Assembly: GCF_003143935.1 (NCBI RefSeq)
Contig: NZ_QFRX01000001.1
Span: 1,622,071-1,686,070, forward strand
Direction: 5' to 3'
Length of the DNA stretch: 64,000 nucleotides
From: Streptomyces sp. Act143
GTDB lineage: Bacteria; Actinomycetota; Actinomycetes; Streptomycetales; Streptomycetaceae
In this document: one piece after another, positions 1 to 64,000 of the stretch
Position numbering within the stretch: position 1 is the first letter of the stretch
How the letters are laid out: each line of letters begins with the position of its first letter
Position numbers and translations under genes: made by a program
The notes under the pieces: model-generated
The model's input: only the letters and a program-made list of their open reading frames with translations
The model's database searches: none
What the model was told of the DNA's origin: nothing

Positions 1-19
1 GCGCCCTCCCCCGCCCTTC

Positions 20-1063
20 TCAGGCGGGCACGGGCACTCCCAGTCGTTCAGCTCGCTCCGTCAACTCACGCCACACCTTCGGGGACACCGGGATGCCCCT
101 CTCCCCTCGTTCCTCCGCCAGAGCCGCGCTGCGCTCCCCCGGGTAGTGGACGCCGTCGTCGCTCGGGAGGGTCTTCAGCGTTCCCAGCGTGGCGTCGACC
201 GCCGCCACAAACGCGTCCTGGTCGCCGAAAGCCGCCGGATCGATCGCGATCAGCAGCGCGTTCTGGCGATGCTTCCGCCCCTTCGGGTCGTCCGAGTGGA
301 AGGACGCGAAGATCGGGGCGCCCACCAGGACGCCGGTGAGGAGTTCGAAGGCCAGGGACATGCCCGAACCCTTCGCACCGCCCAGCGGCAGGGGCATGAC
401 CGCCAGTGCGGGGTCGGTCGTCGGGGTGCCGTCCTCCATGGCCGCAGCGCCCTCCGGGAGGGGGGTCCCGCTTGCCTTCGCCTGGCGGATCCTGCCCAGG
501 GCGATGGTGGCGGTGGCCATGTCGAGGAGCAGCGGGGCGTGGGTGCGCGCCGGTACGGCGATCGCGAGCGGGCTCGTGGCCACCGCCGCGCCCTTGACGC
601 CGGTGTAGCCCATGTTGGGCATGCCGGCCACGAATCCGAGGCCGACCAGGCCCTGTCCGGCGATCTTCGAGACGTAGTAGCCGATGGCGCCGGTGTGGAC
701 GGTCTCGCGTACGCCCACGGTGGCGATGCCGGTCGTACGGGCCCGCCGTGCCGCCTCTTCCGCCGCCGCGCTCAGGGCCACCGGGCCGGGGGCGCGGTCG
801 GCGTGGAGGACTGCGGCGGCGGGCGTCGTCGACTCGACCCTGATCTCGGGAGCGGCGTTCGCGACGCCCTTGGCCAGCAGGTCCAGGTAGGCCGGGACGC
901 GGGCGGTGCCGTGCGAGTCGACGCCGCGCCGGGCCGCCCAGACGAACACGTCGGCGGTGGTGCGGGCGTGCTCGGGGCTCAGGCCGCCCTTCACCAGGAG
1001 GGCGGCGGAGAAGGCGCGCAGGTCGTCGGCGGGGACGAGCACCTTCTGGGGGGTGGTGGACAT
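20..1063 (-). CDS. Ldh2/malate-lactate dehydrogenase family oxidoreductase
   Basis: A 347-residue cytosolic NAD(P)-dependent 2-hydroxyacid (or imine) dehydrogenase of the Ldh2/YlbC fold. The family's catalytic region is visible as RGVDSHGTARVP with His51, and the glycine-rich GGAKGSGMSLAFELL stretch lies near residue 230. The ATG start is supported by an AGGAG site that overlaps the TAG stop of the upstream ThDP enzyme 9 bases away, so it is the last gene of an amidohydrolase-ThDP-dehydrogenase operon. By context it probably reduces or oxidises a 2-oxo/2-hydroxy acid made by the other two enzymes. The substrate cannot be read from sequence. Confidence 0.85.
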   Translation of the reverse strand: MSTTPQKVLVPADDLRAFSAALLVKGGLSPEHARTTADVFVWAARRGVDSHGTARVPAYLDLLAKGVANAAPEIRVESTTPAAAVLHADRAPGPVALSAAAEEAARRARTTGIATVGVRETVHTGAIGYYVSKIAGQGLVGLGFVAGMPNMGYTGVKGAAVATSPLAIAVPARTHAPLLLDMATATIALGRIRQAKASGTPLPEGAAAMEDGTPTTDPALAVMPLPLGGAKGSGMSLAFELLTGVLVGAPIFASFHSDDPKGRKHRQNALLIAIDPAAFGDQDAFVAAVDATLGTLKTLPSDDGVHYPGERSAALAEERGERGIPVSPKVWRELTERAERLGVPVPA

Positions 1064-1072
1064 GAGGATCTC

Positions 1073-2782
1073 CTAGCGAGTGACGAGGACGTCGACCACG
1101 GCCGTCGTGCCCCCGGCCACGGACTTGAGGGCGCGCTCCAGCGCCGGGGCGAGCGCGGCCGGGGTGTCGACGGTCTCGGCGTGCAGGCCGAACGGCTCGG
1201 CGAAGGACGCCAGTCGGGGCAGCCGGTGCAGATCGGTGCCGAGCCACTCCCCCGTCTCGGCGGCAGCGCCCTCGGGGTAGAAGCGGCGGTGGTTGAGGTT
1301 CATCGACTTGTAGACGCGGTTGTTGAACACCACGATCAGCAGCGGGAGTTCGTACGCCTTCGACGCGTCGTACGACGGGATGACCGGGTTGTAGGTGAAC
1401 GCGCCGTCCCCGATCGTGAGGACCACCGGGCGGTCCCGGGCGGCGAGTTTGACTCCCAGCGCCACCGCGATGCCCTGGCCCAGTCCGCCCTGGACGTAGA
1501 AGTACGAGTCGGGGGCGTCGGTCTGGATGTGCCGCTTCACCACGCGGCTGTGGGTGATGGTCTCGTCGACGACGATCCCGTCGCGGCCGTCGAGGAGCTT
1601 GCGCAGGGTCGCGGCGACCAGCACCGGGTCGATGCCCTCCGCCTGACCGGCCTTCGCCTCGGCTGCTGCGATCGACGCCTGCTCGGCTGCCTGCCGTTCC
1701 TCCTGCGCCGCCCGGCGGCGCGCCAGCACCCCCTCGTCCAGATCCTTCGCCCGCTTGGTCAGCTGGCGCAGGGTCTGGGTGACGTTGCCCTCCAGGTACC
1801 GGTCCGCGAACAGGACTTGGTAGACCACGTGCGGGCGTTGCGGCACCTCGTCGATCACCACGACCTTCGCCTTCGCGGGGCGGCGCGACGGCGGGTAGAA
1901 GGGGGCGCGGCAGTTGACCAGGAGGATGAGGTCAGCCTCGTCCGTCCAGGGGCCGATGTCGCTGCCGGCGTGCAGCGGGTGGGTGCGCGGGAAGTTGCCG
2001 CACACCGCCGAGTCCGGCTCGACGACCGGGATGCCCCATGCCTCGGCGAAAGCGACGAGGGCCTCGAAGCCGCCTGCCTCACGAGCGGCGGTCTCGGTGA
2101 CGACGACCGGGTTCTTCGCGTCCCTGATCAGCTGGGCGACCGGGTCGACCTCGTCCGGTGAGCTGTGCGTGGAGCCGGGCGGGACGACGGGCTTGGCCTC
2201 GCGGCCGTCCCAGTCCTCCAGCAGGATCTCCAGCGGGATGTTGAGGTACGCCGGTCCCGCCGGGGCCCGCCAGGACAGTTCCGCCGCCCGCGTGACCATC
2301 GTCGGGAGCGTGTGCACGCTCGCCGCCTCGGTGGCCCACTTGGTGAAGGGCTGGGCCACCTGGTGCGGGCCGCCCACGATGGACAGGTTGCGGTACCACT
2401 GGCCGCCCGGGTCCTGCCCGGGGCCGTCGCCGTACGTGGTCGACTCCGAGGAGCTGACCACCATCGGGACGCCCGCGAGCAGCGCCCCGTGGACCGCCAT
2501 CGAGCCCTGGAGGAGTCCGGGGGCCGCGTGCAGCAGCACGCCCTGGGGGCGGCGCCTGAGCAGGCCGTAGCCGGTGGCCATGCCGACCGCGACCGTCTCG
2601 TGGGTGAGGTCGAGGTACGCGGGGCAGGGCAGCCCGTCCCGGTGGCGGCGGGCCAGGGACTCCCACACCGGGGCCCATTCGGACCCCGAGGAGCAGAAGA
2701 GGTAGTCGGCGCCGACGGCGTTGAAGGCGGAGACGAGAGCGTCGCCGCCGTCGGCGCCCGGGGAGGTGGTGGTGTCGGTCAT
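1073..2782 (-). CDS. Thiamine diphosphate-dependent enzyme, acetolactate synthase/decarboxylase-like
   Basis: This 569-residue protein has the three-domain layout of the acetolactate synthase/benzoylformate decarboxylase superfamily. The N-terminal domain carries the conserved activating glutamate in LTHETVAVG (Glu62). The C-terminal domain has the ThDP/Mg motif starting TIGDGAFTYNP and ending at the FNN pair before RVYKSM. It starts 13 bases after the amidohydrolase stop. A carboligase or 2-oxoacid decarboxylase role is likely; the true substrate is unknown. The N-terminal motif YLFCSSGSEWAPVW is unlike the classical IlvB motif, so a biosynthetic acetolactate synthase is unlikely. Confidence 0.85.
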   Translation of the reverse strand: MTDTTTSPGADGGDALVSAFNAVGADYLFCSSGSEWAPVWESLARRHRDGLPCPAYLDLTHETVAVGMATGYGLLRRRPQGVLLHAAPGLLQGSMAVHGALLAGVPMVVSSSESTTYGDGPGQDPGGQWYRNLSIVGGPHQVAQPFTKWATEAASVHTLPTMVTRAAELSWRAPAGPAYLNIPLEILLEDWDGREAKPVVPPGSTHSSPDEVDPVAQLIRDAKNPVVVTETAAREAGGFEALVAFAEAWGIPVVEPDSAVCGNFPRTHPLHAGSDIGPWTDEADLILLVNCRAPFYPPSRRPAKAKVVVIDEVPQRPHVVYQVLFADRYLEGNVTQTLRQLTKRAKDLDEGVLARRRAAQEERQAAEQASIAAAEAKAGQAEGIDPVLVAATLRKLLDGRDGIVVDETITHSRVVKRHIQTDAPDSYFYVQGGLGQGIAVALGVKLAARDRPVVLTIGDGAFTYNPVIPSYDASKAYELPLLIVVFNNRVYKSMNLNHRRFYPEGAAAETGEWLGTDLHRLPRLASFAEPFGLHAETVDTPAALAPALERALKSVAGGTTAVVDVLVTR

Positions 2783-2795
2783 CTCTCGCGCTTCC

Positions 2796-3656
2796 TCAGC
2801 CCTCGATCGGCCAGTTCAGGACCTCGGAGATACCGCGGCCCATGATCCATTCAAGTTCCTCGGGCGTGAAGTCCCAGTGCTTGGTGAACTGCTCGATCGT
2901 GTCGGTGTAGGTGATGCCGTGGCCGAGCAGGCGGGTGATGTCGGTGCCGTAGAAGCAGCGCTGCGGACCCATCCTGTCGACCATCTCGCGCACGTACTTC
3001 TGGATGTTGTTGTTGGGGAAGGGCTGGGTGGAGTAGCCGGGCAGCGCCGAGACCTTGACGTAGATGTTGGGATGGGCGGCCAGATCGGCGGTCTCCGAGA
3101 CCCAGTAGCCGATGGCGTCGTCGACGCAGCGGGCCATGATGCCCATGTGGTCGATGATGATCTTCAGCTCGGGGTGCTTGGCGGCGATCTCACCGAGCTC
3201 ACGCTTCCAGATCGGGGCGTGGACCATGGTGGGGATGCGCAGCTCCTCGGCGATCGGCCAGTACCAGTCGTTGGTGCCGTCGATCATCCAGTTGCGGTCG
3301 ATGGGCCGGTGGAACGTCAGGCGCGTACCCTTCACGTGCGGGTTCTGCGCGAAGTCCGTCAGCATGGCCTTGCCCTCTTCGGGCTTGTTCTGCGGGATGC
3401 GGGCCATGATGCCGAAGCGGTCGGGGTGCGCCTCGCACGCCTCCAGGGCGTAGTCGATGCGGTCGCCCTCCCAGGACGGCGGCAGGATCAGCGCGCGGTT
3501 GACGCCGGCCTCGTCCATCAGCTCCAGGGCCTCCTCGTAGGAGAAGGGGTCCTCGCGGTGGCCGTTGAGGCGGATGCGCTCCCGTGCGCCGGGGACCCAG
3601 GGGCGGTCCGGGGTCTCTTCCAGCCAGATGTGGATCTGCGTGTCGACAACGAACAT
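2796..3656 (-). CDS. Amidohydrolase-2 family TIM-barrel hydrolase/decarboxylase
   Basis: A 286-residue protein of the amidohydrolase_2 family, which contains 2-pyrone-4,6-dicarboxylate lactonase (LigI), LigJ-type hydratase and gamma-resorcylate decarboxylase. Seen: N-terminal DTQIHIW (the family HxH reads QxH here), a mid-protein MVHAPIW histidine, IIDHMG, and the C-terminal YGTDI aspartate. The start at MFVVDTQ was chosen because the upstream in-frame extension is low-complexity Arg/Pro/Ser-rich shadow and because homologous proteins begin at this motif. It is the first gene of a three-gene operon, and a 19-bp LysR-like site lies 87-105 bases upstream. Confidence 0.85.
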   Translation of the reverse strand: MFVVDTQIHIWLEETPDRPWVPGARERIRLNGHREDPFSYEEALELMDEAGVNRALILPPSWEGDRIDYALEACEAHPDRFGIMARIPQNKPEEGKAMLTDFAQNPHVKGTRLTFHRPIDRNWMIDGTNDWYWPIAEELRIPTMVHAPIWKRELGEIAAKHPELKIIIDHMGIMARCVDDAIGYWVSETADLAAHPNIYVKVSALPGYSTQPFPNNNIQKYVREMVDRMGPQRCFYGTDITRLLGHGITYTDTIEQFTKHWDFTPEELEWIMGRGISEVLNWPIEG

Positions 3657-3742
3657 CGTCGGGCTCTTTCTCTTCGAAGGGAGGTGGCGCTGTGGTGCGG
3701 GGGGAACGCTAGGTGGGTTCCGGGGCCTTGCGGAGTCCCCGG

Positions 3743-3761
3743 GAGCGCAACCACTTGTTGC
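3743..3761 (-). promoter_or_regulatory. Candidate LysR operator upstream of the amidohydrolase operon
   Basis: Read toward the gene, the site is GCAACAAGTGGTTGCGCTC, containing the perfect dyad GCAAC-N5-GTTGC. It aligns without gaps to sites at 12735-12753 and 6482-6500. A possible -10 box TAGCGT lies at 3706-3711, which would put the dyad centre near -53. The motif was found by eye; binding by the LysR protein encoded nearby is inference. Confidence 0.5.
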
Positions 3762-3789
3762 ACTCAAGTGACCTGTGAGCAGGGCATCT

Positions 3790-4986
3790 TCAGGTTGCGT
3801 AAACGGACTCGACGATGTGCTCGGCGATCGCCATGGACGCCGTGGCGGCCGGCGAGGGCGCGTTGCGGACGGCGGTGATCCGGCCGGCGGCGTGGATGCG
3901 GAAGTCGTCGACGAGGGTGCCGTCTCGGTCCAGGGCCTGGGCACGGACACCCGTGCCGCCGCGGACCACGTCGTCGACGCCGACGCCGGGGACGTACAGC
4001 TCGGCGTCCTTCATGAAGGCCGCCCGCGACAGGGCGCCGCGGTACTCCTTGATGCCCGTGCGCCAGTGCCGGGCGGCCATCCGCCAGGTGCCGGGGTACG
4101 CGGCGATGCCCAGGAGGTCCTTCGGGGAGATCCGGCCGAGCGTGTAGCCCTCCCTCGCCAGGGCCAGGACGGCGTTCGGACCGACCTCGACCGAGCCGTC
4201 GACGCGTGGGGTGAAGTGCACGCCGAGGAAGGGGTAGCGGGGGTCGGGGACCGGGTAGACGAGGCCCCGTACGAGGTCGGTCCGGTCCGGCTTGAGGAGC
4301 ATGTACTCGCCGCGGAACGGGATGATCCGCGGACCGGTCCTGTCCTGCGCGAGCCTCGCCACTGCGTCCGACTGCAAGCCGGCGCACAGGATCAGCCGGT
4401 CGACCTTGATCCGTTCCTGGCCGGAGGCGACCTCGATGCCGCCCGGGACCCGGGTGATCGAGGTGACGGGGAAGCCCGGCCGCACCTCGCCGCCGCAGAC
4501 CTCGACGTCCTTGGCGAACTCCTGGGCGATCGCCGTGTAGTCGGTGATCGCGGTGCGCGGCGAGTGCAGGGCCGCGATGCCGCCGGCGTTCGGCTCGATC
4601 TCCTTGATCTCGTCCCGGGACACCTTGCGCAGGTCCGGCACATGGTTGTGCCTGGCCCGCTCGTGGAGGTTCTCCATGCGGCCGAGTTCGTCCTCCCGCA
4701 CGGCGACGACGAGCTTGCCTATCTCCTGGTAGGGCAGCGCTCGTTCCTGGCAGTACTCCCGCAGCAGCGACACACCCCGTACGCACAGGTCCGCCTTCAG
4801 GCTGCCCGGCGCGTAGTAGAGGCCCGCGTGCACGACGCCGGAGTTGTGGCCGGTCTGGTGGACGGCGACGGCCCGTTCCTTCTCCAGCACCACGACCCGG
4901 GTGCCGGGGCGGCGCAGGGCGATCTCCCGGGCGGTGGCCAGCCCTACGATCCCGGCGCCGACGACGCCGACGGTCTCGTCAGCCAC
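3790..4986 (-). CDS. lhgO: L-2-hydroxyglutarate oxidase-like FAD-dependent oxidoreductase
   Basis: A 398-residue DAO-superfamily flavoprotein close to LhgO. The dinucleotide fold VGVVGAGIVGLATAREI is at the N-terminus, followed by LEKE and the HQTGHNSGVVHAGLYY block characteristic of L-2-hydroxyglutarate oxidases. LhgO oxidises L-2-hydroxyglutarate to 2-oxoglutarate. A GTG start at 4986 was chosen: it overlaps the stop of the upstream aldehyde dehydrogenase by eight bases (GTGGCTGA) and begins directly before the Rossmann strand, while the longer frame is composition noise. Coupling to the aldehyde dehydrogenase suggests it handles a C5 hydroxydiacid or related product. Confidence 0.85.
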   Translation of the reverse strand: MADETVGVVGAGIVGLATAREIALRRPGTRVVVLEKERAVAVHQTGHNSGVVHAGLYYAPGSLKADLCVRGVSLLREYCQERALPYQEIGKLVVAVREDELGRMENLHERARHNHVPDLRKVSRDEIKEIEPNAGGIAALHSPRTAITDYTAIAQEFAKDVEVCGGEVRPGFPVTSITRVPGGIEVASGQERIKVDRLILCAGLQSDAVARLAQDRTGPRIIPFRGEYMLLKPDRTDLVRGLVYPVPDPRYPFLGVHFTPRVDGSVEVGPNAVLALAREGYTLGRISPKDLLGIAAYPGTWRMAARHWRTGIKEYRGALSRAAFMKDAELYVPGVGVDDVVRGGTGVRAQALDRDGTLVDDFRIHAAGRITAVRNAPSPAATASMAIAEHIVESVYAT

Positions 4987-6442
4987 GCGCCGCCTCCCCG
5001 ATGTGCACGGCGACGGTCTTGACGCGGGTGGAGAAGCGCAGCACCTCGTCGCCCTGCTCCTTGTACGCGGTACCGGAGTCGCGGAAGCCGCCGAAGGGAA
5101 GGTGGACGTCCCAGCCGGTGGTGGTCGTGTTGACGGCGACCTGACCGCACTCGACCTCGTCGGCGAACCGGTACGCGCTCGCGAGATCACGGGTGAAGAC
5201 CGCGGCGGCGAGCCCGAAGTCGGAGTCGTTGACCGCGTCGACGGCCTCGGCGAAGTCGTCCACCGCGCGCAGGGCGAGGACGGGGCCGAAGACCTCCTCG
5301 CGCCAGATCGCCATGTCCGGGGTGACGTCGGTCAGCACGGTCGGCCGGACGTGGCAGCCGTGCGGACGGTCCGTGTCGGCCGTGCCGCCGGTGCAGACGG
5401 TCGCCCCCTCGTCGATCGCCCTGCCGACGGCGGCGAGGACGCTGTCGCGCTGCCTCGGGCTCGACAGCGGGCACAGCGTGGTGGCCGGGTCGCTTCCCGG
5501 GCCGGTCATGAGCGCCTCGACCCGGTCGAGCAGCAGGCGGGTGAACGCGTCGTAGACCGGCCGCTCGACGACGACCCGGCTGGTCGCGGTGCACCGCTGC
5601 CCGGCCTGCCCGAAGGAGGCGGCGACGACGGCCTGCGCGGCTGCGGGGAGATCGGCGTCACGCAGCACCACCGAGGCGTTCTTGCCGCCGAGTTCGCCCT
5701 GGAAGCGGACGTTGCGGTCGGCGAGGCGGCGGCGGATGCGGTTGCCCACGGCGTTGGAGCCGGTGAAGGTGATGCCGGCGATGCGCGGGTCGTCGAGCAG
5801 GGCCTCCTCCAGTTCGGAGGTGCGGCCCGTGACGACGTTCAGCACTCCGGCGGGCAGACCCGCGTCATGCAGGGCACGGGCGAAGTGCACTCCGGACAGC
5901 GGGGTTTCGCCGGCCGGCTTGAACACGGCCGTGTTGCCGGCCGCGAGCAGCGGGGCGAGCTTGCGGGCCGGGGTGATCAACGGGTCGTTCCACGGACTGA
6001 TGACCAGGATCACGCCGATGGGCTCGCGCTGGGTGTGCGTACGGTGATTCGGGCGTACGTCGTGCAGGAGGGTGCCGTAGCCCTGGCGGGCCAGACCGGC
6101 GTAGTAGTCGAGGAAGTCGGCGGCCTTGAGGGTCTCGCCGCGCGCCTCGGCGGCGGTCTTGCCGTTCTCGGCGGTGACGTCCGCGGCGATCTCGTCGACG
6201 CGCTCACGGATCAGCCGGGCCGCCTCGGTGAGGACCCGGGCCCGCTCGAAGGGGCTGGTGCGCTTCCAGCCGGTGAAGGCCCGCTCGGCGTGGTCGTAGG
6301 CGCGGGTGACGTCCTTGGCTGTGAGGGCGGGGACGCGGGCGACCGGGGTGCGGACGTCGGCCGGGTCGTGGACGTCGATCCACTCGCCGGTCGTCACCCA
6401 CTCGCCGCCGGAGAGGATTTCGAGAGTACGCATGCGGTTCAC
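4979..6442 (-). CDS. NAD(P)-dependent aldehyde dehydrogenase
   Basis: A 487-residue aldehyde dehydrogenase with a complete active site: Asn in SPWNDP (152), Lys175 in FKPAGETP, Glu250 in GELGGKN and the nucleophile Cys284 in GQAGQRCTA. Its overall look (vanillin/benzaldehyde or muconic-semialdehyde dehydrogenase-like) fits aromatic catabolism. A second ATG three codons in is equally possible as start. It is divergent from the ABM monooxygenase, with the shared operator-like motif at 6482-6500 between them, and it is coupled to the lhgO-like gene downstream. Confidence 0.88.
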   Translation of the reverse strand: MNRMRTLEILSGGEWVTTGEWIDVHDPADVRTPVARVPALTAKDVTRAYDHAERAFTGWKRTSPFERARVLTEAARLIRERVDEIAADVTAENGKTAAEARGETLKAADFLDYYAGLARQGYGTLLHDVRPNHRTHTQREPIGVILVISPWNDPLITPARKLAPLLAAGNTAVFKPAGETPLSGVHFARALHDAGLPAGVLNVVTGRTSELEEALLDDPRIAGITFTGSNAVGNRIRRRLADRNVRFQGELGGKNASVVLRDADLPAAAQAVVAASFGQAGQRCTATSRVVVERPVYDAFTRLLLDRVEALMTGPGSDPATTLCPLSSPRQRDSVLAAVGRAIDEGATVCTGGTADTDRPHGCHVRPTVLTDVTPDMAIWREEVFGPVLALRAVDDFAEAVDAVNDSDFGLAAAVFTRDLASAYRFADEVECGQVAVNTTTTGWDVHLPFGGFRDSGTAYKEQGDEVLRFSTRVKTVAVHIGEAARG

Positions 6443-6481
6443 GACACCTCACGGGTCGGCGATGGGACCAGCTCCGGGGCG

Positions 6482-6500
6482 GCAGACATTGCTTGCGCTC
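6482..6500 (+). promoter_or_regulatory. Candidate LysR operator between aldehyde dehydrogenase and ABM monooxygenase
   Basis: The plus strand reads GCAGACATTGCTTGCGCTC, the third member of the motif family shared with 3743-3761 and 12735-12753 (invariant GCA and TTGCGC blocks). Read in this orientation it points toward the monooxygenase gene at the same 69-86 base distance as the other two sites, and it could also serve the divergent dehydrogenase. Confidence 0.45.
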
Positions 6501-6569
6501 CGTGCGAGCCGCTCATCAGGGGATTCATGGTGGGATCGGTGGCCCGGACGATCCATGAGGAGGAACCCG

Positions 6570-6857
6570 ATGGCCTACGCAGTCATCGCCCGTTACCACT
6601 GCGCCGCCGACGACGAGGCGAGCGTGCGGGCCGCGCTGCTGAAGGTGCGCGAGCACACCCGCGCCGAGCCCGCGAACCTGGCGTACGAGGTGCACGCGGA
6701 AGTGAACGAGACCGGCTGTTTCGTGTTGTACGAGCAGTACGCCGACCAGGCGGGCTTCGAGGCGCACAAGGCGGCGAGCCACTTCAAGGAGCTGATCGTG
6801 GAGACGGTGTGGCCGCTGCTCACCGGCCGGTCGGTGACGTTCGCCGAAGTGCTGTGA
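6570..6857 (+). CDS. Antibiotic biosynthesis monooxygenase (ABM/YgiN)-like protein
   Basis: A 95-residue dimeric ferredoxin-like-fold protein of the ABM superfamily, which includes cofactor-free quinol monooxygenases. The pattern is typical: an N-terminal VIARYHC strand, a helix, then EVHAEVNETGCFVLYEQYAD and HKAASHFKEL with the conserved His. The start at 6570 is set by a strong GAGGAGG site at 6557-6563; an ATG at 6555 would lie over that site. It is the only plus-strand gene in the left cluster and could oxidise a quinol/catechol intermediate. Quinol oxidation is inferred from family and context. Confidence 0.8.
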   Translation: MAYAVIARYHCAADDEASVRAALLKVREHTRAEPANLAYEVHAEVNETGCFVLYEQYADQAGFEAHKAASHFKELIVETVWPLLTGRSVTFAEVL

Positions 6858-6862
6858 AGCGA

Positions 6863-6898
6863 AGTGCCGGGCAACTCTGCCGAGTTGCCCGGCACTTG
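6863..6898. terminator. Bidirectional hairpin terminator
   Basis: A perfect 16-bp inverted repeat (6863-6878 with 6883-6898) and a TGCC loop sit exactly between two convergent genes, the ABM monooxygenase and the MetE-like gene. Confidence 0.9.
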
Positions 6899-7876
6899 TC
6901 AGAACTCGTTGCCCCAGACGTACCGGGCGAGTGTCTCGACCAGGACCAGTTTCCTGCGCTGCTGCTCCGCGGTGAGGGAAGGCCTGTTCGCCACGTCGGC
7001 GAAGCCTCTCGACGGGGACAGGGCCGCGTCCTCCAGGTCCTTGAGTTCGCCTGCCGCGTCGATGCGGGTCAGTACGGTGTCGAGGTCTTCCGGCTCGGGC
7101 ACCGTCGCGTCGACCACGCCCAGGCAGACGTCCCGGTCCTCCGGCAAGGCCCTGACCAGGTCCAGTTCGGCCTCGCTGCCCTCCAGCAGGGGCAGGCTCC
7201 AGCGGTCGGCGGGGATCTCGCCGTAGAGCCTCTCGAGGCGTGCCCGGTCCGCCTCCGCCGGCGCCGTCCAGCCGGGGCAGACGCCGATCCGTACGCCCTC
7301 CGGGCGGTCGTCCAGCCGTACCGCCGACGCGTCCACCGCCAAGGCGTCCTCGTAGGAGAGGGGGCCGAGGTCGGCGTCCAGCAGGAGCGGGTTGTTGAGC
7401 TGGATCAGGCGTACGCCCTTGGAAACCAGGAGTGCGATCTCCGCCCGGATGATCTCCGCGAGGGCCTCACCCAGTTCACGGGCGCAGGAGACGCCGAGGC
7501 CGGGCTGGTAGGTCGTGGCGGCGAGATACGCCGGGGACGGCAGCGCCACCTTGGGGGCGATCACCGTCAGCTCCGAGAGCCTGGCGGCCCAGCCCGCCAC
7601 GAGCGGGCCGTCGGCCCGTGGGAGGGACTCGGCCACCCAGCGGACCAGGCCTTCCGGTCCGGTCTCGTCCGTGCGGCGCAGGCCTGACACTCCGTCAAGG
7701 ACCGCGCTGCGGAAGTCCTCCCGTGGGAAGTCGCCGTCGGTGACGACCGTGGAGCGCAGCTTGCGCTGGAGGACGACCGCGTCCTGGACCGCCTGGTCCG
7801 TGCCCGTCGCCGCGAGGTCGGGCGGGCGGACCAGGCTGCCGTGGTGGTCGATGCGGTAGTTGAACGTGTCTGCCAT
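6899..7876 (-). CDS. MetE-like (cobalamin-independent methionine synthase C-terminal domain) protein
   Basis: A 325-residue single-barrel protein related to the C-terminal half of MetE and to YxjG-type paralogues: GDFPREDF near residue 48, KVALPSP near 109, RLIQLNNP near 156, and a terminal LSPSRGFAD. MetE proteins transfer a methyl group from methyltetrahydrofolate to a zinc-bound thiol. Only one expected zinc cysteine is evident (Cys200 in RIGVCPG). The usual His two residues earlier is Gly, and the usual Cys in SPxCGF is Arg. It may therefore bind metal differently or do other chemistry. It is last in the dioxygenase operon, nine bases after the HbpS-like gene. Confidence 0.75.
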   Translation of the reverse strand: MADTFNYRIDHHGSLVRPPDLAATGTDQAVQDAVVLQRKLRSTVVTDGDFPREDFRSAVLDGVSGLRRTDETGPEGLVRWVAESLPRADGPLVAGWAARLSELTVIAPKVALPSPAYLAATTYQPGLGVSCARELGEALAEIIRAEIALLVSKGVRLIQLNNPLLLDADLGPLSYEDALAVDASAVRLDDRPEGVRIGVCPGWTAPAEADRARLERLYGEIPADRWSLPLLEGSEAELDLVRALPEDRDVCLGVVDATVPEPEDLDTVLTRIDAAGELKDLEDAALSPSRGFADVANRPSLTAEQQRRKLVLVETLARYVWGNEF

Positions 7877-7885
7877 GGTGTTTCC

Positions 7886-8344
7886 TCAGCCCTTTCCGCC
7901 GCTCACGCCCCACGCGGCGAACTCCAGTTCGTATCCGAGGGACTTGAGGGCGTCCTCGGCGATCTGCTGGTCCTCGGCCGCAGTCCCGCCGGCGATGCCG
8001 AGGCCGCCGATGATCTCGCCGTCCTTCTTGATGGTGACGCTGCCCTCGGTGGCCATGATCGGCATGGCGGCGCCGGGGAGTTGGGAGAGCTGGGAGAAGA
8101 ACACGGGCTGGCTCTCCTGCCACTTCTTCAGCATGGTGCCGGGGCGCTGCATGATCGCCGCGGTGTAGGCCTTGGCGCGGGCGATGTCGGGGGTGAGGGG
8201 GCGGGCCCCGTCGGGGCGGCGGATGGCGACGGGGAAGCCGGCCGCGTCGACCACGGCCACGCTCACCGCCTTGCCGATCGCCCGGGCGCGTTGCTGGGCT
8301 GCGTCGAGGATCTTCTCGGCGGCGTCCAGGGTGAGGCTGGTCAT
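7886..8344 (-). CDS. GlcG/HbpS family (DUF336) heme-binding-like protein
   Basis: A 152-residue protein of the GlcG/HbpS family: helical N-terminus, then SVAVVDAAGFPVAIRRPDGA, AKAYTAA, a long MPIMATEGSVTIKKDGEIIGGLGIAGG strand-turn block, and a helix with AAEDQQIAEDAL. Characterised relatives bind heme or corrinoids or act as redox sensors. No Sec signal peptide is visible, so it is probably cytosolic. It overlaps the alpha/beta hydrolase gene by ATGA and is followed by the MetE-like gene. Its role in the operon is unknown; protection or reactivation of the iron dioxygenase is only a guess. Confidence 0.8.
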   Translation of the reverse strand: MTSLTLDAAEKILDAAQQRARAIGKAVSVAVVDAAGFPVAIRRPDGARPLTPDIARAKAYTAAIMQRPGTMLKKWQESQPVFFSQLSQLPGAAMPIMATEGSVTIKKDGEIIGGLGIAGGTAAEDQQIAEDALKSLGYELEFAAWGVSGGKG

Positions 8345-9126
8345 ACGGAGTCCTTCGGTGCGGTGAGGGTGCGGCGCAGGCGGGCGACGGCCGCGTTGTA
8401 GGGGCCGGGCGTCTCCCAGTACATGGAGTGCGGGGCGCCCTCGACGACCTCCAGGTGCGAGCCGGGCAGCAGTTCGTGGGCGCGGGTGACGGTCTTCACG
8501 CTGAGCACCGCGTCCTTCTCGCCGGCGAGGAAGGCGACCCTGACGCCGGAGGCCTGGATCTCCTCCAGGCTCGGGCCGTCGGTGTCGAGGTTGCGCAGGT
8601 CCTGCATCCTGGCCACATTGAAGGTGCCCATCTGCTGGAACAGGAAGGTCATGTCGGCGCGCTCGGTCTGGAAGGGCCTGGTGAGCAGGCGGTCGATGAC
8701 CGGCAGCCTGACGGCCTCGGCGCGGTCGGCGGCGGCCAGCTCCTTCAGCTCGGGGTGGCCGATGCCGCCCAGGGAGTGGCCGAGGACGACGGAGGTGACG
8801 CGTTCGGGGCGGAGCAGAGCGGCGCGCAGGGCGGCGACGGAGCCGATGGACTGGCCGACGAGCATCACGTCGGTCAGGTCCTCCTGGTCCAGCACGGCGA
8901 CGACGTCACCGGGGAAGTCCTGGCCGTCGAACTCGGGCATGGCCGAGTCGGACTTGCCGAAGCCGCGCAGGTCGACGGTGACGACGGTGAACTCGTCGCG
9001 CAGCGCGGCCACTTGCTGCCACCAGGCGGCGTGGTGGCCGCCGCTGCCGTGCACGAACAGGATCGCGGGGCCGTTGCCGTGGCGCTCGTAATAGATGGCG
9101 GTGCCGTCGGAGTCGGCGATGGGCAT
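8341..9126 (-). CDS. Alpha/beta hydrolase, possible meta-cleavage-product hydrolase
   Basis: A 261-residue alpha/beta-hydrolase. Seen: oxyanion-hole HGSGGHHAAWW near residue 26, nucleophile elbow GQSIGS, a late acid in AGEKDAVL and the catalytic His in EGAPHSMYWETP. Such enzymes next to extradiol dioxygenases often cleave the C-C bond of the ring-opened product, although esterase, enol-lactonase or haloperoxidase-like activity is also possible. A GGGAG site precedes the ATG. It lies in a run of six closely packed minus-strand genes headed by the extradiol dioxygenase. Confidence 0.83.
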   Translation of the reverse strand: MPIADSDGTAIYYERHGNGPAILFVHGSGGHHAAWWQQVAALRDEFTVVTVDLRGFGKSDSAMPEFDGQDFPGDVVAVLDQEDLTDVMLVGQSIGSVAALRAALLRPERVTSVVLGHSLGGIGHPELKELAAADRAEAVRLPVIDRLLTRPFQTERADMTFLFQQMGTFNVARMQDLRNLDTDGPSLEEIQASGVRVAFLAGEKDAVLSVKTVTRAHELLPGSHLEVVEGAPHSMYWETPGPYNAAVARLRRTLTAPKDSV

Positions 9127-9151
9127 GGAGTGAACTCCCGTTGCTACAGGC

Positions 9152-9523
9152 TCAGTTGGGGCGCTTGGCGTGATGGACCAGCTCGATCATGGTGTGGTCG
9201 GGGTCGTGGATGTAGCAGAACTTCGACTGGTTCTCCGGGCGCTGGATCGGGCGGGTGTGCCGGATGCCCAGCTCCCTGAGGTGGTCCAGGAAGTCGTCCC
9301 AGTCGTCGACCTCGACGGCGAAGTGGTAGGGCGCCATGCGCTCCATCTCCTCGACGGGCGTGAAGTGGAGGTCGAAGTTGCCCCGGGTCATCAGCACCAC
9401 ACGGGTGTTGGACTTGGGCATGATCCGCTTCATCCCGAAGACCTTCGCGTACCACTCGGCGGTCCGGTCGGGGTCGGTGGTGGGGAAGTTGACGTGGTGG
9501 ATGTAACGGGGTTCCCGGCTCAT
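9152..9523 (-). CDS. Single-module VOC (glyoxalase/bleomycin-resistance fold) protein
   Basis: A 123-residue VOC protein. Candidate metal ligands include the His residues in YIHHVNF, Glu/His in YHFAVEVDDW, and the terminal Glu in DHTMIELVHH. The length suits a two-module half that works as a dimer. Candidate activities are lactoylglutathione lyase-like isomerisation or a small dioxygenase. It starts inside the stop of the FAH-family gene (ATGA at 9520-9523), so its synthesis is tied to that enzyme and it probably acts on a ring-cleavage intermediate. Confidence 0.8.
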   Translation of the reverse strand: MSREPRYIHHVNFPTTDPDRTAEWYAKVFGMKRIMPKSNTRVVLMTRGNFDLHFTPVEEMERMAPYHFAVEVDDWDDFLDHLRELGIRHTRPIQRPENQSKFCYIHDPDHTMIELVHHAKRPN

Positions 9524-10290
9524 GGGTGGTTCCCTTCGAGGTGTACGGGGTTGGAGAGCACGCCGATGCCGCTGATCTCGACGTCCACGGTGTCGCCCGG
9601 CTCCAGTTGGCAGGTCGACTCGGCGCCCATCCAGAGCACGTCACCGGGCTGGACGGTCAGGTGCCTGGTGATCTCGACGAGGTGGTCGAAGGGGTCGAAC
9701 ACCATGTCGCCGGTGGGGAATCGGGACCGGACCTCGCCGTTGACCCGGAGCGTCGTCGTCTGGGCGAGCGCGTCGACGTCCGTCTCGATCCAGGGGCCCA
9801 TCGGCTTGAAGGTGTCGCTGTTCTTGCTGCGCCAGAACGAGCGGTCCTGGTGCTGCCAGGTGCGGGCGCTGACGTCGTTGCCGATGGTCCAGCCGAAGAC
9901 GGCCGCACGGGCCTCGTCGTACGTGGCGTGGCGCAGCGTTCGGCCGATGACGGCGACGAGTTCGGGTTCGGCCTCGAAGCGTCCCGTCACCTCGCGCGGT
10001 TTGACGATCGCCGAGAGGTGCCCCGTGAGCGCGTTGTTGGCGCGGTAGCCGACCTCGGGCCGGTCCGGTGCGGCGACCCCGGTGTGGGCGATGTGCCGGG
10101 GGTAGTTCATGCCGACGGCGTAGAAGACGCCAGGCACGACGGGCGGCAGCCACACGGCCGTTGCCCGCGGCACGGTTCCGATCACGTCCGGCCGCTCCCC
10201 CAGCGGGCAGCCGGACAACAACGCGACCTCGGTCTCCCCCACCCGGCCCCAGACGGCCCGCCCGCCGACCGAGAGGCGCGCGTACCTCAC
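9520..10290 (-). CDS. Fumarylacetoacetate hydrolase (FAH) family protein
   Basis: A 256-residue FAH-family enzyme. These hydrolyse, decarboxylate or isomerise acylpyruvates and include HpaG, fumarylpyruvate hydrolase and 4-oxalocrotonate decarboxylase. The metal-site region is visible as RFEAEPELVAVIG and in GWTIGNDVSARTWQ, followed by KPMGPWIE-type substrate-loop sequence. The GTG start at 10290 overlaps the aldehyde dehydrogenase stop (GTGA); upstream in-frame sequence is a shadow of that gene. Placed after an extradiol dioxygenase and semialdehyde dehydrogenase, it matches the late steps of a homoprotocatechuate-like meta pathway. Confidence 0.85.
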   Translation of the reverse strand: MRYARLSVGGRAVWGRVGETEVALLSGCPLGERPDVIGTVPRATAVWLPPVVPGVFYAVGMNYPRHIAHTGVAAPDRPEVGYRANNALTGHLSAIVKPREVTGRFEAEPELVAVIGRTLRHATYDEARAAVFGWTIGNDVSARTWQHQDRSFWRSKNSDTFKPMGPWIETDVDALAQTTTLRVNGEVRSRFPTGDMVFDPFDHLVEITRHLTVQPGDVLWMGAESTCQLEPGDTVDVEISGIGVLSNPVHLEGNHP

Positions 10291-11735
10291 GGCACCAGCA
10301 GGTGGGAGACGCGCTTGGTGACCAGGTAGGCGTCGAGGGCCTCGGGTCCGCCCTCGCGGCCGTACCCGCTCTCCTTCACCCCGCCGGACGGTGCCTCGTG
10401 CACGGAGCCGCCGCAGTGGTTGATGGAGAGGATGCCGGCCTCCAACGCGCCCGCGAGGCGCTCGGCGGTGGCGGCGGAGTCGGTGTAGCCGTAGGCGGCG
10501 AGGCCGTACGGCAGCTCGTTGGCGGTGTGCAGGGCCTCGTCCAGGTCGGCGAAGGGCACGATGGGGGCGATCGGCCCGAACGGCTCCTCGTGCAGGACGT
10601 CCGCGTCCGGCGGTACGTCGGTCAGCACGGTGGGGGCGAAGAAGTACCCGGCGCGGTCGAGGCGTTCGCCTCCGGTGCGGACGGTGGCGCCGCGGGCGAC
10701 GGCGTCGGCGGTGAGACGGCGCATTGCGTCCAGGCGGCGTTCGTTGGCGAGGGGGCCCATGGTGGTGCACTCGCTGAGGCCGTCGCCGACGGTCACCGCC
10801 TCCGCGGCCTTCACGAACTCGGCGGTGAAGTCCTCGGCCAGGCTCTCGTGGACCAGGAAGCGGCTCGGCGACGTACAGACCTGGCCTGCATTGACGAACT
10901 TGGCCCGGGCCGCGCTGCGGGCGGCGGTGGCCGGGTCGGCGTCCGGGCAGACGATCACCGGGGCGTGGCCGCCGAGTTCCATGAGGGAGGGCTTCATGAC
11001 CTTGCCGGCCTCGGCGGCGAGGAGCTTGCCGACCGGGACCGAGCCGGTGAAGGCGATCAGCCGGGTGACCGGGGAGGCGATGAGGTGCGCGGAGACCTCG
11101 GCGGGCGCACCGAAGACCAGGTTGAGGACACCGGCGGGCAGACCGGCGTCCGCGAAGCAGCGGACCAGTTCGGCGGCGGTCGCCGGGGTCTCCTCGGCGG
11201 CCTTGATGACGATCGAGCAGCCCGCGGTGAGGGCGGCGGACATCTTCCGCATCGGGCCGCCCGCCGGGAAGTTCCACGGCACGAACGCGGCGACCGGTCC
11301 GACGGGCGCGCGGCGCACGCTCAGCAGGGTGCCGGGTGCGGAGGGGATGATCCGCCCGTAGGCGCGGCGGGCGTCCTCGATGTGCCAGCGCAGGGTGTCG
11401 GCGACCCGGCGCACCTCGCCGGTGGACTCCGCGAGCGGCTTGCCCTGCTCCAGGGTCATGATCCGGCCGACCTCGGCGGCCCGCCCCGTGAGCAGGTCGG
11501 CGGCGGTGTGCAGGATCTGGCTGCGCCGGGCGACGGGGGTGTCGCGCCAGATGCGGAAGCCCTCGTCGGCGGCCTTCAGGGCGCGGTCGAGATCGGCGGG
11601 GGTCGCCAGCGGTACGGCTCCGATCACCTCTTCGGTGGCCGGGTTCACGATCGGGGCGGTACGTCCGGTGCCGCCCTGGCACCACTCGCCCGCTATGTAC
11701 ATGCGGACGGCGGGGTAGCCGTGGTCGGTCGTCAT
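10287..11735 (-). CDS. NAD(P)-dependent aldehyde (semialdehyde) dehydrogenase
   Basis: A 482-residue aldehyde dehydrogenase with a full catalytic set: Asn155 in VPWNFP, Lys178 in IKAAEETP, Glu253 in MELGGHAP and Cys287 in NAGQVCTSP. It resembles succinate-semialdehyde and hydroxymuconic-semialdehyde dehydrogenases. The ATG at 11735 follows a GAGAGGG stretch and begins the family's normal N-terminus; the upstream extension overlaps the dioxygenase gene and is spurious. It is second in the operon after the extradiol dioxygenase and probably oxidises the ring-fission semialdehyde before the FAH-family step. Confidence 0.88.
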   Translation of the reverse strand: MTTDHGYPAVRMYIAGEWCQGGTGRTAPIVNPATEEVIGAVPLATPADLDRALKAADEGFRIWRDTPVARRSQILHTAADLLTGRAAEVGRIMTLEQGKPLAESTGEVRRVADTLRWHIEDARRAYGRIIPSAPGTLLSVRRAPVGPVAAFVPWNFPAGGPMRKMSAALTAGCSIVIKAAEETPATAAELVRCFADAGLPAGVLNLVFGAPAEVSAHLIASPVTRLIAFTGSVPVGKLLAAEAGKVMKPSLMELGGHAPVIVCPDADPATAARSAARAKFVNAGQVCTSPSRFLVHESLAEDFTAEFVKAAEAVTVGDGLSECTTMGPLANERRLDAMRRLTADAVARGATVRTGGERLDRAGYFFAPTVLTDVPPDADVLHEEPFGPIAPIVPFADLDEALHTANELPYGLAAYGYTDSAATAERLAGALEAGILSINHCGGSVHEAPSGGVKESGYGREGGPEALDAYLVTKRVSHLLVP

Positions 11736-11749
11736 GGGTGGGTGCCCTC

Positions 11750-12658
11750 TCAAGAGGCTTCGTTGTCGCGGTTGGTGCGCAGGGCCCAGATGTGGTGGGG
11801 CGGGGTGGTGGCGTGCACCCGGGTCTCGTAGGAGTCGTCGACCCGGTCCATGTCGGCGGCGTACTCGACGCGGCCCCCGCTCGGGGCGTGCAGGAAGCGG
11901 AAGACGTTGGAGCCGATGGTGTGGCGGCCGAGCCTGCGGGCCTCGCGCCAGCCGCGTTCGATCATGTGATTGCCGCCTTCGACGACGTCGTCGAAGCCCG
12001 GCACCTCGTAGGCGATGTGGTTGATCCCGGCGCGGTCGGGGCGGTGGCAGAGCAGCATGGTGTGCTGGTCGTCGTCGCCGGGGGCCTGCATGAAGACGCC
12101 CATGGGTTCGACCACGTCGGTGGGCCGGAAGCCGAGGAGATCGGTGTAGAAGGCGACGGCCTCGTGCCTGCCCGGCTTCGGGATGTTGAGGGCCACGTGG
12201 CACATGCGCAGCGGGCGGACCCGTTCGATCGGCTCCAGGGCGGTGTTCCAGCGGTGGACGCCGCCCGGCGTGTTGGCGGGGCGTGGGGTGACCGGCGCCG
12301 GCTTCGGGCGGGCCAGGGTCAGGCCGACGCCGAAGCCCGTCTCGTCGACGGTGTGGTGGACGCCGTCGGCGCTCGCGCGGACCTCGCGGTGTTTGCCGAC
12401 CGCGGCGACCAGCCGGTCCAGTTCCTCCTGGGTGTCGACGCCCCACACGACCTCGCGCAGAGTGGGGCCGCTCTCCACCGGCGGCGGCAGCAGGCTCGGC
12501 CAGGCGTCGAGGTGGAGGGTCTGGCCGGTGCGCGTCTCCAACACCGCGTGGTCGTCGGTCCGCTCCACCAGGAACAGTCCGAAATCGTCGTAGAACCGGA
12601 CGCATTCGTGCAGGTCGTCGCTGCTGTAGGTGACCGATTCGATTCTCTGGATTCCCAT
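11750..12658 (-). CDS. Type I (VOC) extradiol ring-cleavage dioxygenase
   Basis: A 302-residue two-module VOC protein of the catechol 2,3-dioxygenase/HpaD group. The three predicted Fe(II) ligands fall at His154 (RMCHVALN), His214 (INHIAYE) and Glu265 (GRVEYAA), the same spacing as the XylE triad. It would cleave a catechol-type ring next to one hydroxyl. A GAGGA site precedes the ATG. A candidate promoter upstream has TTGAGG, an 18-base spacer, then TACGCT at 12687-12692, and the LysR-like motif at 12735-12753 would centre near -64. It heads the operon that runs to the MetE-like gene. Confidence 0.85.
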   Translation of the reverse strand: MGIQRIESVTYSSDDLHECVRFYDDFGLFLVERTDDHAVLETRTGQTLHLDAWPSLLPPPVESGPTLREVVWGVDTQEELDRLVAAVGKHREVRASADGVHHTVDETGFGVGLTLARPKPAPVTPRPANTPGGVHRWNTALEPIERVRPLRMCHVALNIPKPGRHEAVAFYTDLLGFRPTDVVEPMGVFMQAPGDDDQHTMLLCHRPDRAGINHIAYEVPGFDDVVEGGNHMIERGWREARRLGRHTIGSNVFRFLHAPSGGRVEYAADMDRVDDSYETRVHATTPPHHIWALRTNRDNEAS

Positions 12659-12734
12659 GGATTCCTCGTTTCCGGGTCGCCTCGTGAGCGTAGATTTCCG
12701 TGCGCGCGGGCCTCAATGGCCCGAGCTTCACGAG

Positions 12735-12753
12735 GTGCGCAATCGTTTCTTGC
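12735..12753 (-). promoter_or_regulatory. Candidate LysR operator upstream of the extradiol dioxygenase operon
   Basis: In the direction of the gene this reads GCAAGAAACGATTGCGCAC, matching the sites at 3743 and 6482 over the GCA and TTGCGC blocks. With the predicted -10 at 12687-12692, the dyad centre falls near -64, the classic position for a LysR-type activator. A small GGGCC hairpin (12707-12723) lies between site and promoter. Confidence 0.55.
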
Positions 12754-12755
12754 AG

Positions 12756-13667
12756 TCAGGGCCGGATTGCCGGAATGGGGTTCTGCGAGAACCATTCGGC
12801 GAGGAAGTCCAGGAAGACGCTGATCTTACGGGGGGTGTCATGGCCCGGACCGTAGATCGCGTACAGCGGGCGGTCGGGGACCGCCAGCTCCGGCAGCAGC
12901 ACCTGGAGGGCGCCGGAGACGAGGTCGTCGTAGGCCGGGCGCTGCGGCAGCAGGGCGAGGCCGCGGCCGTGCACGGCGGCTTTCTGCAGGGCGATGTAGG
13001 AGTTGGACGAGAACGCGATGTTACGGATCTTGTGCAGGGTGCTCGCGTGTCCGTGGCCGATGCGCCAGACCGGATCGTTGACGTGCACCAGGCAGTCGTG
13101 GTTCGCGAGGTCGTTGGGGTGGGAGAGCTCGCCGTGCCGCTCGATGTACGTCTTCGACGCGCACAGCACGAACGGCAAGGACGAGATCTTCTTCAGCCGG
13201 ACGCTCGAATCGCGGAGATCTCGGGTATGGAATGCGATGTCGAATCCGCTGTCCAGAAAGTCGTACGTCCGGTCCGACATACCGCCGAGTTCGAATCGCA
13301 CCTGGATTTTGGGATAAGCGGCGGAGAACGCCGCGATGGCATCGCCGAGATCCAGGCTCCCTATCCATTTCGGGCAGATGATGCTGAGCGTCCCCTCGGC
13401 GCGGTCGTGCGACTGCGCGATTCCCGCGTCCTCGGCCTCGATCTCGTCCAGGATGCGGGCGGCAAACTCGGCGTACCGCTGGCCCGGCTCGGTGAGGCTC
13501 ACCGAGCGGGCCGTGCGGTTGACCAGCCGGACGCCCACCTGCCGTTCCAGCTCGGCGACGTGCCGGGAGACCAGCGAGCCGGAGGAGCCCAGCTTCTTGG
13601 CGGCTCCGCTGAAGCTGCCGACCTGTGCGACGGTGACGAAGCTGTGCATGAGGAGCAGGCGGTCCAT
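12756..13667 (-). CDS. LysR-family transcriptional regulator
   Basis: A 303-residue LysR regulator. The winged helix is at residues 1-60 with the helix-turn-helix in FSGAAKKLGSSGSLVSRHVAELE, followed by the type 2 periplasmic-binding effector domain. The start at 13667 is set by AAGGAG, which overlaps the TAA stop of the binding-protein gene 10 bases upstream. The gene therefore sits at the end of the ABC-importer operon, just upstream of the dioxygenase operon. It is the best candidate for the protein that reads the 19-bp motif found at three cluster promoters. Confidence 0.88.
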   Translation of the reverse strand: MDRLLLMHSFVTVAQVGSFSGAAKKLGSSGSLVSRHVAELERQVGVRLVNRTARSVSLTEPGQRYAEFAARILDEIEAEDAGIAQSHDRAEGTLSIICPKWIGSLDLGDAIAAFSAAYPKIQVRFELGGMSDRTYDFLDSGFDIAFHTRDLRDSSVRLKKISSLPFVLCASKTYIERHGELSHPNDLANHDCLVHVNDPVWRIGHGHASTLHKIRNIAFSSNSYIALQKAAVHGRGLALLPQRPAYDDLVSGALQVLLPELAVPDRPLYAIYGPGHDTPRKISVFLDFLAEWFSQNPIPAIRP

Positions 13668-13677
13668 GGTGGGCTCC

Positions 13678-14640
13678 TTACTTGGGGCAGTACTGCGGCG
13701 CTTCGTCCACGGTGTCCTTGGTGACCAAGACAAGAGGAATGTTGGCAATCTTGTCAACGCTCTTGTCCTTGTCGAGCAGGGCGATCGTGTTCCTGACCGC
13801 GGTCCGCCCGATGGTCATCGCCGAGTTGGCGACGGTCGCGGACAGCTCCCCGCTCCTCACCGCGGCGACGCCGTCCTCTGTGCCGTTCACGCTGACGATC
13901 CGCACGTCCTCGGCGCCGGCCGCGTCGAAGGCCTTGCGGACGGCGAAGGCCATCTCCTCGTTGGCGACGAAGGCGTAGTCGAGGTCGGGGTGCGCCTGGA
14001 TCATGTTCTCGGCGACGTCCTGGGCCTTGGCCGGGTTGAACATGCCGGGCTGGTTCGCGACCACCTTCGCGGTGCTCGGCAGCGCGTCCTCGAAGCCGCC
14101 CACCAGCAGGTCGGAGGCGGCACCGGGGGCCCCGGCGACGATCCCGACCGTGACGTCCTTCCCGGCGGCGTCCTTCTCGATCCAGCCGGCGTCCAGCGCG
14201 CCGACCTGCTTCAGGTCGACCTTGGCCACGCCCAGCACGTCGGACATGTCGTCGGTGGCGACGGAGGTGAGGAAGACCGGGATGCCGGCGCTCTTGGCCT
14301 TGGCTATGTCGCCTTCCAGGGCGTCGACGTTGACGGTCTGCACGATCAGGGCGTCCACGTTGCGGGAGATCATGTCCTCGATGTTGGAGAGCTCGGTCCC
14401 GGCGTCCTGTTTGGAGTTGGCCGAGTAGAGCCTGGCGTCCTCGGACTTCGCCGTCTGCTCCACGGCCTTCAGCAGGCAGGTGTGGAAGTGGGTGGCGGCG
14501 CCGTTGACGAAGCCGAGGGTGACCGCGCCGTCGGCAGCGCCCGCGGCGTCGTCCTCGGTGCCGCAGCCGGAGAGCATCAGCGCGGCGGCGCCGAGGAGGG
14601 AGACCGCGGCGGCACGGCGCCGGCGGGGAGTGCGATTCAT
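13678..14640 (-). CDS. Sugar-type ABC transporter substrate-binding lipoprotein
   Basis: A 320-residue type 1 periplasmic-binding protein (RbsB/peripla_BP_4 family). The N-terminus is a lipoprotein signal: basic residues, a hydrophobic stretch and the lipobox LSGC with the anchored Cys near residue 26. It should be tethered outside the membrane and deliver ligand to the adjacent permease/ATPase. The family binds pentoses, inositols and autoinducer-like molecules. Sitting in an aromatic-catabolic cluster, it may bind a glycoside or a polyhydroxylated ring compound. The ligand cannot be told from sequence. Confidence 0.87.
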   Translation of the reverse strand: MNRTPRRRRAAAVSLLGAAALMLSGCGTEDDAAGAADGAVTLGFVNGAATHFHTCLLKAVEQTAKSEDARLYSANSKQDAGTELSNIEDMISRNVDALIVQTVNVDALEGDIAKAKSAGIPVFLTSVATDDMSDVLGVAKVDLKQVGALDAGWIEKDAAGKDVTVGIVAGAPGAASDLLVGGFEDALPSTAKVVANQPGMFNPAKAQDVAENMIQAHPDLDYAFVANEEMAFAVRKAFDAAGAEDVRIVSVNGTEDGVAAVRSGELSATVANSAMTIGRTAVRNTIALLDKDKSVDKIANIPLVLVTKDTVDEAPQYCPK

Positions 14641-14718
14641 GGGTACGCCTTTCCTGCGACATTGAAGAGAAGGGGCGACAGATGGATGGCGGTCAGCGGC
14701 GGTTGTGGCGGTGGCAGC

Positions 14719-15726
14719 TCAGTGCCCCGGCGACGACCTCCGCTGGAACTCGTTGACGACCGCCGCGACGAGCAGCACACCGCCGGTCACGACGTACTGG
14801 TAATTGCCGTCGACCTGGAGGAGGTTGAGGGCGTTGGCGACCACCCCCAGCAGCACCGCGCCGAGGACCGTGCCGACGATGCTGCCGTGGCCGCCCGCCA
14901 GCGAGGTGCCGCCGATGACGACCGCGGCCACGGCCGTCAACTGGGTCATCAGGCCTGCCGTGTTGGGGGCGGCGGCGCCCAGTCGGGACAGCAGCATGAG
15001 ACCGGCCAGGCCGGCGAGGGCGCCGGCGAGGGCGTACAGCGCGAGTTTGCGGCCCGCGACGTTGATGCCGCTGAGCCGGGCGACGTGCTCGTTGCCGCCC
15101 ATGGCGTAGGCGTCGCGGCCGAAGGTGGTGAACCGCATCGACAGACCGACCCCGGCGAGCACCAGCACCGCCACGACGGTCAGATACGGGATGCCGAGGA
15201 TCTTGTCGTTGCCGAGCGCCGTCAGCCGGTCCCCGATGGTGACGCTCATGCCGTCGAGGACGAGCAGGGCCACCCCGTCGAGCAGCATGGCGGAAGCGAG
15301 GGTGGCGACGAAGGGGGCGACCCGGGTGAAGGTCACGACGACTCCGTTGACCAGGCCGATCAGGGTCGCCAGCAGCAGGCTGACCAGGACCGCGGCGGTC
15401 GTCGACCAGCCGTCGTGCAGGAGTTGCGCGGCCACCGACAGGGTGACGGCCGCGTTGCTGCCCATGGAGAAGTCCATGCCGCCGGCCGTCATCAGCAGGG
15501 TGAGTCCGGCCGCGATGACGGCGTTCACGCTGATCTGCCGGAGCACGTTCAGCAGGTTCTGCGAGGTGGTGAAGGAGTCCGCCTGGACTGCGGTGAACAC
15601 CGCCACGAGGACGAGGACGACGACGAGCCCGCCGTGCGGAATGTGCAGCAACGCCCGCGGGGACCTTCGCGGTGCGGCGGGTCCGGCCACGGTGTCCGGG
15701 GCGGCCGAGGGGGTCTTGAGGCTCAC
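14719..15726 (-). CDS. RbsC-like ABC transporter permease
   Basis: A 335-residue integral membrane protein with about eight to ten hydrophobic segments and the branched-chain/ribose permease signature around GGNEHVARLSGINV, the EAA-like contact loop. The GTG start at 15726 overlaps the ATPase stop (GTGA). The longer upstream frame is Arg-rich shadow sequence. It forms the channel of the importer with the ATPase at 15723-17210 and the binding protein at 13678-14640. Confidence 0.88.
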   Translation of the reverse strand: MSLKTPSAAPDTVAGPAAPRRSPRALLHIPHGGLVVVLVLVAVFTAVQADSFTTSQNLLNVLRQISVNAVIAAGLTLLMTAGGMDFSMGSNAAVTLSVAAQLLHDGWSTTAAVLVSLLLATLIGLVNGVVVTFTRVAPFVATLASAMLLDGVALLVLDGMSVTIGDRLTALGNDKILGIPYLTVVAVLVLAGVGLSMRFTTFGRDAYAMGGNEHVARLSGINVAGRKLALYALAGALAGLAGLMLLSRLGAAAPNTAGLMTQLTAVAAVVIGGTSLAGGHGSIVGTVLGAVLLGVVANALNLLQVDGNYQYVVTGGVLLVAAVVNEFQRRSSPGH

Positions 15727-17210
15727 TTCGGCTGACCTCCGAGTGCGGTGGCGACGAGCTCGTCGCGGGTGATGGCGGTGATGTCGTGTTCGGCGACGGT
15801 GCGCCCGGCGCTCACGACGACGACCCGGTCGGCGAGGCGCAGGACCTCCTCGGCGGAGGAGGAGGCGAGCAGCACGGCGACGCCGCGCGAGGCGAGCTCG
15901 TCGACGAGGGTGTGGATGTCGGCCATGGCCGCGACGTCCACCCCGTTGGTCGGGTCCTCCAGGAAGCAGGCGACCGGCTCGGTCTCCAGCCACTTGGCGA
16001 GCAGGACCTTCTGCTGGTTGCCGCCGGACAGGGTGCCGACGGGCGGGTTCCCGGTGAGGGCGACCACGCCGTAGCCGGCGCGCAACGGGGCCGCGCGGCG
16101 GGCGAGTTCGTGCCGGCGGTGCAGCCGTCGGCGGGCGAAGCGGTCACCGGCCAGCATCAGGTTCTCGTCGACGCTCATGCCCTGGACCAGGCCGAGGGCG
16201 CGCCGGTCGCCGGTGACGCAGCGCAGGCCGCTGGCGAGCGAGGCCGCCACCCGGCCGAAGGGCACGGCCCGCCCGTCGACGTACAGGTCACCGGCGTCCG
16301 GGCGCCGCCGCCCGGACAGCAGGTCGAACAACCGGGACTGGGCGTCGCCCGCGGGCCCGAGGACGGCGACGATCTCGCCCTTGCGCACCTCGACGCCGAA
16401 GTCCCGCACGGCCCGGCCGTGGCTGAGCCCCCGGACGCACAGCCCGCTCTCCGGTTTCGGGCCGGGCCGCTCGGGCCGCCGCGAGACGACGTCCCGCCCG
16501 ACCATGCTGCGCACCAGCGAGGCCGGCTCCATCTCGGCGGCCGGGGCGCTGGTCACCACCGCGCCGTCGCGCAGCACGGTGAGCCGGTCGGCGACGGCCA
16601 TCACCTCGTCGATGTAGTGCGAGATGTAGACGACGGCGACCCCGTCGTCCCGCAGCGTCCGCACCAACTCCCTTATCCGGTCGGCGTCGTCGGCGCCGAG
16701 GCAGGCCGTCGGCTCGTCGAGGATGAGGATGCGGCCACCGCGGCGGACCTCGCGGGCCACCTCGACCATGGTCTGTTCGGCGACGGTGAGGGTGCCGGCG
16801 ACGCGCGCCACGTCGATGTCGATGCCGAGCCCGCAAAGTGCCGCGCGGGCCTGCTCCTTGACGGCCTTCCACCGGACGGCACAGCCGTGGGTGGGCAGGT
16901 CGCCCAGCATGACGTTCTCGGCGACGGTCAGCCCCATGGCCAGTTCGCGGCGCTGCGGGACGCAGGCGATGCCGAGGCTGCGCGCCTTGCGCACGGTGAG
17001 CCCGTAGTGCTTGCCGCCGCCCACCTCGATGGTGCCGTCGTCGGCCGGGTGGGCTCCGGAGAGGATCTGCACCAGGGTCGACTTGCCGGCCCCGTTCATG
17101 CCCATCAGCGCGTGGATCTCACCGGGGTACAGGTCGAGGTCGACGCCCTTGAGGGCGGCGGCCCCGCCGAAGCTCTTGGTGACGCCCCGGACGCGGAGTA
17201 CCGGAGTCAC
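15723..17210 (-). CDS. RbsA-like tandem ABC ATPase
   Basis: A 495-residue protein with two nucleotide-binding domains, as in RbsA/XylG. Domain 1 has a canonical Walker A (GMNGAGKST, about residue 37) and Walker B LILDEPTA, but its signature is degenerate (LTVAEQTM). Domain 2 has a poor Walker A (GPAGDAQSR) and a good LSGGNQQKV signature, so two composite sites with unequal activity are expected, as usual in this family. The GTG start overlaps the CMD-family gene stop (GTGA at 17207-17210). Confidence 0.88.
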   Translation of the reverse strand: MTPVLRVRGVTKSFGGAAALKGVDLDLYPGEIHALMGMNGAGKSTLVQILSGAHPADDGTIEVGGGKHYGLTVRKARSLGIACVPQRRELAMGLTVAENVMLGDLPTHGCAVRWKAVKEQARAALCGLGIDIDVARVAGTLTVAEQTMVEVAREVRRGGRILILDEPTACLGADDADRIRELVRTLRDDGVAVVYISHYIDEVMAVADRLTVLRDGAVVTSAPAAEMEPASLVRSMVGRDVVSRRPERPGPKPESGLCVRGLSHGRAVRDFGVEVRKGEIVAVLGPAGDAQSRLFDLLSGRRRPDAGDLYVDGRAVPFGRVAASLASGLRCVTGDRRALGLVQGMSVDENLMLAGDRFARRRLHRRHELARRAAPLRAGYGVVALTGNPPVGTLSGGNQQKVLLAKWLETEPVACFLEDPTNGVDVAAMADIHTLVDELASRGVAVLLASSSAEEVLRLADRVVVVSAGRTVAEHDITAITRDELVATALGGQPK

Positions 17211-17794
17211 GGCCGGTCACCCGCGGGGGCCACGCGTCCGTAGCCGCGGATGTCCGGGAACGGGGGCTCCTTGTCGGCCTGGAGGTCCACCTGGAAGGTG
17301 TTGAGGCACATGCCGAGCATGGTGAAGTTGCCGAGCGCGCCGATGGCGTCGACCAGCCCCTTGGAGCCGAAGTGGGCGAGGGCCCGGGCGAAGGTCCCGT
17401 CGCTGACGAAGTGCTCTTCCAGGACCTCCCGGCAGAACTGGTAGAAGGCCTGGTCGGCCTCGGTGCCGAGGACCGCCTCACGCCGCTCCGCGATGGCCTG
17501 CACGGCGGTCTCCGGGATGCCCGCCCCGATCGCCTGGTGGACATGTGCGTTCCAGGAGTACTGGGCGTCCCAGTTGCGGGCGGCCATCAGCAGCGTCAGC
17601 TCGCGCAGATGCCTGGGCAGGCTGCAGTCGAACCGGGCGAACGCGCCGAGCGACTCGGCCCGTTCGCACATCTCCGGGCTGTGCAGCCAGACCCGGAACG
17701 GCCCACGGACGGCACCTCGGCGACCGGCGATACGGGCGGCCAGCTCCTGCTGCCGCGGGTCCATTTCCTCTTGGCTGAGAACGGGGAGCCTCAT
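17207..17794 (-). CDS. Carboxymuconolactone decarboxylase (CMD/AhpD-like) family protein
   Basis: A 195-residue all-helical protein of the CMD family. The family block shows as LRELTLLMAARNWDAQYSWNAH, but the CxxC redox pair of AhpD is absent, which points to a decarboxylase or structural role instead of peroxide reduction. The start at 17794 (MRLPVLS) was chosen because the upstream frame runs through the promoter region. It is the first gene of the operon that continues into the ABC importer and LysR gene. It could act on a lactone formed in the pathway. Confidence 0.82.
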   Translation of the reverse strand: MRLPVLSQEEMDPRQQELAARIAGRRGAVRGPFRVWLHSPEMCERAESLGAFARFDCSLPRHLRELTLLMAARNWDAQYSWNAHVHQAIGAGIPETAVQAIAERREAVLGTEADQAFYQFCREVLEEHFVSDGTFARALAHFGSKGLVDAIGALGNFTMLGMCLNTFQVDLQADKEPPFPDIRGYGRVAPAGDRP

Positions 17795-17997
17795 GTGGCC
17801 GATACCTGCCTTTTCTTTCCGGCGCGTTTCCGGCACGGATCCGAAAGCCGTGCGATGCGAGCCGACCGTACAGCCGTGTCCGAGAAGCTCACCCCTCCCG
17901 AAATGCAAGGTAAAGGTGCACGCCAGAGGGCACCGGCCGCGGCGCGCGCGACCTAACGTCGGTCGGCACAGCACCGTGAAGTGGAGAGGAACTCCGG

Positions 17998-18408
17998 ATG
18001 ACCACGATCATCAAGGCCGCGTCGGTCCCCCTGCTCGACCGGGGCGGGGCCGTGGTGACCACGCCACTGATCACCACGCCGTCGGCGGGCGGGGAGAACC
18101 TGATCACCAGCGGCATGAGCGTGTATCCGGTCGGTTCCGGGGCCCCGCTGCACTCGCACAACTGCGACGAGCACGTCACGGTGCTGGAGGGCGAGGCGGA
18201 GGTGTGGGTCGACGGCGAGGTGACGCAGCTGGCGCGCTTCGACACCACGTACATCCCCTCCCCCGTCCCTCACCTGTTCCGCAACATCGGGGACACCCCG
18301 CTGCGCATCCTGTGGGTGTACTCCTCGGGACACGTCACCCGGACGTTCACGGAGACGGGCAGGACGGTGGAACACCTGTCGGCCGAGGACCAGATGGGCG
18401 ACGACTGA
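17998..18408 (+). CDS. Cupin-domain protein
   Basis: A 136-residue single-cupin protein. Metal-binding motif 1 appears as [24 protein letters not shown] and motif 2 as [13 protein letters not shown]. Possible roles are a small dioxygenase, an isomerase or an acyclic-acid-binding protein. It is divergent from the CMD/ABC operon across a 203-base gap and starts after GAGAGGAA. Whether it belongs to the catabolic cluster is unclear, although co-location with aromatic genes is suggestive. Confidence 0.8.
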
Positions 18409-18429
18409 CGTCAACTAAGCTGCGGTGAC

Positions 18430-19182
18430 ATGCGATTGACCGTTCTCGGCGGCTGCGGCGCCTGGCCCACCGCGGATCAGGCGTGCAGCGGCTACCTCGT
18501 CGAGTACGAGGGTTTCCGCCTGCTGATCGATCCCGGTCACGCGACGATGCCCAGGCTGCTCCGGCACATCCAGGCCGACGCGGTCGACGCCGTCCTGGTC
18601 AGCCACGGGCACCCCGATCACTGCGCCGACCTCAACCCCCTGCTGCGGGCACGGGGGTTGAGTGACGTTCCGCCGCCCGCGCTGCCGGTGTACGCGCCGC
18701 ACGGGGCACTGGACGCCGTACTCGCCCTCGACCGGCCGGGCATGCTGGCGGCGGCGTACGACCTCCATGAGTTCCGGCCCGGCGACGACCTGCGCATCGG
18801 CCCCTTCACCGCCGGGACCTGTCTCCTGCCGCACTTCGTGCCCAATGCCGGCATCCGCCTCGCCACCCCGGACGCCGTCCTCGCGTACACCGGCGACACC
18901 GGCCCCAGCCCCGGCATCCCGCGCCTGGCGGCGGGCGCGGACCTGTTCCTGTCGGAGGCGACGTACGTGGAGAAGGTGCCGGACGCCGACGCGCCGTACC
19001 TGCTCACCGCACGGCTCGCGGGCGAGTACGCCCAACAGGCAGGTGCCGGACGTCTGTTGCTCACGCATCTCTGGCCCGGAACGGACCCCGCGGCCGCGCT
19101 CCGGACCGCCGCCGGGGCCTTCTCCGGACCTGTCGACGTCGCCGCTCCCGACCTCACGCGGGAAGCCGGCCACCGCCCCTGA
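18430..19182 (+). CDS. MBL-fold metallo-hydrolase
   Basis: A 250-residue metallo-beta-lactamase-fold protein of the RNase Z/ElaC-like group. The dinuclear zinc motif HGHPDH occupies residues 59-64 (His59, His61, Asp63, His64). Further ligands are likely in LPHFVP, the aspartate of TGDTGPSP, and the late THLWPG histidine. Actinobacterial members of this type are often annotated as cyclic-nucleotide phosphodiesterases. It begins 21 bases after the cupin gene, and its stop lies inside a strong terminator hairpin. Confidence 0.83.
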   Translation: MRLTVLGGCGAWPTADQACSGYLVEYEGFRLLIDPGHATMPRLLRHIQADAVDAVLVSHGHPDHCADLNPLLRARGLSDVPPPALPVYAPHGALDAVLALDRPGMLAAAYDLHEFRPGDDLRIGPFTAGTCLLPHFVPNAGIRLATPDAVLAYTGDTGPSPGIPRLAAGADLFLSEATYVEKVPDADAPYLLTARLAGEYAQQAGAGRLLLTHLWPGTDPAAALRTAAGAFSGPVDVAAPDLTREAGHRP

Positions 19183-19202
19183 CGCGCGCGGTGGCCGGCT
19201 TC
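19162..19202. terminator. Hairpin terminator after the MBL hydrolase gene
   Basis: A 15-bp perfect inverted repeat (19162-19176 with 19188-19202) and an 11-base loop contain the MBL hydrolase stop codon. It can stop transcription from both the MBL gene and the convergent MFS gene. Confidence 0.8.
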
Positions 19203-19228
19203 GGCCTTTCCCCCTGTGACGGCTCAGG

Positions 19229-20560
19229 TCAGTGCGAGCCGACCAGTTCCTGCCCGCTCGTGGCCGGCGCGCCCTGCTTGGCGCTGCGCAGGGCCGCGAC
19301 GCCGATGAAGACCATCGACCAGACACCGGTGATCGCGAAGGCGGTGAAGCCCCAGTCGCCGTTGCCCGCGGCGAGCAGCTGGCCGCCCAGCCACGGGCCG
19401 AAGACGGCACCGAAACGGCCCATTCCGGAGGTCCAGCCGACGGCGGTGGCACGGTTGTCCGGGGTGGAGCGGATGGACACCGTCGCGTAGATCATCGTCT
19501 GGGCGCTGTTGAGGAAGACGCCGGTGAGGAAGACGATGACCATGGTCAGGGTCTGGTTCATGTGGACGCCGAGCAGGAAGACCCCGACCGCCGTCAGCGC
19601 GAACCACAGGGCCGAGATGCGCGGGGCGCCGAACGCGTCGGCGGCCCGGCCGGCGACGAGCATGCCCACGATGCCGCCGATGTTGAAGACGACCACGAAG
19701 GTCAGGGCGTCGGCCAGCGCGTAGCCCTCGGCGCGCATCAGGGTGGGCAGCCAGGTGGCGACGCCGTAGACCAGGAGCAGACCGCCGAAGGAGGCGAACC
19801 AGTACAGCAGGGTCTGCAGCCACTCGCCGCCGCGGAACAGGTTGACCAGGGCGTCCCAGCGGTCGGCGGCCGTCTTCCGGCCGCCCGCGGCGGGCAGTTC
19901 GACGTCGTACCGGGTGGCCAGCGCCCGCGCCTCCTCCGTGCGGCCCTTGGCGACCAGGAAGCTCAGCGACTCGGGCAGGAACTTGGCGAGCACCGGCGCG
20001 AACAGCAGCGGCAGCACGCAGACCCAGAACGCCGCACGCCAGCCGACCGGGTCGATGAGCCACTTGGCGACGTAGGCGGAGAGGATGCCGCCGGCGTGGT
20101 GGGCGGTCATCAGCACACCGATGGTGATGGCGGCACGGCCGCGCGGGGCGTAGTCGGAGACCATGCTGATCGCGGTGGGCAGCAGACCGCCGAGGCCGAC
20201 GCCCGCGAGGGTCCGGCCGAGGCCGAAGACCTCGACGCTGCCCGACACGGCGCACAGGCCGGAGGCGAGCGAGAAGAGGGTCACGCAGGCGACCATCAGC
20301 TTCTTGCGGCCGATCCGGTCGGCGACGGTGCCCGCGGTCAGCGCGCCGACCAGCATGCCGAAGGTGGCGTACGAGCCGAGGTCGCCGGCCTGGTCGGCGG
20401 TGAGGCCGAAGGTCTTCGTGGCGAGCAGGTGCGGCAGCACCGAGCCGTAGATGAACATGTCGAGGCCGTCGAAGAGGACGGCCAGCCAGCACAGTCCGAC
20501 GACCAGCTTGGCCAGTCCGATGCCGCGGGCGGATGCGGCCGGGGAGGGGGAGGAAGACAT
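19229..20560 (-). CDS. AAHS-type MFS transporter (aromatic acid:H+ symporter)
   Basis: A 443-residue, 12-helix MFS protein. Family marks are DGLDMFIYGSVLP in helix 1, the loop motif ADRIGRKKLM, and GLGGLLPTA in helix 4, all typical of aromatic acid/H+ symporters such as PcaK, BenK and GalT. It follows the gallate-like enzyme operon with its own candidate promoter (TTGACG at 20615-20620, 17-base spacer, TAGCGT at 20592-20597). The same GntR-type operator found at the enzyme promoter lies just upstream. Uptake of gallate or a related acid is inferred from context. Confidence 0.87.
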   Translation of the reverse strand: MSSSPSPAASARGIGLAKLVVGLCWLAVLFDGLDMFIYGSVLPHLLATKTFGLTADQAGDLGSYATFGMLVGALTAGTVADRIGRKKLMVACVTLFSLASGLCAVSGSVEVFGLGRTLAGVGLGGLLPTAISMVSDYAPRGRAAITIGVLMTAHHAGGILSAYVAKWLIDPVGWRAAFWVCVLPLLFAPVLAKFLPESLSFLVAKGRTEEARALATRYDVELPAAGGRKTAADRWDALVNLFRGGEWLQTLLYWFASFGGLLLVYGVATWLPTLMRAEGYALADALTFVVVFNIGGIVGMLVAGRAADAFGAPRISALWFALTAVGVFLLGVHMNQTLTMVIVFLTGVFLNSAQTMIYATVSIRSTPDNRATAVGWTSGMGRFGAVFGPWLGGQLLAAGNGDWGFTAFAITGVWSMVFIGVAALRSAKQGAPATSGQELVGSH

Positions 20561-20591
20561 CGTTGGTTACCTCTCGTACTTGGTGCGCTAG

Positions 20592-20662
20592 ACGCTAAGG
20601 AGCCGCCCGCCAAACGTCAACGTTTTTGTCAACAATCTCATCGACAGTTTTGGCGGGCGGCT
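20592..20662 (-). promoter_or_regulatory. MFS promoter with GntR operator inside a hairpin loop
   Basis: A 14-bp perfect inverted repeat (20601-20614 with 20649-20662) encloses a 34-base loop. The loop carries the operator-like TTGTCAACAAT (20626-20636) and a TTGACG -35 box. The hairpin may end the upstream operon transcript, while the loop hosts the regulated transporter promoter. Confidence 0.6.
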
Positions 20663-20696
20663 CGCACAGCGCCCGGTGGGCGCACAGAAGCCCTGG

Positions 20697-21647
20697 TCAG
20701 GCGACCGGCGGTGTCCCGTGCGTGTGGAACGACTCGATGGTCTTCAGGCCCCAGGCCTGCCCCTTCTTCCGCTCCTCCTCGGTCCAGGTGATCAGCGGCC
20801 AGTCGGGCGCCAGCACCAGCCGGGTGAGCGGGTTGCACAGCTCGATGCGGTTGCCGCCCGGCTCGTAGACGTAGAGGAAGAACGTCTGCTGGATGGCGTG
20901 CTTGTGCGGGCCCGTCTCGATGAACACCCCGCTGTCGATGGCGAGATCGGCGGCGCGCAGGATGTCCTCGCGGGTGTCGGTCGCGAAGGCGAGGTGGTGC
21001 AGCCGTCCGGCGCTGCCGGTCCAGTCGGAGGTGTAGACGACGTCGTACGACTTGTTCGTGTACGTCAGCCAGCGCGCCGCGATCTTCCCGCTGTCGAGCC
21101 GGATCTGCTCCGTCGGCCGGGCACCGAGGACGTTCTGCTGGAACTCGGCGTTGGCGAGGACGTCGGCGGCGAGGAAGTTGATGTGGTCCAGGCGCCGGAC
21201 GCCCACGCCCCGGTTGGGTTTGGCCTGGGGCTGGTTCTTCAGCGCGGGCCTGAGTTCCGCGGGCGCCCGGTAGTGCTCGCTCTCCCAGTACAGGGCGTGC
21301 TCGTGGCCGTCCGGGTCGGTGGTGACGTAGAGCTTGCCGAGGCCGGGTTCGTCCTCGACCCAGGTACCGGTGCCGCCCGCCGCCTCGTTCGCCTCGATGC
21401 GGCGGTGGAGGGCCTCCTCGCTGGAGGTGCGCAGGGCGAGCCGGCCGAGGCCGGGCTGCTCGCGGGCGGTGAGGACCAGGCTGTGGTGCTCGTAGTCGTC
21501 GAAGGTCCGCAGGTACACGGTGTCGCCCTGCCGGCCGTTGACCGTCAGGCCAAGGTAGTCGGTGAAGAAGGCGACGCTGGCGTCCAGGTCGGGGGTGAAC
21601 AGCTGGGCGTGGCCGATGTGCGCGATGTCGCCGAGGGGCGGAGTCAT
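20697..21647 (-). CDS. Type I (VOC) extradiol dioxygenase of a gallate-like pathway
   Basis: A 316-residue two-module catechol 2,3-dioxygenase-type enzyme. Predicted Fe ligands are His155 (LDHINFL), His217/218 (RLHHLAF) and Glu269 (NRIELC), again matching XylE spacing. It starts in the stop of the galD-like gene (ATGA) and is last of four coupled genes with GalB-, GalC- and GalD-like products. Known gallate dioxygenases are type II LigAB-related proteins, so if this enzyme makes 4-oxalomesaconate it is a non-homologous replacement. Cleavage of protocatechuate or a methylgallate are alternatives. Confidence 0.82.
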   Translation of the reverse strand: MTPPLGDIAHIGHAQLFTPDLDASVAFFTDYLGLTVNGRQGDTVYLRTFDDYEHHSLVLTAREQPGLGRLALRTSSEEALHRRIEANEAAGGTGTWVEDEPGLGKLYVTTDPDGHEHALYWESEHYRAPAELRPALKNQPQAKPNRGVGVRRLDHINFLAADVLANAEFQQNVLGARPTEQIRLDSGKIAARWLTYTNKSYDVVYTSDWTGSAGRLHHLAFATDTREDILRAADLAIDSGVFIETGPHKHAIQQTFFLYVYEPGGNRIELCNPLTRLVLAPDWPLITWTEEERKKGQAWGLKTIESFHTHGTPPVA

Positions 21648-22738
21648 CGGTGACCTCCTTGGGGTAGTGCGGCGGCCCGGGGGAAGACGGTGCCGTCGAA
21701 GATCTTGCGGGCCGTGCGCACCACGGCGGTGCGGCGGGCGGAGGGCAGGCCGTCGGGGCCGGTGCCGAGGCTGCTGTCGATATCCAGGAATCCGGTGGGA
21801 TGTTCTATGCGCGTCCGGTCACTGCCGGGCGTGAGCTCCGCGAGCCCCGCACCCACCCCGCCCTCGATCCGCAGCCCGGCGGCCACCCCTGCCGCGCCGA
21901 GCACACCGATGGAGGTGTGGCAGCGGACGGGGATGAACGTGCGGGTGCAGATCGCACCGCCCTCGCGGGGCGCGGCGAGCAGGGTGAGCTTGGGGACCGT
22001 CGTGTCCGACACGTCGCCGAGGCCCATCAGACGGCCGGCTTCCAGGCGGATCTCGCGCAGCCGGTCGGCGAGCGCCAGATCCTCCTCCAGGTCCTTGGGC
22101 GTCTCGTACCCGGTGACCTTCAGGTCCGCGGCGGCGACCAGCACGACCGGCATGCCGTTGTCCACGCAGGTGACCGGGACACCGCCGATGGTGTCGCGGA
22201 CCTTGCCGGTGGGCAGCAACGTCCCCGCACCGGCCGGGAATTCGATGACCACCGGAGCCGCCGTGCCGGGTACCCCGGCGATCCTGGCGTCGCCGGTGTA
22301 GTCGACCCGGCCGCCGGGGGTGCGGAAGGTCGCGGTGGCCAGGTCACCGGAGTTGACCATGTGGATGCGGACGGAGGTGGACTCCTCCCCCGCCGGGACC
22401 AGGCCGCGCTCGACGGCGAACGGGCCGACGCCGGCGAGGATGTTCCCGCAGTTCTGACGGTCGCTCACCTCCGGCCGGTCGACGACGACTTGGAGGAAGA
22501 GGTAGTCGACGTCGGCCTCGGGGCGGGACGAGGGCGAGACCACGGCCACCTTGCTGGTGAGCGGATGGGCCCCGCCGAGGCCGTCGATCTGCCGTTCGTC
22601 GGGGCTGCCCATGATGCGCAGCAGCAGCTCGGCGCGGGCGGCCGGGTCGGCGGGCAGGTCGTCGGCCAGGAAGTAGGCGCCCTTGGAGGTGCCGCCGCGC
22701 ATCAGCAGGCAGGGCACCTCCTCGGGCACGGAGGTCAC
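21644..22738 (-). CDS. galD: 4-oxalomesaconate tautomerase-like (PrpF family)
   Basis: A 364-residue PrpF/diaminopimelate-epimerase-fold protein resembling GalD. N-terminal LMRGGTSKGAYFL and the conserved RQNCGNILAGVGPFA block (catalytic Cys near residue 97) are both present. GalD interconverts keto and enol forms of 4-oxalomesaconate. ATGA overlaps join it to the GalC-like gene upstream and the dioxygenase downstream. Assignment rests on family and the presence of the adjacent GalB and GalC homologues; methylaconitate isomerase is a less likely alternative. Confidence 0.82.
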   Translation of the reverse strand: MTSVPEEVPCLLMRGGTSKGAYFLADDLPADPAARAELLLRIMGSPDERQIDGLGGAHPLTSKVAVVSPSSRPEADVDYLFLQVVVDRPEVSDRQNCGNILAGVGPFAVERGLVPAGEESTSVRIHMVNSGDLATATFRTPGGRVDYTGDARIAGVPGTAAPVVIEFPAGAGTLLPTGKVRDTIGGVPVTCVDNGMPVVLVAAADLKVTGYETPKDLEEDLALADRLREIRLEAGRLMGLGDVSDTTVPKLTLLAAPREGGAICTRTFIPVRCHTSIGVLGAAGVAAGLRIEGGVGAGLAELTPGSDRTRIEHPTGFLDIDSSLGTGPDGLPSARRTAVVRTARKIFDGTVFPRAAALPQGGHR

Positions 22739-23439
22739 GGCCGCTCTCCTTCGTACTCCGCGTACGTCCGGTACTCGACGCCGAGGCTCTTCAGCTTGTC
22801 CCGCAACCCGTAGCGGTCCAGGCCGAGTTGGCCGTCGAGGAAGGCGGCGCGGGTGGCGGCCTCCTTGGCCTCGCGGGCCTCGGACCTCTCGACGGTCTCC
22901 CGGACCCGCTCGCGCGGGACGACCACCACCCCGTCGTCGTCGGCGAGGATCGCGTCACCGGGGCGGATCACCTGGCCGTCGATGGCGATGGGGACGTTGA
23001 CCGAACCGCCGGTGGCCTTGACGGTGCCCTGCGAGGAGATTGCGCGGGACCAGGCGGCGAAGCCCATGTCACGCAGTTCCTGGGTGTCACGGATGCCGGT
23101 GCCGAGGACGACTCCGCGCACCCCGCGCTGTTTGAGGGCGGTGGCGAACAGCTCGCCGAACAGGCCGTCGGTGCACGGGGAGGTGGTGGTGACGACCAGG
23201 ATGTCGCCCGCGCCGCACTGCTCGACGGCGGCGTGGATCATGAGGTTGTCGCCGGGCCAGCTGAGCACGGTGACGGCGGTCCCGGCGACCCGCACGCCCT
23301 GCTGGACGGGGCGGATCTCCGGGCCCAGCAGGCCCGTTCGCCCCATGGCCTCGCTCACGGTCGCCACGCCGTAACCGGCCAGCGCGTCGACGTCCTTCAG
23401 GTCCGCCTTGGGCGGGTCGGTGACGATCACGCCGCTCAT
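22735..23439 (-). CDS. galC: 4-carboxy-4-hydroxy-2-oxoadipate aldolase/oxaloacetate decarboxylase-like
   Basis: A 234-residue RraA-like class II aldolase (LigK/GalC/HMG aldolase). Seen: GYGVATVSEAMGRTGLLGPEI, the GDNLMIH phosphate-binding-type loop, and VVLGTGIRD carrying the catalytic Arg-Asp pair, then LADDDGVVVVPRE. It cleaves 4-carboxy-4-hydroxy-2-oxoadipate to pyruvate and oxaloacetate, the last step of gallate and protocatechuate 4,5-cleavage. The ATG at 23439 overlaps the galB-like stop (ATGA), and the longer frame is shadow. Confidence 0.85.
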   Translation of the reverse strand: MSGVIVTDPPKADLKDVDALAGYGVATVSEAMGRTGLLGPEIRPVQQGVRVAGTAVTVLSWPGDNLMIHAAVEQCGAGDILVVTTTSPCTDGLFGELFATALKQRGVRGVVLGTGIRDTQELRDMGFAAWSRAISSQGTVKATGGSVNVPIAIDGQVIRPGDAILADDDGVVVVPRERVRETVERSEAREAKEAATRAAFLDGQLGLDRYGLRDKLKSLGVEYRTYAEYEGERP

Positions 23440-24185
23440 GCCAGCTCCTTCGCGATCTGCGGGTAGGGGCGCATGTACGCCTCGGCCATGGTCCGGTGCG
23501 CGAGGCCCAGGTTCGGGCCGGCGTTCCGCTTGAGCTGGACGCCGCGGCGGACGGCGAGGTCGGTGTAGTAGTCCCACAGGTGCTGCTGGGCGCCGAGGCA
23601 CTCCATGGCCTTGCGCTTGGTGTCCCACACCTCGGTGATGTCGAGGAGGACCTCGGGCTTGAAGCCGCTCATCTCGGGCTGGTGCGGCTCGAAGAAGAAG
23701 ACGGGCGGGGCGCCGATGATCTCGCCGGGGGCGGGGTAGCCGATGGCCTGGGCGAGGACGCGGGCCTCCAGGGCCATGCGGTTGGCGGCCGGGTGGTCGC
23801 CGTTGTACGGGTCCTCGGTGGGGTGGGTGAGCACGACGTCGGGCTGGGTGTCGCGGTACACCTCCACGAGCCGGTCGGTCAGCTCGGGCGTGACCAGCAG
23901 CGGGTAGTCGCCGGCGTCGAAGAAGCGGACCTCGGCGCCCAGGGTGGCGGCCGCGCGCTCGGCCTCGTCCCGGCGTATCGCCTTGATCTCCTCCAGCTTC
24001 TTCCCCTCGCGCCACGCCTTGGCGGACTCGCCGCGCTCACCGAAGGTCAGACAGGCGATGGTGACCTTCTCGCCGCGCGAGGCGGCCAGGGCGATGGCCC
24101 CGCCCGCACGCCACACGAAGTCGCCGGCGTGTGCGGTGATGACGAGTGTGGAACGTGGGCTGGCGGGCGCGTTGGCCTGGGTCAT
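23436..24185 (-). CDS. galB: 4-oxalomesaconate hydratase-like (PIG-L/LmbE fold)
   Basis: A 249-residue PIG-L-fold zinc protein of the GalB type. The ligand motif is HAGDFVW (His19, Asp22) instead of the HPDDE of sugar deacetylases, and the second motif is YNGDHPAAN (Asp130, His131). Pseudomonas putida GalB shows that this fold can hydrate 4-oxalomesaconate. The neighbouring GalC and GalD homologues support the same role here. It lies 51 bases after the GntR gene and begins the coupled enzyme set. Confidence 0.83.
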   Translation of the reverse strand: MTQANAPASPRSTLVITAHAGDFVWRAGGAIALAASRGEKVTIACLTFGERGESAKAWREGKKLEEIKAIRRDEAERAAATLGAEVRFFDAGDYPLLVTPELTDRLVEVYRDTQPDVVLTHPTEDPYNGDHPAANRMALEARVLAQAIGYPAPGEIIGAPPVFFFEPHQPEMSGFKPEVLLDITEVWDTKRKAMECLGAQQHLWDYYTDLAVRRGVQLKRNAGPNLGLAHRTMAEAYMRPYPQIAKELA

Positions 24186-24236
24186 TGCTGCAATCTCCCT
24201 TGATGACAGGTGTGCGCCCGCCCCGCACCGTCGCGA

Positions 24237-24887
24237 TCAGTCGCGCAGCGCCTCGATCACGCTGGTGAGGTGGGCGCGGACGGCCGCTTCGGCCGCCTGC
24301 GGGTCCCTGGCCCTGATCGCGTCGATCATCGCCAGGTGCTCGTTCAGGGAGTGCTGCGGACGCCCCGGGCGCAGCGCCAACTGGAACCGGTGGCGCACCA
24401 GTTGGGCGTTGAGCCGCTCCAGCAGGTCCACGGCCGTCTGCTGGCCGGAGTACTCCCGGACCTTGGCGTGGAGCTCCTGGTTGAGCTCGGAGTAGGTCAC
24501 CGGCTCGCCGTCGGCCACGGCCTTGGTCATCGCCGTGCCCAGCTCCGTCAGCTCGGCGAGCTGCTCGTCGCTGGCGGCGACGGCGGCCTTGGCCGCGCAC
24601 AGTCCTTCGAGGACCATCCGGCACTCGGTGATGGCGACCGCCTCCTCGACGGTCACCACCCGCACCCGGGAACCCCGGTTGCGGATCCGCTCGACGAGGC
24701 CCTGGGCCTCCAGATCGATGAGTGCCGCACGGATGCTGGCCCGTGTCACACCGAACTGCTCGGCGAGCTCGTTCTCCACCAGCCGCTGCGCCGGTGCCAT
24801 CTCGCCGTGCAGGATCGCCTGCCGCAGCTGCGCGAGCGCATGCTGCTTGGCCTGCTCCCCGGTGCTCGGACGGGCTTCTTTCGGCAT
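24237..24887 (-). CDS. GntR-family (FadR subgroup) regulator of the gallate-like module
   Basis: A 216-residue GntR regulator. The winged helix (about residues 12-75, with LAEQFGVTRASIRAALIDLEAQGLV) is followed by an all-helical FCD domain whose likely metal His residues include those in LNQELHAKV and LNEHLAMID. The ATG at 24887 follows GGGAGGG; an earlier in-frame start would lie in the promoter. It is first in the operon. A palindrome over its own -35 box, repeated at the MFS promoter, suggests autoregulation and effector release by the pathway substrate. Confidence 0.86.
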   Translation of the reverse strand: MPKEARPSTGEQAKQHALAQLRQAILHGEMAPAQRLVENELAEQFGVTRASIRAALIDLEAQGLVERIRNRGSRVRVVTVEEAVAITECRMVLEGLCAAKAAVAASDEQLAELTELGTAMTKAVADGEPVTYSELNQELHAKVREYSGQQTAVDLLERLNAQLVRHRFQLALRPGRPQHSLNEHLAMIDAIRARDPQAAEAAVRAHLTSVIEALRD

Positions 24888-24915
24888 CGTGCCCTCCCTG
24901 AGTGAGTGCCTGTCG

Positions 24916-24949
24916 AACCTAAATCTAGCCAAACAAGATTGTCAACAAT
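24916..24949 (-). promoter_or_regulatory. Promoter and operator of the gallate-like operon
   Basis: The -35 box TTGACA (24940-24945), an 18-base spacer and the -10 box TAGGTT (24916-24921) lie upstream of the GntR gene. The palindrome ATTGT-CA-ACAAT (24938-24949) covers the -35 box, as expected for repression. Eleven of its bases recur at 20626-20636 upstream of the MFS gene. Confidence 0.7.
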
Positions 24950-25003
24950 TTTGTCTGCCGTATTGCTTGCATCGCTCGGACCCCTACCCGGCCCGTCCCG
25001 CGT

Positions 25004-25870
25004 TCAGCCGTCCCGGTACAGGGCCGTGAGCAGTTCCATCACTGCCTGGGTCGCCGGATGCGGATCGTCCCGCCACCAGGCGAGCCGCACCGCGATCGGC
25101 TCCCCGTCGCGCACCGGCCGGTAGACGACCCCGGGCCGCGGGTACTGGTTGGCGGTGGACTCGGCCGTCATCCCGACACAGCGGCCGGTGGAGATCACGT
25201 TCAGCCAGTCGTCGACGTCGTGCGTCTCCTCGGTGGCCGGGCGAGCCTCCGGCGGCCACAGGTCCGGGGTGGTGGTGCCGGTACGGCGGTCCACCAGCAG
25301 CGTCCGCCCCGCGAGGTCGGCCATCCGCACCGAGCGGCGCCGGACCAGCGGATCGTCGGCGGCCATCGCGCACAGCCGCCGCTCCAGCCCGACGATGGCC
25401 GACTCGAACCGCCGGTCGTCCAGGGCCCGGCGTACGACGGCCAGATCGCAGGCGCCCTCCGCGAGCCCCGCGGTCGTCGAATTGACGCGCACCAGGTGCA
25501 GGTCGGTCTCCGGACGCTCCCTCCCCCACCGGCGCTGGAAGGGCAGCGTGTGCCGGCCGAGCGCCGCCCAGGCGTAGCCGATGCGCAGGTGGGCGTGGCC
25601 CGAGGTGGCGTCCCGGACCAGGTCCGCCACCTCGGCGAGCACCCGCCTGGCCTGCGCGACGACCCGCGCCCCGGCCACGGTCGGGGTCACTTCTCGCGAG
25701 GTCCGCCGCAACAGCCGTACGCCCAGGGCGCGTTCGAGCGAGGCCAGAGTGCGGGAGACGGCCGCCTGGGACACCCCGAGGGTGAGCGCGGCGTCGGTGA
25801 AGGTGCCCTCGTCGACGATGGCGACGAGACAGCGCAGCTGCCGGAGCTCCACATCCGCATCCACATCCAT
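25004..25870 (-). CDS. LysR-family transcriptional regulator
   Basis: A 288-residue LysR regulator with an N-terminal helix-turn-helix in TFTDAALTLGVSQAAVSRTLASLE and a typical effector domain. The ATG at 25870 gives the standard length; the longer frame runs into the divergent promoter. It faces an EamA transporter gene 68 bases away, the usual LysR arrangement for controlling an adjacent divergent gene. The palindrome TTGCGCAA lies in the gap. Confidence 0.86.
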   Translation of the reverse strand: MDVDADVELRQLRCLVAIVDEGTFTDAALTLGVSQAAVSRTLASLERALGVRLLRRTSREVTPTVAGARVVAQARRVLAEVADLVRDATSGHAHLRIGYAWAALGRHTLPFQRRWGRERPETDLHLVRVNSTTAGLAEGACDLAVVRRALDDRRFESAIVGLERRLCAMAADDPLVRRRSVRMADLAGRTLLVDRRTGTTTPDLWPPEARPATEETHDVDDWLNVISTGRCVGMTAESTANQYPRPGVVYRPVRDGEPIAVRLAWWRDDPHPATQAVMELLTALYRDG

Positions 25871-25904
25871 GACGCAAGCGTATAGATCGTCGCACAGATG
25901 CATT

Positions 25905-25917
25905 TTGCGCAAGCATG
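25905..25917. promoter_or_regulatory. Palindromic site between LysR and EamA genes
   Basis: TTGCGCAA with flanking GCAT repeats lies in the 68-base divergent gap between the two genes. It is a plausible but unproven LysR binding element. Confidence 0.35.
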
Positions 25918-25938
25918 CCCGGCCCGCACGATCGGCGT

Positions 25939-26838
25939 ATGCAAGGAGCCCCCGCACGCCCCGCCGCGCCCTCTCCCCTGCCCACCGCCCCGGAACGCGC
26001 AACCGTCCCCGTCGCCGGGGTGGCCACGATGGTCGGCAGCGGCCTGTCCAACCAGGTCGGCGCCGCGGTCGGATCGCTCGCCTTCCCGGTCATCGGCCCC
26101 GTGGGCGTGGTGACGGTACGTCAATACGTGGCCGCGGCAGTACTGTTGGCCGTCGGAAGGCCGCGGCTGAGGTCGTTCACCTGGCGCCAGTGGTGGCCGG
26201 TGCTGCTGCTGGCCGTGGTGTTCGGGACGATGAACCTGTCCCTCTACACGGCCGTCGACCGGATCGGCCTCGGACTGGCGGTGACCCTGGAGTTCCTCGG
26301 CCCGCTGGGCATCGCGCTGGCGACCACCCGGCGGCGGGTGGACGCGTGCTGCGCGCTGTTCGCGACCGCGGGGGTCGTCACGCTGATGCGGCCGCGGCCC
26401 TCCGCCGACTACCTCGGCATGGGGCTCGGTCTGCTCGCCGCCCTCTGCTGGGCGTCGTACATCCTCCTCAACCGCACCGTCGGCAGCCGGCTGCCCGGGG
26501 CGCAGGGGTCGGCGGCCGCGGCCATGGTGTCGGCGCTGATGTTCCTGCCGGTCGGGATCGCGGCCGCCGTACGCCACCCGCCGACCGCGGGGGCGGCCGG
26601 CTGCGCGGTGGCCGCGGGCGTGCTGTCCTCGGCGGTTCCCTACCTCGCCGACCTGTTCACCCTGCGACGGGTGCCGGCCCCGGTGTTCGGCCTGTTCATG
26701 AGCGTCAACCCGGTCCTGGCGGCCCTGGTCGGGTGGGTGGTCCTGGGGCAGGGGCTGGGATGGCCGGAGTGGACGGGCGTCGCGGCGGTGGTCGGGGCGA
26801 ACGCGATCGGCATCCTCACGGCACGAGCGACGGCGTGA
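25939..26838 (+). CDS. EamA/DMT-superfamily transporter
   Basis: A 299-residue membrane protein with ten predicted helices forming two EamA repeats. The second repeat begins near LGMGLGLLAALCWASYILLNRTVG and ends with FGLFMSVNPVLAALVGWVVLGQ, typical of RhtA-like metabolite exporters. The start at 25939 follows the LysR-EamA gap; eight extra codons upstream are possible. It is probably controlled by the adjacent LysR protein. The exported compound is unknown. Confidence 0.83.
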   Translation: MQGAPARPAAPSPLPTAPERATVPVAGVATMVGSGLSNQVGAAVGSLAFPVIGPVGVVTVRQYVAAAVLLAVGRPRLRSFTWRQWWPVLLLAVVFGTMNLSLYTAVDRIGLGLAVTLEFLGPLGIALATTRRRVDACCALFATAGVVTLMRPRPSADYLGMGLGLLAALCWASYILLNRTVGSRLPGAQGSAAAAMVSALMFLPVGIAAAVRHPPTAGAAGCAVAAGVLSSAVPYLADLFTLRRVPAPVFGLFMSVNPVLAALVGWVVLGQGLGWPEWTGVAAVVGANAIGILTARATA

Positions 26839-26848
26839 GCGAGAACGA

Positions 26849-26899
26849 GAGCGTGAGAGACGGTGAGAGCGTGAGAGACGGCGTGAGCGTGAGAGACGG
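26849..26899. repeat. Three-copy 18-bp tandem repeat
   Basis: The 15-mer GAGCGTGAGAGACGG occurs at 26849, 26867 and 26885, an 18-base period, directly after the EamA stop and beside the decayed response-regulator sequence. Confidence 0.85.
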
Positions 26900-26941
26900 C
26901 GTGAGCGGCGGCGCGACCGACGGTGCGAACGGAGCACGGCG

Positions 26942-27275
26942 GTCCGACTCGGCGATCCGGACGGGCTTGGTGACGTAGTCCTCCCCGCCGGGGCCGAGTT
27001 CGGCAGCAGACGGTGCAGGGCGTCGCAGGAGGCCAGGTAGAGCCGTGGGGGGCGATCGGCGGGGGCGATGCGGCGCCGTGGGCGAGGTCCGCGAGGTCCG
27101 CGAGGTCCGCGAGGTCCGCGAGGTCCGCGAGGTCCGCGAGGTCCGCGAGGTCCGGCAGCGTGGCGTCGAGGACGACCAGGTCGTACCGCTGCCGGGTGAG
27201 CCGCACCATGCCCTCGGCGCCGGTACCCGCGGTGCCGACCCGGCACAGTTTCGGCGCCCTCCGCCAGAAACCACG
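26942..27275 (-). pseudogene. Response-regulator receiver-domain relic
   Basis: On the minus strand, pieces of a CheY-like receiver domain occur in the right order but in different frames. First come VGTAGTGAEG and RYDLVVLDATLPDL (phosphoacceptor-strand region). A run of Ala-Asp-Leu repeats follows, then LYLASCDALHRLLP, and finally GPGGEDYVTKPVRI, which holds the conserved Lys-Pro. Two or more frameshifts and a repeat expansion separate them, and no DNA-binding domain follows. It is a decayed OmpR-type regulator. No working gene can be drawn here. Confidence 0.7.
27082..27153. repeat. Eight-copy 9-bp tandem repeat (GCGAGGTCC)
   Basis: Eight perfect head-to-tail copies of GCGAGGTCC lie inside the receiver-domain relic. 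On the minus strand they read Ala-Asp-Leu and start exactly after its LPDL motif, consistent with slippage expansion of an original DL-coding stretch. Confidence 0.95.
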
Positions 27276-27366
27276 CCCGGCCCCAGCGGCCCTCCCTGGG
27301 AACCGCGACCGGCCCCGGCCCGCTCTCCCCCACCCCGGAAACCGCGACCGGCCCCAGCGGCTCCCT
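27268..27366. repeat. Imperfect GC-rich repeats
   Basis: Three imperfect copies of a roughly 30-base unit built on CCGCGACCGGCCCC occur between the relic and the maleylacetate reductase gene. No gene or promoter is evident from about 27276 to 27399. Confidence 0.6.
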
Positions 27367-27399
27367 CGGAGTCCGCGCTCCGAGGAGCCCGCTCATCTC

Positions 27400-28476
27400 C
27401 TACGACGGCTTCGGCGCCCCGCCCTCGAACGCCGCCCGCAGCAGCGCCAGCACCCCGTCCGCCGTGACTTCCGCGGGGTTGGGGTAGGACTGACCCGCCG
27501 TCTGCGCGGCCGCCACCGCCAGGTCGGTCTCCTTCAGGCCCAGTTCCGCGAGCGAGCGCGGTGCGCCCAGGTCACCGGCCAGGCGCCACAGGGCCGTTGG
27601 GGCGTCGGCCGCGTCCAGGGCCCGGGCGACGGCCGCCGCCGCCTCGGGGGCCGCGGCGGCGTTGTACGCCAGGGCGTACGGGAGGACCACGGTGTGCGTG
27701 TCCGCGTGGGGCAGGCCGAAGGTGCCGCCGAGGACGTGGCACAGCTTGTGGTGCAGGCCCATGGTGGTGGCGCCCAGGCAGGAGCCGCAGAGCCAGGCGC
27801 CGTAGAGGGCGCGGCTGCGGGCGTCCAGGCTGCGCGGGTCTGCGGCCAGCCGGGGCAGCGCGCCCGCCATGGCGCGGACGCCCTCCTCCGCGGTCAGCGC
27901 GATCAGGGGTGAGGTGTCGGGGGCGTACAGGGCCTCGACGGCGTGCGCGAGGGCGTTGACGCCGCTGGTGACGGAGAGCGGGACGGGGAGGGTGAGGGTG
28001 AGCTCGGGGTCGTAGACGATGGCGCGGGGCAGCACGGACGGGTCGCGTCCGGTGCGTTTGGCGCCGTGTTCGGTCAGGCCCCACACCGGGGTCGCCTCGG
28101 AGCCGGAGTACGTGGAGGGGACCGCGATCAGGGGCAGGCCGGTGCGCAGGGCGATCGCCTTGCCGAGGCCGATGGCGGAACCGCCGCCGACCGCGACACA
28201 GCCGTCGGCGTCCACGGCCCGGGCCACCGCCACGGCCCGCTCGGCGACTTCGGCGGGGACGTGCATCCTGGCCCCGGTGTGCAGGCCGGCGCAGGCCGGG
28301 CCGAGGGAGTCGGCGACCGCCCGCGCGGTGTCGGCGCCGTGGGCGCCGGAGACCACCAACAGCCGCCGCAGACCGAGCCGTTGGGCCTCCCCCGCGGTCG
28401 CGGTCGTCGCGCCGCCGGGACGGAAGACGACCCGGACGGGCGGCGTCTCGTGGATGAAGTCCGCGAGGGGGTTCAC
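27400..28476 (-). CDS. Maleylacetate reductase
   Basis: A 358-residue iron-containing alcohol dehydrogenase-fold enzyme. The nucleotide-binding GGGSAIGLGKAIALRTGLPLI segment is followed by VPSTYSGSEATPVWG, a hallmark of maleylacetate reductases. Later His residues in NALAHAVEALY and LHHKLCHVLGG are candidate metal ligands. It reduces maleylacetate to 3-oxoadipate. The GTG start overlaps the dioxygenase stop (GTGA at 28473-28476). With that enzyme it forms the two-step hydroxyquinol branch that feeds the beta-ketoadipate pathway. Confidence 0.88.
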   Translation of the reverse strand: MNPLADFIHETPPVRVVFRPGGATTATAGEAQRLGLRRLLVVSGAHGADTARAVADSLGPACAGLHTGARMHVPAEVAERAVAVARAVDADGCVAVGGGSAIGLGKAIALRTGLPLIAVPSTYSGSEATPVWGLTEHGAKRTGRDPSVLPRAIVYDPELTLTLPVPLSVTSGVNALAHAVEALYAPDTSPLIALTAEEGVRAMAGALPRLAADPRSLDARSRALYGAWLCGSCLGATTMGLHHKLCHVLGGTFGLPHADTHTVVLPYALAYNAAAAPEAAAAVARALDAADAPTALWRLAGDLGAPRSLAELGLKETDLAVAAAQTAGQSYPNPAEVTADGVLALLRAAFEGGAPKPS

Positions 28477-29324
28477 ACGCGCTCCAGTACGAGGTCGATG
28501 TGCGCGTGCCGGAAGGGGGTCGGCACGCCCGACTCCGCTGCCAGAGCGGGGTCGTCGGTCGGTGCGAAGTCGCGGACCAGGCTCTGCTTGACGGCGAACA
28601 CCGCGTCCGAGTCGAGGTACTCGTCGCCCGCCACGAAGATGTGGGTGGTGACCGGGGTGTGGTCCGGGGCCGAGGCGATGAAGTGGATGTGGGCCGGGCG
28701 GTAGGGGTGCCGGCGGGTGGCCCTGAGCAGGTCGCCGACCGGGCCGTCGGTGGGGATCGGGTACGAGCTCGGCACGCAGGTGCGGCAGCGGAAGCGGCCC
28801 TCGCTGTCCGTGGTGAACAGGCCGCGGCCGTTGCCCGGCGGCTGGACGTCCGGCTGCTGGACGTCGTAGAAGCCGTTGCCGTCGGCCTGCCAGACGTCGA
28901 CGGCCGCGCCGGGCAGCGGGGTGCCGTCGGCGGACAGGACACGGCCGCTGACCACACAGGGCTCGCCGTCGCCGACGAGGTCGATGTTCGCGCCGGGTTC
29001 GCGGGCCGGGGAGGCGGTCATGTGGAAGGGGCCGAGGACGGTCGACTCGGTGGCGGCGGGCGAGCCGTGGCCGTGGAGGGTCTCCAGCAGCATCGACAGG
29101 CCGAGCACGTCCGACAGGAGGATGAACTCCTGTCGCGTGTCCGTGCAGGTCTGTCCCGTCGCCGTGAGGAAGCGGATCGCCGCCGCCCACTCCTCCTGCG
29201 TCAGCCGGGTCTCGCGGGCGAAGTCGTGCAGATGGCGGACGAGGGCGGTGAGCAGCTCGCGCAGGCGCGGGTCGGCCGTGTCGCGCAGGCTGCGGATCGC
29301 CTCGTCGGTGACGTCGGTGGTCAT
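28473..29324 (-). CDS. Intradiol dioxygenase, probably hydroxyquinol 1,2-dioxygenase
   Basis: A 283-residue intradiol ring-cleavage dioxygenase with an N-terminal helical dimerisation domain and a beta-sandwich core. Fe(III) ligands are Tyr153 (NGFYDVQ), Tyr188 (SSYPIP), His212 and His214 (RPAHIHF). Catechol and hydroxyquinol dioxygenases share this layout. Coupling to maleylacetate reductase favours hydroxyquinol (1,2,4-trihydroxybenzene) as substrate and maleylacetate as product. An AGGGAG site precedes the ATG. Confidence 0.88.
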   Translation of the reverse strand: MTTDVTDEAIRSLRDTADPRLRELLTALVRHLHDFARETRLTQEEWAAAIRFLTATGQTCTDTRQEFILLSDVLGLSMLLETLHGHGSPAATESTVLGPFHMTASPAREPGANIDLVGDGEPCVVSGRVLSADGTPLPGAAVDVWQADGNGFYDVQQPDVQPPGNGRGLFTTDSEGRFRCRTCVPSSYPIPTDGPVGDLLRATRRHPYRPAHIHFIASAPDHTPVTTHIFVAGDEYLDSDAVFAVKQSLVRDFAPTDDPALAAESGVPTPFRHAHIDLVLERV

Positions 29325-29364
29325 GAGGGCTCCCTTCCCCGGCAGGCCCCGACCTTACGCTCCG

Positions 29365-29880
29365 TCACTTGATGACGGCGTTGGCCACGACCACCCCCAC
29401 CCCCAGCAGCGCGTCCACCGCGCCGATCAGCACGGCCGCGGTCCACGAGCGGTGCGCCCGGCGGGCCGTCACCAGCCCGAGGGTGAACAGCAGGGTGATG
29501 TTCAGGGTGAACGCCGGGTACTCCACCCCTTTCGCGGGCCACCAGCCCCAGCCCGCCCCCGCCAGTACCGCGACCGTGGGGAGGACCGCGGCGATCAGCG
29601 GCCACTCGTTGACCAGCGTGCGCAGGGCGTCCCCGCGGCGGTGCGGGGTGCGTTCGGCGATGTAGTGGGCGTAGCCGTGGGCGAGGGCGGAGGCGAGGGC
29701 CGTGACCAGCAGCCACAGGGCGTCGTAGCGGCGGCTGTCCTGGGAGGTGTGGCCGTACTGGGTGAGCGCGGCGACCATCGAGCAGGCGAGGACGGCGCCG
29801 TAGACGCCGCCGAACAGGACGGCCTCGCGGGTGTCGTGCGGGTGCGGTGCGTCGGCGGGCTCCGCCGCGGCCTGTGCCAT
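29365..29880 (-). CDS. Four-to-five-helix integral membrane protein of unknown function
   Basis: A 171-residue protein (from the ATG at 29880) with hydrophobic segments near the starts LFGGVYGAVLACSMVAAL, LWLLVTALASALAHG, PLIAAVLPTVAVLAGAG, FTLNITLLFTLGLVTA and AVLIGAVDALLGVGVVV. I recognise no enzymatic motif. The start is uncertain: GTG codons slightly upstream, one preceded by GAGG, would add about 5-8 residues. It is separated from the dioxygenase by only 40 bases and divergent from a cupin gene. Function unassigned. Confidence 0.65.
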   Translation of the reverse strand: MAQAAAEPADAPHPHDTREAVLFGGVYGAVLACSMVAALTQYGHTSQDSRRYDALWLLVTALASALAHGYAHYIAERTPHRRGDALRTLVNEWPLIAAVLPTVAVLAGAGWGWWPAKGVEYPAFTLNITLLFTLGLVTARRAHRSWTAAVLIGAVDALLGVGVVVANAVIK

Positions 29881-30002
29881 GTCTCCCACGATCACGTGCC
29901 TCGCGGCCGGCCGCCAGTCGCGACGAAGTGTCCTCCCACCTGGACCGATACCCCACACCCTGTCCACGGCCCAGGGGTGTGCGCGCTGGCTAGGGTCCTC
30001 CC

Positions 30003-30359
30003 ATGAGCACCGTGAGCCACAGTTTCGCCGTCCACATCCCCGACGCCGAGCTCGAACCCGAGCCCCTCGACCCCGATCAGATCGTGTCCGGGACGCCCGA
30101 GGTGACCGGGAAGGTGCTCTGGGAGTCGGCGGACGGCAAGCAGATCCGCGGCATCTGGCAGATCACGCCGGGTGTCGTCACCGACACCGAGGCGGACGAG
30201 CTGTTCGTGGTGATCAGCGGGTCGGCCACCGTCGAGGTGGCGGGCGGGCCGACGCTGGAGGTCGGGCCCGACGACCTGGCCGTCCTGCGCGCGGGCGACC
30301 GTACGACGTGGACGGTGCACGAGACGCTGCGCAAGGCGTACGCGATCAATCTCAGCTAG
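30003..30359 (+). CDS. Cupin (DUF861-like) protein
   Basis: A 118-residue small cupin of the ureidoglycolate-lyase-like cupin_3 type. Seen: GIWQITPGVVTDTEADELFVVISGSATVEV, then the second strand set ending at LRAGDRTTWTVHETLRKAYAIN. The His-rich metal motif is reduced, with Asp/Glu in place of His, as often in this subgroup. It is divergent from the membrane protein and convergent with the LacI gene. Function unknown. Confidence 0.78.
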   Translation: MSTVSHSFAVHIPDAELEPEPLDPDQIVSGTPEVTGKVLWESADGKQIRGIWQITPGVVTDTEADELFVVISGSATVEVAGGPTLEVGPDDLAVLRAGDRTTWTVHETLRKAYAINLS

Positions 30360-30387
30360 GCCGTACGCCGCCGGCGGCGGTGCGTCC

Positions 30388-31413
30388 TCAATCCCGGCTC
30401 GGCATGTTGTACGGGGTCACGACCTGGATCGGGGACGGCAGCGTCGGCCCGGCGGGCGGCAGCGCGCCGTGGGCCCGCATGACGAGGTGGCAGGCCTCGC
30501 GGAGGTCCTGGCGCAGGTCGTGGTGGAGGACCGCGGAGAGGCGGTGCTCGCTCAGCAGGCGGGTGTTGTCGTGGTCGAGGTCGTGGGCGACGAACACCAC
30601 GCACGCGCGGCCCAGGTCCGCGAAGGCGCGCAGGGTCGCGATGTTGCCGCCGCCGATGGAGTAGACGGCACGGATGTCCGGGTCGCGGGCGAGGGCGGCG
30701 CGGACGAGGTCGTACTGGGTGGCGTCCAGGCCCTGGCCCTCGGCGATCTCGACGAGGGTGCGGTCGGGGTGGTGGGCGCGCATGGCGCTGCGGAAGCCCA
30801 TCTCACGCTCCTCCTCGTTGCGGAAGAAGCCGCTGCTGAGGCTGGTGAGGACGTTGCCGGGCCGGTCGCCGAGCCACTGGCCCATGAGGTACGCGGCCGT
30901 CGCCCCGGCCGCCCTGTTGTCTATGCCGACGTAGCCGAGGCGGGCGCTGGCGGGCAGGTCGGTGACCAGGGTGACGACCGGGATGCCCGCGGCCACCAGG
31001 CGTCCGACGGCCGCGGTGACCTCGGGGACGTCCGGCGCCTTGAGGATCACGCCCTGGGAGCCGCGCCGGGCTATCCGGTCCAGGGTGCGGACCTGCTCCT
31101 CGACCGGGCCGGTCTCCCGGAAGTGGAAGCGGGACCGCACGACCGCCGGGTGCAGGGCGGGCAGTTCCGCCTCCAGCGCGGCACGGACCGCGGTGCTGAA
31201 GCGCTCCGGCGCCTGCATCACTATGTCGATCATGAAGGTGCGGCCCACCAGCCGGACCTGCGTGCGCTGCCGGTCGAGGTCGGCGATGGCCTGCCGGACC
31301 TCGCGGGCGGTGCTCTCCCGGACGCCGCCCCTGCCGTTCAGGACACGGTCGACCGTGGCCTCGCTCAGACCTGCCTGACGTGCGATTTCCCGGATCGGGA
31401 AGGGGTGGCCCAT
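30388..31413 (-). CDS. LacI-family transcriptional regulator
   Basis: A 341-residue LacI-type regulator. The helix-turn-helix and hinge show as IREIARQAGLSEATVDRVLNGRGGVRE, followed by a sugar-binding-protein-like effector domain with GVILKAPDVPEV and YVGIDNRAAG. It is divergent from the PhyH dioxygenase operon across 130 bases that contain a TGACAG/CTGTCA inverted repeat. It probably senses a sugar or cyclitol and controls that operon. Confidence 0.87.
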   Translation of the reverse strand: MGHPFPIREIARQAGLSEATVDRVLNGRGGVRESTAREVRQAIADLDRQRTQVRLVGRTFMIDIVMQAPERFSTAVRAALEAELPALHPAVVRSRFHFRETGPVEEQVRTLDRIARRGSQGVILKAPDVPEVTAAVGRLVAAGIPVVTLVTDLPASARLGYVGIDNRAAGATAAYLMGQWLGDRPGNVLTSLSSGFFRNEEEREMGFRSAMRAHHPDRTLVEIAEGQGLDATQYDLVRAALARDPDIRAVYSIGGGNIATLRAFADLGRACVVFVAHDLDHDNTRLLSEHRLSAVLHHDLRQDLREACHLVMRAHGALPPAGPTLPSPIQVVTPYNMPSRD

Positions 31414-31481
31414 GGGCAGGCTCCTTGAGGGGTTTTTGATGGCTCCGTGCCGGTTGTTCGACGGGTTTGTACTGACAAGAA

Positions 31482-31506
31482 TGACAGCGTTGCGTCGCCC
31501 CTGTCA
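31482..31506. promoter_or_regulatory. Inverted repeat in the LacI-PhyH divergent promoter region
   Basis: TGACAG (31482-31487) and CTGTCA (31501-31506) form a 6-bp inverted repeat with a 13-base spacer. A nearby GTACTGACAAG resembles the GTATTGACAGG arm of the 41126-41195 operator. Either could bind a sugar-responsive repressor. Confidence 0.35.
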
Positions 31507-31543
31507 CCGAAGCGCTGCTCGCCCTGTCATCGAGAGGACGTCG

Positions 31544-32710
31544 ATGTCCTTCACCGCCGTACACCGCCGTGCCTGGCTGTCCGAGCAGGACTGCGACCTC
31601 GCCGCCCTGCGCCCGCTCGTCGAGCGCACCACCGACCCGGCCGACTACCCGTACGCCGACGCCGTGGAGCGGAGCGTCCTGCTCTACGACAGCGAGCGCG
31701 TCGGGGCCGCCGCGGACCGCCGTGCGGTCCAGGAGGAGCTGGTACGGGCCCTGACGGACGGGCCCGGCGTCGTGGTCTTCCGGGGCGCGTTCTGGGACCT
31801 CGCGGTCGTCGACCGGGCGACCGCCGTCTTCGAGGCGCTGATCCGCGAGCAGGACGCGGCGGGCGCCACCGCCGGGGACCACTTCGCGAAGCCCGGCGCC
31901 AACGAGCGGGTGTGGAACGCGCTGGAGAAGGCCGCCCTGTACGACCCGGCGGCGTTCGCCGACTACTACGCCAACCCCGTCCTCGCCCTGGCCGCCGAGG
32001 CCTGGCTCGGCCCCGGCTACCAGGTCACCTCCCAGGTCAACGTGGTCAACCCGGGCGGCCTCGCGCAGACCGCGCACCGCGACTACCACCTCGGCTTCCT
32101 GTCCGACGAGGTCGCCGCCGCCTACCCGTCCCATGTGCACCGCCTCTCCCCCGTGCTCACCCTTCAGGGCGCGGTGGCGCACTGCGACATGCCGGTGGAG
32201 TCGGGGCCGACGCTGTACCTGCCGTACTCGCAGACGTTCGAGCCGGGGTATCTGGCGTGGCGGCGGCCGGAGTTCCAGGCGTACTTCAAGGAGCATCACG
32301 TCCAGCTGCCGCTGGCCAAGGGCGACGCCGTCTTCTTCAACCCGGCGCTGTTCCACGCGGCCGGCACCAACCGCACCACCGATGTGCGGCGCGTCGCCAA
32401 TCTGCTCCAGGTGTCCTCGGCGTTCGGGCGGGCCATGGAGACCGTGGACCGGGAGACGATGGCGAACGCGGTCTACCCGGTGCTGCTGCGGCGGGCGACG
32501 GAGGGGGCGAGCGAGGAGTGGCTGGCGAACGTCATCGCCGCGAGCGCCGAGGGCTACCCCTTCCCCACCAACCTCGACAGCGATCCGCCCATCGACGGGC
32601 TCGCCCCGCCCTCGCAGGCCGACCTGGTCCGGCGGGCCCTGCGCGAGCGGTGGACGCCGCGGACGCTGCGGGACGAGCTGCGGGCGGCGGCCGAGCGGCG
32701 CGCGAGCTGA
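31544..32710 (+). CDS. Phytanoyl-CoA dioxygenase (PhyH) family protein
   Basis: A 388-residue Fe(II)/2-oxoglutarate-dependent dioxygenase-like protein. The HxD pair is in TAHRDYHLGF, and the distal His is in LFHAAGTNRT, followed by an Arg in DVRRVANLL that may bind 2-oxoglutarate. PhyH enzymes hydroxylate diverse small molecules. The ATG at 31544 follows GAGAGGA. It is first in a five-gene plus-strand operon with an SDR, two Gfo/Idh dehydrogenases and a GNAT protein. A hydroxylation step feeding polyol oxidation is inferred. Confidence 0.82.
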   Translation: MSFTAVHRRAWLSEQDCDLAALRPLVERTTDPADYPYADAVERSVLLYDSERVGAAADRRAVQEELVRALTDGPGVVVFRGAFWDLAVVDRATAVFEALIREQDAAGATAGDHFAKPGANERVWNALEKAALYDPAAFADYYANPVLALAAEAWLGPGYQVTSQVNVVNPGGLAQTAHRDYHLGFLSDEVAAAYPSHVHRLSPVLTLQGAVAHCDMPVESGPTLYLPYSQTFEPGYLAWRRPEFQAYFKEHHVQLPLAKGDAVFFNPALFHAAGTNRTTDVRRVANLLQVSSAFGRAMETVDRETMANAVYPVLLRRATEGASEEWLANVIAASAEGYPFPTNLDSDPPIDGLAPPSQADLVRRALRERWTPRTLRDELRAAAERRAS

Positions 32711-32725
32711 AAGGAACGTACTCCC

Positions 32726-33511
32726 ATGGCACTTCAGGGACTTCTGGAGGACAAGGTCGTCCTCGTCAACGGCGGCAGCCAGGGCGTGGGCGCCGCGATC
32801 GCGCGGGCCGCGGTGCGTGAGGGCGCGGTCGTGGCCGTGTCCGGTCGGCGCCCGGAGCCGGGCGAGGCGCTGGTGGCCGAGCTGACGGCGGCCGGCGGCA
32901 AGGCCATGTTCGTGCGGGCCGACCTCGCGGACGCCGAGCAGGCGAAGGCGTCGGTGGCGTCGGTGGTCGCCGTGTACGGCCGGATCGACTGCCTGGTGAA
33001 CTCCGCGGGCCTGACCTCCCGGGGCACGCTGCTCGACACCACGCCCGAGCTGTTCGACCAGCACATCGCCATCAACCTCAAGGCGCCGTTCTTCGCGATG
33101 CAGGCCGCGGTCGCCGACATGGTGGCCCGCGAGGCGCCCGGCACGGTGGTCAACATCATCACGTCCTCGGCGCACGGCGGGCAGCCGTTCCTCGCCCCGT
33201 ACGTGGCCGCGAAGGCCGGGCTGATCGGCCTGACCCGCAACGCCGCGCACGCGCACCGCTGGGACCGGGTACGGATCAACGGGCTGAACATCGGCTGGAC
33301 GGCGACCGAGGGCGAGGACGCCACGCAGAGGACGTTCCACGGCGCCGCGGACGACTGGCGCGAGCAGGCCGCCGCGAGGCTGCCCATGGGCAAGCTCGGC
33401 CAGCCGGACGAGATCGCCGACTTCGTGGTCCTGCTGCTGTCCGACCGGTCGGGCGTGGTCACCGGCTCGGTGATCGACTGGGACCAGAACGTCCTCGGCG
33501 GCCTGGACTGA
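32726..33511 (+). CDS. Short-chain dehydrogenase/reductase
   Basis: A 261-residue classical SDR. The cofactor motif is NGGSQGVGAAIA near residue 14, NSAG follows at LVNSAGLTS, and the catalytic Ser (TSSAHGG), Tyr and Lys (YVAAKAGL) are in place. GRRP after strand 2 suggests an NADP(H) preference. It starts 15 bases after the PhyH gene with an AAAGGA site. Substrate is probably a sugar, cyclitol or the PhyH product. Confidence 0.86.
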   Translation: MALQGLLEDKVVLVNGGSQGVGAAIARAAVREGAVVAVSGRRPEPGEALVAELTAAGGKAMFVRADLADAEQAKASVASVVAVYGRIDCLVNSAGLTSRGTLLDTTPELFDQHIAINLKAPFFAMQAAVADMVAREAPGTVVNIITSSAHGGQPFLAPYVAAKAGLIGLTRNAAHAHRWDRVRINGLNIGWTATEGEDATQRTFHGAADDWREQAAARLPMGKLGQPDEIADFVVLLLSDRSGVVTGSVIDWDQNVLGGLD

Positions 33512-33560
33512 ACCTCACCAGCACTGTCACTGCAAGAACCCTCAAGGAGCTGCACCCCCC

Positions 33561-34565
33561 ATGCGCATCGGAATCCTCGGCCTCGGCCGCATCGGCGCCT
33601 TCCACGCCGAGACCCTCTCCGGACTCGACGCGGTCGACTCGCTCGTCCTCACCGACCCGTTCGCGGACGCCGCCAAGGCCGCCGCGGAGAAGTTCGGCGG
33701 CGAGGTCGTGGACTCGCCGGAGGCGCTGCTGGCCGCCGGGGTGGACGGCATCGTCGTGGCCGCCGCCACCGACGCCCACCCGGCGCTGATCCTGGCCGGC
33801 GTCGAGGCCGGCATCCCCGTCTTCTGCGAGAAGCCCGTCGCCAAGCACATGAGCGAGGGCGTGGAGGTCCTCAAGGCGATCCGGGGTACGGACGTGCCGA
33901 TCCAGATCGGCTACAACCGGCGCTTCGACGCCGGATTCGTCGCGGCCCGGGCCGCCGTGCACTCGGGCGAGCTGGGCAAGCTGCACACGGTCCGCTCCAC
34001 GACCCTCGACCCGGCGCCGCCGCCCGCCGCGTACGTCGCCGCCTCCGGTGGCATCTTCCGGGACTGCTCGGTGCACGACTTCGACATCATCCGCTGGGTG
34101 ACCGGGCGCGAGGTGACCGAGGTGTACGCCGTCGGCGGCAACCGCGGCGCCGACTACATCAAGGCCGCGGGCGACGCCGACACCACCGGCGCGATCCTCA
34201 CCCTGGACGACGGCACGATCGCGGTGGTCTCCAACTCCCGCCACAACAAGCGGGGTTACGACGTCCGCATGGAGCTGCACGGCTTCGAGGACTCGATCGC
34301 CGTCGGCCTGGAGGACAAGCTGCCGCTGCGCTCGGTGGAGCCCGGGGTGACCTTCCCGGCCGGGACGCCGCACGACTTCTTCATGGACCGCTTCACCGCC
34401 GCCTACCGCGCCGAACTCACCGCTTTCACCGAGGTCGTGGCGGGCAGCCGTCCCTCCCCGTGCACGGTGGAGGACGCCCTGGAGGCCGGCTGGATCGCCG
34501 AGGCCTGCACACTGTCCCTGCACGAGCACCGTCCCGTCACCATCGAGGAGGTACGGCAGGCATGA
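33561..34565 (+). CDS. iolG: Inositol 2-dehydrogenase-like Gfo/Idh/MocA oxidoreductase
   Basis: A 334-residue Gfo/Idh/MocA dehydrogenase with strong IolG character. The Rossmann motif GLGRIGAFHAE is at the N-terminus, EKPVAKH carries the catalytic-region Lys (near residue 94), and the active-site block is RDCSVHDFDIIRW. IolG oxidises myo-inositol to 2-keto-myo-inositol with NAD. It is third in the operon and overlaps the next Gfo/Idh gene by ATGA. Another cyclitol is possible as substrate. Confidence 0.83.
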   Translation: MRIGILGLGRIGAFHAETLSGLDAVDSLVLTDPFADAAKAAAEKFGGEVVDSPEALLAAGVDGIVVAAATDAHPALILAGVEAGIPVFCEKPVAKHMSEGVEVLKAIRGTDVPIQIGYNRRFDAGFVAARAAVHSGELGKLHTVRSTTLDPAPPPAAYVAASGGIFRDCSVHDFDIIRWVTGREVTEVYAVGGNRGADYIKAAGDADTTGAILTLDDGTIAVVSNSRHNKRGYDVRMELHGFEDSIAVGLEDKLPLRSVEPGVTFPAGTPHDFFMDRFTAAYRAELTAFTEVVAGSRPSPCTVEDALEAGWIAEACTLSLHEHRPVTIEEVRQA

Positions 34566-35590
34566 GCGAGCCGGGCCGGGAACCACTGCGCATCGGAGTC
34601 CTGGGAGCCGCGCGGATCACCGCGGGCTCCCTCATCGCCCCGGCCCGGACGACCGGCCACCGCGTCGTCGCGGTGGCCGCCCGCGACCGGTCCCGCGCCG
34701 AGGAGTTCGCGCGCGAGCACGGCGTGGAGCGGGTCGTGGACTCCTACGCCGATCTGATCGCGGACCCCGAGGTCGAGGCCGTCTACAACCCCCTGGCGAA
34801 CGGCCTGCACGGGCCGTGGAACCTGGCCGCCCTCGCGGCGGGCAAGCACGTGCTGTCGGAGAAGCCGTCGGCGAGCAACGCCGAGGAGGCCGCCGAGGTG
34901 CGGGAGGCGGCGGCGAAGTCCGGGACCGTCTTCATGGAGGCGTTCCACTACCTCTTCCACCCGGTCACGCGGCGCCTGCACGAGCTCCTCGGGAGCGGTG
35001 AACTCGGCGAGCTGCAGAGGGTGGAGACGATGGTCGCCATCGCCGCGCCCCCGGACACCGACCCGCGCTGGTCGCTGCCGCTGGCCGGCGGTGCCGTGAT
35101 GGATCTGGGCTGCTACAGCCTGCACGCCGTGCGCATGCTGGCCCCGTTCGGCGGCGGCACGCCCCGGCTGGTCTCCGCACGCGGCGGCGAGCGGGCGGGG
35201 GCGCCGGGCGTGGACGAATGGCTGGACGCGGAGCTGGAGTTCCCCGGCGGGGCCACGGCGTCCGCGCGCTGCCACATGGCGTACGACGGCCTCGACATGA
35301 GCTGCCGGATCGTCGGCAGCCGGGGCGAGGCGTACGCGCCCAACTTCGTGCTGCCGCACCTCGACGACCGGGTGGTGGTGCGCACCGCCGCGGGCGAGCG
35401 CACCGAGCGGCTCGGCACCAGGTCGTCGTACACCTACCAGTTGGACGCGTTCGCGGCGCGGGTCCGGGAGGGGACGCCGGTGCCGCTCGACGCGGACGAC
35501 GCGGTGGCGACGATGGAGCTGATCGACGCGGGCTACCGGGCGGCGGGCTTCGAGCCGCGGCCCCGGTCGGTGGTCGCGCGCCTGGCATGA
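34562..35590 (+). CDS. Gfo/Idh/MocA family oxidoreductase
   Basis: A 342-residue Gfo/Idh/MocA protein. N-terminal GVLGAARITAGSLIAPAR, SEKPSASNAEEA with the conserved Lys, and DLGCYSLHAVR in the C-terminal sheet resemble glucose-fructose oxidoreductase and dihydrodiol/xylose dehydrogenases. The ATG start overlaps the iolG stop (ATGA) and its own stop overlaps the GNAT start, so three genes are translationally linked. Likely a sugar or cyclitol dehydrogenase. Confidence 0.83.
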   Translation: MSEPGREPLRIGVLGAARITAGSLIAPARTTGHRVVAVAARDRSRAEEFAREHGVERVVDSYADLIADPEVEAVYNPLANGLHGPWNLAALAAGKHVLSEKPSASNAEEAAEVREAAAKSGTVFMEAFHYLFHPVTRRLHELLGSGELGELQRVETMVAIAAPPDTDPRWSLPLAGGAVMDLGCYSLHAVRMLAPFGGGTPRLVSARGGERAGAPGVDEWLDAELEFPGGATASARCHMAYDGLDMSCRIVGSRGEAYAPNFVLPHLDDRVVVRTAAGERTERLGTRSSYTYQLDAFAARVREGTPVPLDADDAVATMELIDAGYRAAGFEPRPRSVVARLA

Positions 35591-36057
35591 TCGAGGGCAT
35601 GGCCGCACCCATCGCTCCCGCTCACGTCACCGACATCCAGCAGGTGCTGGCGGACCACTCCCGCTACTGGGGCGAGCGCGACCTGCGCTCGCTCCATCTC
35701 CTGGCCCTGGTGCAGGAGTTCGGGTCGACGTGCCTGGTCGCCCGCGACGACACCGGCATCCTGGGCTACCTCGTCGGGTTCGTCACGCCCGACGCCACCG
35801 GGTACGTCCATCTGATCGCCACCCGTGACGACGCGCGCGGCACCGGGCTCGGCCGCCGGCTGTACGACGCCTTCACCGAGGCCGCGCGGAAGCAGGGCGC
35901 GGTCCGGCTGAAGGCCATCACCTCCGTGACCAACACGGGATCGGTCGCCTTCCACCGAAGTCTGGGCTTCGACGCCCGTGTCCAGGAGGACTACAACGGT
36001 CCCGGTCAGCCGATGGTGGTCTTCACCCGCCCGCTCCCCGAACCCGGTCAGGCGTAG
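35587..36057 (+). CDS. GNAT-family N-acetyltransferase
   Basis: A 156-residue GNAT domain. The acetyl-CoA-binding motif is [18 protein letters not shown] (the R/QxxGxG/A element), with GYLVGFV and VHLIA strands before it and HRSLGFD after it. The ATG overlaps the previous stop (ATGA); a second ATG four codons later is also possible. It is last in the PhyH operon and its 3' end overlaps the convergent Gfo/Idh gene by ten bases. The acyl acceptor is unknown. Confidence 0.82.
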
Positions 36058-37067
36058 AGCCCCGGGCGCTCCACCAGCTCGACCTCCATCCGCCCGCCGT
36101 CCGTCAGCGCCCGCACCCCGGCCTCGCAGACGGCGGCGGCCGCGTACCCGTCCCAGACGCTCGGCCCGGTGACCTCGCCCCGGCGGGTGGCGTCGGCCCA
36201 GGCCTGGAGCTCGCGGTCGTAGGCGTCGGCGAAGCGGTCGGTGAAGTCCTGGGCGATGGTGCCGCCCCAGCGGCCGGCCATGTTGGTGACCATGGCGTGG
36301 CCGTCGCCGATGCGGGCGGTGCCGCGTTCGCAGACCGCCTCGGCCTGGACCTGGTAGCCGAAGCCGCAGTTGACGAAGATCTCCACGTCGGCGACCGCGC
36401 CGCCGTCCGTCTCGAACACCACGAACTGCGGGTCCTGCAAGGCGTCCGGCGCGTTCGCCGAGCGTCTCGGCCGCAGCACGGTGACGGCGGTGATCTCCTC
36501 GTCGAGCAGCCAGCGGGTGACGTCCGCCTCGTGCGCCACCGAGTCGCTGATGAGCATCTCGCTGGTGAAGAAGGGCGGGCTGGCCGCGTTGCGGTGCCGG
36601 TTGTGGAGGAGCAGCGGGCGGCCCAACTGGCCCGTGTCCAGCAGGGCCTTGAGGCGCACGTACTCGGGGTCGTAGCGCCGCATGAAGCCGACCTGGACCC
36701 GCCGGTGGCCGAGTCTCCGTTCGGCTTCCAGGACCCGTAGGGCCGAGGCCGCGTCCGGGGTGAGCGGCTTCTCGCACAGCACCGGGAGGTCGCGTTCGAG
36801 GGCGGCCAGCAGCGCGGCCTCGTGCGCGGGCCCCGGGGAGGCGATCAGTACGGCGTCCACGTCGTCGGCGGTCATCGCCGACAGCGGGTCGGTGTAGGCG
36901 GTGCAGCCGTCGACGCGGGCCGCCACGGCCTTGGCGCGCTCCGCGTCGGTGTCGACGACGGCGCTCACCCGGGCGCCGCTGACGACGCCCTGGATGCGCC
37001 GCACATGGTCGGCGCCCATCTTTCCCGTTCCGATGACGGCGACTCGGAGAATGTCGCTCGGCGTCAT
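36048..37067 (-). CDS. Gfo/Idh/MocA family oxidoreductase (IolG-like)
   Basis: A 339-residue dehydrogenase. Rossmann start [28 protein letters not shown] with the catalytic-region Lys, a YDPEYVRLK segment and [13 protein letters not shown] match inositol/scyllo-inosose-type dehydrogenases. It is third after the ABC importer genes and IolE-like gene on the minus strand. That supports a role in oxidising or isomerising an imported cyclitol. Confidence 0.85.
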
Positions 37068-37080
37068 GACGTCGCCCCCT

Positions 37081-37980
37081 TCAGGCGCCGCAGGACCTCA
37101 GGTACTTGCGGGTGCGCACCGCGATCGGCAGTGGCTTGTCCGGCTCGCACGGGTACATGTCCTGCTCGACGATCGCGAACAGGTCCACGCCCAGCTTCTG
37201 TGCCGCCACCAGGACCGGCTCCAACTCCGGTACACCGGAAGGCGGCTCGCACATCACGCCGCGCTGCACGGCCGGTCCGAACGGCACCTCGTCCGCCACC
37301 ACGTCGGCGAGGATCGCGGGGTCGACCTGCTTGAGGTGCAGATAGCCGATGCGTTCGCCGTACGTCTCGATCAGCTTGACGCTGTCGCCGCCGCAGTAGG
37401 CGTAATGCCCGGTGTCCAGGCAGAGGTTGACGAGTTCGGAGTCGGTCGAGTCGAGGAAGCGCTCGACGTGGTCCTCGGTGTCGAGGTGGGTGTCGGCGTG
37501 CGGGTGGACGACGATGTCGAGGCCGTACGCCTCCTTCACCTCGTGTCCGAGCCGCTCCATGCCCTTGGTGAGGTGGGCCCACTGCTCGTGGGTCAGCTCC
37601 GGGGGTTCGAGGAGCTCGGCGGTCTTGTCGTCCCGCCAGAAGGACGGGATGACGACGAGGTGCTGCGCGCCCATCGCCTGGGTGAGGGCGGCGACCTGGC
37701 TGACGTGTTCCCAGGTCGGCTCCCAGACCGAGGGGCCGCGATGCAGGCCGGTGAAGACGGTGCCCGCCGAGATCTTGAGGTCGCGCTTCGCGACCTCGTC
37801 GGTGAGCCGGGCCGGGTCGGTCGGCAGATAGCCGTACGGACCCAGCTCGATCCACGCGTAGCCGGCCTCGGCGACCTCGTCCAGGAACCGTCGCCACGGC
37901 ACCTGTTGCGGGTCGTCGGGGAACCAGACGCCCCAGGAGTCGGGGGCGGAGCCGACCCGGATGCGGTCCAGGGGGGTCAC
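37081..37980 (-). CDS. IolE-like sugar-phosphate isomerase/epimerase-fold protein
   Basis: A 299-residue TIM-barrel of the xylose-isomerase-like AP endonuclease superfamily. IolE-like features are [15 protein letters not shown] at the N-terminus, [18 protein letters not shown] in mid-protein, [21 protein letters not shown], and a terminal [10 protein letters not shown], which together give the His/Asp/Glu metal site. IolE dehydrates 2-keto-myo-inositol. The GTG start overlaps the ATPase stop (GTGA at 37977-37980). Inosose isomerase (IolI-like) is an alternative. Confidence 0.82.
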
Positions 37981-38885
37981 GACGGGTCTTCCTCGGTCGT
38001 CACCACCGGTGCGGTGAGGTCGCCCGCCTCGGGCAGCTCTTCGACGTCGACGCCGCGGACCTGGGCCAGCTCGTGCTTGAGGGCGGCCAGTTCGGAGCCG
38101 CCGGCCATGTGGTTGGTGAGCTCCTCCAGGCTGACCTCGTCGCGGGAGGCGTTGAGTTCCATGGTGCCCAGGCGCAGCACGCTGAAGTGGTCGCCGACCA
38201 TGTAGGCGTGGTGCGGGTTGTGGGTGATGAAGATGACGCCCAGTCCGCGGTCGCGGGCGGCGGCGATGTACTTCAGCACCACACCGGACTGCTTCACGCC
38301 GAGCGCGGCGGTGGGCTCGTCCAGGATGAGGACGCGGGCGCCGAAGTGGACGGCGCGGGCGATCGCCACGCACTGGCGCTGGCCGCCGGACAGCGTGCCG
38401 ATCGGCTGCTCCAGGTCGTCCAGGACGATGCCCATGTTGCGCAGCTCCGCGTCGGCGGTCTGCTTCATCTTCTCGATGTCCAGGCGCCGCAGCGGCCAGG
38501 GGCCCTTGGTCAGCTCGGAGCCGAGGAAGAAGTTGCGCCACACCGGCATGAGCGGGACCACGGCCAGGTCCTGGTACACGGTGGCGATGCCCTTGTCGAG
38601 GGCCTCGCGCGGGGTGGTGAAGCGTACCGGGGCGCCGTCGACGAGGAACTCGCCCTCGGTGTGCTGGTGCAGCCCCGAGATGATTTTGATCAGGGTCGAC
38701 TTTCCGGCGCCGTTGTCGCCCAGCACACAGGTGACCTGGCTGGGGTGGACCTTGAGGTCGACACCGTGCAGGGCGCGGATGTTGCCGTACGACTTGCCCG
38801 CGTTGCGGAGTTCGACGATCGCGCCGTCGCTCCCCTGGGGGACGGTGTCGGCGAGGACGGCCCCGTGGGTTCCGTTGGATGTCAT
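37977..38885 (-). CDS. Sugar/inositol ABC transporter ATPase (single domain)
   Basis: A 302-residue single nucleotide-binding protein of the FrcA type, unlike the tandem RbsA. Walker A is GDNGAGKST near residue 57, the signature [14 protein letters not shown], Walker [13 protein letters not shown], and the switch His is in [11 protein letters not shown]. The C-terminal 50 residues are acidic and poorly conserved. The ATG at 38885 is preferred because GGAGG lies seven bases upstream; the GTG one codon earlier is too close. It works with the permease and binding protein just upstream. Confidence 0.88.
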
Positions 38886-38889
38886 CACG

Positions 38890-39969
38890 TCACCTCCGGG
38901 TCGCCGTACGGCTGACCCACAGATTGATCAGGACGGCGCCGAGCAGCATCACGCCCAGGAAGGCCTTGAACCAGTCCGGGTTCCAACCGGCGTACACGAT
39001 GCCCTGCTGCACCATGCCGAACATGAACGCCCCGAAGACCGGGCCGATCGCGGAGCCGGCACCACCGGTCAGCAGACAGCCGCCGATGACGGCCGCGGAG
39101 ATGTAGATGAGCTCCTGGCCCACGCCTTCACCGGACTGCACGGTGTTGAAGGAGAACAGGTTGTGCATGCCGACGAACCAGGCGCCGAACCCGACCAGCA
39201 TGAACAGCGAGATCTTCGTGAAGGTCACCGGCACACCGACGGCCCGGGCGGAGTCCTTGTTGCCGCCGACGGCGAAGATCCAGTTGCCGTACTTGGTGCG
39301 CAGCAGCACCCAGGTCGCCAGCGCGGCGAAGACCAGCCAGTACACGATCGTGATCTTGATCTGGACGCCGCCGACCTCGAAGGACGACGCGAAGATCTTC
39401 TTGGCCTGGTCGAAGCCGTCCATGTCGGAGATGTCGTCGGTGGCCACGTTGCCGGTGACGAGCTTGGTGACCGCCAGGTTCACGCCCTGGAGGATCAGGA
39501 AGGAGCCCAGGGTGATCAGGAAGCTCGGCAGACCGGTCTTGACGACCAGCCAGCCGTTGAGGAACCCGATGGCGAGCGACACGACCAGGGCGGCGACCAC
39601 GCCCATCCACACGTTCAGCGTGAGCTCGTAGGCGAGCATGCTCGCGGTCAGCGCGGAGGTGATGACCGCGACGCCGGACGACAGGTCGAACTCGCCGCCG
39701 ATCATCAGCAGCGCGACCGGCAGGGCCATGATCCCGATGGTCGACGACTGGTAGAGGATGTTGGCCATCGAGCTGCCCTCGCGCACCGGCGGTGCGGAGA
39801 CCAGGAAGAAGACGTAGACGGCGACGGCGCCGAGGAAGACGCCGACCTCGGGGCGGGCCAACAGCCGCAGGGCAAGGGGACGTCGGGCGGTCCGGCCGTC
39901 GGTCTCCTTCGGGCCGGGGGCCGGCGGTGTGGTCACCGCCGGCTCGGCGTGCTGGGTCATACTGATCAC
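38890..39969 (-). CDS. Sugar/inositol ABC transporter permease
   Basis: A 359-residue RbsC/FrcC-like permease with about nine hydrophobic segments. The family's cytoplasmic contact loop reads [21 protein letters not shown] start at 39969 overlapping the binding-protein stop (GTGA) fits the AAGGG spacing better than the ATG three codons downstream. The hydrophilic first 35 residues are cytoplasmic. Confidence 0.87.
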
Positions 39970-40985
39970 CGGGTGCCCTTCGCGGCGTACTTGGCGACCG
40001 CGTCGACGTTGGACTTGTCCACGAAGGCGGGGCCGGTCAGTACCGGCTGCTCGCCGCCGCCCATGTAGTTGCCGTTGTTCTTGTAGAGCCAGAGCGAGTC
40101 GACCGAAAGGTAGCCCTGGAGGTACGGCTGCTGGTCGACGGCGAAGGCGATGCTGCCCTTGCTGATGGCGCCGGTCAGGTCCTTGTTGAGGTCGAAGGTG
40201 GCGACCTTGGCCTTGCTGCCGGCGTCGGACACCGACTGCGCGGCGGTCAGCGCGATGGGGGCGCCGAGGGCGACGACGTAGTCGATGGACTTGTCCTGGC
40301 TGAGCTTGGCGGTGATGGTCGACTTCACGGACGGCATGTCGGCGCCGTTGACGTTGACCGTCTGGAACTTGCCCTCGAAGGTCTTCTTCACGCCGTCGCA
40401 GCGCTGGGTCAGACCGATGTTGCCCTGCTCCTGGATGACACAGACGGCGCTCTTGGCGCCCTCCTCGTTCAGCCGCTTGCCGAGGGCCTCACCGGCGACG
40501 GTCTCGTCCTGGCCGAAGAACTCCATCAGGCCGAGCTTCTGCCACTCGCTGACACCGGAGTTGAGGCCGACGACGGGTATGTTCTTGGCCTTCGCCTTGG
40601 CGATGACGTCCTTCAGGGCGTCGGGCTTGGCCAGGGTGACCGCGATGCCGTCGACCTTCTGGTCGATGGCGTTCTGCACCAGGGTGGCCTGGCCTCCGGC
40701 GCTCGGGTCGTTCGTGTAGATCAGCTTGACGTTGTCCTTGGCGGCGGCGGCCTCGGCGCCCTTGCGGACGATGTCCCAGAAGGTGTCGCCGGGCGACTGG
40801 TGCGTGATCAGGGCGACCGTCATGCGCGGGGTGCTGGCCTTGCCGGCGGAGGCGCCGTCCGCGCTCTCCTCCGACTTCTTGCCCCCGGAGCTGCTGGAGC
40901 AGCCGGCGAGGGTCAGGGCAGCGGCCGCGGCCAGCGCCACAACGGGGGTCAGTCTGCGGGACTGGGAGCGAGAAGAGCGGTCCAT
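39966..40985 (-). CDS. Inositol/sugar ABC transporter substrate-binding lipoprotein
   Basis: A 339-residue periplasmic-binding-protein-fold lipoprotein. The signal has basic residues, an Ala-rich core and the lipobox LAGC, followed by a Ser/Lys-rich linker. Fold markers include VALITHQSPGDTFW and VDGIAVTLAKPDALK. AGGAAAG precedes the ATG. It is first in the operon and transcribed from a promoter inside the 17-bp inverted repeat at 41126-41195. Adjacent inositol genes make a cyclitol the likely ligand. Confidence 0.88.
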   Translation of the reverse strand: MDRSSRSQSRRLTPVVALAAAAALTLAGCSSSSGGKKSEESADGASAGKASTPRMTVALITHQSPGDTFWDIVRKGAEAAAAKDNVKLIYTNDPSAGGQATLVQNAIDQKVDGIAVTLAKPDALKDVIAKAKAKNIPVVGLNSGVSEWQKLGLMEFFGQDETVAGEALGKRLNEEGAKSAVCVIQEQGNIGLTQRCDGVKKTFEGKFQTVNVNGADMPSVKSTITAKLSQDKSIDYVVALGAPIALTAAQSVSDAGSKAKVATFDLNKDLTGAISKGSIAFAVDQQPYLQGYLSVDSLWLYKNNGNYMGGGEQPVLTGPAFVDKSNVDAVAKYAAKGTR

Positions 40986-41105
40986 CTTTCCTGCACCTCA
41001 CTGTGCTTTGCGGGGGAAAGGAAGAGAGATCTCGGTGATCCGAGGCCCGGGATCTTGGCATGTCCGGGTCGCGGGCCGCAAATACGGCGGTTGCGCTGGG
41101 ACGGA

Positions 41106-41216
41106 ATCCAATCCCTGGGCGTGGCCCCTGTCAATACTTTGTTAAGACATCATTTCACGTACAGGTCCGAATGTAAGTACAAAGTATTGACAGGGTCACC
41201 TCCCGCGTCCTACACC
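41106..41216. promoter_or_regulatory. Divergent inositol promoters inside a 17-bp inverted repeat
   Basis: Two perfect 17-base arms (41126-41142 and 41179-41195; arm CCCTGTCAATACTTTGT) flank a 36-base AT-richer spacer. Each arm contains TTGACA oriented outward: the minus promoter pairs it with TTGGAT at 41106-41111 (17-base spacer), and the plus promoter with TACACC at 41211-41216 (18-base spacer). A repressor on both arms would shut both operons; the GntR gene at 43498 is the likely source. Confidence 0.7.
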
Positions 41217-41274
41217 TGAGACTCGCAGGCCCCCGCGCGGGCCGCACGTCAGCCGAGTCCGAGGAGCGTCGCGC

Positions 41275-41520
41275 ATGGTCGTACCCGCCCAGCCCTTCGA
41301 CTTGATCACGATCGGTCGCACCGGAGTCGATCCTCACGCACGGCAGCCGGGCATGGCGTCGGACGATGTGCAGACCTCCGGGACGTTCCTGGGCGGTTCT
41401 GCGGCGAACACGGCCGTCGCCCCCCGGCTCACCTCCTCCTCCACCATGCCGACGCGGCCGGAGGTCGAGAGCCTCCTGACAGCGGCGGCATCTTGGACAG
41501 CACCTCGTGCGGCGCCTTGA
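41275..41520 (+). pseudogene. Remnant of 5-dehydro-2-deoxygluconokinase (iolC)
   Basis: The first 50 or so codons encode FDLITIGRTGVDPHA and TFLGGSAANTAVA, the unmistakable PfkB-type N-terminus of IolC, with a GAGGAG site eight bases before the ATG. After about position 41430 similarity stops, and the frame ends at 41520 with about 81 residues against more than 300 for a kinase. The ATP-site and catalytic Asp regions are missing, so no kinase can be made. The leader may now mainly carry iolD transcription. Confidence 0.75.
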
Positions 41521-41584
41521 GCGACACCGTCCACGACCGGCCCGAGCACCCCGGCCCCCGCCCCCGACCCCCGGAGAAGTCCTG

Positions 41585-43462
41585 ATGAGCAGCCCCACCC
41601 GCCGCCTGACCGTCGCCCAGGCCCTGGTGCGTTTCCTGTCCGTGCAGTACACCGAGCGCGACGGTGTGCGGCAGCGGCTGATCGCCGGCACCTGGGGCAT
41701 CTTCGGCCACGGCAATGTCGCGGGCGTCGGCCAGGCGCTCCTGGAGGCGGGCGAGGAGGCGATGCCGTTCCACCAGGGCCGCAACGAACAGGCCATGGTG
41801 CACGCGGCCGTCGGCTACGCCCGCCAGCTCGACCGCCTCTCCGCGCAGGCGGTGACGACGTCCATCGGCCCGGGCGCCACGAACCTCGTCACCGGCGCCG
41901 CCCTGGCCACCATCAACCGGCTCCCGGTCCTCCTCCTGCCCGGCGACTACTTCGCCTCGCACGCCCCCGACCCGCTGCTCCAGCAACTGGAGCACCCCAC
42001 CGAGGCGGACGTGTCGGTCAACGACACCCTGCGCCCGGTCTCCCGCTACTTCGACCGGATCACCCGCCCCGAGGCCCTGATCCCGTCCGCCCTCAACGCC
42101 ATGCGGGTCCTCGCCGACCCCGCCGAGACCGGCGCGGTGACCCTGGCCCTGCCGCAGGACGTGCAGGCCGAGGCGTACGACTGGCCGGAGGAGTTCTTCG
42201 CCGAGCGCGTGTGGCACGTACGGCGGCCCGCGCCCGACCCCTACGAGCTGGCGGCGGCCGTGGCGGCGATCCGGGCCGCCGAGCGCCCCCTGATCGTCGC
42301 GGGCGGCGGGGTGCACCACAGCAGGGCCGAGGAGGCCTTGAAGACGTTCGCCGACGCCACCGGCATCCCGGTCGCCTCCACGCAGGCCGGCAAGGGCTCC
42401 CTGCGCCACGACCACCCGGCCGACCTCGGCGGCATCGGCCACACCGGCACCGCGGTCGGCGACGCCCTCGCCCGCACCGCGGACCTGGTGATCGGCGTCG
42501 GCACCCGCTACACGGACTTCACCACCGCCTCCGGCACCCTCTTCCAGAATCCGGGCGTCAGGTTCGTCAACCTCAACATCACCGCGTTCGACGCCCACAA
42601 GCTGGCGGCACGGACTCTGGTGTGCGACGCCCGGACGGGGCTGACTGCGTTGACGGAGGCGTTGGCGGGTCATCGCGTGAACTCGGTTCACGAGGCGGAG
42701 TACCGCGCCGGGAAGGAACGTTGGGAGCAGGTGGTCGACACGGCTTTCAGCGCCCCCGACGACCACGCCGTACCGACCCAGACCCAGGTGCTCGGCGCGC
42801 TGGACGCGGTCGTGGGCGACGACGACGTGGTCATCAACGCGGCCGGTTCGCTCCCCGGCGACCTGCACAAGCTGTGGCGGGCCCGCAGCCCGCGCCAGTA
42901 CCACCTGGAGTACGGCTACTCCTGCATGGGCTACGAGATCCCGGCCGCCATCGGCGTCCAGCACGCCACTCCCGACACGCCCGTGTGGGCGCTGGTCGGC
43001 GACGGCACCTATCTGATGATGCCGACCGAGATCGTCACGGCCGTGCAGGAGGGCCTGCCGATCAACCTGGTCCTCATCCAGAACCACGGCTACGCCTCCA
43101 TCGGCGGCCTGTCGGAGTCGGTCGGCGGGGAGCGCTTCGGCACCGCCTACCGCTACCGCTCCGCCGACGGCACCTTCTCCGGCGCGCCGCTCCCCGTCGA
43201 CCTGGCCGCCAACGCGGGCAGCCTCGGTATGGACGTGCTGCGCGCCAAGACGGTCCGCGAGCTGCGCGAGGCACTCGCCACGGCCCGCGCCTCCGACCGC
43301 CCCACCTGCGTCTACGTCGAGACGGGCCCCGCCGGTCCGGCCGCTCCCCCGGCCGAGGCCTGGTGGGACGTGCCGGTGGCCGCGACCGCGTCCCGCGAGG
43401 CCGCCGTACGGGCCAGGGAGGAGTACGACCGGCAGGTCGCCGCCCGCCGCACCCATCTGTGA
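41585..43462 (+). CDS. iolD: 3D-(3,5/4)-trihydroxycyclohexane-1,2-dione acylhydrolase
   Basis: A 625-residue ThDP enzyme of the acetolactate synthase superfamily with IolD character. N-terminal LTVAQALVRFLSVQY and GIFGHGNVAG are followed by the activating Glu in GRNEQAMVHAAVG. The C-terminal ThDP motif begins VGDGTYLMMPTEIVTA and ends LIQNHGY. IolD opens the cyclohexanedione ring of inositol catabolism. The ATG at 41585 follows GGAG; the upstream frame is shadow. The preceding iolC is only a relic, so the next steps must be encoded elsewhere or be lost. Confidence 0.87.
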   Translation: MSSPTRRLTVAQALVRFLSVQYTERDGVRQRLIAGTWGIFGHGNVAGVGQALLEAGEEAMPFHQGRNEQAMVHAAVGYARQLDRLSAQAVTTSIGPGATNLVTGAALATINRLPVLLLPGDYFASHAPDPLLQQLEHPTEADVSVNDTLRPVSRYFDRITRPEALIPSALNAMRVLADPAETGAVTLALPQDVQAEAYDWPEEFFAERVWHVRRPAPDPYELAAAVAAIRAAERPLIVAGGGVHHSRAEEALKTFADATGIPVASTQAGKGSLRHDHPADLGGIGHTGTAVGDALARTADLVIGVGTRYTDFTTASGTLFQNPGVRFVNLNITAFDAHKLAARTLVCDARTGLTALTEALAGHRVNSVHEAEYRAGKERWEQVVDTAFSAPDDHAVPTQTQVLGALDAVVGDDDVVINAAGSLPGDLHKLWRARSPRQYHLEYGYSCMGYEIPAAIGVQHATPDTPVWALVGDGTYLMMPTEIVTAVQEGLPINLVLIQNHGYASIGGLSESVGGERFGTAYRYRSADGTFSGAPLPVDLAANAGSLGMDVLRAKTVRELREALATARASDRPTCVYVETGPAGPAAPPAEAWWDVPVAATASREAAVRAREEYDRQVAARRTHL

Positions 43463-43497
43463 CGCCCCGCGCCCGCTCCACCGAGGGAGGTACCCCC

Positions 43498-44289
43498 ATG
43501 GCGAAGACCGGCGGTCGCTCACGCACCGCTCCCCCTGCCGCCTCCGCGCTCGACTCCGTGCACTTCGCCCTGGACCGGAGCAGTCCGGTGCCCCTCTACT
43601 ACCAGCTCGCCCAGCAGCTGGAGGCGGCGATCGAGCACGGCGTCCTCGCCCCGGGGAACCTCCTGGGCAACGAGATCGACCTCTCCGTACGCCTCGGCCT
43701 GTCCCGCCCGACGGTCCGCCAGGCCATCCAGACCCTGGTCGACAAGGGCCTGCTGGTGCGGCGGCGCGGGGTGGGCACGCAGGTGGTGCACAGCCAGGTC
43801 AAGCGAGGACTCGAACTGAGCAGTCTCTACGACGACCTGGAGACGGCCGGGCAGGGGCCGACCACACAGGTGCTGCGCAACGAACACGTCCCGGCCGCCG
43901 CCGACGTCGCCGCCGCCCTCGGCATCGCGGAGGGCGCCGACGTCGTCGTACTGGAACGACTGCGCTGTACCCACGGCCAGCCGGTGGCGTTCCTGTGCAA
44001 CTACCTGCCGGCGACCCTCCTCGAACTCGACACCCCGAGACTGGAGTCGACGGGCCTGTACCGGTTGATGCGCTCGGCGGGCATCACCCTGCACAGCGCC
44101 CGCCAGACCGTCGGCGCCCGCAGCGCCACCGCCGAGGAGGCGGCCCGCCTCGGCGAGCGGGAGGGCACCGCGCTGCTGACCATGCAGCGCACGGCCTACG
44201 ACGACACCGGACGGCCGGTGGAGTACGGCACGCACATCTACCGCGCGTCCCGGTACGCGTTCGACTTCCAGTTGCTCGTCCGCCCCTGA
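43498..44289 (+). CDS. GntR/HutC-family regulator (UTRA domain), probably of inositol genes
   Basis: A 263-residue GntR regulator. The winged helix at about residues 28-95 carries EIDLSVRLGLSRPTVRQAIQTLVDKGLLVRR. A UTRA effector domain follows, with ERLRCTHGQPVAFLCNYLP and a terminal EYGTHIYRASRYAFDF. It starts after GGGAGG, 35 bases past iolD. The symmetric operator at the two iol promoters is the natural target, as with IolR-type repressors that respond to inositol-pathway intermediates. Confidence 0.86.
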   Translation: MAKTGGRSRTAPPAASALDSVHFALDRSSPVPLYYQLAQQLEAAIEHGVLAPGNLLGNEIDLSVRLGLSRPTVRQAIQTLVDKGLLVRRRGVGTQVVHSQVKRGLELSSLYDDLETAGQGPTTQVLRNEHVPAAADVAAALGIAEGADVVVLERLRCTHGQPVAFLCNYLPATLLELDTPRLESTGLYRLMRSAGITLHSARQTVGARSATAEEAARLGEREGTALLTMQRTAYDDTGRPVEYGTHIYRASRYAFDFQLLVRP

Positions 44290-44310
44290 GACCGCGCCGG
44301 ACGCGACGAC

Positions 44311-45294
44311 CTAGTGGGCGCCGTCCAGGCGGGCCCGCTGGTCCCCGGTCAGTTCCAGGTCGACGGCGGCCAGGTTCTCCTCCAGCTGGGCCAGGGACGA
44401 CACCCCGGCCAGCGGGAGGATCGGCAGGGCGCCGCCGATCTGCCAGGCCAGCACGACCTGGTTGACCGTCGCGCCGGTCTCCCGGGCCACCTCCCGGAGG
44501 ACCTTGAGCCGGGCGGCGGTGCCGGGGTGGTCGAAGTCGGCGGGGAGGCGGTCGGGGTGGGCGTAGGCGCCCTTGAGCAGGGGTGAGTACGCGACGAGGG
44601 TGAGGGCGGGCTCCGCGCGCAGATACGACAGGAGCTCCGCGCCCGCGTGCCCGAGGCTGCCGTCGGGCCAGAAGTCGTCGGGCACGTCGAGACGGGGCCG
44701 CAGATGGCTGTGGGCGTACTGGAGCACCTCGTAGCCGGGCAGTCCCGCCGCGGCGGCGATCGCGCGGGCCCGCTCCACCCGCCACACGGCGTGGTTGCTG
44801 GCGCCGAGCAGGCCGACGGTGCCCTCGTCGACGAGTTCGGCGAAGCCCTCGACGGTCTCCCGCAGCGGCACGTCGTAGTCCTCGATGTGCGCGTAGAGCA
44901 GGTCCAGCTTCGCCACGCCCAGCCGTTCCCGGCTGCGCTCGGCGGACTCGCGGATCACCTTCGCCGAGAGGCCCTCGGCGTTGTCGGTGTAGCTGGTGCC
45001 GGGGGCCAGGGGGCGGGCGCCGAGCTTGGTGGCGATGAAGACCTCCTCGCCGATGCCGCGGCTGCGCCGCCAGCGCCCGAGGAGTTCCTCGCTCTGGCCG
45101 CCCTGGCCGCCGTCGACCCAGAACGCGTAGTTGTCGGACGTGTCGATGAAGTTGCCGCCCGCCTCCACATAGCGGTCGAGCAGCGCGAAGGACGTCGCCT
45201 CGTCCGTGCGCGAGCCGAACAGCATCGCGCCGAGGGCGAGGACGCTGACCTCGCGGCGGTTCTTCGGGTCGGTGCCGATGGTGCGGTACTTCAT
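44311..45294 (-). CDS. Aldo/keto reductase
   Basis: A 327-residue AKR. Seen: NFIDTSDNYAFW (catalytic Asp and Tyr), the family's Lys in VFIATKLGA and His in LLYAHIEDYDVP, then GASNHAVWRV. It is an NADPH-dependent carbonyl reductase of the AKR11/YccK-like group. The start at 45294 follows GGGAGGGGAG, which lies in the right arm of a hairpin (45304-45344). It is convergent with the GntR gene. The substrate is unknown. Confidence 0.85.
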   Translation of the reverse strand: MKYRTIGTDPKNRREVSVLALGAMLFGSRTDEATSFALLDRYVEAGGNFIDTSDNYAFWVDGGQGGQSEELLGRWRRSRGIGEEVFIATKLGARPLAPGTSYTDNAEGLSAKVIRESAERSRERLGVAKLDLLYAHIEDYDVPLRETVEGFAELVDEGTVGLLGASNHAVWRVERARAIAAAAGLPGYEVLQYAHSHLRPRLDVPDDFWPDGSLGHAGAELLSYLRAEPALTLVAYSPLLKGAYAHPDRLPADFDHPGTAARLKVLREVARETGATVNQVVLAWQIGGALPILPLAGVSSLAQLEENLAAVDLELTGDQRARLDGAH

Positions 45295-45303
45295 GGGACT
45301 CCC

Positions 45304-45344
45304 CTCCCGTTCACGCGCCCTCGGTCGGGGTGCGCGAACGGGAG
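45304..45344 (-). terminator. Hairpin between Nudix and aldo/keto reductase genes
   Basis: Two 17-base arms (45304-45320, 45328-45344) pair at 16 of 17 positions in minus-strand RNA, counting one G-U pair, around a 7-base loop. It can end the Nudix transcript. It also buries part of the reductase ribosome-binding site. Confidence 0.6.
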
Positions 45345-45389
45345 TCTTCCTGCTGGAGCGCACTTCAAGTCAAGGGACCACGTCCCGGC

Positions 45390-46055
45390 TCACGAGGACG
45401 CGAACGGCCCTTCCAGCGCGGCCCATTGGAGGAGCATGATCGTCTTGGCGTCGGCGATCTCGCCGGTGCGGATCATCTCCAGGGCCCTGCGGAAGGGCAG
45501 TTCGAGGATCTCGATGTCCTCGCCCTCCTCGTCGAGGCCGCCGCCCTCGTGGGTGCGGGTCGACGGACCGTACGCGGCGGCGTAGAAGCTGACGCGCTCG
45601 GTGACCGAACCGGGGCTCATGTAGACGTCGAAGACGTGCCGGACCTCGCCGATGGTGTGCCCGGTCTCCTCCACCACCTCGCGCCGCACCGCGATCTCCG
45701 GGTGCTCGTCCTCGTCGTCGAGCACTCCGCCCGGGGTCTCGACGAGCATGCCGTCGGGGTGGCCGTTGACGTACACGGGGAAGCGGAACTGCCGGGTGAG
45801 CAGGACGGTTTCCCGGTCGGCGTCGTAGAGGAGCATGGTGGCGCCGTTGCCGCGGTCGTGCGTCTCGCGCTGCTGGGTGCTCCAACTGCCGTCGGCGCGC
45901 TGCAGGTCGAAGGTGGTGGCCCGCTCGACGTACCAGTGGCTGGAGAGCAGTTTCACGTCACGGACCTTGACGCGGGGGTTGCCGGTCAGGTCCAGGCCGG
46001 TGCGGTCGAGCCCGGTGCGGCCCCGGCCGTCGGGGGTGTCGACGCCGGCGGTCAT
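45390..46055 (-). CDS. nudK: Nudix hydrolase, GDP-mannose pyrophosphatase-like
   Basis: A 221-residue Nudix protein of the NudK/ADP-ribose pyrophosphatase type. The Nudix box runs from GGVLDDEDE through AVRREVVEETGH with all metal-binding Glu residues, and SSHWYVERATTFDLQR plus LLTRQFRFPVYVNG are NudK-like. The ATG at 46055 is chosen over an earlier one because the extra residues are Pro-rich and lie in the upstream gap. A small GLDRTG/GLDLTG repeat occurs near the N-terminus. Confidence 0.83.
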   Translation of the reverse strand: MTAGVDTPDGRGRTGLDRTGLDLTGNPRVKVRDVKLLSSHWYVERATTFDLQRADGSWSTQQRETHDRGNGATMLLYDADRETVLLTRQFRFPVYVNGHPDGMLVETPGGVLDDEDEHPEIAVRREVVEETGHTIGEVRHVFDVYMSPGSVTERVSFYAAAYGPSTRTHEGGGLDEEGEDIEILELPFRRALEMIRTGEIADAKTIMLLQWAALEGPFASS

Positions 46056-46175
46056 CGGGCACCGGCCGGGCGGAGCGGGGGGAGCGAGTTGGTCATGTGG
46101 GCCTTCTATCATCCCGCGACGCCGGAACGCCGCGGGACGGCGGCGGCGCCTGCGCGAGCACGCAGCGTCGCATCG

Positions 46176-46184
46176 TGTTAGACT
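46176..46184 (+). promoter_or_regulatory. Extended -10 promoter for the cold-shock gene
   Basis: TGT followed by TAGACT (46179-46184) forms an extended -10 element. No clear -35 box is present. It would start a 5' leader of about 115 bases, as is common for csp genes. Confidence 0.5.
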
Positions 46185-46219
46185 TTCAGAGTTGCAGTTG
46201 TGGTACCCATGAACCTATG

Positions 46220-46258
46220 TGCGCCTGACGGGAATGCTTATCCTCAGGCGCATTATTT
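46220..46258 (+). promoter_or_regulatory. Terminator-like hairpin in the csp leader
   Basis: A 9-bp stem (46220-46228 with 46244-46252), 15-base loop and following TTATTTGTTTT lie between the candidate promoter and the csp ribosome site. The U-rich tail is exceptional for this GC-rich DNA. It could attenuate or temperature-tune csp expression. Confidence 0.55.
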
Positions 46259-46308
46259 GTTTTCCCGGCATCTCCGGATGGGGCCTCTGCCTACTGAAGG
46301 AGAAAGTC

Positions 46309-46512
46309 ATGGCACAGGGAACCGTCAAGTGGTTCAACTCTGAAAAGGGTTTCGGCTTCATCGAGCAGGACGGCGGCGGCCCCGACGTCTTCGCCCACTA
46401 CTCGAACATCGCGACCCAGGGCTTCCGTGAGCTGCAGGAGGGCCAGCGGGTCTCCTTCGACGTCACGCAGGGCCAGAAGGGCCCGCAGGCGGAGAACATC
46501 GTCCCCGCCTGA
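46309..46512 (+). CDS. Cold-shock domain protein (CspA family)
   Basis: A 67-residue single cold-shock domain: [15 protein letters not shown] with RNP1 (KGFGFI) and RNP2 (DVFAHYSNI), then GQRVSFDV. It binds single-stranded nucleic acid as an RNA chaperone. AAGGAG lies seven bases before the ATG. It has a long leader with a terminator-like hairpin and a strong terminator behind it. A DEAD-box helicase gene follows, a natural functional partner in cold-induced RNA remodelling. Confidence 0.95.
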
Positions 46513-46534
46513 TCGCCGGACGCGTATTCCGCTC

Positions 46535-46569
46535 ACCGGGGTCCGCACCGTCTTGGTGCGGACCCCGGT
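46535..46569 (+). terminator. Strong terminator after the csp gene
   Basis: A perfect 15-bp stem (46535-46549 with 46555-46569) with a GTCTT loop, followed by TTGTGCTGTTT, lies directly between the csp and helicase genes. Confidence 0.88.
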
Positions 46570-46600
46570 TTGTGCTGTTTCCAGGAAGGCAGACCACCGC

Positions 46601-48256
46601 ATGTCCCGCAGGCCCCAGAAGTCGAACCGGCGCGCCTCGTCCCCCTCACCGTCCGTGTCGCCGCCGAAGGAATTCCGGCTGCCGGAAACCACGACACCCG
46701 CACTTCCCGCCGTCGAGGACTTCGCCGACCTGGACATGCCCGCGGGGCTGCTGAAGACCCTCACCGCACAGGGCGTGACCACGCCCTTCCCGATCCAGGC
46801 CGCGACGCTGCCGAACTCGCTCGCCGGGCGTGACCTGCTCGGACGCGGACGCACCGGCTCCGGCAAAACCCTCGCCTTCGGTCTGGCGCTGCTGGCCCGT
46901 ACGGCCGGACAGCGCGCGCAGCCCAAGGCTCCGCTGGGCCTCGTCCTGGTGCCCACCCGGGAACTTGCCCAGCAGGTGACGGACGCCCTGACGCCTTACG
47001 CGACGGCGGTCAACCTCCGGATGGCCACTGTGGTCGGCGGTCTCTCCATCACCCGGCAGGCCGCCACGATCCGGCGCGGCGCCGAGGTGCTGGTGGCGAC
47101 ACCGGGCCGGCTCAACGATCTCGTGGAGCGCGGGGACTGTGTCCTCGACCAGGTCGGCATCACGGTGCTGGACGAGGCCGACCAGATGACCGACATGGGG
47201 TTCCTGCCCCAGATCACCAAGCTGATCCAGCAGGTACGGGCCGACGGGCAGCGGATGCTGTTCTCGGCCACCCTGGACCGCAACATCGACCGTCTGGTGC
47301 AGCGGTTCCTGACCGACCCGGTGGTCCACTCGGTGGACCCGTCCGCGGGCGCGGTGACCACCATGGAGCATCACGTGCTCCACGTCCTGGACGAGACCGA
47401 CAAGAAGGCCGTCACCACGCGCATCGCGGCCCGCGACGGCCGGGTCATCCTCTTCCTCGACACCAAGCGGTCCGCGGACCGGCTCACCAAGCGGCTGCTG
47501 TCCGTCGGCGTCCGGGCGGCGGCGCTGCACGGCGGCCGCTCCCAGCCGCAGCGCAACCGCACCCTGGAGCAGTTCAAGAACGGCCAGGTCACGGCACTGG
47601 TGGCGACGAACGTCGCGGCTCGTGGCATACACGTGGACGACCTCGACCTCGTCGTGAACGTCGATCCCCCGACCGACCACAAGGACTACCTCCACCGGGG
47701 CGGTCGCACCGCCCGCGCCGGCGGTTCCGGCAGCGTGGTCACGCTGGTCCTGCCCGACCAGAAGCGCGACGTCACGCGTCTGATGTCGGACGCGGGCATC
47801 CGCCCCCGGACGGCCCGGATCACGTCCGGGGACGCGGCCCTGGCCACGATCACCGGAGCCCGCGAGCCCTCCGGTGTGGCCGTCACCATCGAGATCCCCC
47901 AGCCGACACCGTCGACGGCGTCCCGACCGGACCGGAAGACCGGCGCCAAGCCCGGAAGCCGGTCCGGCCGCCGGCGCCGCAACGGCGCCGAGTCCCAGGG
48001 GCAGCCCGGCACCCAGGCCCAGTCCGGGGCCCGTTCCTCGTCGGGCGGTGCCGCGAGGGCCGGGAACGAGGGCTCCGCCCGCCGGGCCGGCGCGGGAGCC
48101 GGGAAGGCCAAGAGCGGCGCCGCCGCGGCGGGCGGCCGGACCGCCCCCCGCCGGTCCCCGGCCGGCGCCTCGGGCCGCGCCGCCTCCGGCCAGGCCGGCC
48201 GCGCGTCCGGTGGCCGCCGGACAGCGTCCCGCAGGTCCACCGGGGGCGCTGCGTAG
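46601..48256 (+). CDS. DEAD-box ATP-dependent RNA helicase
   Basis: A 551-residue helicase. Motifs in order: Q motif FPIQAATLP, Walker A GRTGSGKT, PTRELAQ, TPGR, DEAD in VLDEADQMTD, SAT, then the C-terminal lobe with ALVATNVAARGI and HRGGRTARAG. The last 130 residues are a basic, disordered Ser/Gly/Arg/Ala-rich tail for RNA binding. The ATG at 46601 follows GGAAGG; upstream in-frame sequence overlaps the csp gene and its terminator. Confidence 0.93.
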   Translation: MSRRPQKSNRRASSPSPSVSPPKEFRLPETTTPALPAVEDFADLDMPAGLLKTLTAQGVTTPFPIQAATLPNSLAGRDLLGRGRTGSGKTLAFGLALLARTAGQRAQPKAPLGLVLVPTRELAQQVTDALTPYATAVNLRMATVVGGLSITRQAATIRRGAEVLVATPGRLNDLVERGDCVLDQVGITVLDEADQMTDMGFLPQITKLIQQVRADGQRMLFSATLDRNIDRLVQRFLTDPVVHSVDPSAGAVTTMEHHVLHVLDETDKKAVTTRIAARDGRVILFLDTKRSADRLTKRLLSVGVRAAALHGGRSQPQRNRTLEQFKNGQVTALVATNVAARGIHVDDLDLVVNVDPPTDHKDYLHRGGRTARAGGSGSVVTLVLPDQKRDVTRLMSDAGIRPRTARITSGDAALATITGAREPSGVAVTIEIPQPTPSTASRPDRKTGAKPGSRSGRRRRNGAESQGQPGTQAQSGARSSSGGAARAGNEGSARRAGAGAGKAKSGAAAAGGRTAPRRSPAGASGRAASGQAGRASGGRRTASRRSTGGAA

Positions 48257-48262
48257 CTCCCT

Positions 48263-48287
48263 GGGGGCCGGTCTCCGGCCGGCCCCC
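48263..48287 (+). terminator. Terminator hairpin after the helicase gene
   Basis: A 9-bp GC stem (48263-48271 with 48279-48287) and a 7-base loop lie six bases past the helicase stop. Confidence 0.7.
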
Positions 48288-48290
48288 GAA

Positions 48291-48349
48291 AACAACCTCA
48301 GGAAACAACCGCAGGGAACAACCGCAGAGAACAGAAGAGAACAACCGAA
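48291..48349. repeat. AACAACCGCAG-type direct repeats
   Basis: Four or five imperfect copies of a roughly 13-base unit starting AACAACC lie in a row between two terminators. No gene or RNA is evident. The A-rich bias stands out from its surroundings. Confidence 0.7.
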
Positions 48350-48380
48350 AGGCCGTTTCAGATGCCTCTGAAACGGCCTT
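48349..48380. terminator. Terminator downstream of tRNA-Pro
   Basis: A perfect 14-bp stem (48349-48362 with 48367-48380) and 4-base loop lie 28 bases beyond the tRNA 3' end. A short T run follows on the minus strand. Confidence 0.85.
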
Positions 48381-48408
48381 CGTGTTACTGCTCCACGACT
48401 TCGAAAAG

Positions 48409-48482
<74 letters not shown>

Positions 48483-48612
48483 GTGCGTCTCGCGCGGTGG
48501 AACCGCGTGATCACGCGTTGAGTACTTTACCCCACGCCGGGGACCGCTTCGAAGAGGGCCCGGTGAGGAGGGCCGGTGAGGCGAGCCCCGGTGCGCGCGG
48601 GACAATCGGCGT

Positions 48613-49128
48613 ATGGGCAGCACATCCTCAGGACGGCCGACCGGGGCACGCGACCGCGACGACGAGGGCCGGGCGCGCAACGCCCGGCCGCGGGACGGGC
48701 TCGGCAGGCCCCTGCCGTACGGGGCGGAGGGCGTGGCCCGGCAGCCCGAGGGCGTGCTCCGTACGCCGGAGCGGAGCGTCGTGGAGGCGCAGGAGCTGCT
48801 GGACGCGGGGAAGCCGTTCCACGCTCACGAGGTGTTCGAGGACGCCTGGAAGTCGGGGCCCGAGGAGGAACGGGGGCTGTGGCGGGGCCTGGCCCAGCTC
48901 GCGGTGGGGCTCACGCACGCGGCCCGGGGCAACGTCACCGGCGGGGCGCGGTTGCTGCGGCGCGGGGCGGGGGCGGTGGAGGAGTGGGCGTCGCGCGGGG
49001 GACGGGCACGGCCGTACGGGATGGATCTCGGCGGTCTCGCCGCATGGGCGCGGCAGCTCGCCGGGGAGGTGGAACGCGGGGACACGGCCGTGGACGCCCG
49101 CGCCCGGGCACCCCGGCTGCGGCCTTGA
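48613..49128 (+). CDS. DUF309 domain protein
   Basis: A 171-residue protein with a disordered, charged N-terminal third followed by the DUF309 helical domain. The domain shows as AQELLDAGKPFHAHEVFEDAWK, then LWRGLAQLAVGLTHAARGN and GGARLLRRGA, with conserved His-Glu pairs. The biochemical role of this family is unknown. No good ribosome site precedes the ATG, so it may be leaderless. Confidence 0.8.
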   Translation: MGSTSSGRPTGARDRDDEGRARNARPRDGLGRPLPYGAEGVARQPEGVLRTPERSVVEAQELLDAGKPFHAHEVFEDAWKSGPEEERGLWRGLAQLAVGLTHAARGNVTGGARLLRRGAGAVEEWASRGGRARPYGMDLGGLAAWARQLAGEVERGDTAVDARARAPRLRP

Positions 49129-49177
49129 CCTGGGACTCGGTGCCGTCGCCGTCAGTGGCGTACGGCAGACTCGGGGG

Positions 49178-49951
49178 GTGCGAAAGATTCATGTCATCGG
49201 TATCGGCGCGGGCGACCCCGACCAGCTGACCCTCCAGGCGGTCAAGGCGCTGCGGAGCACGGACGTGTTCTTCGTCCTCGACAAGGGCGAGGTGAAGAGC
49301 GATCTCACCGACCTGCGCCGGGACATGCTCCAGGCGCACATACCCGAGGGGACGTACCGCGTCGTCGAGGCCCGTGACCCCGACCGTGACCGCACGGCGG
49401 GCGGCGCGGCCTACTCCCCCGCCGTCGGGGACTGGCGCAGCGCGCGTGCCGCGATCTACGAGCGGCTGATCGCCGAGGAGCTGGGCGAGGACGAGAGCGG
49501 CGCGTTCCTGGTGTGGGGCGACCCCGCGTTGTACGACAGCACGCTCGGCATCCTGGAGGAGATCCTGGAGCGCGGCGCGGTGGCCTTCGCGTACGACGTC
49601 GTCCCCGGCATCAGCAGCGTCTCCGCGCTGGTGGCCCGGCACTGCACCGGCCTGAACCGGGTCGCGCGGCCGGTGCAGATCACCACCGGGCGGCGGCTCG
49701 CCGAGGGCTTCCCGGAGGGGGTGGACGACGTGGTGGTGATGCTGGACGCGCACCAGGCCTTCCGGCAGTACGCCGAGGACGACATCGACATCTACTGGGG
49801 CGCGTACATCGGCACCCCGGACGAGATCCTCGTCTCCGGGCCGATCGCCGAGGCCGGGCCGCGCATCGAGCGGCTGCGGGCGGAGGCACGGGAGCGCAAG
49901 GGCTGGATCATGGACACCTATCTGCTGCGCCGCAACCCCGCGCGCGGATAG
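49178..49951 (+). CDS. cobF: Precorrin-6A synthase (deacetylating)
   Basis: A 257-residue tetrapyrrole methylase of the CobF type. The SAM-binding [20 protein letters not shown] opens the protein, then [13 protein letters not shown] and [14 protein letters not shown] as in cobalamin C-methyltransferases. CobF methylates C-1 of precorrin-5 and releases acetate in the aerobic B12 route. The GTG start gives the family's normal N-terminus. cobK lies 2.6 kb downstream on the other strand, but no other cobalamin genes are in the window. Confidence 0.9.
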
Positions 49952-50010
49952 GGCACCCGAGCGGGCCCCTCCGGCATGCGCGGCTGGGCCGCCGGTGTGA
50001 TCGTGACCTC

Positions 50011-52083
50011 GTGACCCTCACCGAGCACACCGCGCCGCCCGCCGCCGAGCCGCCGGTGCTGGACAAGCGTCAGCGCAACGTCGTCTTCGTGACGATCATG
50101 CTGGGGGTGCTGCTGGCGGCCCTGGACCAGACGATCGTGGGCACCGCGCTGCCGACCATCGTGTCGGACCTGGGCGGGGCCGCGCACATGTCGTGGGTGG
50201 TCACGGCCTATCTGCTCGCGGAGACCGTGTCGACCGTCCTGGTGGGCAAGTTCGGCGACCTCTTCGGCCGCAAGCTGGTCTTCCAGGTCTCGGCGATCGT
50301 GTTCATCACGGGCTCGTTCCTGTGCGGTCTCGCCGGGAACATGACGCTGCTGATCGCCTGGCGGGCCGTGCAGGGCATCGGCGCGGGCGGGCTGATGGTC
50401 ACGGCGACGGCGCTGATCGCCGACGTCATCCCGCTGCGTGAGCGCGGCAAGTACCAGGGCGCGATCGGCGCCGTGTTCGGGGTGGCCACGGTCATCGGGC
50501 CGCTGCTGGGCGGGCTGTTCACCGACCATCTGACCTGGCGCTGGGCGTTCTACGTCAACGTCCCGATCGCGATCGTCGTCGTGATCGCCGCGGCCCGCAC
50601 GATCCCCGTCGTGAAGTCGGTGTCCCGGCCGGTCGTCGACTACCTCGGCATCGCGCTGGTCGCGGCGGGCGCGAGCGCGCTGATCCTGGCGACGAGCTGG
50701 GGCGGCAACGAGTACGCGTGGGGCTCGGGCGTCATCATCGGCCTGTTCGTCGGCGGCGCGCTCGCGCTGGGCCTGTTCTGCTGGGCCGAGACCCGGGCGA
50801 AGGAACCGATGCTGCCGATGCGGCTGTTCGCCAACCCGGTGTTCACGGTCTGCTCGATCCTCAGCTTCGTCGTCGGCTTCGCCATGCTCGGCGCGATGAC
50901 GTATCTGCCGAGCTATCTCCAGTACGTCGACGGCGACTCGGCCACGATCTCCGGCGTCCGCACCCTGCCCCTGGTCATCGGGCTGCTCATCGCGTCCGTC
51001 TTCAGCGGCAACGTGGTCAGCAAGACCGGGCAGTACCGGCTCTTCCCCATCGTCGGCTCGCTGGTGACGGGGCTCGGGCTGTATCTGATGTCGCTGATGG
51101 GGCCGGACACCGGGGCGTGGCTGGAGTCGCTGTACATGTTCGTGCTGGGTACCGGCATCGGGCTGTGCATGCAGGTGCTGACGATCGCCGTGCAGAACAC
51201 CGTCGACTACGCCGACCTCGGCACCGCGACCTCCGGGGTCACCTTCTTCCGCACGCTGGGCAGTTCGTTCGGCACCGCCGTCTTCGGCACGATCTACGCC
51301 AACTCCCTCACGCCTAACCTGAAGGACGCCGTCGCGACGGCCGCGCAGGCGGGCAGCGGGGTCGATCCCGCGGCGATCGCCAAGGCGGCGACGAGTCCGG
51401 AGGGCGTGCACCGGCTGCCGCCGGCCGCGGCCTCGCCGATCATCGACGCCTACGCCGACACGATCCAGACCGTCTTCCTGTGGACGGTGCCGGTCGCGGT
51501 CCTCGGCTTCGTCGTCGCCCTGTTCCTCAAGCAGGTCGAGCTGCGCGACAGTGCCCGGGCGGGCTCGACCGACATGGGCGAAGGGTTCGGGCAGCCGTCC
51601 GGGGCGGACTCGCAGCGACTGCTGGAGGCGGCTGTCGGGAAGATCATCGGCGGTGCGGATCTCCAGACCGCCCGCCGGATCATCGCGGACTCCGACACCC
51701 GGCTGGACGTGGCGGGCGCCTGGGCTGTGATGCAGGTGGAGCTGTTCACGCGGATGGTCGGGCACGCCGGCCTCGGGCTGATCGCCGCCCGCCGTCACAT
51801 GCCGCCCGAGGTGCTGCTGCCGGTCTTCGACCGGATGGTCGAGGAGGGCTATCTGACCCGCGCGGGTTCCCTCTTCTCGCACACCGAGGCGGGCGCCCGC
51901 GAGGCCCGCGTCATCGGCAAGGCGTGGGCCACGTGGCTGGAGGCGCGGGTGCAGCAGGACATCGGCCGCCCGGCGGGCACGGATCTGCGGGCCGCGGTGG
52001 ACACGATCTCCAAGCGGCTGCTGGTGGAGGACCTCAGCAACGGGCTGCCGCAGCGGCAGCCGGAGTTGGCCGCCAGCCGCTGA
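50011..52083 (+). CDS. EmrB/QacA-type MFS drug exporter with C-terminal extra domain
   Basis: A 690-residue protein. The first 500 or so residues are a 14-helix DHA2 exporter with [13 protein letters not shown] in helix 1, loop motif [13 protein letters not shown] and antiporter motif GPLLGGLF. After the last helix comes a soluble region of about 150 residues, with a helix-rich part followed by [20 protein letters not shown] and [17 protein letters not shown], which looks like a winged-helix/MarR-like unit. GTG start at 50011; the upstream frame overlaps cobF. Confidence 0.85.
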
Positions 52084-52126
52084 AAACCAGGTGCCGGGCG
52101 GGCCTGTCGGTGGTCATACTCCCGGC

Positions 52127-52543
52127 ATGCCTCCCGTCCGCTTCCACGATCCCGGCCTGATCTGCCACGACTTCGCCGGCTCGGTGCTGGTCCGCTGCCC
52201 ACGCTGCGACCGGATCGCGCACCACGAGCGGCGGGCACCCGCCGGGCCCCGCGTGATCTGCCGGTCGTGCGGCCTGTGCCGGTCCCCGGACTCCCGTTCC
52301 TGGCCGGGCCTGTGGCTGGAGACGCGGACTCGGCACGGCGAGCTCTGGGCGTACAACCTCGCGCATCTCGACCTGATCCGCCGGTTCGTGGCGGCGGACC
52401 TGCGGGAGCGGGACCCCTGGTACGAGGACGGCCGGAAGATGACCGCCGTGGGCCGGCTGCCCGCCTGGATCAAGAGCGCCAAGAACCGCGCCGAGGTGCT
52501 GCGGGCGATCGACCGGATGCGGGCCTCGGTCATCGCGGGCTGA
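52127..52543 (+). CDS. Hypothetical protein with a zinc-ribbon-like Cys motif
   Basis: A 138-residue protein of unknown function. Two Cys pairs, CPRC (residues 24-27) and CRSC (45-48), probably hold one zinc ion in a ribbon. The rest is basic, Trp-rich and partly helical, with AYNLAHLDLIRRFV and RDPWYEDGRKMTAVGRLPAWIKSAKNR. Nucleic-acid or protein binding is plausible. Its 3' end overlaps the convergent cobK gene by 14 bases. Confidence 0.72.
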   Translation: MPPVRFHDPGLICHDFAGSVLVRCPRCDRIAHHERRAPAGPRVICRSCGLCRSPDSRSWPGLWLETRTRHGELWAYNLAHLDLIRRFVAADLRERDPWYEDGRKMTAVGRLPAWIKSAKNRAEVLRAIDRMRASVIAG

Positions 52544-53276
52544 GGCCGAGCCGCTCCAGGACCGCGGGCACATCGGGTACGGCCGTCACGTCCGCGGGCA
52601 GCGCGGGACGCCGTACGACCACGACCGGGAGCGCGAGTCGGCGGGCGGCCGTGAGTTTGGCGGCCGTGGCCGCTCCCCCGCTGTCCTTCGTCACCACGAC
52701 GTCGACGCAGTGGGTGGTGAGCAGGGTGGTCTCGTCGTCGACGGTGAACGGGCCGCGGGCCAGCAGCACTTCGGTGCGCGGCGGCATGGGCGGCTCGGGC
52801 AACTCGACGGAGCGTACGGCGAAGTGAAGCTCCGTCAGGTGGGCGAAGGCCGCAAGGCCCAGGCGTCCGGTGGTGAGGAACACGCGGGGGCCGAGCAGCG
52901 GCAGCAGTCCGGCGGCCTCGGACAGGGAACCGACCTGGAACCAGCGGTCCTCGGGGCCGGGTCGCCAGCCCGGGCGGCGCAGCACCACCGCGGGAACGCC
53001 GGTCACCGCGGCGGCCCGGGCGGCGTGGGCGGTGATCGCCTGAGCGAAGGGGTGGGTGGCGTCGACCAGGGCGTCCACGCGCTGTTCCCGCAGCCACGCG
53101 GCGAGCCCGTCCGCGCCGCCGAAGCCGCCGATGCGGATGTCCCCGGTGACGGTGCCCGGGCGGGTCACGCGGCCCGCCAGCGAGGTGGTGACGCGGACGC
53201 CGGGCAGTGCGGTGAGCGCGGCGGCGAGTTCCCGGGCCTCGGTGGTGCCGCCGAGGATGAGCACGTGGGGGGACAT
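52530..53276 (-). CDS. cobK: Precorrin-6A reductase
   Basis: A 248-residue CobK/CbiJ-family protein. The NADPH-binding start VLILGGTTEARELAAAL and the block VDALVDATHPFAQAITAHAARAA are diagnostic, followed by FLTTGRLGL and VVTKDSGGAATAAKL. It reduces precorrin-6A to precorrin-6B, one step after ring contraction and CobF action. It is divergent from the HAD phosphatase gene. Confidence 0.92.
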   Translation of the reverse strand: MSPHVLILGGTTEARELAAALTALPGVRVTTSLAGRVTRPGTVTGDIRIGGFGGADGLAAWLREQRVDALVDATHPFAQAITAHAARAAAVTGVPAVVLRRPGWRPGPEDRWFQVGSLSEAAGLLPLLGPRVFLTTGRLGLAAFAHLTELHFAVRSVELPEPPMPPRTEVLLARGPFTVDDETTLLTTHCVDVVVTKDSGGAATAAKLTAARRLALPVVVVRRPALPADVTAVPDVPAVLERLGLSPR

Positions 53277-53326
53277 GGGGCAGAGCCTACGGTGGTCGCC
53301 GGACGCACTCTCGCTATGGTCCGGGC

Positions 53327-54115
53327 ATGACGTCTGTGCGTGCTGTGCTCATCGACATCGACGGTGTGCTGACCGTCTCCTGGCAGCCGCTGCCCGGTGC
53401 CGTGGACGCCCTGCGGGAGCTCCGGGCGGCCGGGCTGGGGGTGGCGCTGGTGACCAACACGACCTCGCGGACGCGGGCGTCGATCGCCGGGACGCTCGCG
53501 GCGGCCGGGTTCCCGGTGACGGCGGAGGACATCCTGACGGCACCGGCGGTGACGGCCGCGTATCTCGCCGAGCACTTCCCGGGGGCGGGGTGCGCGCTGC
53601 TGAACAGTGGGGACGTGCGGGAGGACCTGGAGGGTGTCCGGCTCGTCGACGACGATCCGGACGTCGTGGTGCTGGGGGGTGCCGGGGAGGAGTTCGGGTA
53701 CGCGGCGCTGGACCGGGCGTTCGGGCAGCTGCAGCGCGGGGCACGGCTCGTCGCGATGCACCGCAATCTGTACTGGCGTACCGAGGACGGGTTGCGGCTG
53801 GACTCCGGGGCGTTCCTGGCCGGTCTGGAACGGGCGGCCGGTGTGGAGGCCGTGGTGACCGGGAAGCCGTCGCGGGCCTTCTTCGGCGCCGCGCTCGCCC
53901 GGCTGGGGGTGGGGGCGGACGAGGCGGTGATGGTCGGTGACGACGTGGAGTCGGACGTGCTGGCGGCGCAGGCCGCGGGGGTCACCGGGGTGCTGGTGCG
54001 GACCGGGAAGTTCCTGCCGGGGGCGCTGCGGGACGCGAGCGGCACCCCTGATCATGTGATCGACTCGTTCGCGGAGCTGCCGGCGCTGCTGCGGGCATGG
54101 GCCGCGCGGGAGTAG
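53327..54115 (+). CDS. HAD-superfamily subfamily IIA phosphatase
   Basis: A 262-residue HAD-IIA (NagD/LHPP-like) hydrolase. Motif I IDIDGVLT gives the nucleophile Asp11 and acid/base Asp13. Motif II is TNTTSRT, motif III the Lys in VTGKPSRAFF and motif IV MVGDDVESDV. The C2 cap lies between motifs II and III. It probably removes phosphate from a small sugar phosphate or phospho-residue. Convergent with the TauE gene. Confidence 0.87.
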   Translation: MTSVRAVLIDIDGVLTVSWQPLPGAVDALRELRAAGLGVALVTNTTSRTRASIAGTLAAAGFPVTAEDILTAPAVTAAYLAEHFPGAGCALLNSGDVREDLEGVRLVDDDPDVVVLGGAGEEFGYAALDRAFGQLQRGARLVAMHRNLYWRTEDGLRLDSGAFLAGLERAAGVEAVVTGKPSRAFFGAALARLGVGADEAVMVGDDVESDVLAAQAAGVTGVLVRTGKFLPGALRDASGTPDHVIDSFAELPALLRAWAARE

Positions 54116-54136
54116 GCGCCGAGGGAGGTGCCGCCG

Positions 54137-54910
54137 TCAGCGCAGGAGCAGTTGCAGGCCGCCGACGATCGTCGCCGCGATCACGAGTTGTTCGAAGAGT
54201 CGCTGGTTGATCCTGTTCACAGCCCATTTGCCGAGCAACGCGCCGGGCACCACGAACGCCACGAGCGCGGCGTCGAGGAGCAGCGAGTGGCCGTCGATCA
54301 GTCCGAGTCCCACGCTGAAGGGCACCTTGGACGTGTTGACGATCAGGAAGAAGAAGGCGGACGTGCCGAGGAAGCCGAGCTTGCGGAAGCCGGCCGACAG
54401 CAGGTACATCGACATCACCGGGCCGCCCGCGTTGGCGACCATGGTGGTGAAGCCGCCGAGGACGCCGTAGGAGCGGGCCTTGACGCGGCCTGCCCTGGTG
54501 GTGACCGCGTCCGGGTCGTCGCCGGCGTCGACGGTGCGGCGGCGCCAGATCGTCACGGCCGCCATCAGCAGCAGGATCGCGCCGATCGACGTCCGTACGA
54601 TCGCGTCGTCGGCCCACATCAGGAACAGCGTGCCGAACACCACGCCGGCCGCGACCGCCGGGAACAGCCGCCACAGGGTGGGCCAGTGGGCGTGCCGCCG
54701 GTAGGTGAGGACGGCGAGCACGTCCCCGGCGATCAGGATGGGCAGCAGCACACCGGTGGAGGCGCGGGCGGGCAGGACCGCGGCGAAGATGGCGAGACTG
54801 ACCGTGTTGGCCCCGCTCACGGCGGTCTTGGAGAAGCCGACGAGCAGCGCCGCGAAGGCGAGTGCGGCGAACTCCGAGCCGGAGAGGTGCCAGAGCGTCA
54901 TCGTGTTCAT
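54137..54910 (-). CDS. TauE/SafE (sulfite exporter-like) membrane protein
   Basis: A 257-residue protein with about eight helices in two inverted halves. The first half opens with FAALAFAALLVGFSKTAVSGANTV and the second with VLGGFTTMVANAGGPVMSMYLLSAG, the paired Gly/Asn signatures of TauE/SafE permeases. Members export sulfite, organosulfonates or related anions. The start could also be the ATG three codons later. It is a single-gene unit. Confidence 0.87.
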   Translation of the reverse strand: MNTMTLWHLSGSEFAALAFAALLVGFSKTAVSGANTVSLAIFAAVLPARASTGVLLPILIAGDVLAVLTYRRHAHWPTLWRLFPAVAAGVVFGTLFLMWADDAIVRTSIGAILLLMAAVTIWRRRTVDAGDDPDAVTTRAGRVKARSYGVLGGFTTMVANAGGPVMSMYLLSAGFRKLGFLGTSAFFFLIVNTSKVPFSVGLGLIDGHSLLLDAALVAFVVPGALLGKWAVNRINQRLFEQLVIAATIVGGLQLLLR

Positions 54911-55001
54911 GCGGAGACCGATGCTATGCGCAGCTATCCGGTCGCTGTAAGGAGCGTCTCGCCGATCGGGCCTTCCCGGGCGGTACCACGCCGGGGGTCC
55001 C

Positions 55002-56519
55002 TCACGGCCGGTCCGTCGCGTACGCCGACCTGAGCTCCCGCTTGAGGACCTTCATGCTCGGCCCCAGCGGCAGCTCCTGCGTGAACTCCACGCGCCGCGG
55101 GTACTTGTGCCGGCCGAGGTGCTCCTTGGACCACTCGGTGATGCCGGCGGCGTCCGGGGTCGCGTCCGGCGCCGGGACGACGACCGCGCACACCTCCTCG
55201 CCGTGCAGTTCGTCGGGCAGGCCGATCACCGCGACCTGGGCGACGCCGGGGTGGCGCATCAGCACCTCCTCGACCTCCCTCGGGTAGACGTTGTAGCCGC
55301 CGCGGATGATGACGTCCTTCTTGCGGTCGACGATCCGCAGGAACCCGTCGGCGTCCTTGGTGCCGAGGTCGCCGGTGCGGAACCAGCCGTCGACGAGGGC
55401 CTCGGCGGTGGCCTCGGGGCGGCCGAGGTAGCCGGTGAACACGTTGTGGCCGCGGATGACGACCTCGCCGAGTTCGTCCGGCGGCAGGAGTTCGACGCGG
55501 CCCTCGATCTCGGCGCGGGCGATCTCGACCTCGACACCCCACAGCGGGTGCCCGATGGTGCCGGGGCGGGTGCCGAACACCGGCTGGTTCACGGTCGCGG
55601 TCGGCGAGGTCTCCGACAGTCCGTACCCCTCGTAGATCCGCGCGCCGAAGGCGGTCTCGAACCGCTCCAGGACGGCCGTCGGCAGCGAGGCGCCGCCAGA
55701 GATGCAGACCCGCAGGCCGGGCAGGGCGTCGGCGTCGGCCGCGGCGGCCGTGAGGGCGACGAACATCGTCGGCACCCCGTGGAAGGTGTTGACCCGCTCC
55801 TTCACCATGAGCTCGATCGCGCGGGCCGCGTCGAAGCGGGGCAGCAGGACGAGGGTGGCGCCCGCCCGCCAGGTGGAGTTGAGGGACACCGTCTGCCCGA
55901 AGGCGTGGAACAGCGGGAGGGCGCCGAGGGCGATGTCGTCGGGGCGGATGTCGTTGGCGTCGAAGGCGTTGACGGTGGCGTTCATCACCAGGTTGAAATG
56001 GCTGAGGACGGCGCCCTTCGGGACGCCGGTCGTGCCGCTGGTGTAGAAGACCACGGCCGGGTCGTCGGCATCGCGGGTGACGTACGACGGCAGCGGTTCG
56101 GCGGCCGCCGCGAGCTGCTCGAACTCGCTGCCCAGGGTGAGGACCCGGACACCCACGCCCTGCGCGGCAGGCGTGCCGGTCGCCGCCTGGGCCGGGTGGC
56201 ACAGCAGCAGGGTGGCCCCGCTGTCCCTGAGGACGTGCTCGACCTCGGACGCCGACAGCAGCAGGTGGACGGGGACGACGACCGCGCCGGCCGCCGCGAT
56301 CGCGTAGTAGGCCACCGGGAACTCGGCCGTGTTCGGCGCCATCAGCGCGACCCGGTCCCCCGGCCGGACCCCCAGCTCGACGAGGGCTCCGGCCTGGGCG
56401 CGGGCCCGCCGCCACACGTCGGCGAAGCTCAGCCGCAGGTCGCCCTCGACGAGGGCGGTGCGGTCGGGGCGGCGCCGGGCGTTCTCGGCGAGGACGGCGG
56501 CGAGGGACAGGGTGGCCAT
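55002..56519 (-). CDS. Acyl-CoA ligase (AMP-binding, long-chain/aromatic type)
   Basis: A 505-residue adenylate-forming enzyme. The P-loop is VFYTSGTTGVPKGAVLSH, motif A5 is YEGYGLSETSP, the ATP-hinge region FRTGDLGTKDADGFLRIVDRKKD, and the catalytic Lys is in GPSMKVLKREL. It activates a fatty or aryl acid to its CoA ester. The ATG at 56519 gives the family length. It lies downstream of the thiolase gene on the same strand, so the two may share a beta-oxidation-like pathway. Confidence 0.87.
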   Translation of the reverse strand: MATLSLAAVLAENARRRPDRTALVEGDLRLSFADVWRRARAQAGALVELGVRPGDRVALMAPNTAEFPVAYYAIAAAGAVVVPVHLLLSASEVEHVLRDSGATLLLCHPAQAATGTPAAQGVGVRVLTLGSEFEQLAAAAEPLPSYVTRDADDPAVVFYTSGTTGVPKGAVLSHFNLVMNATVNAFDANDIRPDDIALGALPLFHAFGQTVSLNSTWRAGATLVLLPRFDAARAIELMVKERVNTFHGVPTMFVALTAAAADADALPGLRVCISGGASLPTAVLERFETAFGARIYEGYGLSETSPTATVNQPVFGTRPGTIGHPLWGVEVEIARAEIEGRVELLPPDELGEVVIRGHNVFTGYLGRPEATAEALVDGWFRTGDLGTKDADGFLRIVDRKKDVIIRGGYNVYPREVEEVLMRHPGVAQVAVIGLPDELHGEEVCAVVVPAPDATPDAAGITEWSKEHLGRHKYPRRVEFTQELPLGPSMKVLKRELRSAYATDRP

Positions 56520-56653
56520 GGTGTGTTGCTCCGTTCCGTTTCCTTTTGGCGTCCGTTCGGCGGGCCGGGAGGTCCCGGCCGTCGCCAGGGCCGGTGGCGA
56601 AGGTCCCGCCTGCCCCGCCCTTCGAGCGGACGACGCGACCTTCACCACAGGCC

Positions 56654-57841
<1,188 letters not shown>

Positions 57842-57894
57842 GACAGGACTCCTGACTGACCGGCGTCGCTCAGCGGGATCTTCGGCTGGGCACG

Positions 57895-57935
57895 GAACAA
57901 TTAATTAGCACTGCTAGTTTTGGACTATAGACCGC
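57895..57935. promoter_or_regulatory. AT-rich divergent promoter with TAGCA/TGCTA dyad
   Basis: An unusually AT-rich patch between thiolase and hydrolase genes contains AATTAATT and the near-palindrome TTAGCA-C-TGCTAG. It resembles a TetR-type operator placed over divergent promoters. No TetR gene is adjacent. Confidence 0.4.
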
Positions 57936-57991
57936 CCGACCGCCACCTGGGAAGATCTCCCCGGACCTTCACCGACGCAGCTGGAGGAGAC

Positions 57992-58789
57992 ATGACCGAG
58001 GCCCGCGAGCACGCCCTCCCGGGAGTCGTCGTACGGGAGTGGCCGAACGAGCGGCCCCGGTACCTCGCCCTGGTGGTGCACGGCTACGGAGAGCACATCG
58101 GCCGGTACGAGGAGCTCGCCGGCGTGCTCGTGGCGCACGGCGCGGCCGTGTTCGGCCCCGATCACCGGGGCCACGGGAAGTCGGCGGGCGAGCGGGTGCT
58201 GGTCGGGGACTTCGAGGACGTGGTCACCGATGTGCACGCGGTGGCCGACCTGGCCCGCGCCGCCCACCCGGGCACCCCGCTGGTCATGGTCGGGCACTCG
58301 ATGGGCGGTCTGATCGCGGCCCGCTTCGCGCAGCGGTACGGCGCCGAGCTCACCGCGCTGGTGCTGTCCGGGCCGGTCATCGGGGACTGGTACCTGCCCC
58401 GGCGGCTGCTCGCCCTCGACGAGATCCCGGACACGCCCATCAGCCCGGACTCGCTCTCCCGCGACCCGGCGGTCGGGGCGGCGTACGCGGCGGACCCGCT
58501 GGTGTGGCACGGGCCGATGAAGCGGCCGACGGTGGAGGCGTTCGAACGGACGCTGGAGACCGTGGCGAAGGGCGGCGACGTCGGCCGGCTCCCGCTGCTG
58601 TGGCTGCACGGCGACGACGACCGGCTGGTGCCGCTGCCGGGCAGTCGTGCCGGGGTGGAGCGGCTCGACGGGGGCGCCCTGACCGAACGGATCTACCCGG
58701 GCGCCCGGCACGAGGTGTTCAACGAGACCAACCGGGCGGAGGTCTTCGCGGACCTCACGCGCTTCCTGGAGGGCGTGTTCCACGGCTGA
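57992..58789 (+). CDS. Alpha/beta hydrolase, monoacylglycerol lipase-like
   Basis: A 265-residue lysophospholipase/monoglyceride-lipase-type hydrolase. Seen: HGYGEHIGRYEELA (HG oxyanion hole), GPDHRGHGKSAG, nucleophile elbow GHSMGG, the acid in HGDDDRLVPL and the His in GARHEVFNE. The ATG at 57992 follows GGAGGAG. It releases a fatty acid that the divergent ligase/thiolase genes could activate and degrade, which fits the shared promoter region. Confidence 0.86.
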   Translation: MTEAREHALPGVVVREWPNERPRYLALVVHGYGEHIGRYEELAGVLVAHGAAVFGPDHRGHGKSAGERVLVGDFEDVVTDVHAVADLARAAHPGTPLVMVGHSMGGLIAARFAQRYGAELTALVLSGPVIGDWYLPRRLLALDEIPDTPISPDSLSRDPAVGAAYAADPLVWHGPMKRPTVEAFERTLETVAKGGDVGRLPLLWLHGDDDRLVPLPGSRAGVERLDGGALTERIYPGARHEVFNETNRAEVFADLTRFLEGVFHG

Positions 58790-58834
58790 TCGTCGCGGCG
58801 TTTGCACCGGTTCGCCCTGGGCACCCGCGCCCGC

Positions 58835-59092
58835 ATGGAGTGGATGCGGCATGCCGCCTGCGTGGGAGAGGACCCCGAGCTGTTCTTTCCCGTGGGCACC
58901 CAAGGGCCCGCGCTGCGGGAGATCGCGGCGGCCAAACGCGTCTGTGCCCGCTGCCCGGTGGCCTCCGAATGTCTGGACTGGGCGCTCCGCAGCGGACAGA
59001 CCTCGGGTGTCTGGGGCGGCACCTGCGAACAGGAGCGTGCCGCGCTGCTCCGTACCGGCACGGACCATGCCAGAAGGAGGAGCACCGTATGA
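58835..59092 (+). CDS. WhiB-family iron-sulfur transcription factor
   Basis: An 85-residue WhiB-like protein. Four Cys ligands for a [4Fe-4S] cluster are seen: one in RHAACVGED, two in CARC and one in ASECLDWA, followed by the GVWGGT turn and a basic tail DHARRRSTV. The start at MEWMRHAAC fits the family; a TTG eleven codons upstream is possible, and neither has a clear ribosome site. It overlaps dps by ATGA, so the redox/NO sensor and the iron-storage protein are co-expressed. Confidence 0.88.
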   Translation: MEWMRHAACVGEDPELFFPVGTQGPALREIAAAKRVCARCPVASECLDWALRSGQTSGVWGGTCEQERAALLRTGTDHARRRSTV

Positions 59093-59568
59093 CCGTGGTG
59101 AAGAGCACCCTGCCCGACGCGGCCCGTGAGGTGGCCGGGGAGGCGCTGCAGAGCACCCTCGTGGATCTGCTGGGGATCTCGCTCGTCGGCAAGCAGGCGC
59201 ACTGGAACATCGTCGGCCCGCGGTTCCGGTCAATCCACCTGCAACTGGACGAGGTGGTCTCGACCGCCCGCGCGTACTCCGACACGGTGGCGGAGCGTGC
59301 CGCCGCGCTCGGCCTGCCGCCCGACGGCCGCCCCGAGACGGTCGCCGCCGCCTACGCCCTGCCCGGCACGAAGGAGGGCTGGCTGCGCGACGACGAGGTG
59401 GTCCGGCTGATGGTCGAGACGCTGGAGTCCGCGATCGGCCGGCTGCGCGACCGCATCGACGCCACCGACAAGCCCGACCCGGTCACCCAGGACCTGCTGA
59501 TCGGCATCACCGCCGAACTGGAGAAGCAGCGCTGGATGTTCGAGGCCGAGAACTGGCCCCGGGACTGA
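59089..59568 (+). CDS. Dps-family DNA-protection/iron-storage protein
   Basis: A 159-residue ferritin-like four-helix protein. The inter-subunit ferroxidase ligands are in KQAHWNIVGPRFRSIHLQLDE (His, then His and Asp/Glu). The protein assembles into dodecamers that oxidise and store iron and shield DNA. AAGGAGGAG lies before the ATG inside the end of whiB, and start and stop overlap (ATGA). The C-terminal tail is short, as in Streptomyces DpsB/C-type proteins. Confidence 0.88.
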   Translation: MTVVKSTLPDAAREVAGEALQSTLVDLLGISLVGKQAHWNIVGPRFRSIHLQLDEVVSTARAYSDTVAERAAALGLPPDGRPETVAAAYALPGTKEGWLRDDEVVRLMVETLESAIGRLRDRIDATDKPDPVTQDLLIGITAELEKQRWMFEAENWPRD

Positions 59569-59657
59569 CCGCGTACGCGACAGGCGAGCGCGCATGAGGC
59601 GAGTGCGCAAGAACCGAGTGCGCAGGACGAAGGTGCGCACGGAGAAAGGGGCACGCC

Positions 59658-59990
59658 ATGACCGACGCCCTCGAACTCGACGCGCTGTGGGAGGACTTCC
59701 ACCGTGTCGTCAACATGACCTCGCAGGAGCTGGCCGCCTGGCTGCGCGTCAGCGACGCCGACGAGGAGACGGAACCCGTGCCGGAGCACGCCGGCACCCC
59801 CACCGGGCAGCACGTCCTCGCGATCCTGCAGAAGCGGCGCACGGACCTCACCGACGACGACATCCAGGTGATGTACGAGGTGGTGGACGCCGTCACCGCG
59901 CAGGCGGACGTCGAGAACGAACCCGAGCCGGAGGAGACCCGGCGGCGGCATCAGCTGATGACCCTCGGACACGACCCGCTCAAGCCGTAA
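59658..59990 (+). CDS. DUF3140 protein
   Basis: A 110-residue acidic helical protein of the DUF3140 type. Seen: ALWEDFHRVVNMTSQELAAWL, then GQHVLAILQKRRTDLTDDDIQVMYEVVDAV and a basic RRRHQLMTLGHDP end. Such proteins occur beside hypervirulence/TudorHB-domain or DNA-binding proteins, but their function is unknown. GGAGAAAGG precedes the ATG. The 89-base gap after dps contains a GCGCA-rich repeat. Confidence 0.78.
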   Translation: MTDALELDALWEDFHRVVNMTSQELAAWLRVSDADEETEPVPEHAGTPTGQHVLAILQKRRTDLTDDDIQVMYEVVDAVTAQADVENEPEPEETRRRHQLMTLGHDPLKP

Positions 59991-60107
59991 CCTCCGTGCG
60001 GCCGGGCCGCATTGGCGCGAATGAGGTGGCCGAGGACCGACTCCGTCCCGCGCGGATGATCGTGAAACACTGCTCGCAGTCCTGCCGAGCGAGCAGAGGA
60101 GTCACAC

Positions 60108-60920
60108 GTGTCCGGGACCGAGCCGGCCGCCTTTCGGATCGACACCACCAAGCCGCACCCGGCCCGGGTCTACGACTGGTATCTCGGCGGCAAGGACAAC
60201 TACCCGGTCGACGAGGAACTGGGCCGCCGGATCGCCTCGTTGAACGGGGACGCGCCGCGGGCCGCGCGGGCCAACCGCTGGTTCATGCACCGGGCAACGC
60301 GGCGGCTCGTCGGCTCGTCGGGCATCCGCCAGTTCCTCGACATCGGCACCGGCATCCCCACCGAGCCCAATCTGCATCAGATCGCCCAGCGGGTGGCCCC
60401 GGACGCCCGGGTCGTCTACGTCGACAACGACCCGATCGTCCTCGCCCACGCCGGCGCCCTGCTGCGCGGCACCGACGACGGCGTGACGGAGTACGTCCAG
60501 GCCGACGCCCGTGACCCGCAGCAGATCATCGAACAGGCCGGGAAGATCATCGACTTCGAGCGTCCCGTCGCTCTCTCGCTGATCGCCCTGATGCACTTCA
60601 TCGCGGACGAGGACGGCGCCTACGACATCGTCGACACCCTGGTCGGTGCGCTGGCGCCGGGCAGTTGTCTGGTGCTGTCGTGCATGACGGCCGACTTCGA
60701 ACCGGAACAGGTGCACGAGGGCATCGCCGCCTACAAGGCGTCGGGCGTCACCCTCGTCGCCCGCGACCAGGCCCAAGTGGGCCGCTTCTTCCGGGGACTC
60801 GACCTCGTCGAGCCCGGGATCGTGTCCGTGCGGGACTGGCGCCCCGAGCTCGCGGAGGGCGAGTCCGACCTGGGCCCCGGGCCGGTGTCGCTCTACGGCG
60901 CGGTCGGCGTCAAGCCTTGA
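60108..60920 (+). CDS. DUF574-type SAM-dependent methyltransferase
   Basis: A 270-residue protein of the actinobacterial DUF574 methyltransferase family. It opens with HPARVYDWYLGGKDNYPVDEEL. The SAM site is FLDIGTGIPTEPN and VVYVDNDPIVLAHA, and LIALMHFI follows. A GTG start is set by AGAGGAG. Streptomycetes carry many copies of this family. Targets are unknown; the genes are often co-regulated with secondary metabolism. Confidence 0.87.
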   Translation: MSGTEPAAFRIDTTKPHPARVYDWYLGGKDNYPVDEELGRRIASLNGDAPRAARANRWFMHRATRRLVGSSGIRQFLDIGTGIPTEPNLHQIAQRVAPDARVVYVDNDPIVLAHAGALLRGTDDGVTEYVQADARDPQQIIEQAGKIIDFERPVALSLIALMHFIADEDGAYDIVDTLVGALAPGSCLVLSCMTADFEPEQVHEGIAAYKASGVTLVARDQAQVGRFFRGLDLVEPGIVSVRDWRPELAEGESDLGPGPVSLYGAVGVKP

Positions 60921-60932
60921 CGGCGGCCCGCG

Positions 60933-62192
60933 TCAGGCCGTGACCGCGAGGCGGCTCAGCGCCGCCGATGCCAGCGCCCGCACGCCGGGCGCCAGCACCG
61001 ACAGGTCCGGGGCGAAGAACGGGCTGTGGTTGTCGGGCACGTTCCCGAACCGCTCCTCGTCCGTCTCGCCCGGCACCGTCTCCCACACGGCGGGCGGTGT
61101 CGAGGTGACGTACCAGTAGTCGTACGGCACTCCCGTCGGCGCGAGCAGCGAGAAGTCCTAGCTGCCCATCTCCGGTCCGAAGTCGAACACCGCCTCGGCG
61201 CCGAAGAGTTCACGGTGCACGGCCGCGATCTCCCGGTCGAGGGCGGCGTCGTTGACGGTGTTCGGGTAGCCGGGGACCACCGTGATCTCGGGCGCCACCG
61301 GACAGCCCGCCGCCAGGCACTCGCCCTCGACGATGCGCCGCACCGCGGTGAGGATGCGCTCCCGCACCCGGTCGTCCTGGCTGCGCAGGTTCAGCGACAG
61401 CCGCGCCTCGGCGGGGATGATGTTGCTCTTCGTACCGGCGTGGAACTGCCCCACCGTCAGCACCGCGGAGTCCTTCGCGGCGACCTCCCGGGAGACCACG
61501 GTCTGGAGCCGGGTGACGATGTGCGCGGCGGTGACGACGGGGTCGACGGTGGACTCGGGGCGCGAGCCGTGGCCGCCGACGCCGGGCACGACGACCTCGA
61601 CGCCGTCGGACGCGGACATGATCAGGCCGGGGGTGTGGGAGCAGCAGCCGCTGCGTCCGGGCACGACGTGCTGGCCGAGGACCACGTCCGGGTACGGGAA
61701 GCGCTCGTGCACCCCTTCGGCGGCCATCACGCCCGCACCGCCGCCGGTCTCCTCGGCGGGCTGCCCGACCGCCACCAGGGTCCCCGACCAGGTGGTACGC
61801 CCGGCGGCGAGCGCCTCGGCGGCGCCCGCGAGCCAGGTGACGTGGCAGTCGTGCCCGCACGCGTGCATCACGCCGTCGACGGTCGAGGCGTACGGCAGCC
61901 CGGTCGCCTCCCGTACCGGCAGCGCGTCCATGTCGCCGCGCAGCCACACCACGGGCCCGTCCCCGTTGACCAGCACCCCGACCACGCCGGTGCGGCCGAC
62001 GCCCTCGGTCACCTCGAACCCGGCCGAGCGCAGCCGCGCGGCGAGGCGGGCGGCGGTGCGGTGCTCCTGGAAGGACAGCTCGGGGTGGCGGTGCAGGTCG
62101 CGGTAGAAGTCCTCCAGGTCACCGGGCTTCAGCCCGGACGTCAGCTCCTCGGTGAGCCGGGCGACGGCGGCGGGTTCGGTCGTGGCGGTCAT
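60933..62192 (-). pseudogene. M20 amidohydrolase (hippurate hydrolase-like) broken by an amber codon
   Basis: A 419-codon M20D metallopeptidase frame interrupted by TAG at 61158-61160, where the family has Glu in PEMGSEDFSLL (GAG to TAG). The reading frame continues unchanged for 75 codons (VPYDYWYVTSTPP, NHSPFF) to the natural stop. Before the stop, ACGHDCHV and PAEETGGG metal motifs are intact. The lost part holds the last conserved His, so the truncated 344-residue protein is probably inactive. A sequencing error or readthrough is possible. The ATG at 62192 follows GGAGAGGGGAG. Confidence 0.85.
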
Positions 62193-62283
62193 GCGGCGCT
62201 CCCCTCTCCTGCGAGGTCGGGACACGGCCCGTAGGGCCTGCCGGACGGGTTCCCCACCAGGGCGAATCCAGAGCGGAACCGGG

Positions 62284-62448
62284 TCAGCCCAGCAGCCGGC
62301 CCCCGTCCACGGCGAGCCCCACCGCGTTCACGGCCGGCCGCTCCTTGGCCTGCCCTCCGGACAGCACGATCGCGCTTCGTGCAGCCCGGGCCGCAGGGCG
62401 TGCACGGTCTCGGTGCAGCCGGCGAGCCTGAGGGTGACGAGGTGGACG
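62284..62448 (-). other. Non-coding/decayed stretch, unassigned relic
   Basis: No complete gene is visible. On the minus strand a frame reads AIVLSGGQAKERPAVNAVG and ends in VDGGRLLG before a stop at 62284. It faintly recalls the SGGQ...N segment of class I fructose-bisphosphate aldolase, but this is too short to assign. Confidence 0.3.
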
Positions 62449-62690
62449 GCGGCGCGGCGATCTTCGGTCCCGGGACAGTCAGCGCCCAGTTCCCGGGGCC
62501 TGCGAGTGCTGGGCGCCGAAGCCGAGCCCGCCGCCGTTGGCGGTGCGAACGACGAGGGGCACGGTGACCTGACCGCCCGTCATGTAACGCACTCTGGGTA
62601 TCTCGTGGGCGAGGTAGTCCCAACGGCAGGCCAAAGAGTCCGAGAACATGATCTCCGCGACCGGGCGCATCCCGGCATCGGCCGAACCGA
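62449..62690 (-). pseudogene. Relic of 2-oxoacid dehydrogenase E1 beta subunit
   Basis: An internal slice of an E1-beta/AcoB-type subunit: GMRPVAEIMFSDSLAC, WDYLAHEIPRVRYMTGGQ, VPLVVRTANGGGLGFGAQHSQ, then after a frameshift NWALTVPGPKIAAP. These are highly conserved positions in pyruvate, acetoin and branched-chain dehydrogenases. Both ends of the subunit and the alpha subunit are missing. It is a dead fragment. Confidence 0.75.
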
Positions 62691-62801
62691 CGAGAGCCGG
62701 GCACGACGGTCGCGGCGGTCATGGCCGGACGGCCGCTGCTCGCGGAGGCGGTCCGGGGTGCCCCCTCAACGACCATGCGCGAAAAATGGATTGACGGTCC
62801 G

Positions 62802-64000
62802 TCAGCCTCCGGAGCGGATGAGCCCGGTCAGATAGCGCCACAGGGAGGACCGCCGTGTGACCGCGCGGCTCGGGTCATCCGGCACGTCCGGCACGTCCGG
62901 CACGTCCGGCACGTCCGGCAGGGCGGCGTCGGGCTCCGGCGCGGCCGGTACGTCCGGTCCGCTCAGCTCGTACCGCACCGGCAGCGACCGCAGTCCCCGC
63001 ATGAATGGCGAGGAACGCCACGGCAGTTGGTCGACGGGAAGGGCGAGCTCCAGGTGCCCGAACCGCTCGAAGAGCCGGCCCACGCCCACGGCGGCGATCG
63101 TCGAGGCCAGTTCCCGCGCCGGGCACTGCCGCGGCCCCGCGCCCCACGACAGATGGGCCCGGCTGCTGATGGTGGCGGAGCCCGGGGTCAGCTGTCCGGC
63201 GAAGAGGGGGTCGGCGTGTGCCGCGGCGGCGGACACCCACACCGGGTCACCGGCCCGGACGGTGTAGTTGCCGAGCGGGGTGTCCGCGGCAGCGAATCTC
63301 GGCACGAAGTTGACCAGCGGCGGCTTGCGCATGGCGACCCGGTTCATGGTCTCCCGGACCATCCCGGCGGACAGCGTGGTGCGCACGCCGCCCTCGCTGT
63401 CCCCGCAGATCACCTCGACGACGGTGTTGGAGATGAGGATGCCGACGTGATCGGAGGTCATGCCGAGCAGCATGAACAGCTCCCTGGCCAGTTCGTCGAC
63501 CGTGAGGTCGGGGTGGGCGGCGACCAGGTGGGAGGGGAAGTCGTCGCCCGGTCTCTCGACCTTGGCGGCGGCGAGTTCACGGAGCGTCACCAGCAGCCGG
63601 GCCAGGGCGGGTTCGGCGTCCGGTCCGGCGTCCAGGACCCGCCACATGTCCATGAGGGCGTCGTCGCCCTGGGAGCCGGGAAAACCGAGGAGATGACTGG
63701 CCGCCATCAGCGGCAGCGGCCGGGAGAACTGGGCCGACAGGTCGGCGAGGCCGGCCCGGCCGCCCTGTGCGAGCAGGGTGATGAGCTCGTCGGCGCAGCC
63801 CGTGACGGCGTTCCTCAGCCGCTTGGCCTGCGGATTGCGGGGGTCCTGGAAGGGGCGCAGGGCGGCGTCCCAGGCCGCGCGCAGCGGGCGGTAGCCGTCG
63901 CCGCCCTGGATCAGGACGTGGTTGACCTCCAGGGAGGGGCCGAGCGGCCAGTCCGCGGGGACCCGGCCCTCCGACCGGGCCCGCCAGTTCTCCAGGCCCT
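62802..64000 (-). CDS. Cytochrome P450 (5' end beyond the window)
   Basis: The C-terminal 399 codons of a bacterial P450; the frame is open to the window edge, so the start is missing. The I-helix region appears as LFMLLGMTSDHVGILISN, the K-helix-like VRETMNRVAMRKPP gives the ExxR-equivalent, and the heme loop is SWGAGPRQCPARELA with the Cys ligand. After the fold, a Pro/Asp/Val repeat tail (PDVPDVPDV) leads to a basic end. The I-helix acid/alcohol pair is unusual. Substrate unknown. Confidence 0.85.
   Translation of the reverse strand, partial: GLENWRARSEGRVPADWPLGPSLEVNHVLIQGGDGYRPLRAAWDAALRPFQDPRNPQAKRLRNAVTGCADELITLLAQGGRAGLADLSAQFSRPLPLMAASHLLGFPGSQGDDALMDMWRVLDAGPDAEPALARLLVTLRELAAAKVERPGDDFPSHLVAAHPDLTVDELARELFMLLGMTSDHVGILISNTVVEVICGDSEGGVRTTLSAGMVRETMNRVAMRKPPLVNFVPRFAAADTPLGNYTVRAGDPVWVSAAAAHADPLFAGQLTPGSATISSRAHLSWGAGPRQCPARELASTIAAVGVGRLFERFGHLELALPVDQLPWRSSPFMRGLRSLPVRYELSGPDVPAAPEPDAALPDVPDVPDVPDVPDDPSRAVTRRSSLWRYLTGLIRSGG
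62881..62916. repeat. Four-copy 9-bp tandem repeat in the P450 gene
   Basis: Four perfect copies of GGCACGTCC encode Pro-Asp-Val repeats in the C-terminal tail of the P450. The period equals that of the repeat at 27082-27153, with a different unit. Confidence 0.92.

Follow-up and report, generated by a model that had tools for sequence, protein, structure and literature searches.

Paired putative GntR operators between the uptake and breakdown genes of an inositol divergon in Streptomyces

Introduction

Inositol gene clusters are reported for 87% of 1,235 Streptomycetaceae species (PMC9430895). In Streptomyces coelicolor, inositol catabolism is described as being regulated by SCO6974 (PMC6295645, PMC6608401), which the title of a paper cited in both of these sources calls a repressor (Yu et al. 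2015, Appl Microbiol Biotechnol 99:3141). By the title of Yu et al. 2016, SCO6256 is a second GntR acting on inositol genes (PMC6608401). The operon sco6979-6982 of the same organism is described with its genes in the order binding protein, membrane protein, ATPase (PMC6767563). IolR of Corynebacterium glutamicum is presented as an autoregulated repressor of inositol genes (PMC8634428) and is of GntR type by the title of Klaffl et al. 2013 (cited in PMC8634428). Regulators of the HutC subfamily are described as binding mostly palindromes in which GT and AC lie 4 nt apart (PMC4494728). Among publications on Streptomyces inositol regulators and GntR divergent promoters, in a body of literature outside which most subscription journals lie, no title pointed to the paired-operator geometry described below.

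The window, the whole stretch of DNA analysed here, comprises 64,000 nt of the 9.62-Mb genome of the soil bacterium Streptomyces sp. Act143 (G000:C1:1622071-1686070). In comparison with its relatives, positions 41106-41216 emerge as the control region that both halves of a Streptomyces inositol divergon share, situated between uptake and breakdown genes. The switch appears to be an ordinary and well-conserved one; very likely it is orthologous to a type on which work in Streptomyces already exists. As in the SCO6974 regulon, the gene of an inositol regulator of GntR type stands together with iol genes and the promoters that serve them, and the transport operon has the same make-up as sco6979-6982 (PMC6767563). 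The locus differs from that regulon in having an iolC remnant and no iolB or iolA between the control element and gntR, while the genome has an intact iol cluster at another place. The local GntR is probably the SCO6974 orthologue, an assignment that has gene order and an operator motif as its basis. By description, it also resembles the C. glutamicum IolR, a GntR-type, autoregulated repressor of inositol genes (PMC8634428). A conspicuous repeat can in this way be assigned to a known inositol switch, with the comparison showing which of its letters matter.

Gene order and the local regulator

The leftward operon (minus strand) begins with the gene for a sugar ABC substrate-binding protein (39966-40985) and continues with an ABC permease (38890-39969) and an ABC ATPase (37977-38888), all three recognized by domain and family profile matches. 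It extends into genes for an iolE-like inosose dehydratase (37081-37980) and an iolG-like oxidoreductase (36048-37067), whose best NCBIfam matches fall below the respective cutoffs (TIGR04379, 145.4 bits against 290; NF052679, 334 bits against 540). On the plus strand, the rightward operon opens with the iolC remnant, an 81-aa ORF that retains the IolC N-terminus (41275-41520). It is followed by iolD (41585-43462; TIGR04377, 897.7 bits, above the 715-bit cutoff), which was scored on an ORF that opens at 41507 and ends at 43462, with 41585 as the predicted start. The last gene of this operon encodes the GntR/HutC-type regulator (43498-44289). In 15 relatives inspected, iolC is shortened at the same place in L028, L052, L056, and L092, absent in L023, L026, and L070, and near full length in L017 and L063.

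The regulator carries the helix-turn-helix (HTH) and UTRA domains of a HutC-type protein, scoring above the cutoffs of PF00392 (54.9 bits) and PF07702 (135.5 bits), whereas its matches to NCBIfam models all stayed below the respective cutoffs. It matches the HutC-subfamily repressors DasR (3.2e-30) and YvoA/NagR (1.1e-34) along most of its length and shares with them the GT-N4-AC rule (PMC4494728). The closest solved chain, 2ra5 (3.7e-115), is named merely 'Putative transcriptional regulator'. DasR and YvoA/NagR differ from the local GntR in ligand, targets, and operator letters.

Two predicted promoters and two putative operators at a fixed geometry

Searching the named genomes with the GntR protein gave at least 542 confirmed relatives, of which the best 80 loci were kept (78 labelled Streptomyces, one Actinobacteria bacterium, and one Kitasatospora). 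The control element was sought in these with a pattern that tolerated up to 4 mismatches per half and let the starts of the two halves lie anywhere from 10 to 120 nt apart. It was present in 77 of the 80 fetched loci; the excluded three (L037, L042, L067) lie on contigs that begin inside or near the element. Together with the window, this makes 78 regions, which correspond to 50 distinct 64-nt sequences and are therefore not independent. Despite the latitude allowed by the pattern, the half-to-half distance is identical in all 78. The 64-nt frame has no mismatch in 77 regions and three in the remaining one (L025), where the left −35 box is lost and the binding-protein gene was not found beside the element. 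Across the frame, 38 of the 64 columns are invariant and 50 reach at least 95%, a level attained by no column of the 60-nt outer flank on either side.

The frame contains two outward-facing TTGACA boxes, the predicted −35 elements of the importer promoter (41129-41134, minus strand) and of the iolC/iolD/gntR promoter (41187-41192, plus strand). Each of their six columns is kept in at least 77 of the 78 regions on the left and in all 78 on the right. The −10-like hexamers are TTGGAT on the left (41106-41111, minus strand; 17-nt spacer; modal base in 58-75 of 78 regions per column) and TACACC on the right (41211-41216, plus strand; 18-nt spacer; 66-73 of 78), and their outer ends are the limits given to the region in the original prediction. 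Stretches overlapping the two −10 blocks have mean modal-base frequencies of 0.84 (left) and 0.90 (right). A generic sigma-70 consensus scan of positions 40500-41800 returned no promoter, because both −10 hexamers match TATAAT poorly. TACACC is weak, and both predicted promoters rest on conservation at the 17- and 18-nt spacings. The divergent promoter-like boxes with mirrored −35 elements that had been proposed at the outset are backed by the comparison of 78 regions, with predicted starts at about 41100 (minus strand) and 41223 (plus strand). In several loci (L033, L034, L046, L049), no iol gene was found between the element and gntR, which are separated by a gap of a few hundred nucleotides. 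The right promoter therefore most likely drives gntR, whose product most likely regulates its own expression through it.

Inward of each TTGACA by 5 nt lies a TGT-N4-ACA palindrome of HutC type, the left putative operator reading TGTCTTAACA (41140-41149, minus strand) and the right one TGTAAGTACA (41172-41181, plus strand), with 32 bp between their centers. TGT and ACA, and with them the GT-N4-AC palindrome of HutC operators, are present at both sites in 78 of 78 regions, a count to be read with the fact that the regions were selected by a pattern holding these letters, at up to 4 mismatches per half. The full left operator recurs in 65 regions and the right one in 63. In none of the 78 are the left and right operator letters the same, so that the identical affinity at the two operons claimed in the original prediction is unsupported, the matching arms notwithstanding. 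What is conserved is the pair of TGT-N4-ACA sites and TTGACA boxes at one fixed geometry, not a perfect 17-mer.

The element was also surveyed in 150 Streptomyces genomes. It occurs in 56, three of which (G003, G016, G062) match just at 3 mismatches and have lost one −35 box; in the 26 of these 56 genomes that were compared, it lies 98-6549 nt from gntR. At least one GntR match is found in 134 of the 150 genomes, and at least two at E ≤ 1e-60 in 55. Element and second gntR copy go together: 53 genomes have both, 3 the element alone (G003, G016, G024), 2 the second copy alone (G022, G070), and 92 neither (Fisher 2.8e-34, shared descent ignored). By eye, G022 has the element as well, with one extra base inserted into its left arm. 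Among 296 genomes of the class, the element is found in 11, all belonging to the 28 Streptomyces, and in none of the 268 genomes from other genera. As had been anticipated, a single regulator, the GntR encoded at 43498-44289, likely serves both operons, a role that the comparison backs.

The operator motif and a paralogous regulator

For SCO6974, Yu et al. in 2015 reportedly described the operator motif (A/T)TGT(A/C)N(G/T)(G/T)ACA(A/T). Searched as WTGTMNKKACAW, this motif has 85 occurrences across the 80 fetched loci, 72 of them at the element and 13 elsewhere, versus 0 for the reversed control. The right operator fits it exactly, a likeness to the SCO6974 regulon; the left operator of the window is off by one base, a difference from it, and a left operator that fits (TGTCTTGACA) is seen in 8 of the 78 regions. 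In the genome of Streptomyces sp. Act143, the motif is found at 9 places (15 strand matches), versus 1 per strand for the reversed control. Five of the nine are at iol-type genes or at a paralogous gntR, and a sixth precedes another GntR match by ~110 nt. The other three, near genes for a solute-binding protein, a TetR regulator, and a sigma factor, may be chance occurrences.

The paralogous GntR is encoded at 2290 kb (L097, G000:C1:2281000-2299000) and is 73% identical to the local one. It probably corresponds to SCO6256, and it differs from the local regulator in having a separate locus, beside a ROK-family glucokinase-like gene and an iolG-like gene. Over the run of its HTH stretch (LGLSRPTVRQAIQ ... 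VRRRGVGTQVVHSQVKR), the paralogue departs from the local GntR at one residue, and two motif-fitting sites flank its gene, one ahead of the gene and the other in the stretch that separates paralogue and ROK gene. Given a near-identical DNA-reading stretch and two fitting sites, cross-binding by the paralogue may occur. That the paralogue shares the operators of the divergon with the local GntR or competes for them, or is even their main binder, is a minority reading, with perhaps one chance in a few of being right. It accords with the published title according to which SCO6256 conditionally regulates inositol genes (PMC6608401). The survey speaks against it: the element goes with the second gntR copy, whereas at least one match is present in 134 of the 150 genomes. 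On the iolG-like side of the paralogue, operator and TTGACAG stand ~30 nt before the start codon, and the transcript could be leaderless.

A conserved center between the operators

The two putative operators, as the presumed sites of the local GntR, do not account for all of the conservation. The 22 nt between them (41150-41171), which read ATCATTTCAC-N3-CAGGTCCGAA, have a mean modal-base frequency of 0.924, versus 0.444 and 0.467 in the 60-nt outer flanks. A center so nearly invariant is more than two operators alone require. One half of it, GACATCATTTCAC, is found in its own genome exactly in the window and at 5 further places with one mismatch, the control giving 0. For GGTCCGAATGT-N4-ACA there are 2 exact places, the window and the spacer between iolE and iolC of the intact cluster. 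With up to 2 mismatches, its 6+3 matches do not exceed the 10+6 of the reversed control, so that meeting it again at the two sites next to the paralogue is no more than suggestive.

It is conceivable, if rather improbable, that the 64-nt element constitutes one composite nucleoprotein site instead of two independent operators, with the unlike operators and the center holding a repressor pair. Such a pair might consist of a local GntR dimer and a paralogue dimer, or involve a further factor. If so, one complex would set the importer and catabolic promoters to different strengths. The 78 aligned regions and the 150-genome survey offer a ready test of the way in which paired operators and a paralogous repressor would share one control region in Streptomyces. 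In a few genomes (G032, G087, G109, G128), the GGTCCG of the center is swapped for CGTGAG.

The inverted repeat

The feature that first drew attention to the region is an inverted repeat with two 17-nt arms, each reading ACAAAGTATTGACAGGG, at 41126-41142 (minus strand) and 41179-41195 (plus strand). Searches for inverted repeats and for arm matches bear out what had been said of it: the arms are perfect (0 mismatches), 36 nt separate them, and each contains a TTGACA. None of 100 dinucleotide shuffles had two arm matches at up to 3 mismatches. The weight placed on the 17-bp perfection is not upheld, however. Matched runs of 17 nt or more are found in just 9 of the 78 regions, the window counted, and runs of 7-11 nt in 57; in L017, the closest fetched relative (GntR 93% identical), the run measures only 9 nt. 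Considered together with the differing operators, this makes the identical arms a by-product, formed by the two −35 boxes and the ends of the two putative operators, each of which spans the inner end of an arm, and lengthened in Streptomyces sp. Act143 by further letters.

A genome-wide search for additional copies of the arm, recommended with the original prediction, gave one at up to 3 mismatches. This copy has 2 mismatches and is located at 7,041 kb, in the spacer before iolC of the intact cluster, a row of iolE-like, iolC, iolB, iolD, and methylmalonate-semialdehyde dehydrogenase (iolA type) genes that, all but iolE, score above cutoff. The spacer reads GGTCCGAATGT-N4-ACAAA-N3-TTGACAGGG on the iolC side, has a reverse TTGACA on the iolE side, and holds only one TGT-N4-ACA site. 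An operator followed by TTGACAG and facing a gene is seen on both sides of the element and at iolC of the intact cluster with a 5-nt gap, and between the paralogous gntR and the iolG-like gene with a 6-nt gap.

These recurrences, and the perfection of the arms in this strain, are what recommend the view that the regulator reads the arms themselves, or operator and TTGACAG as one longer word, in two equal copies. The scarcity of long runs among the 78 regions, the unequal gap at the paralogous gntR, and the variation of three right-arm columns (modal base in 48, 52, and 64 of 78) beside constant TGT and ACA all count against it. Neither the ROK-side site of the paralogue nor a site at 31467 in the window (see below) has an exact TTGACA within 40 nt, the latter having ATGACA instead. 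Taken together, these observations make recognition of the arms unlikely.

A model for the divergon

We consider it highly probable that the GntR represses both promoters and its own gene, with relief by inositol, through the two operators of two outward promoters. Transcription would start outward from the mirrored TTGACA boxes. The HutC-type repressor, whose gene closes the right operon, would bind each TGT-N4-ACA as a dimer. With the sites 32 bp, or about three helical turns, apart, the two dimers would lie along the same side of the helix and keep RNA polymerase from both promoters. The repressor would be freed by inositol or one of its breakdown products, upon which the importer, the catabolic genes, and the repressor itself would all rise together. 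The original prediction of DNA looping or cooperative dimers stands in part: paired, possibly cooperating dimers on one DNA face fit a 32-bp distance kept in 78 of 78 regions, whereas looping is unneeded over 32 bp.

The position of the putative operators upstream of the −35 boxes, at roughly −50 to −41 relative to the predicted starts, could also suit a GntR that activates instead of repressing. Both promoters have a consensus −35, and the published title calls SCO6974 a repressor, which leaves activation with little to commend it. That the repeat, long and intergenic as it is, functions as RNA (a hairpin, terminator, or riboswitch) is very improbable, as three of its 14 arm pairs are broken in 15, 24, and 52 of the 78 regions and three more in 1 each, double-changed cells across the pairs total 3, no Rfam match appears up to E=1, and, if the promoters point outward, neither transcript includes the repeat, which precedes both. 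A structured RNA element was accordingly rejected as a candidate, with neither compensatory stem changes nor a match to a known family.

A candidate third promoter

Repression by the local GntR may extend beyond the divergon. An operator-like site, TTGTACTGACAA (31467-31478, plus strand), precedes a PhyH-SDR-iolG gene row in the window and lies 2.1 kb ahead of iolG33. Across the 80 loci, 12 of the 13 motif places outside the element are 1.0 to 2.3 kb upstream of an iolG33 match. Such a match is present in 20 of the 80 loci; in the 8 of these that are without the site, no more than 1.9 kb separates iolG33 from the locus start, so that the operator place may be cut off. The placement of these motifs upstream of iolG33 points to a third regulated promoter ahead of the PhyH-SDR-iolG row. 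Divergent from the PhyH gene, at 30388-31413 on the minus strand, is a gene for a LacI-type regulator with a periplasmic-binding-like domain.
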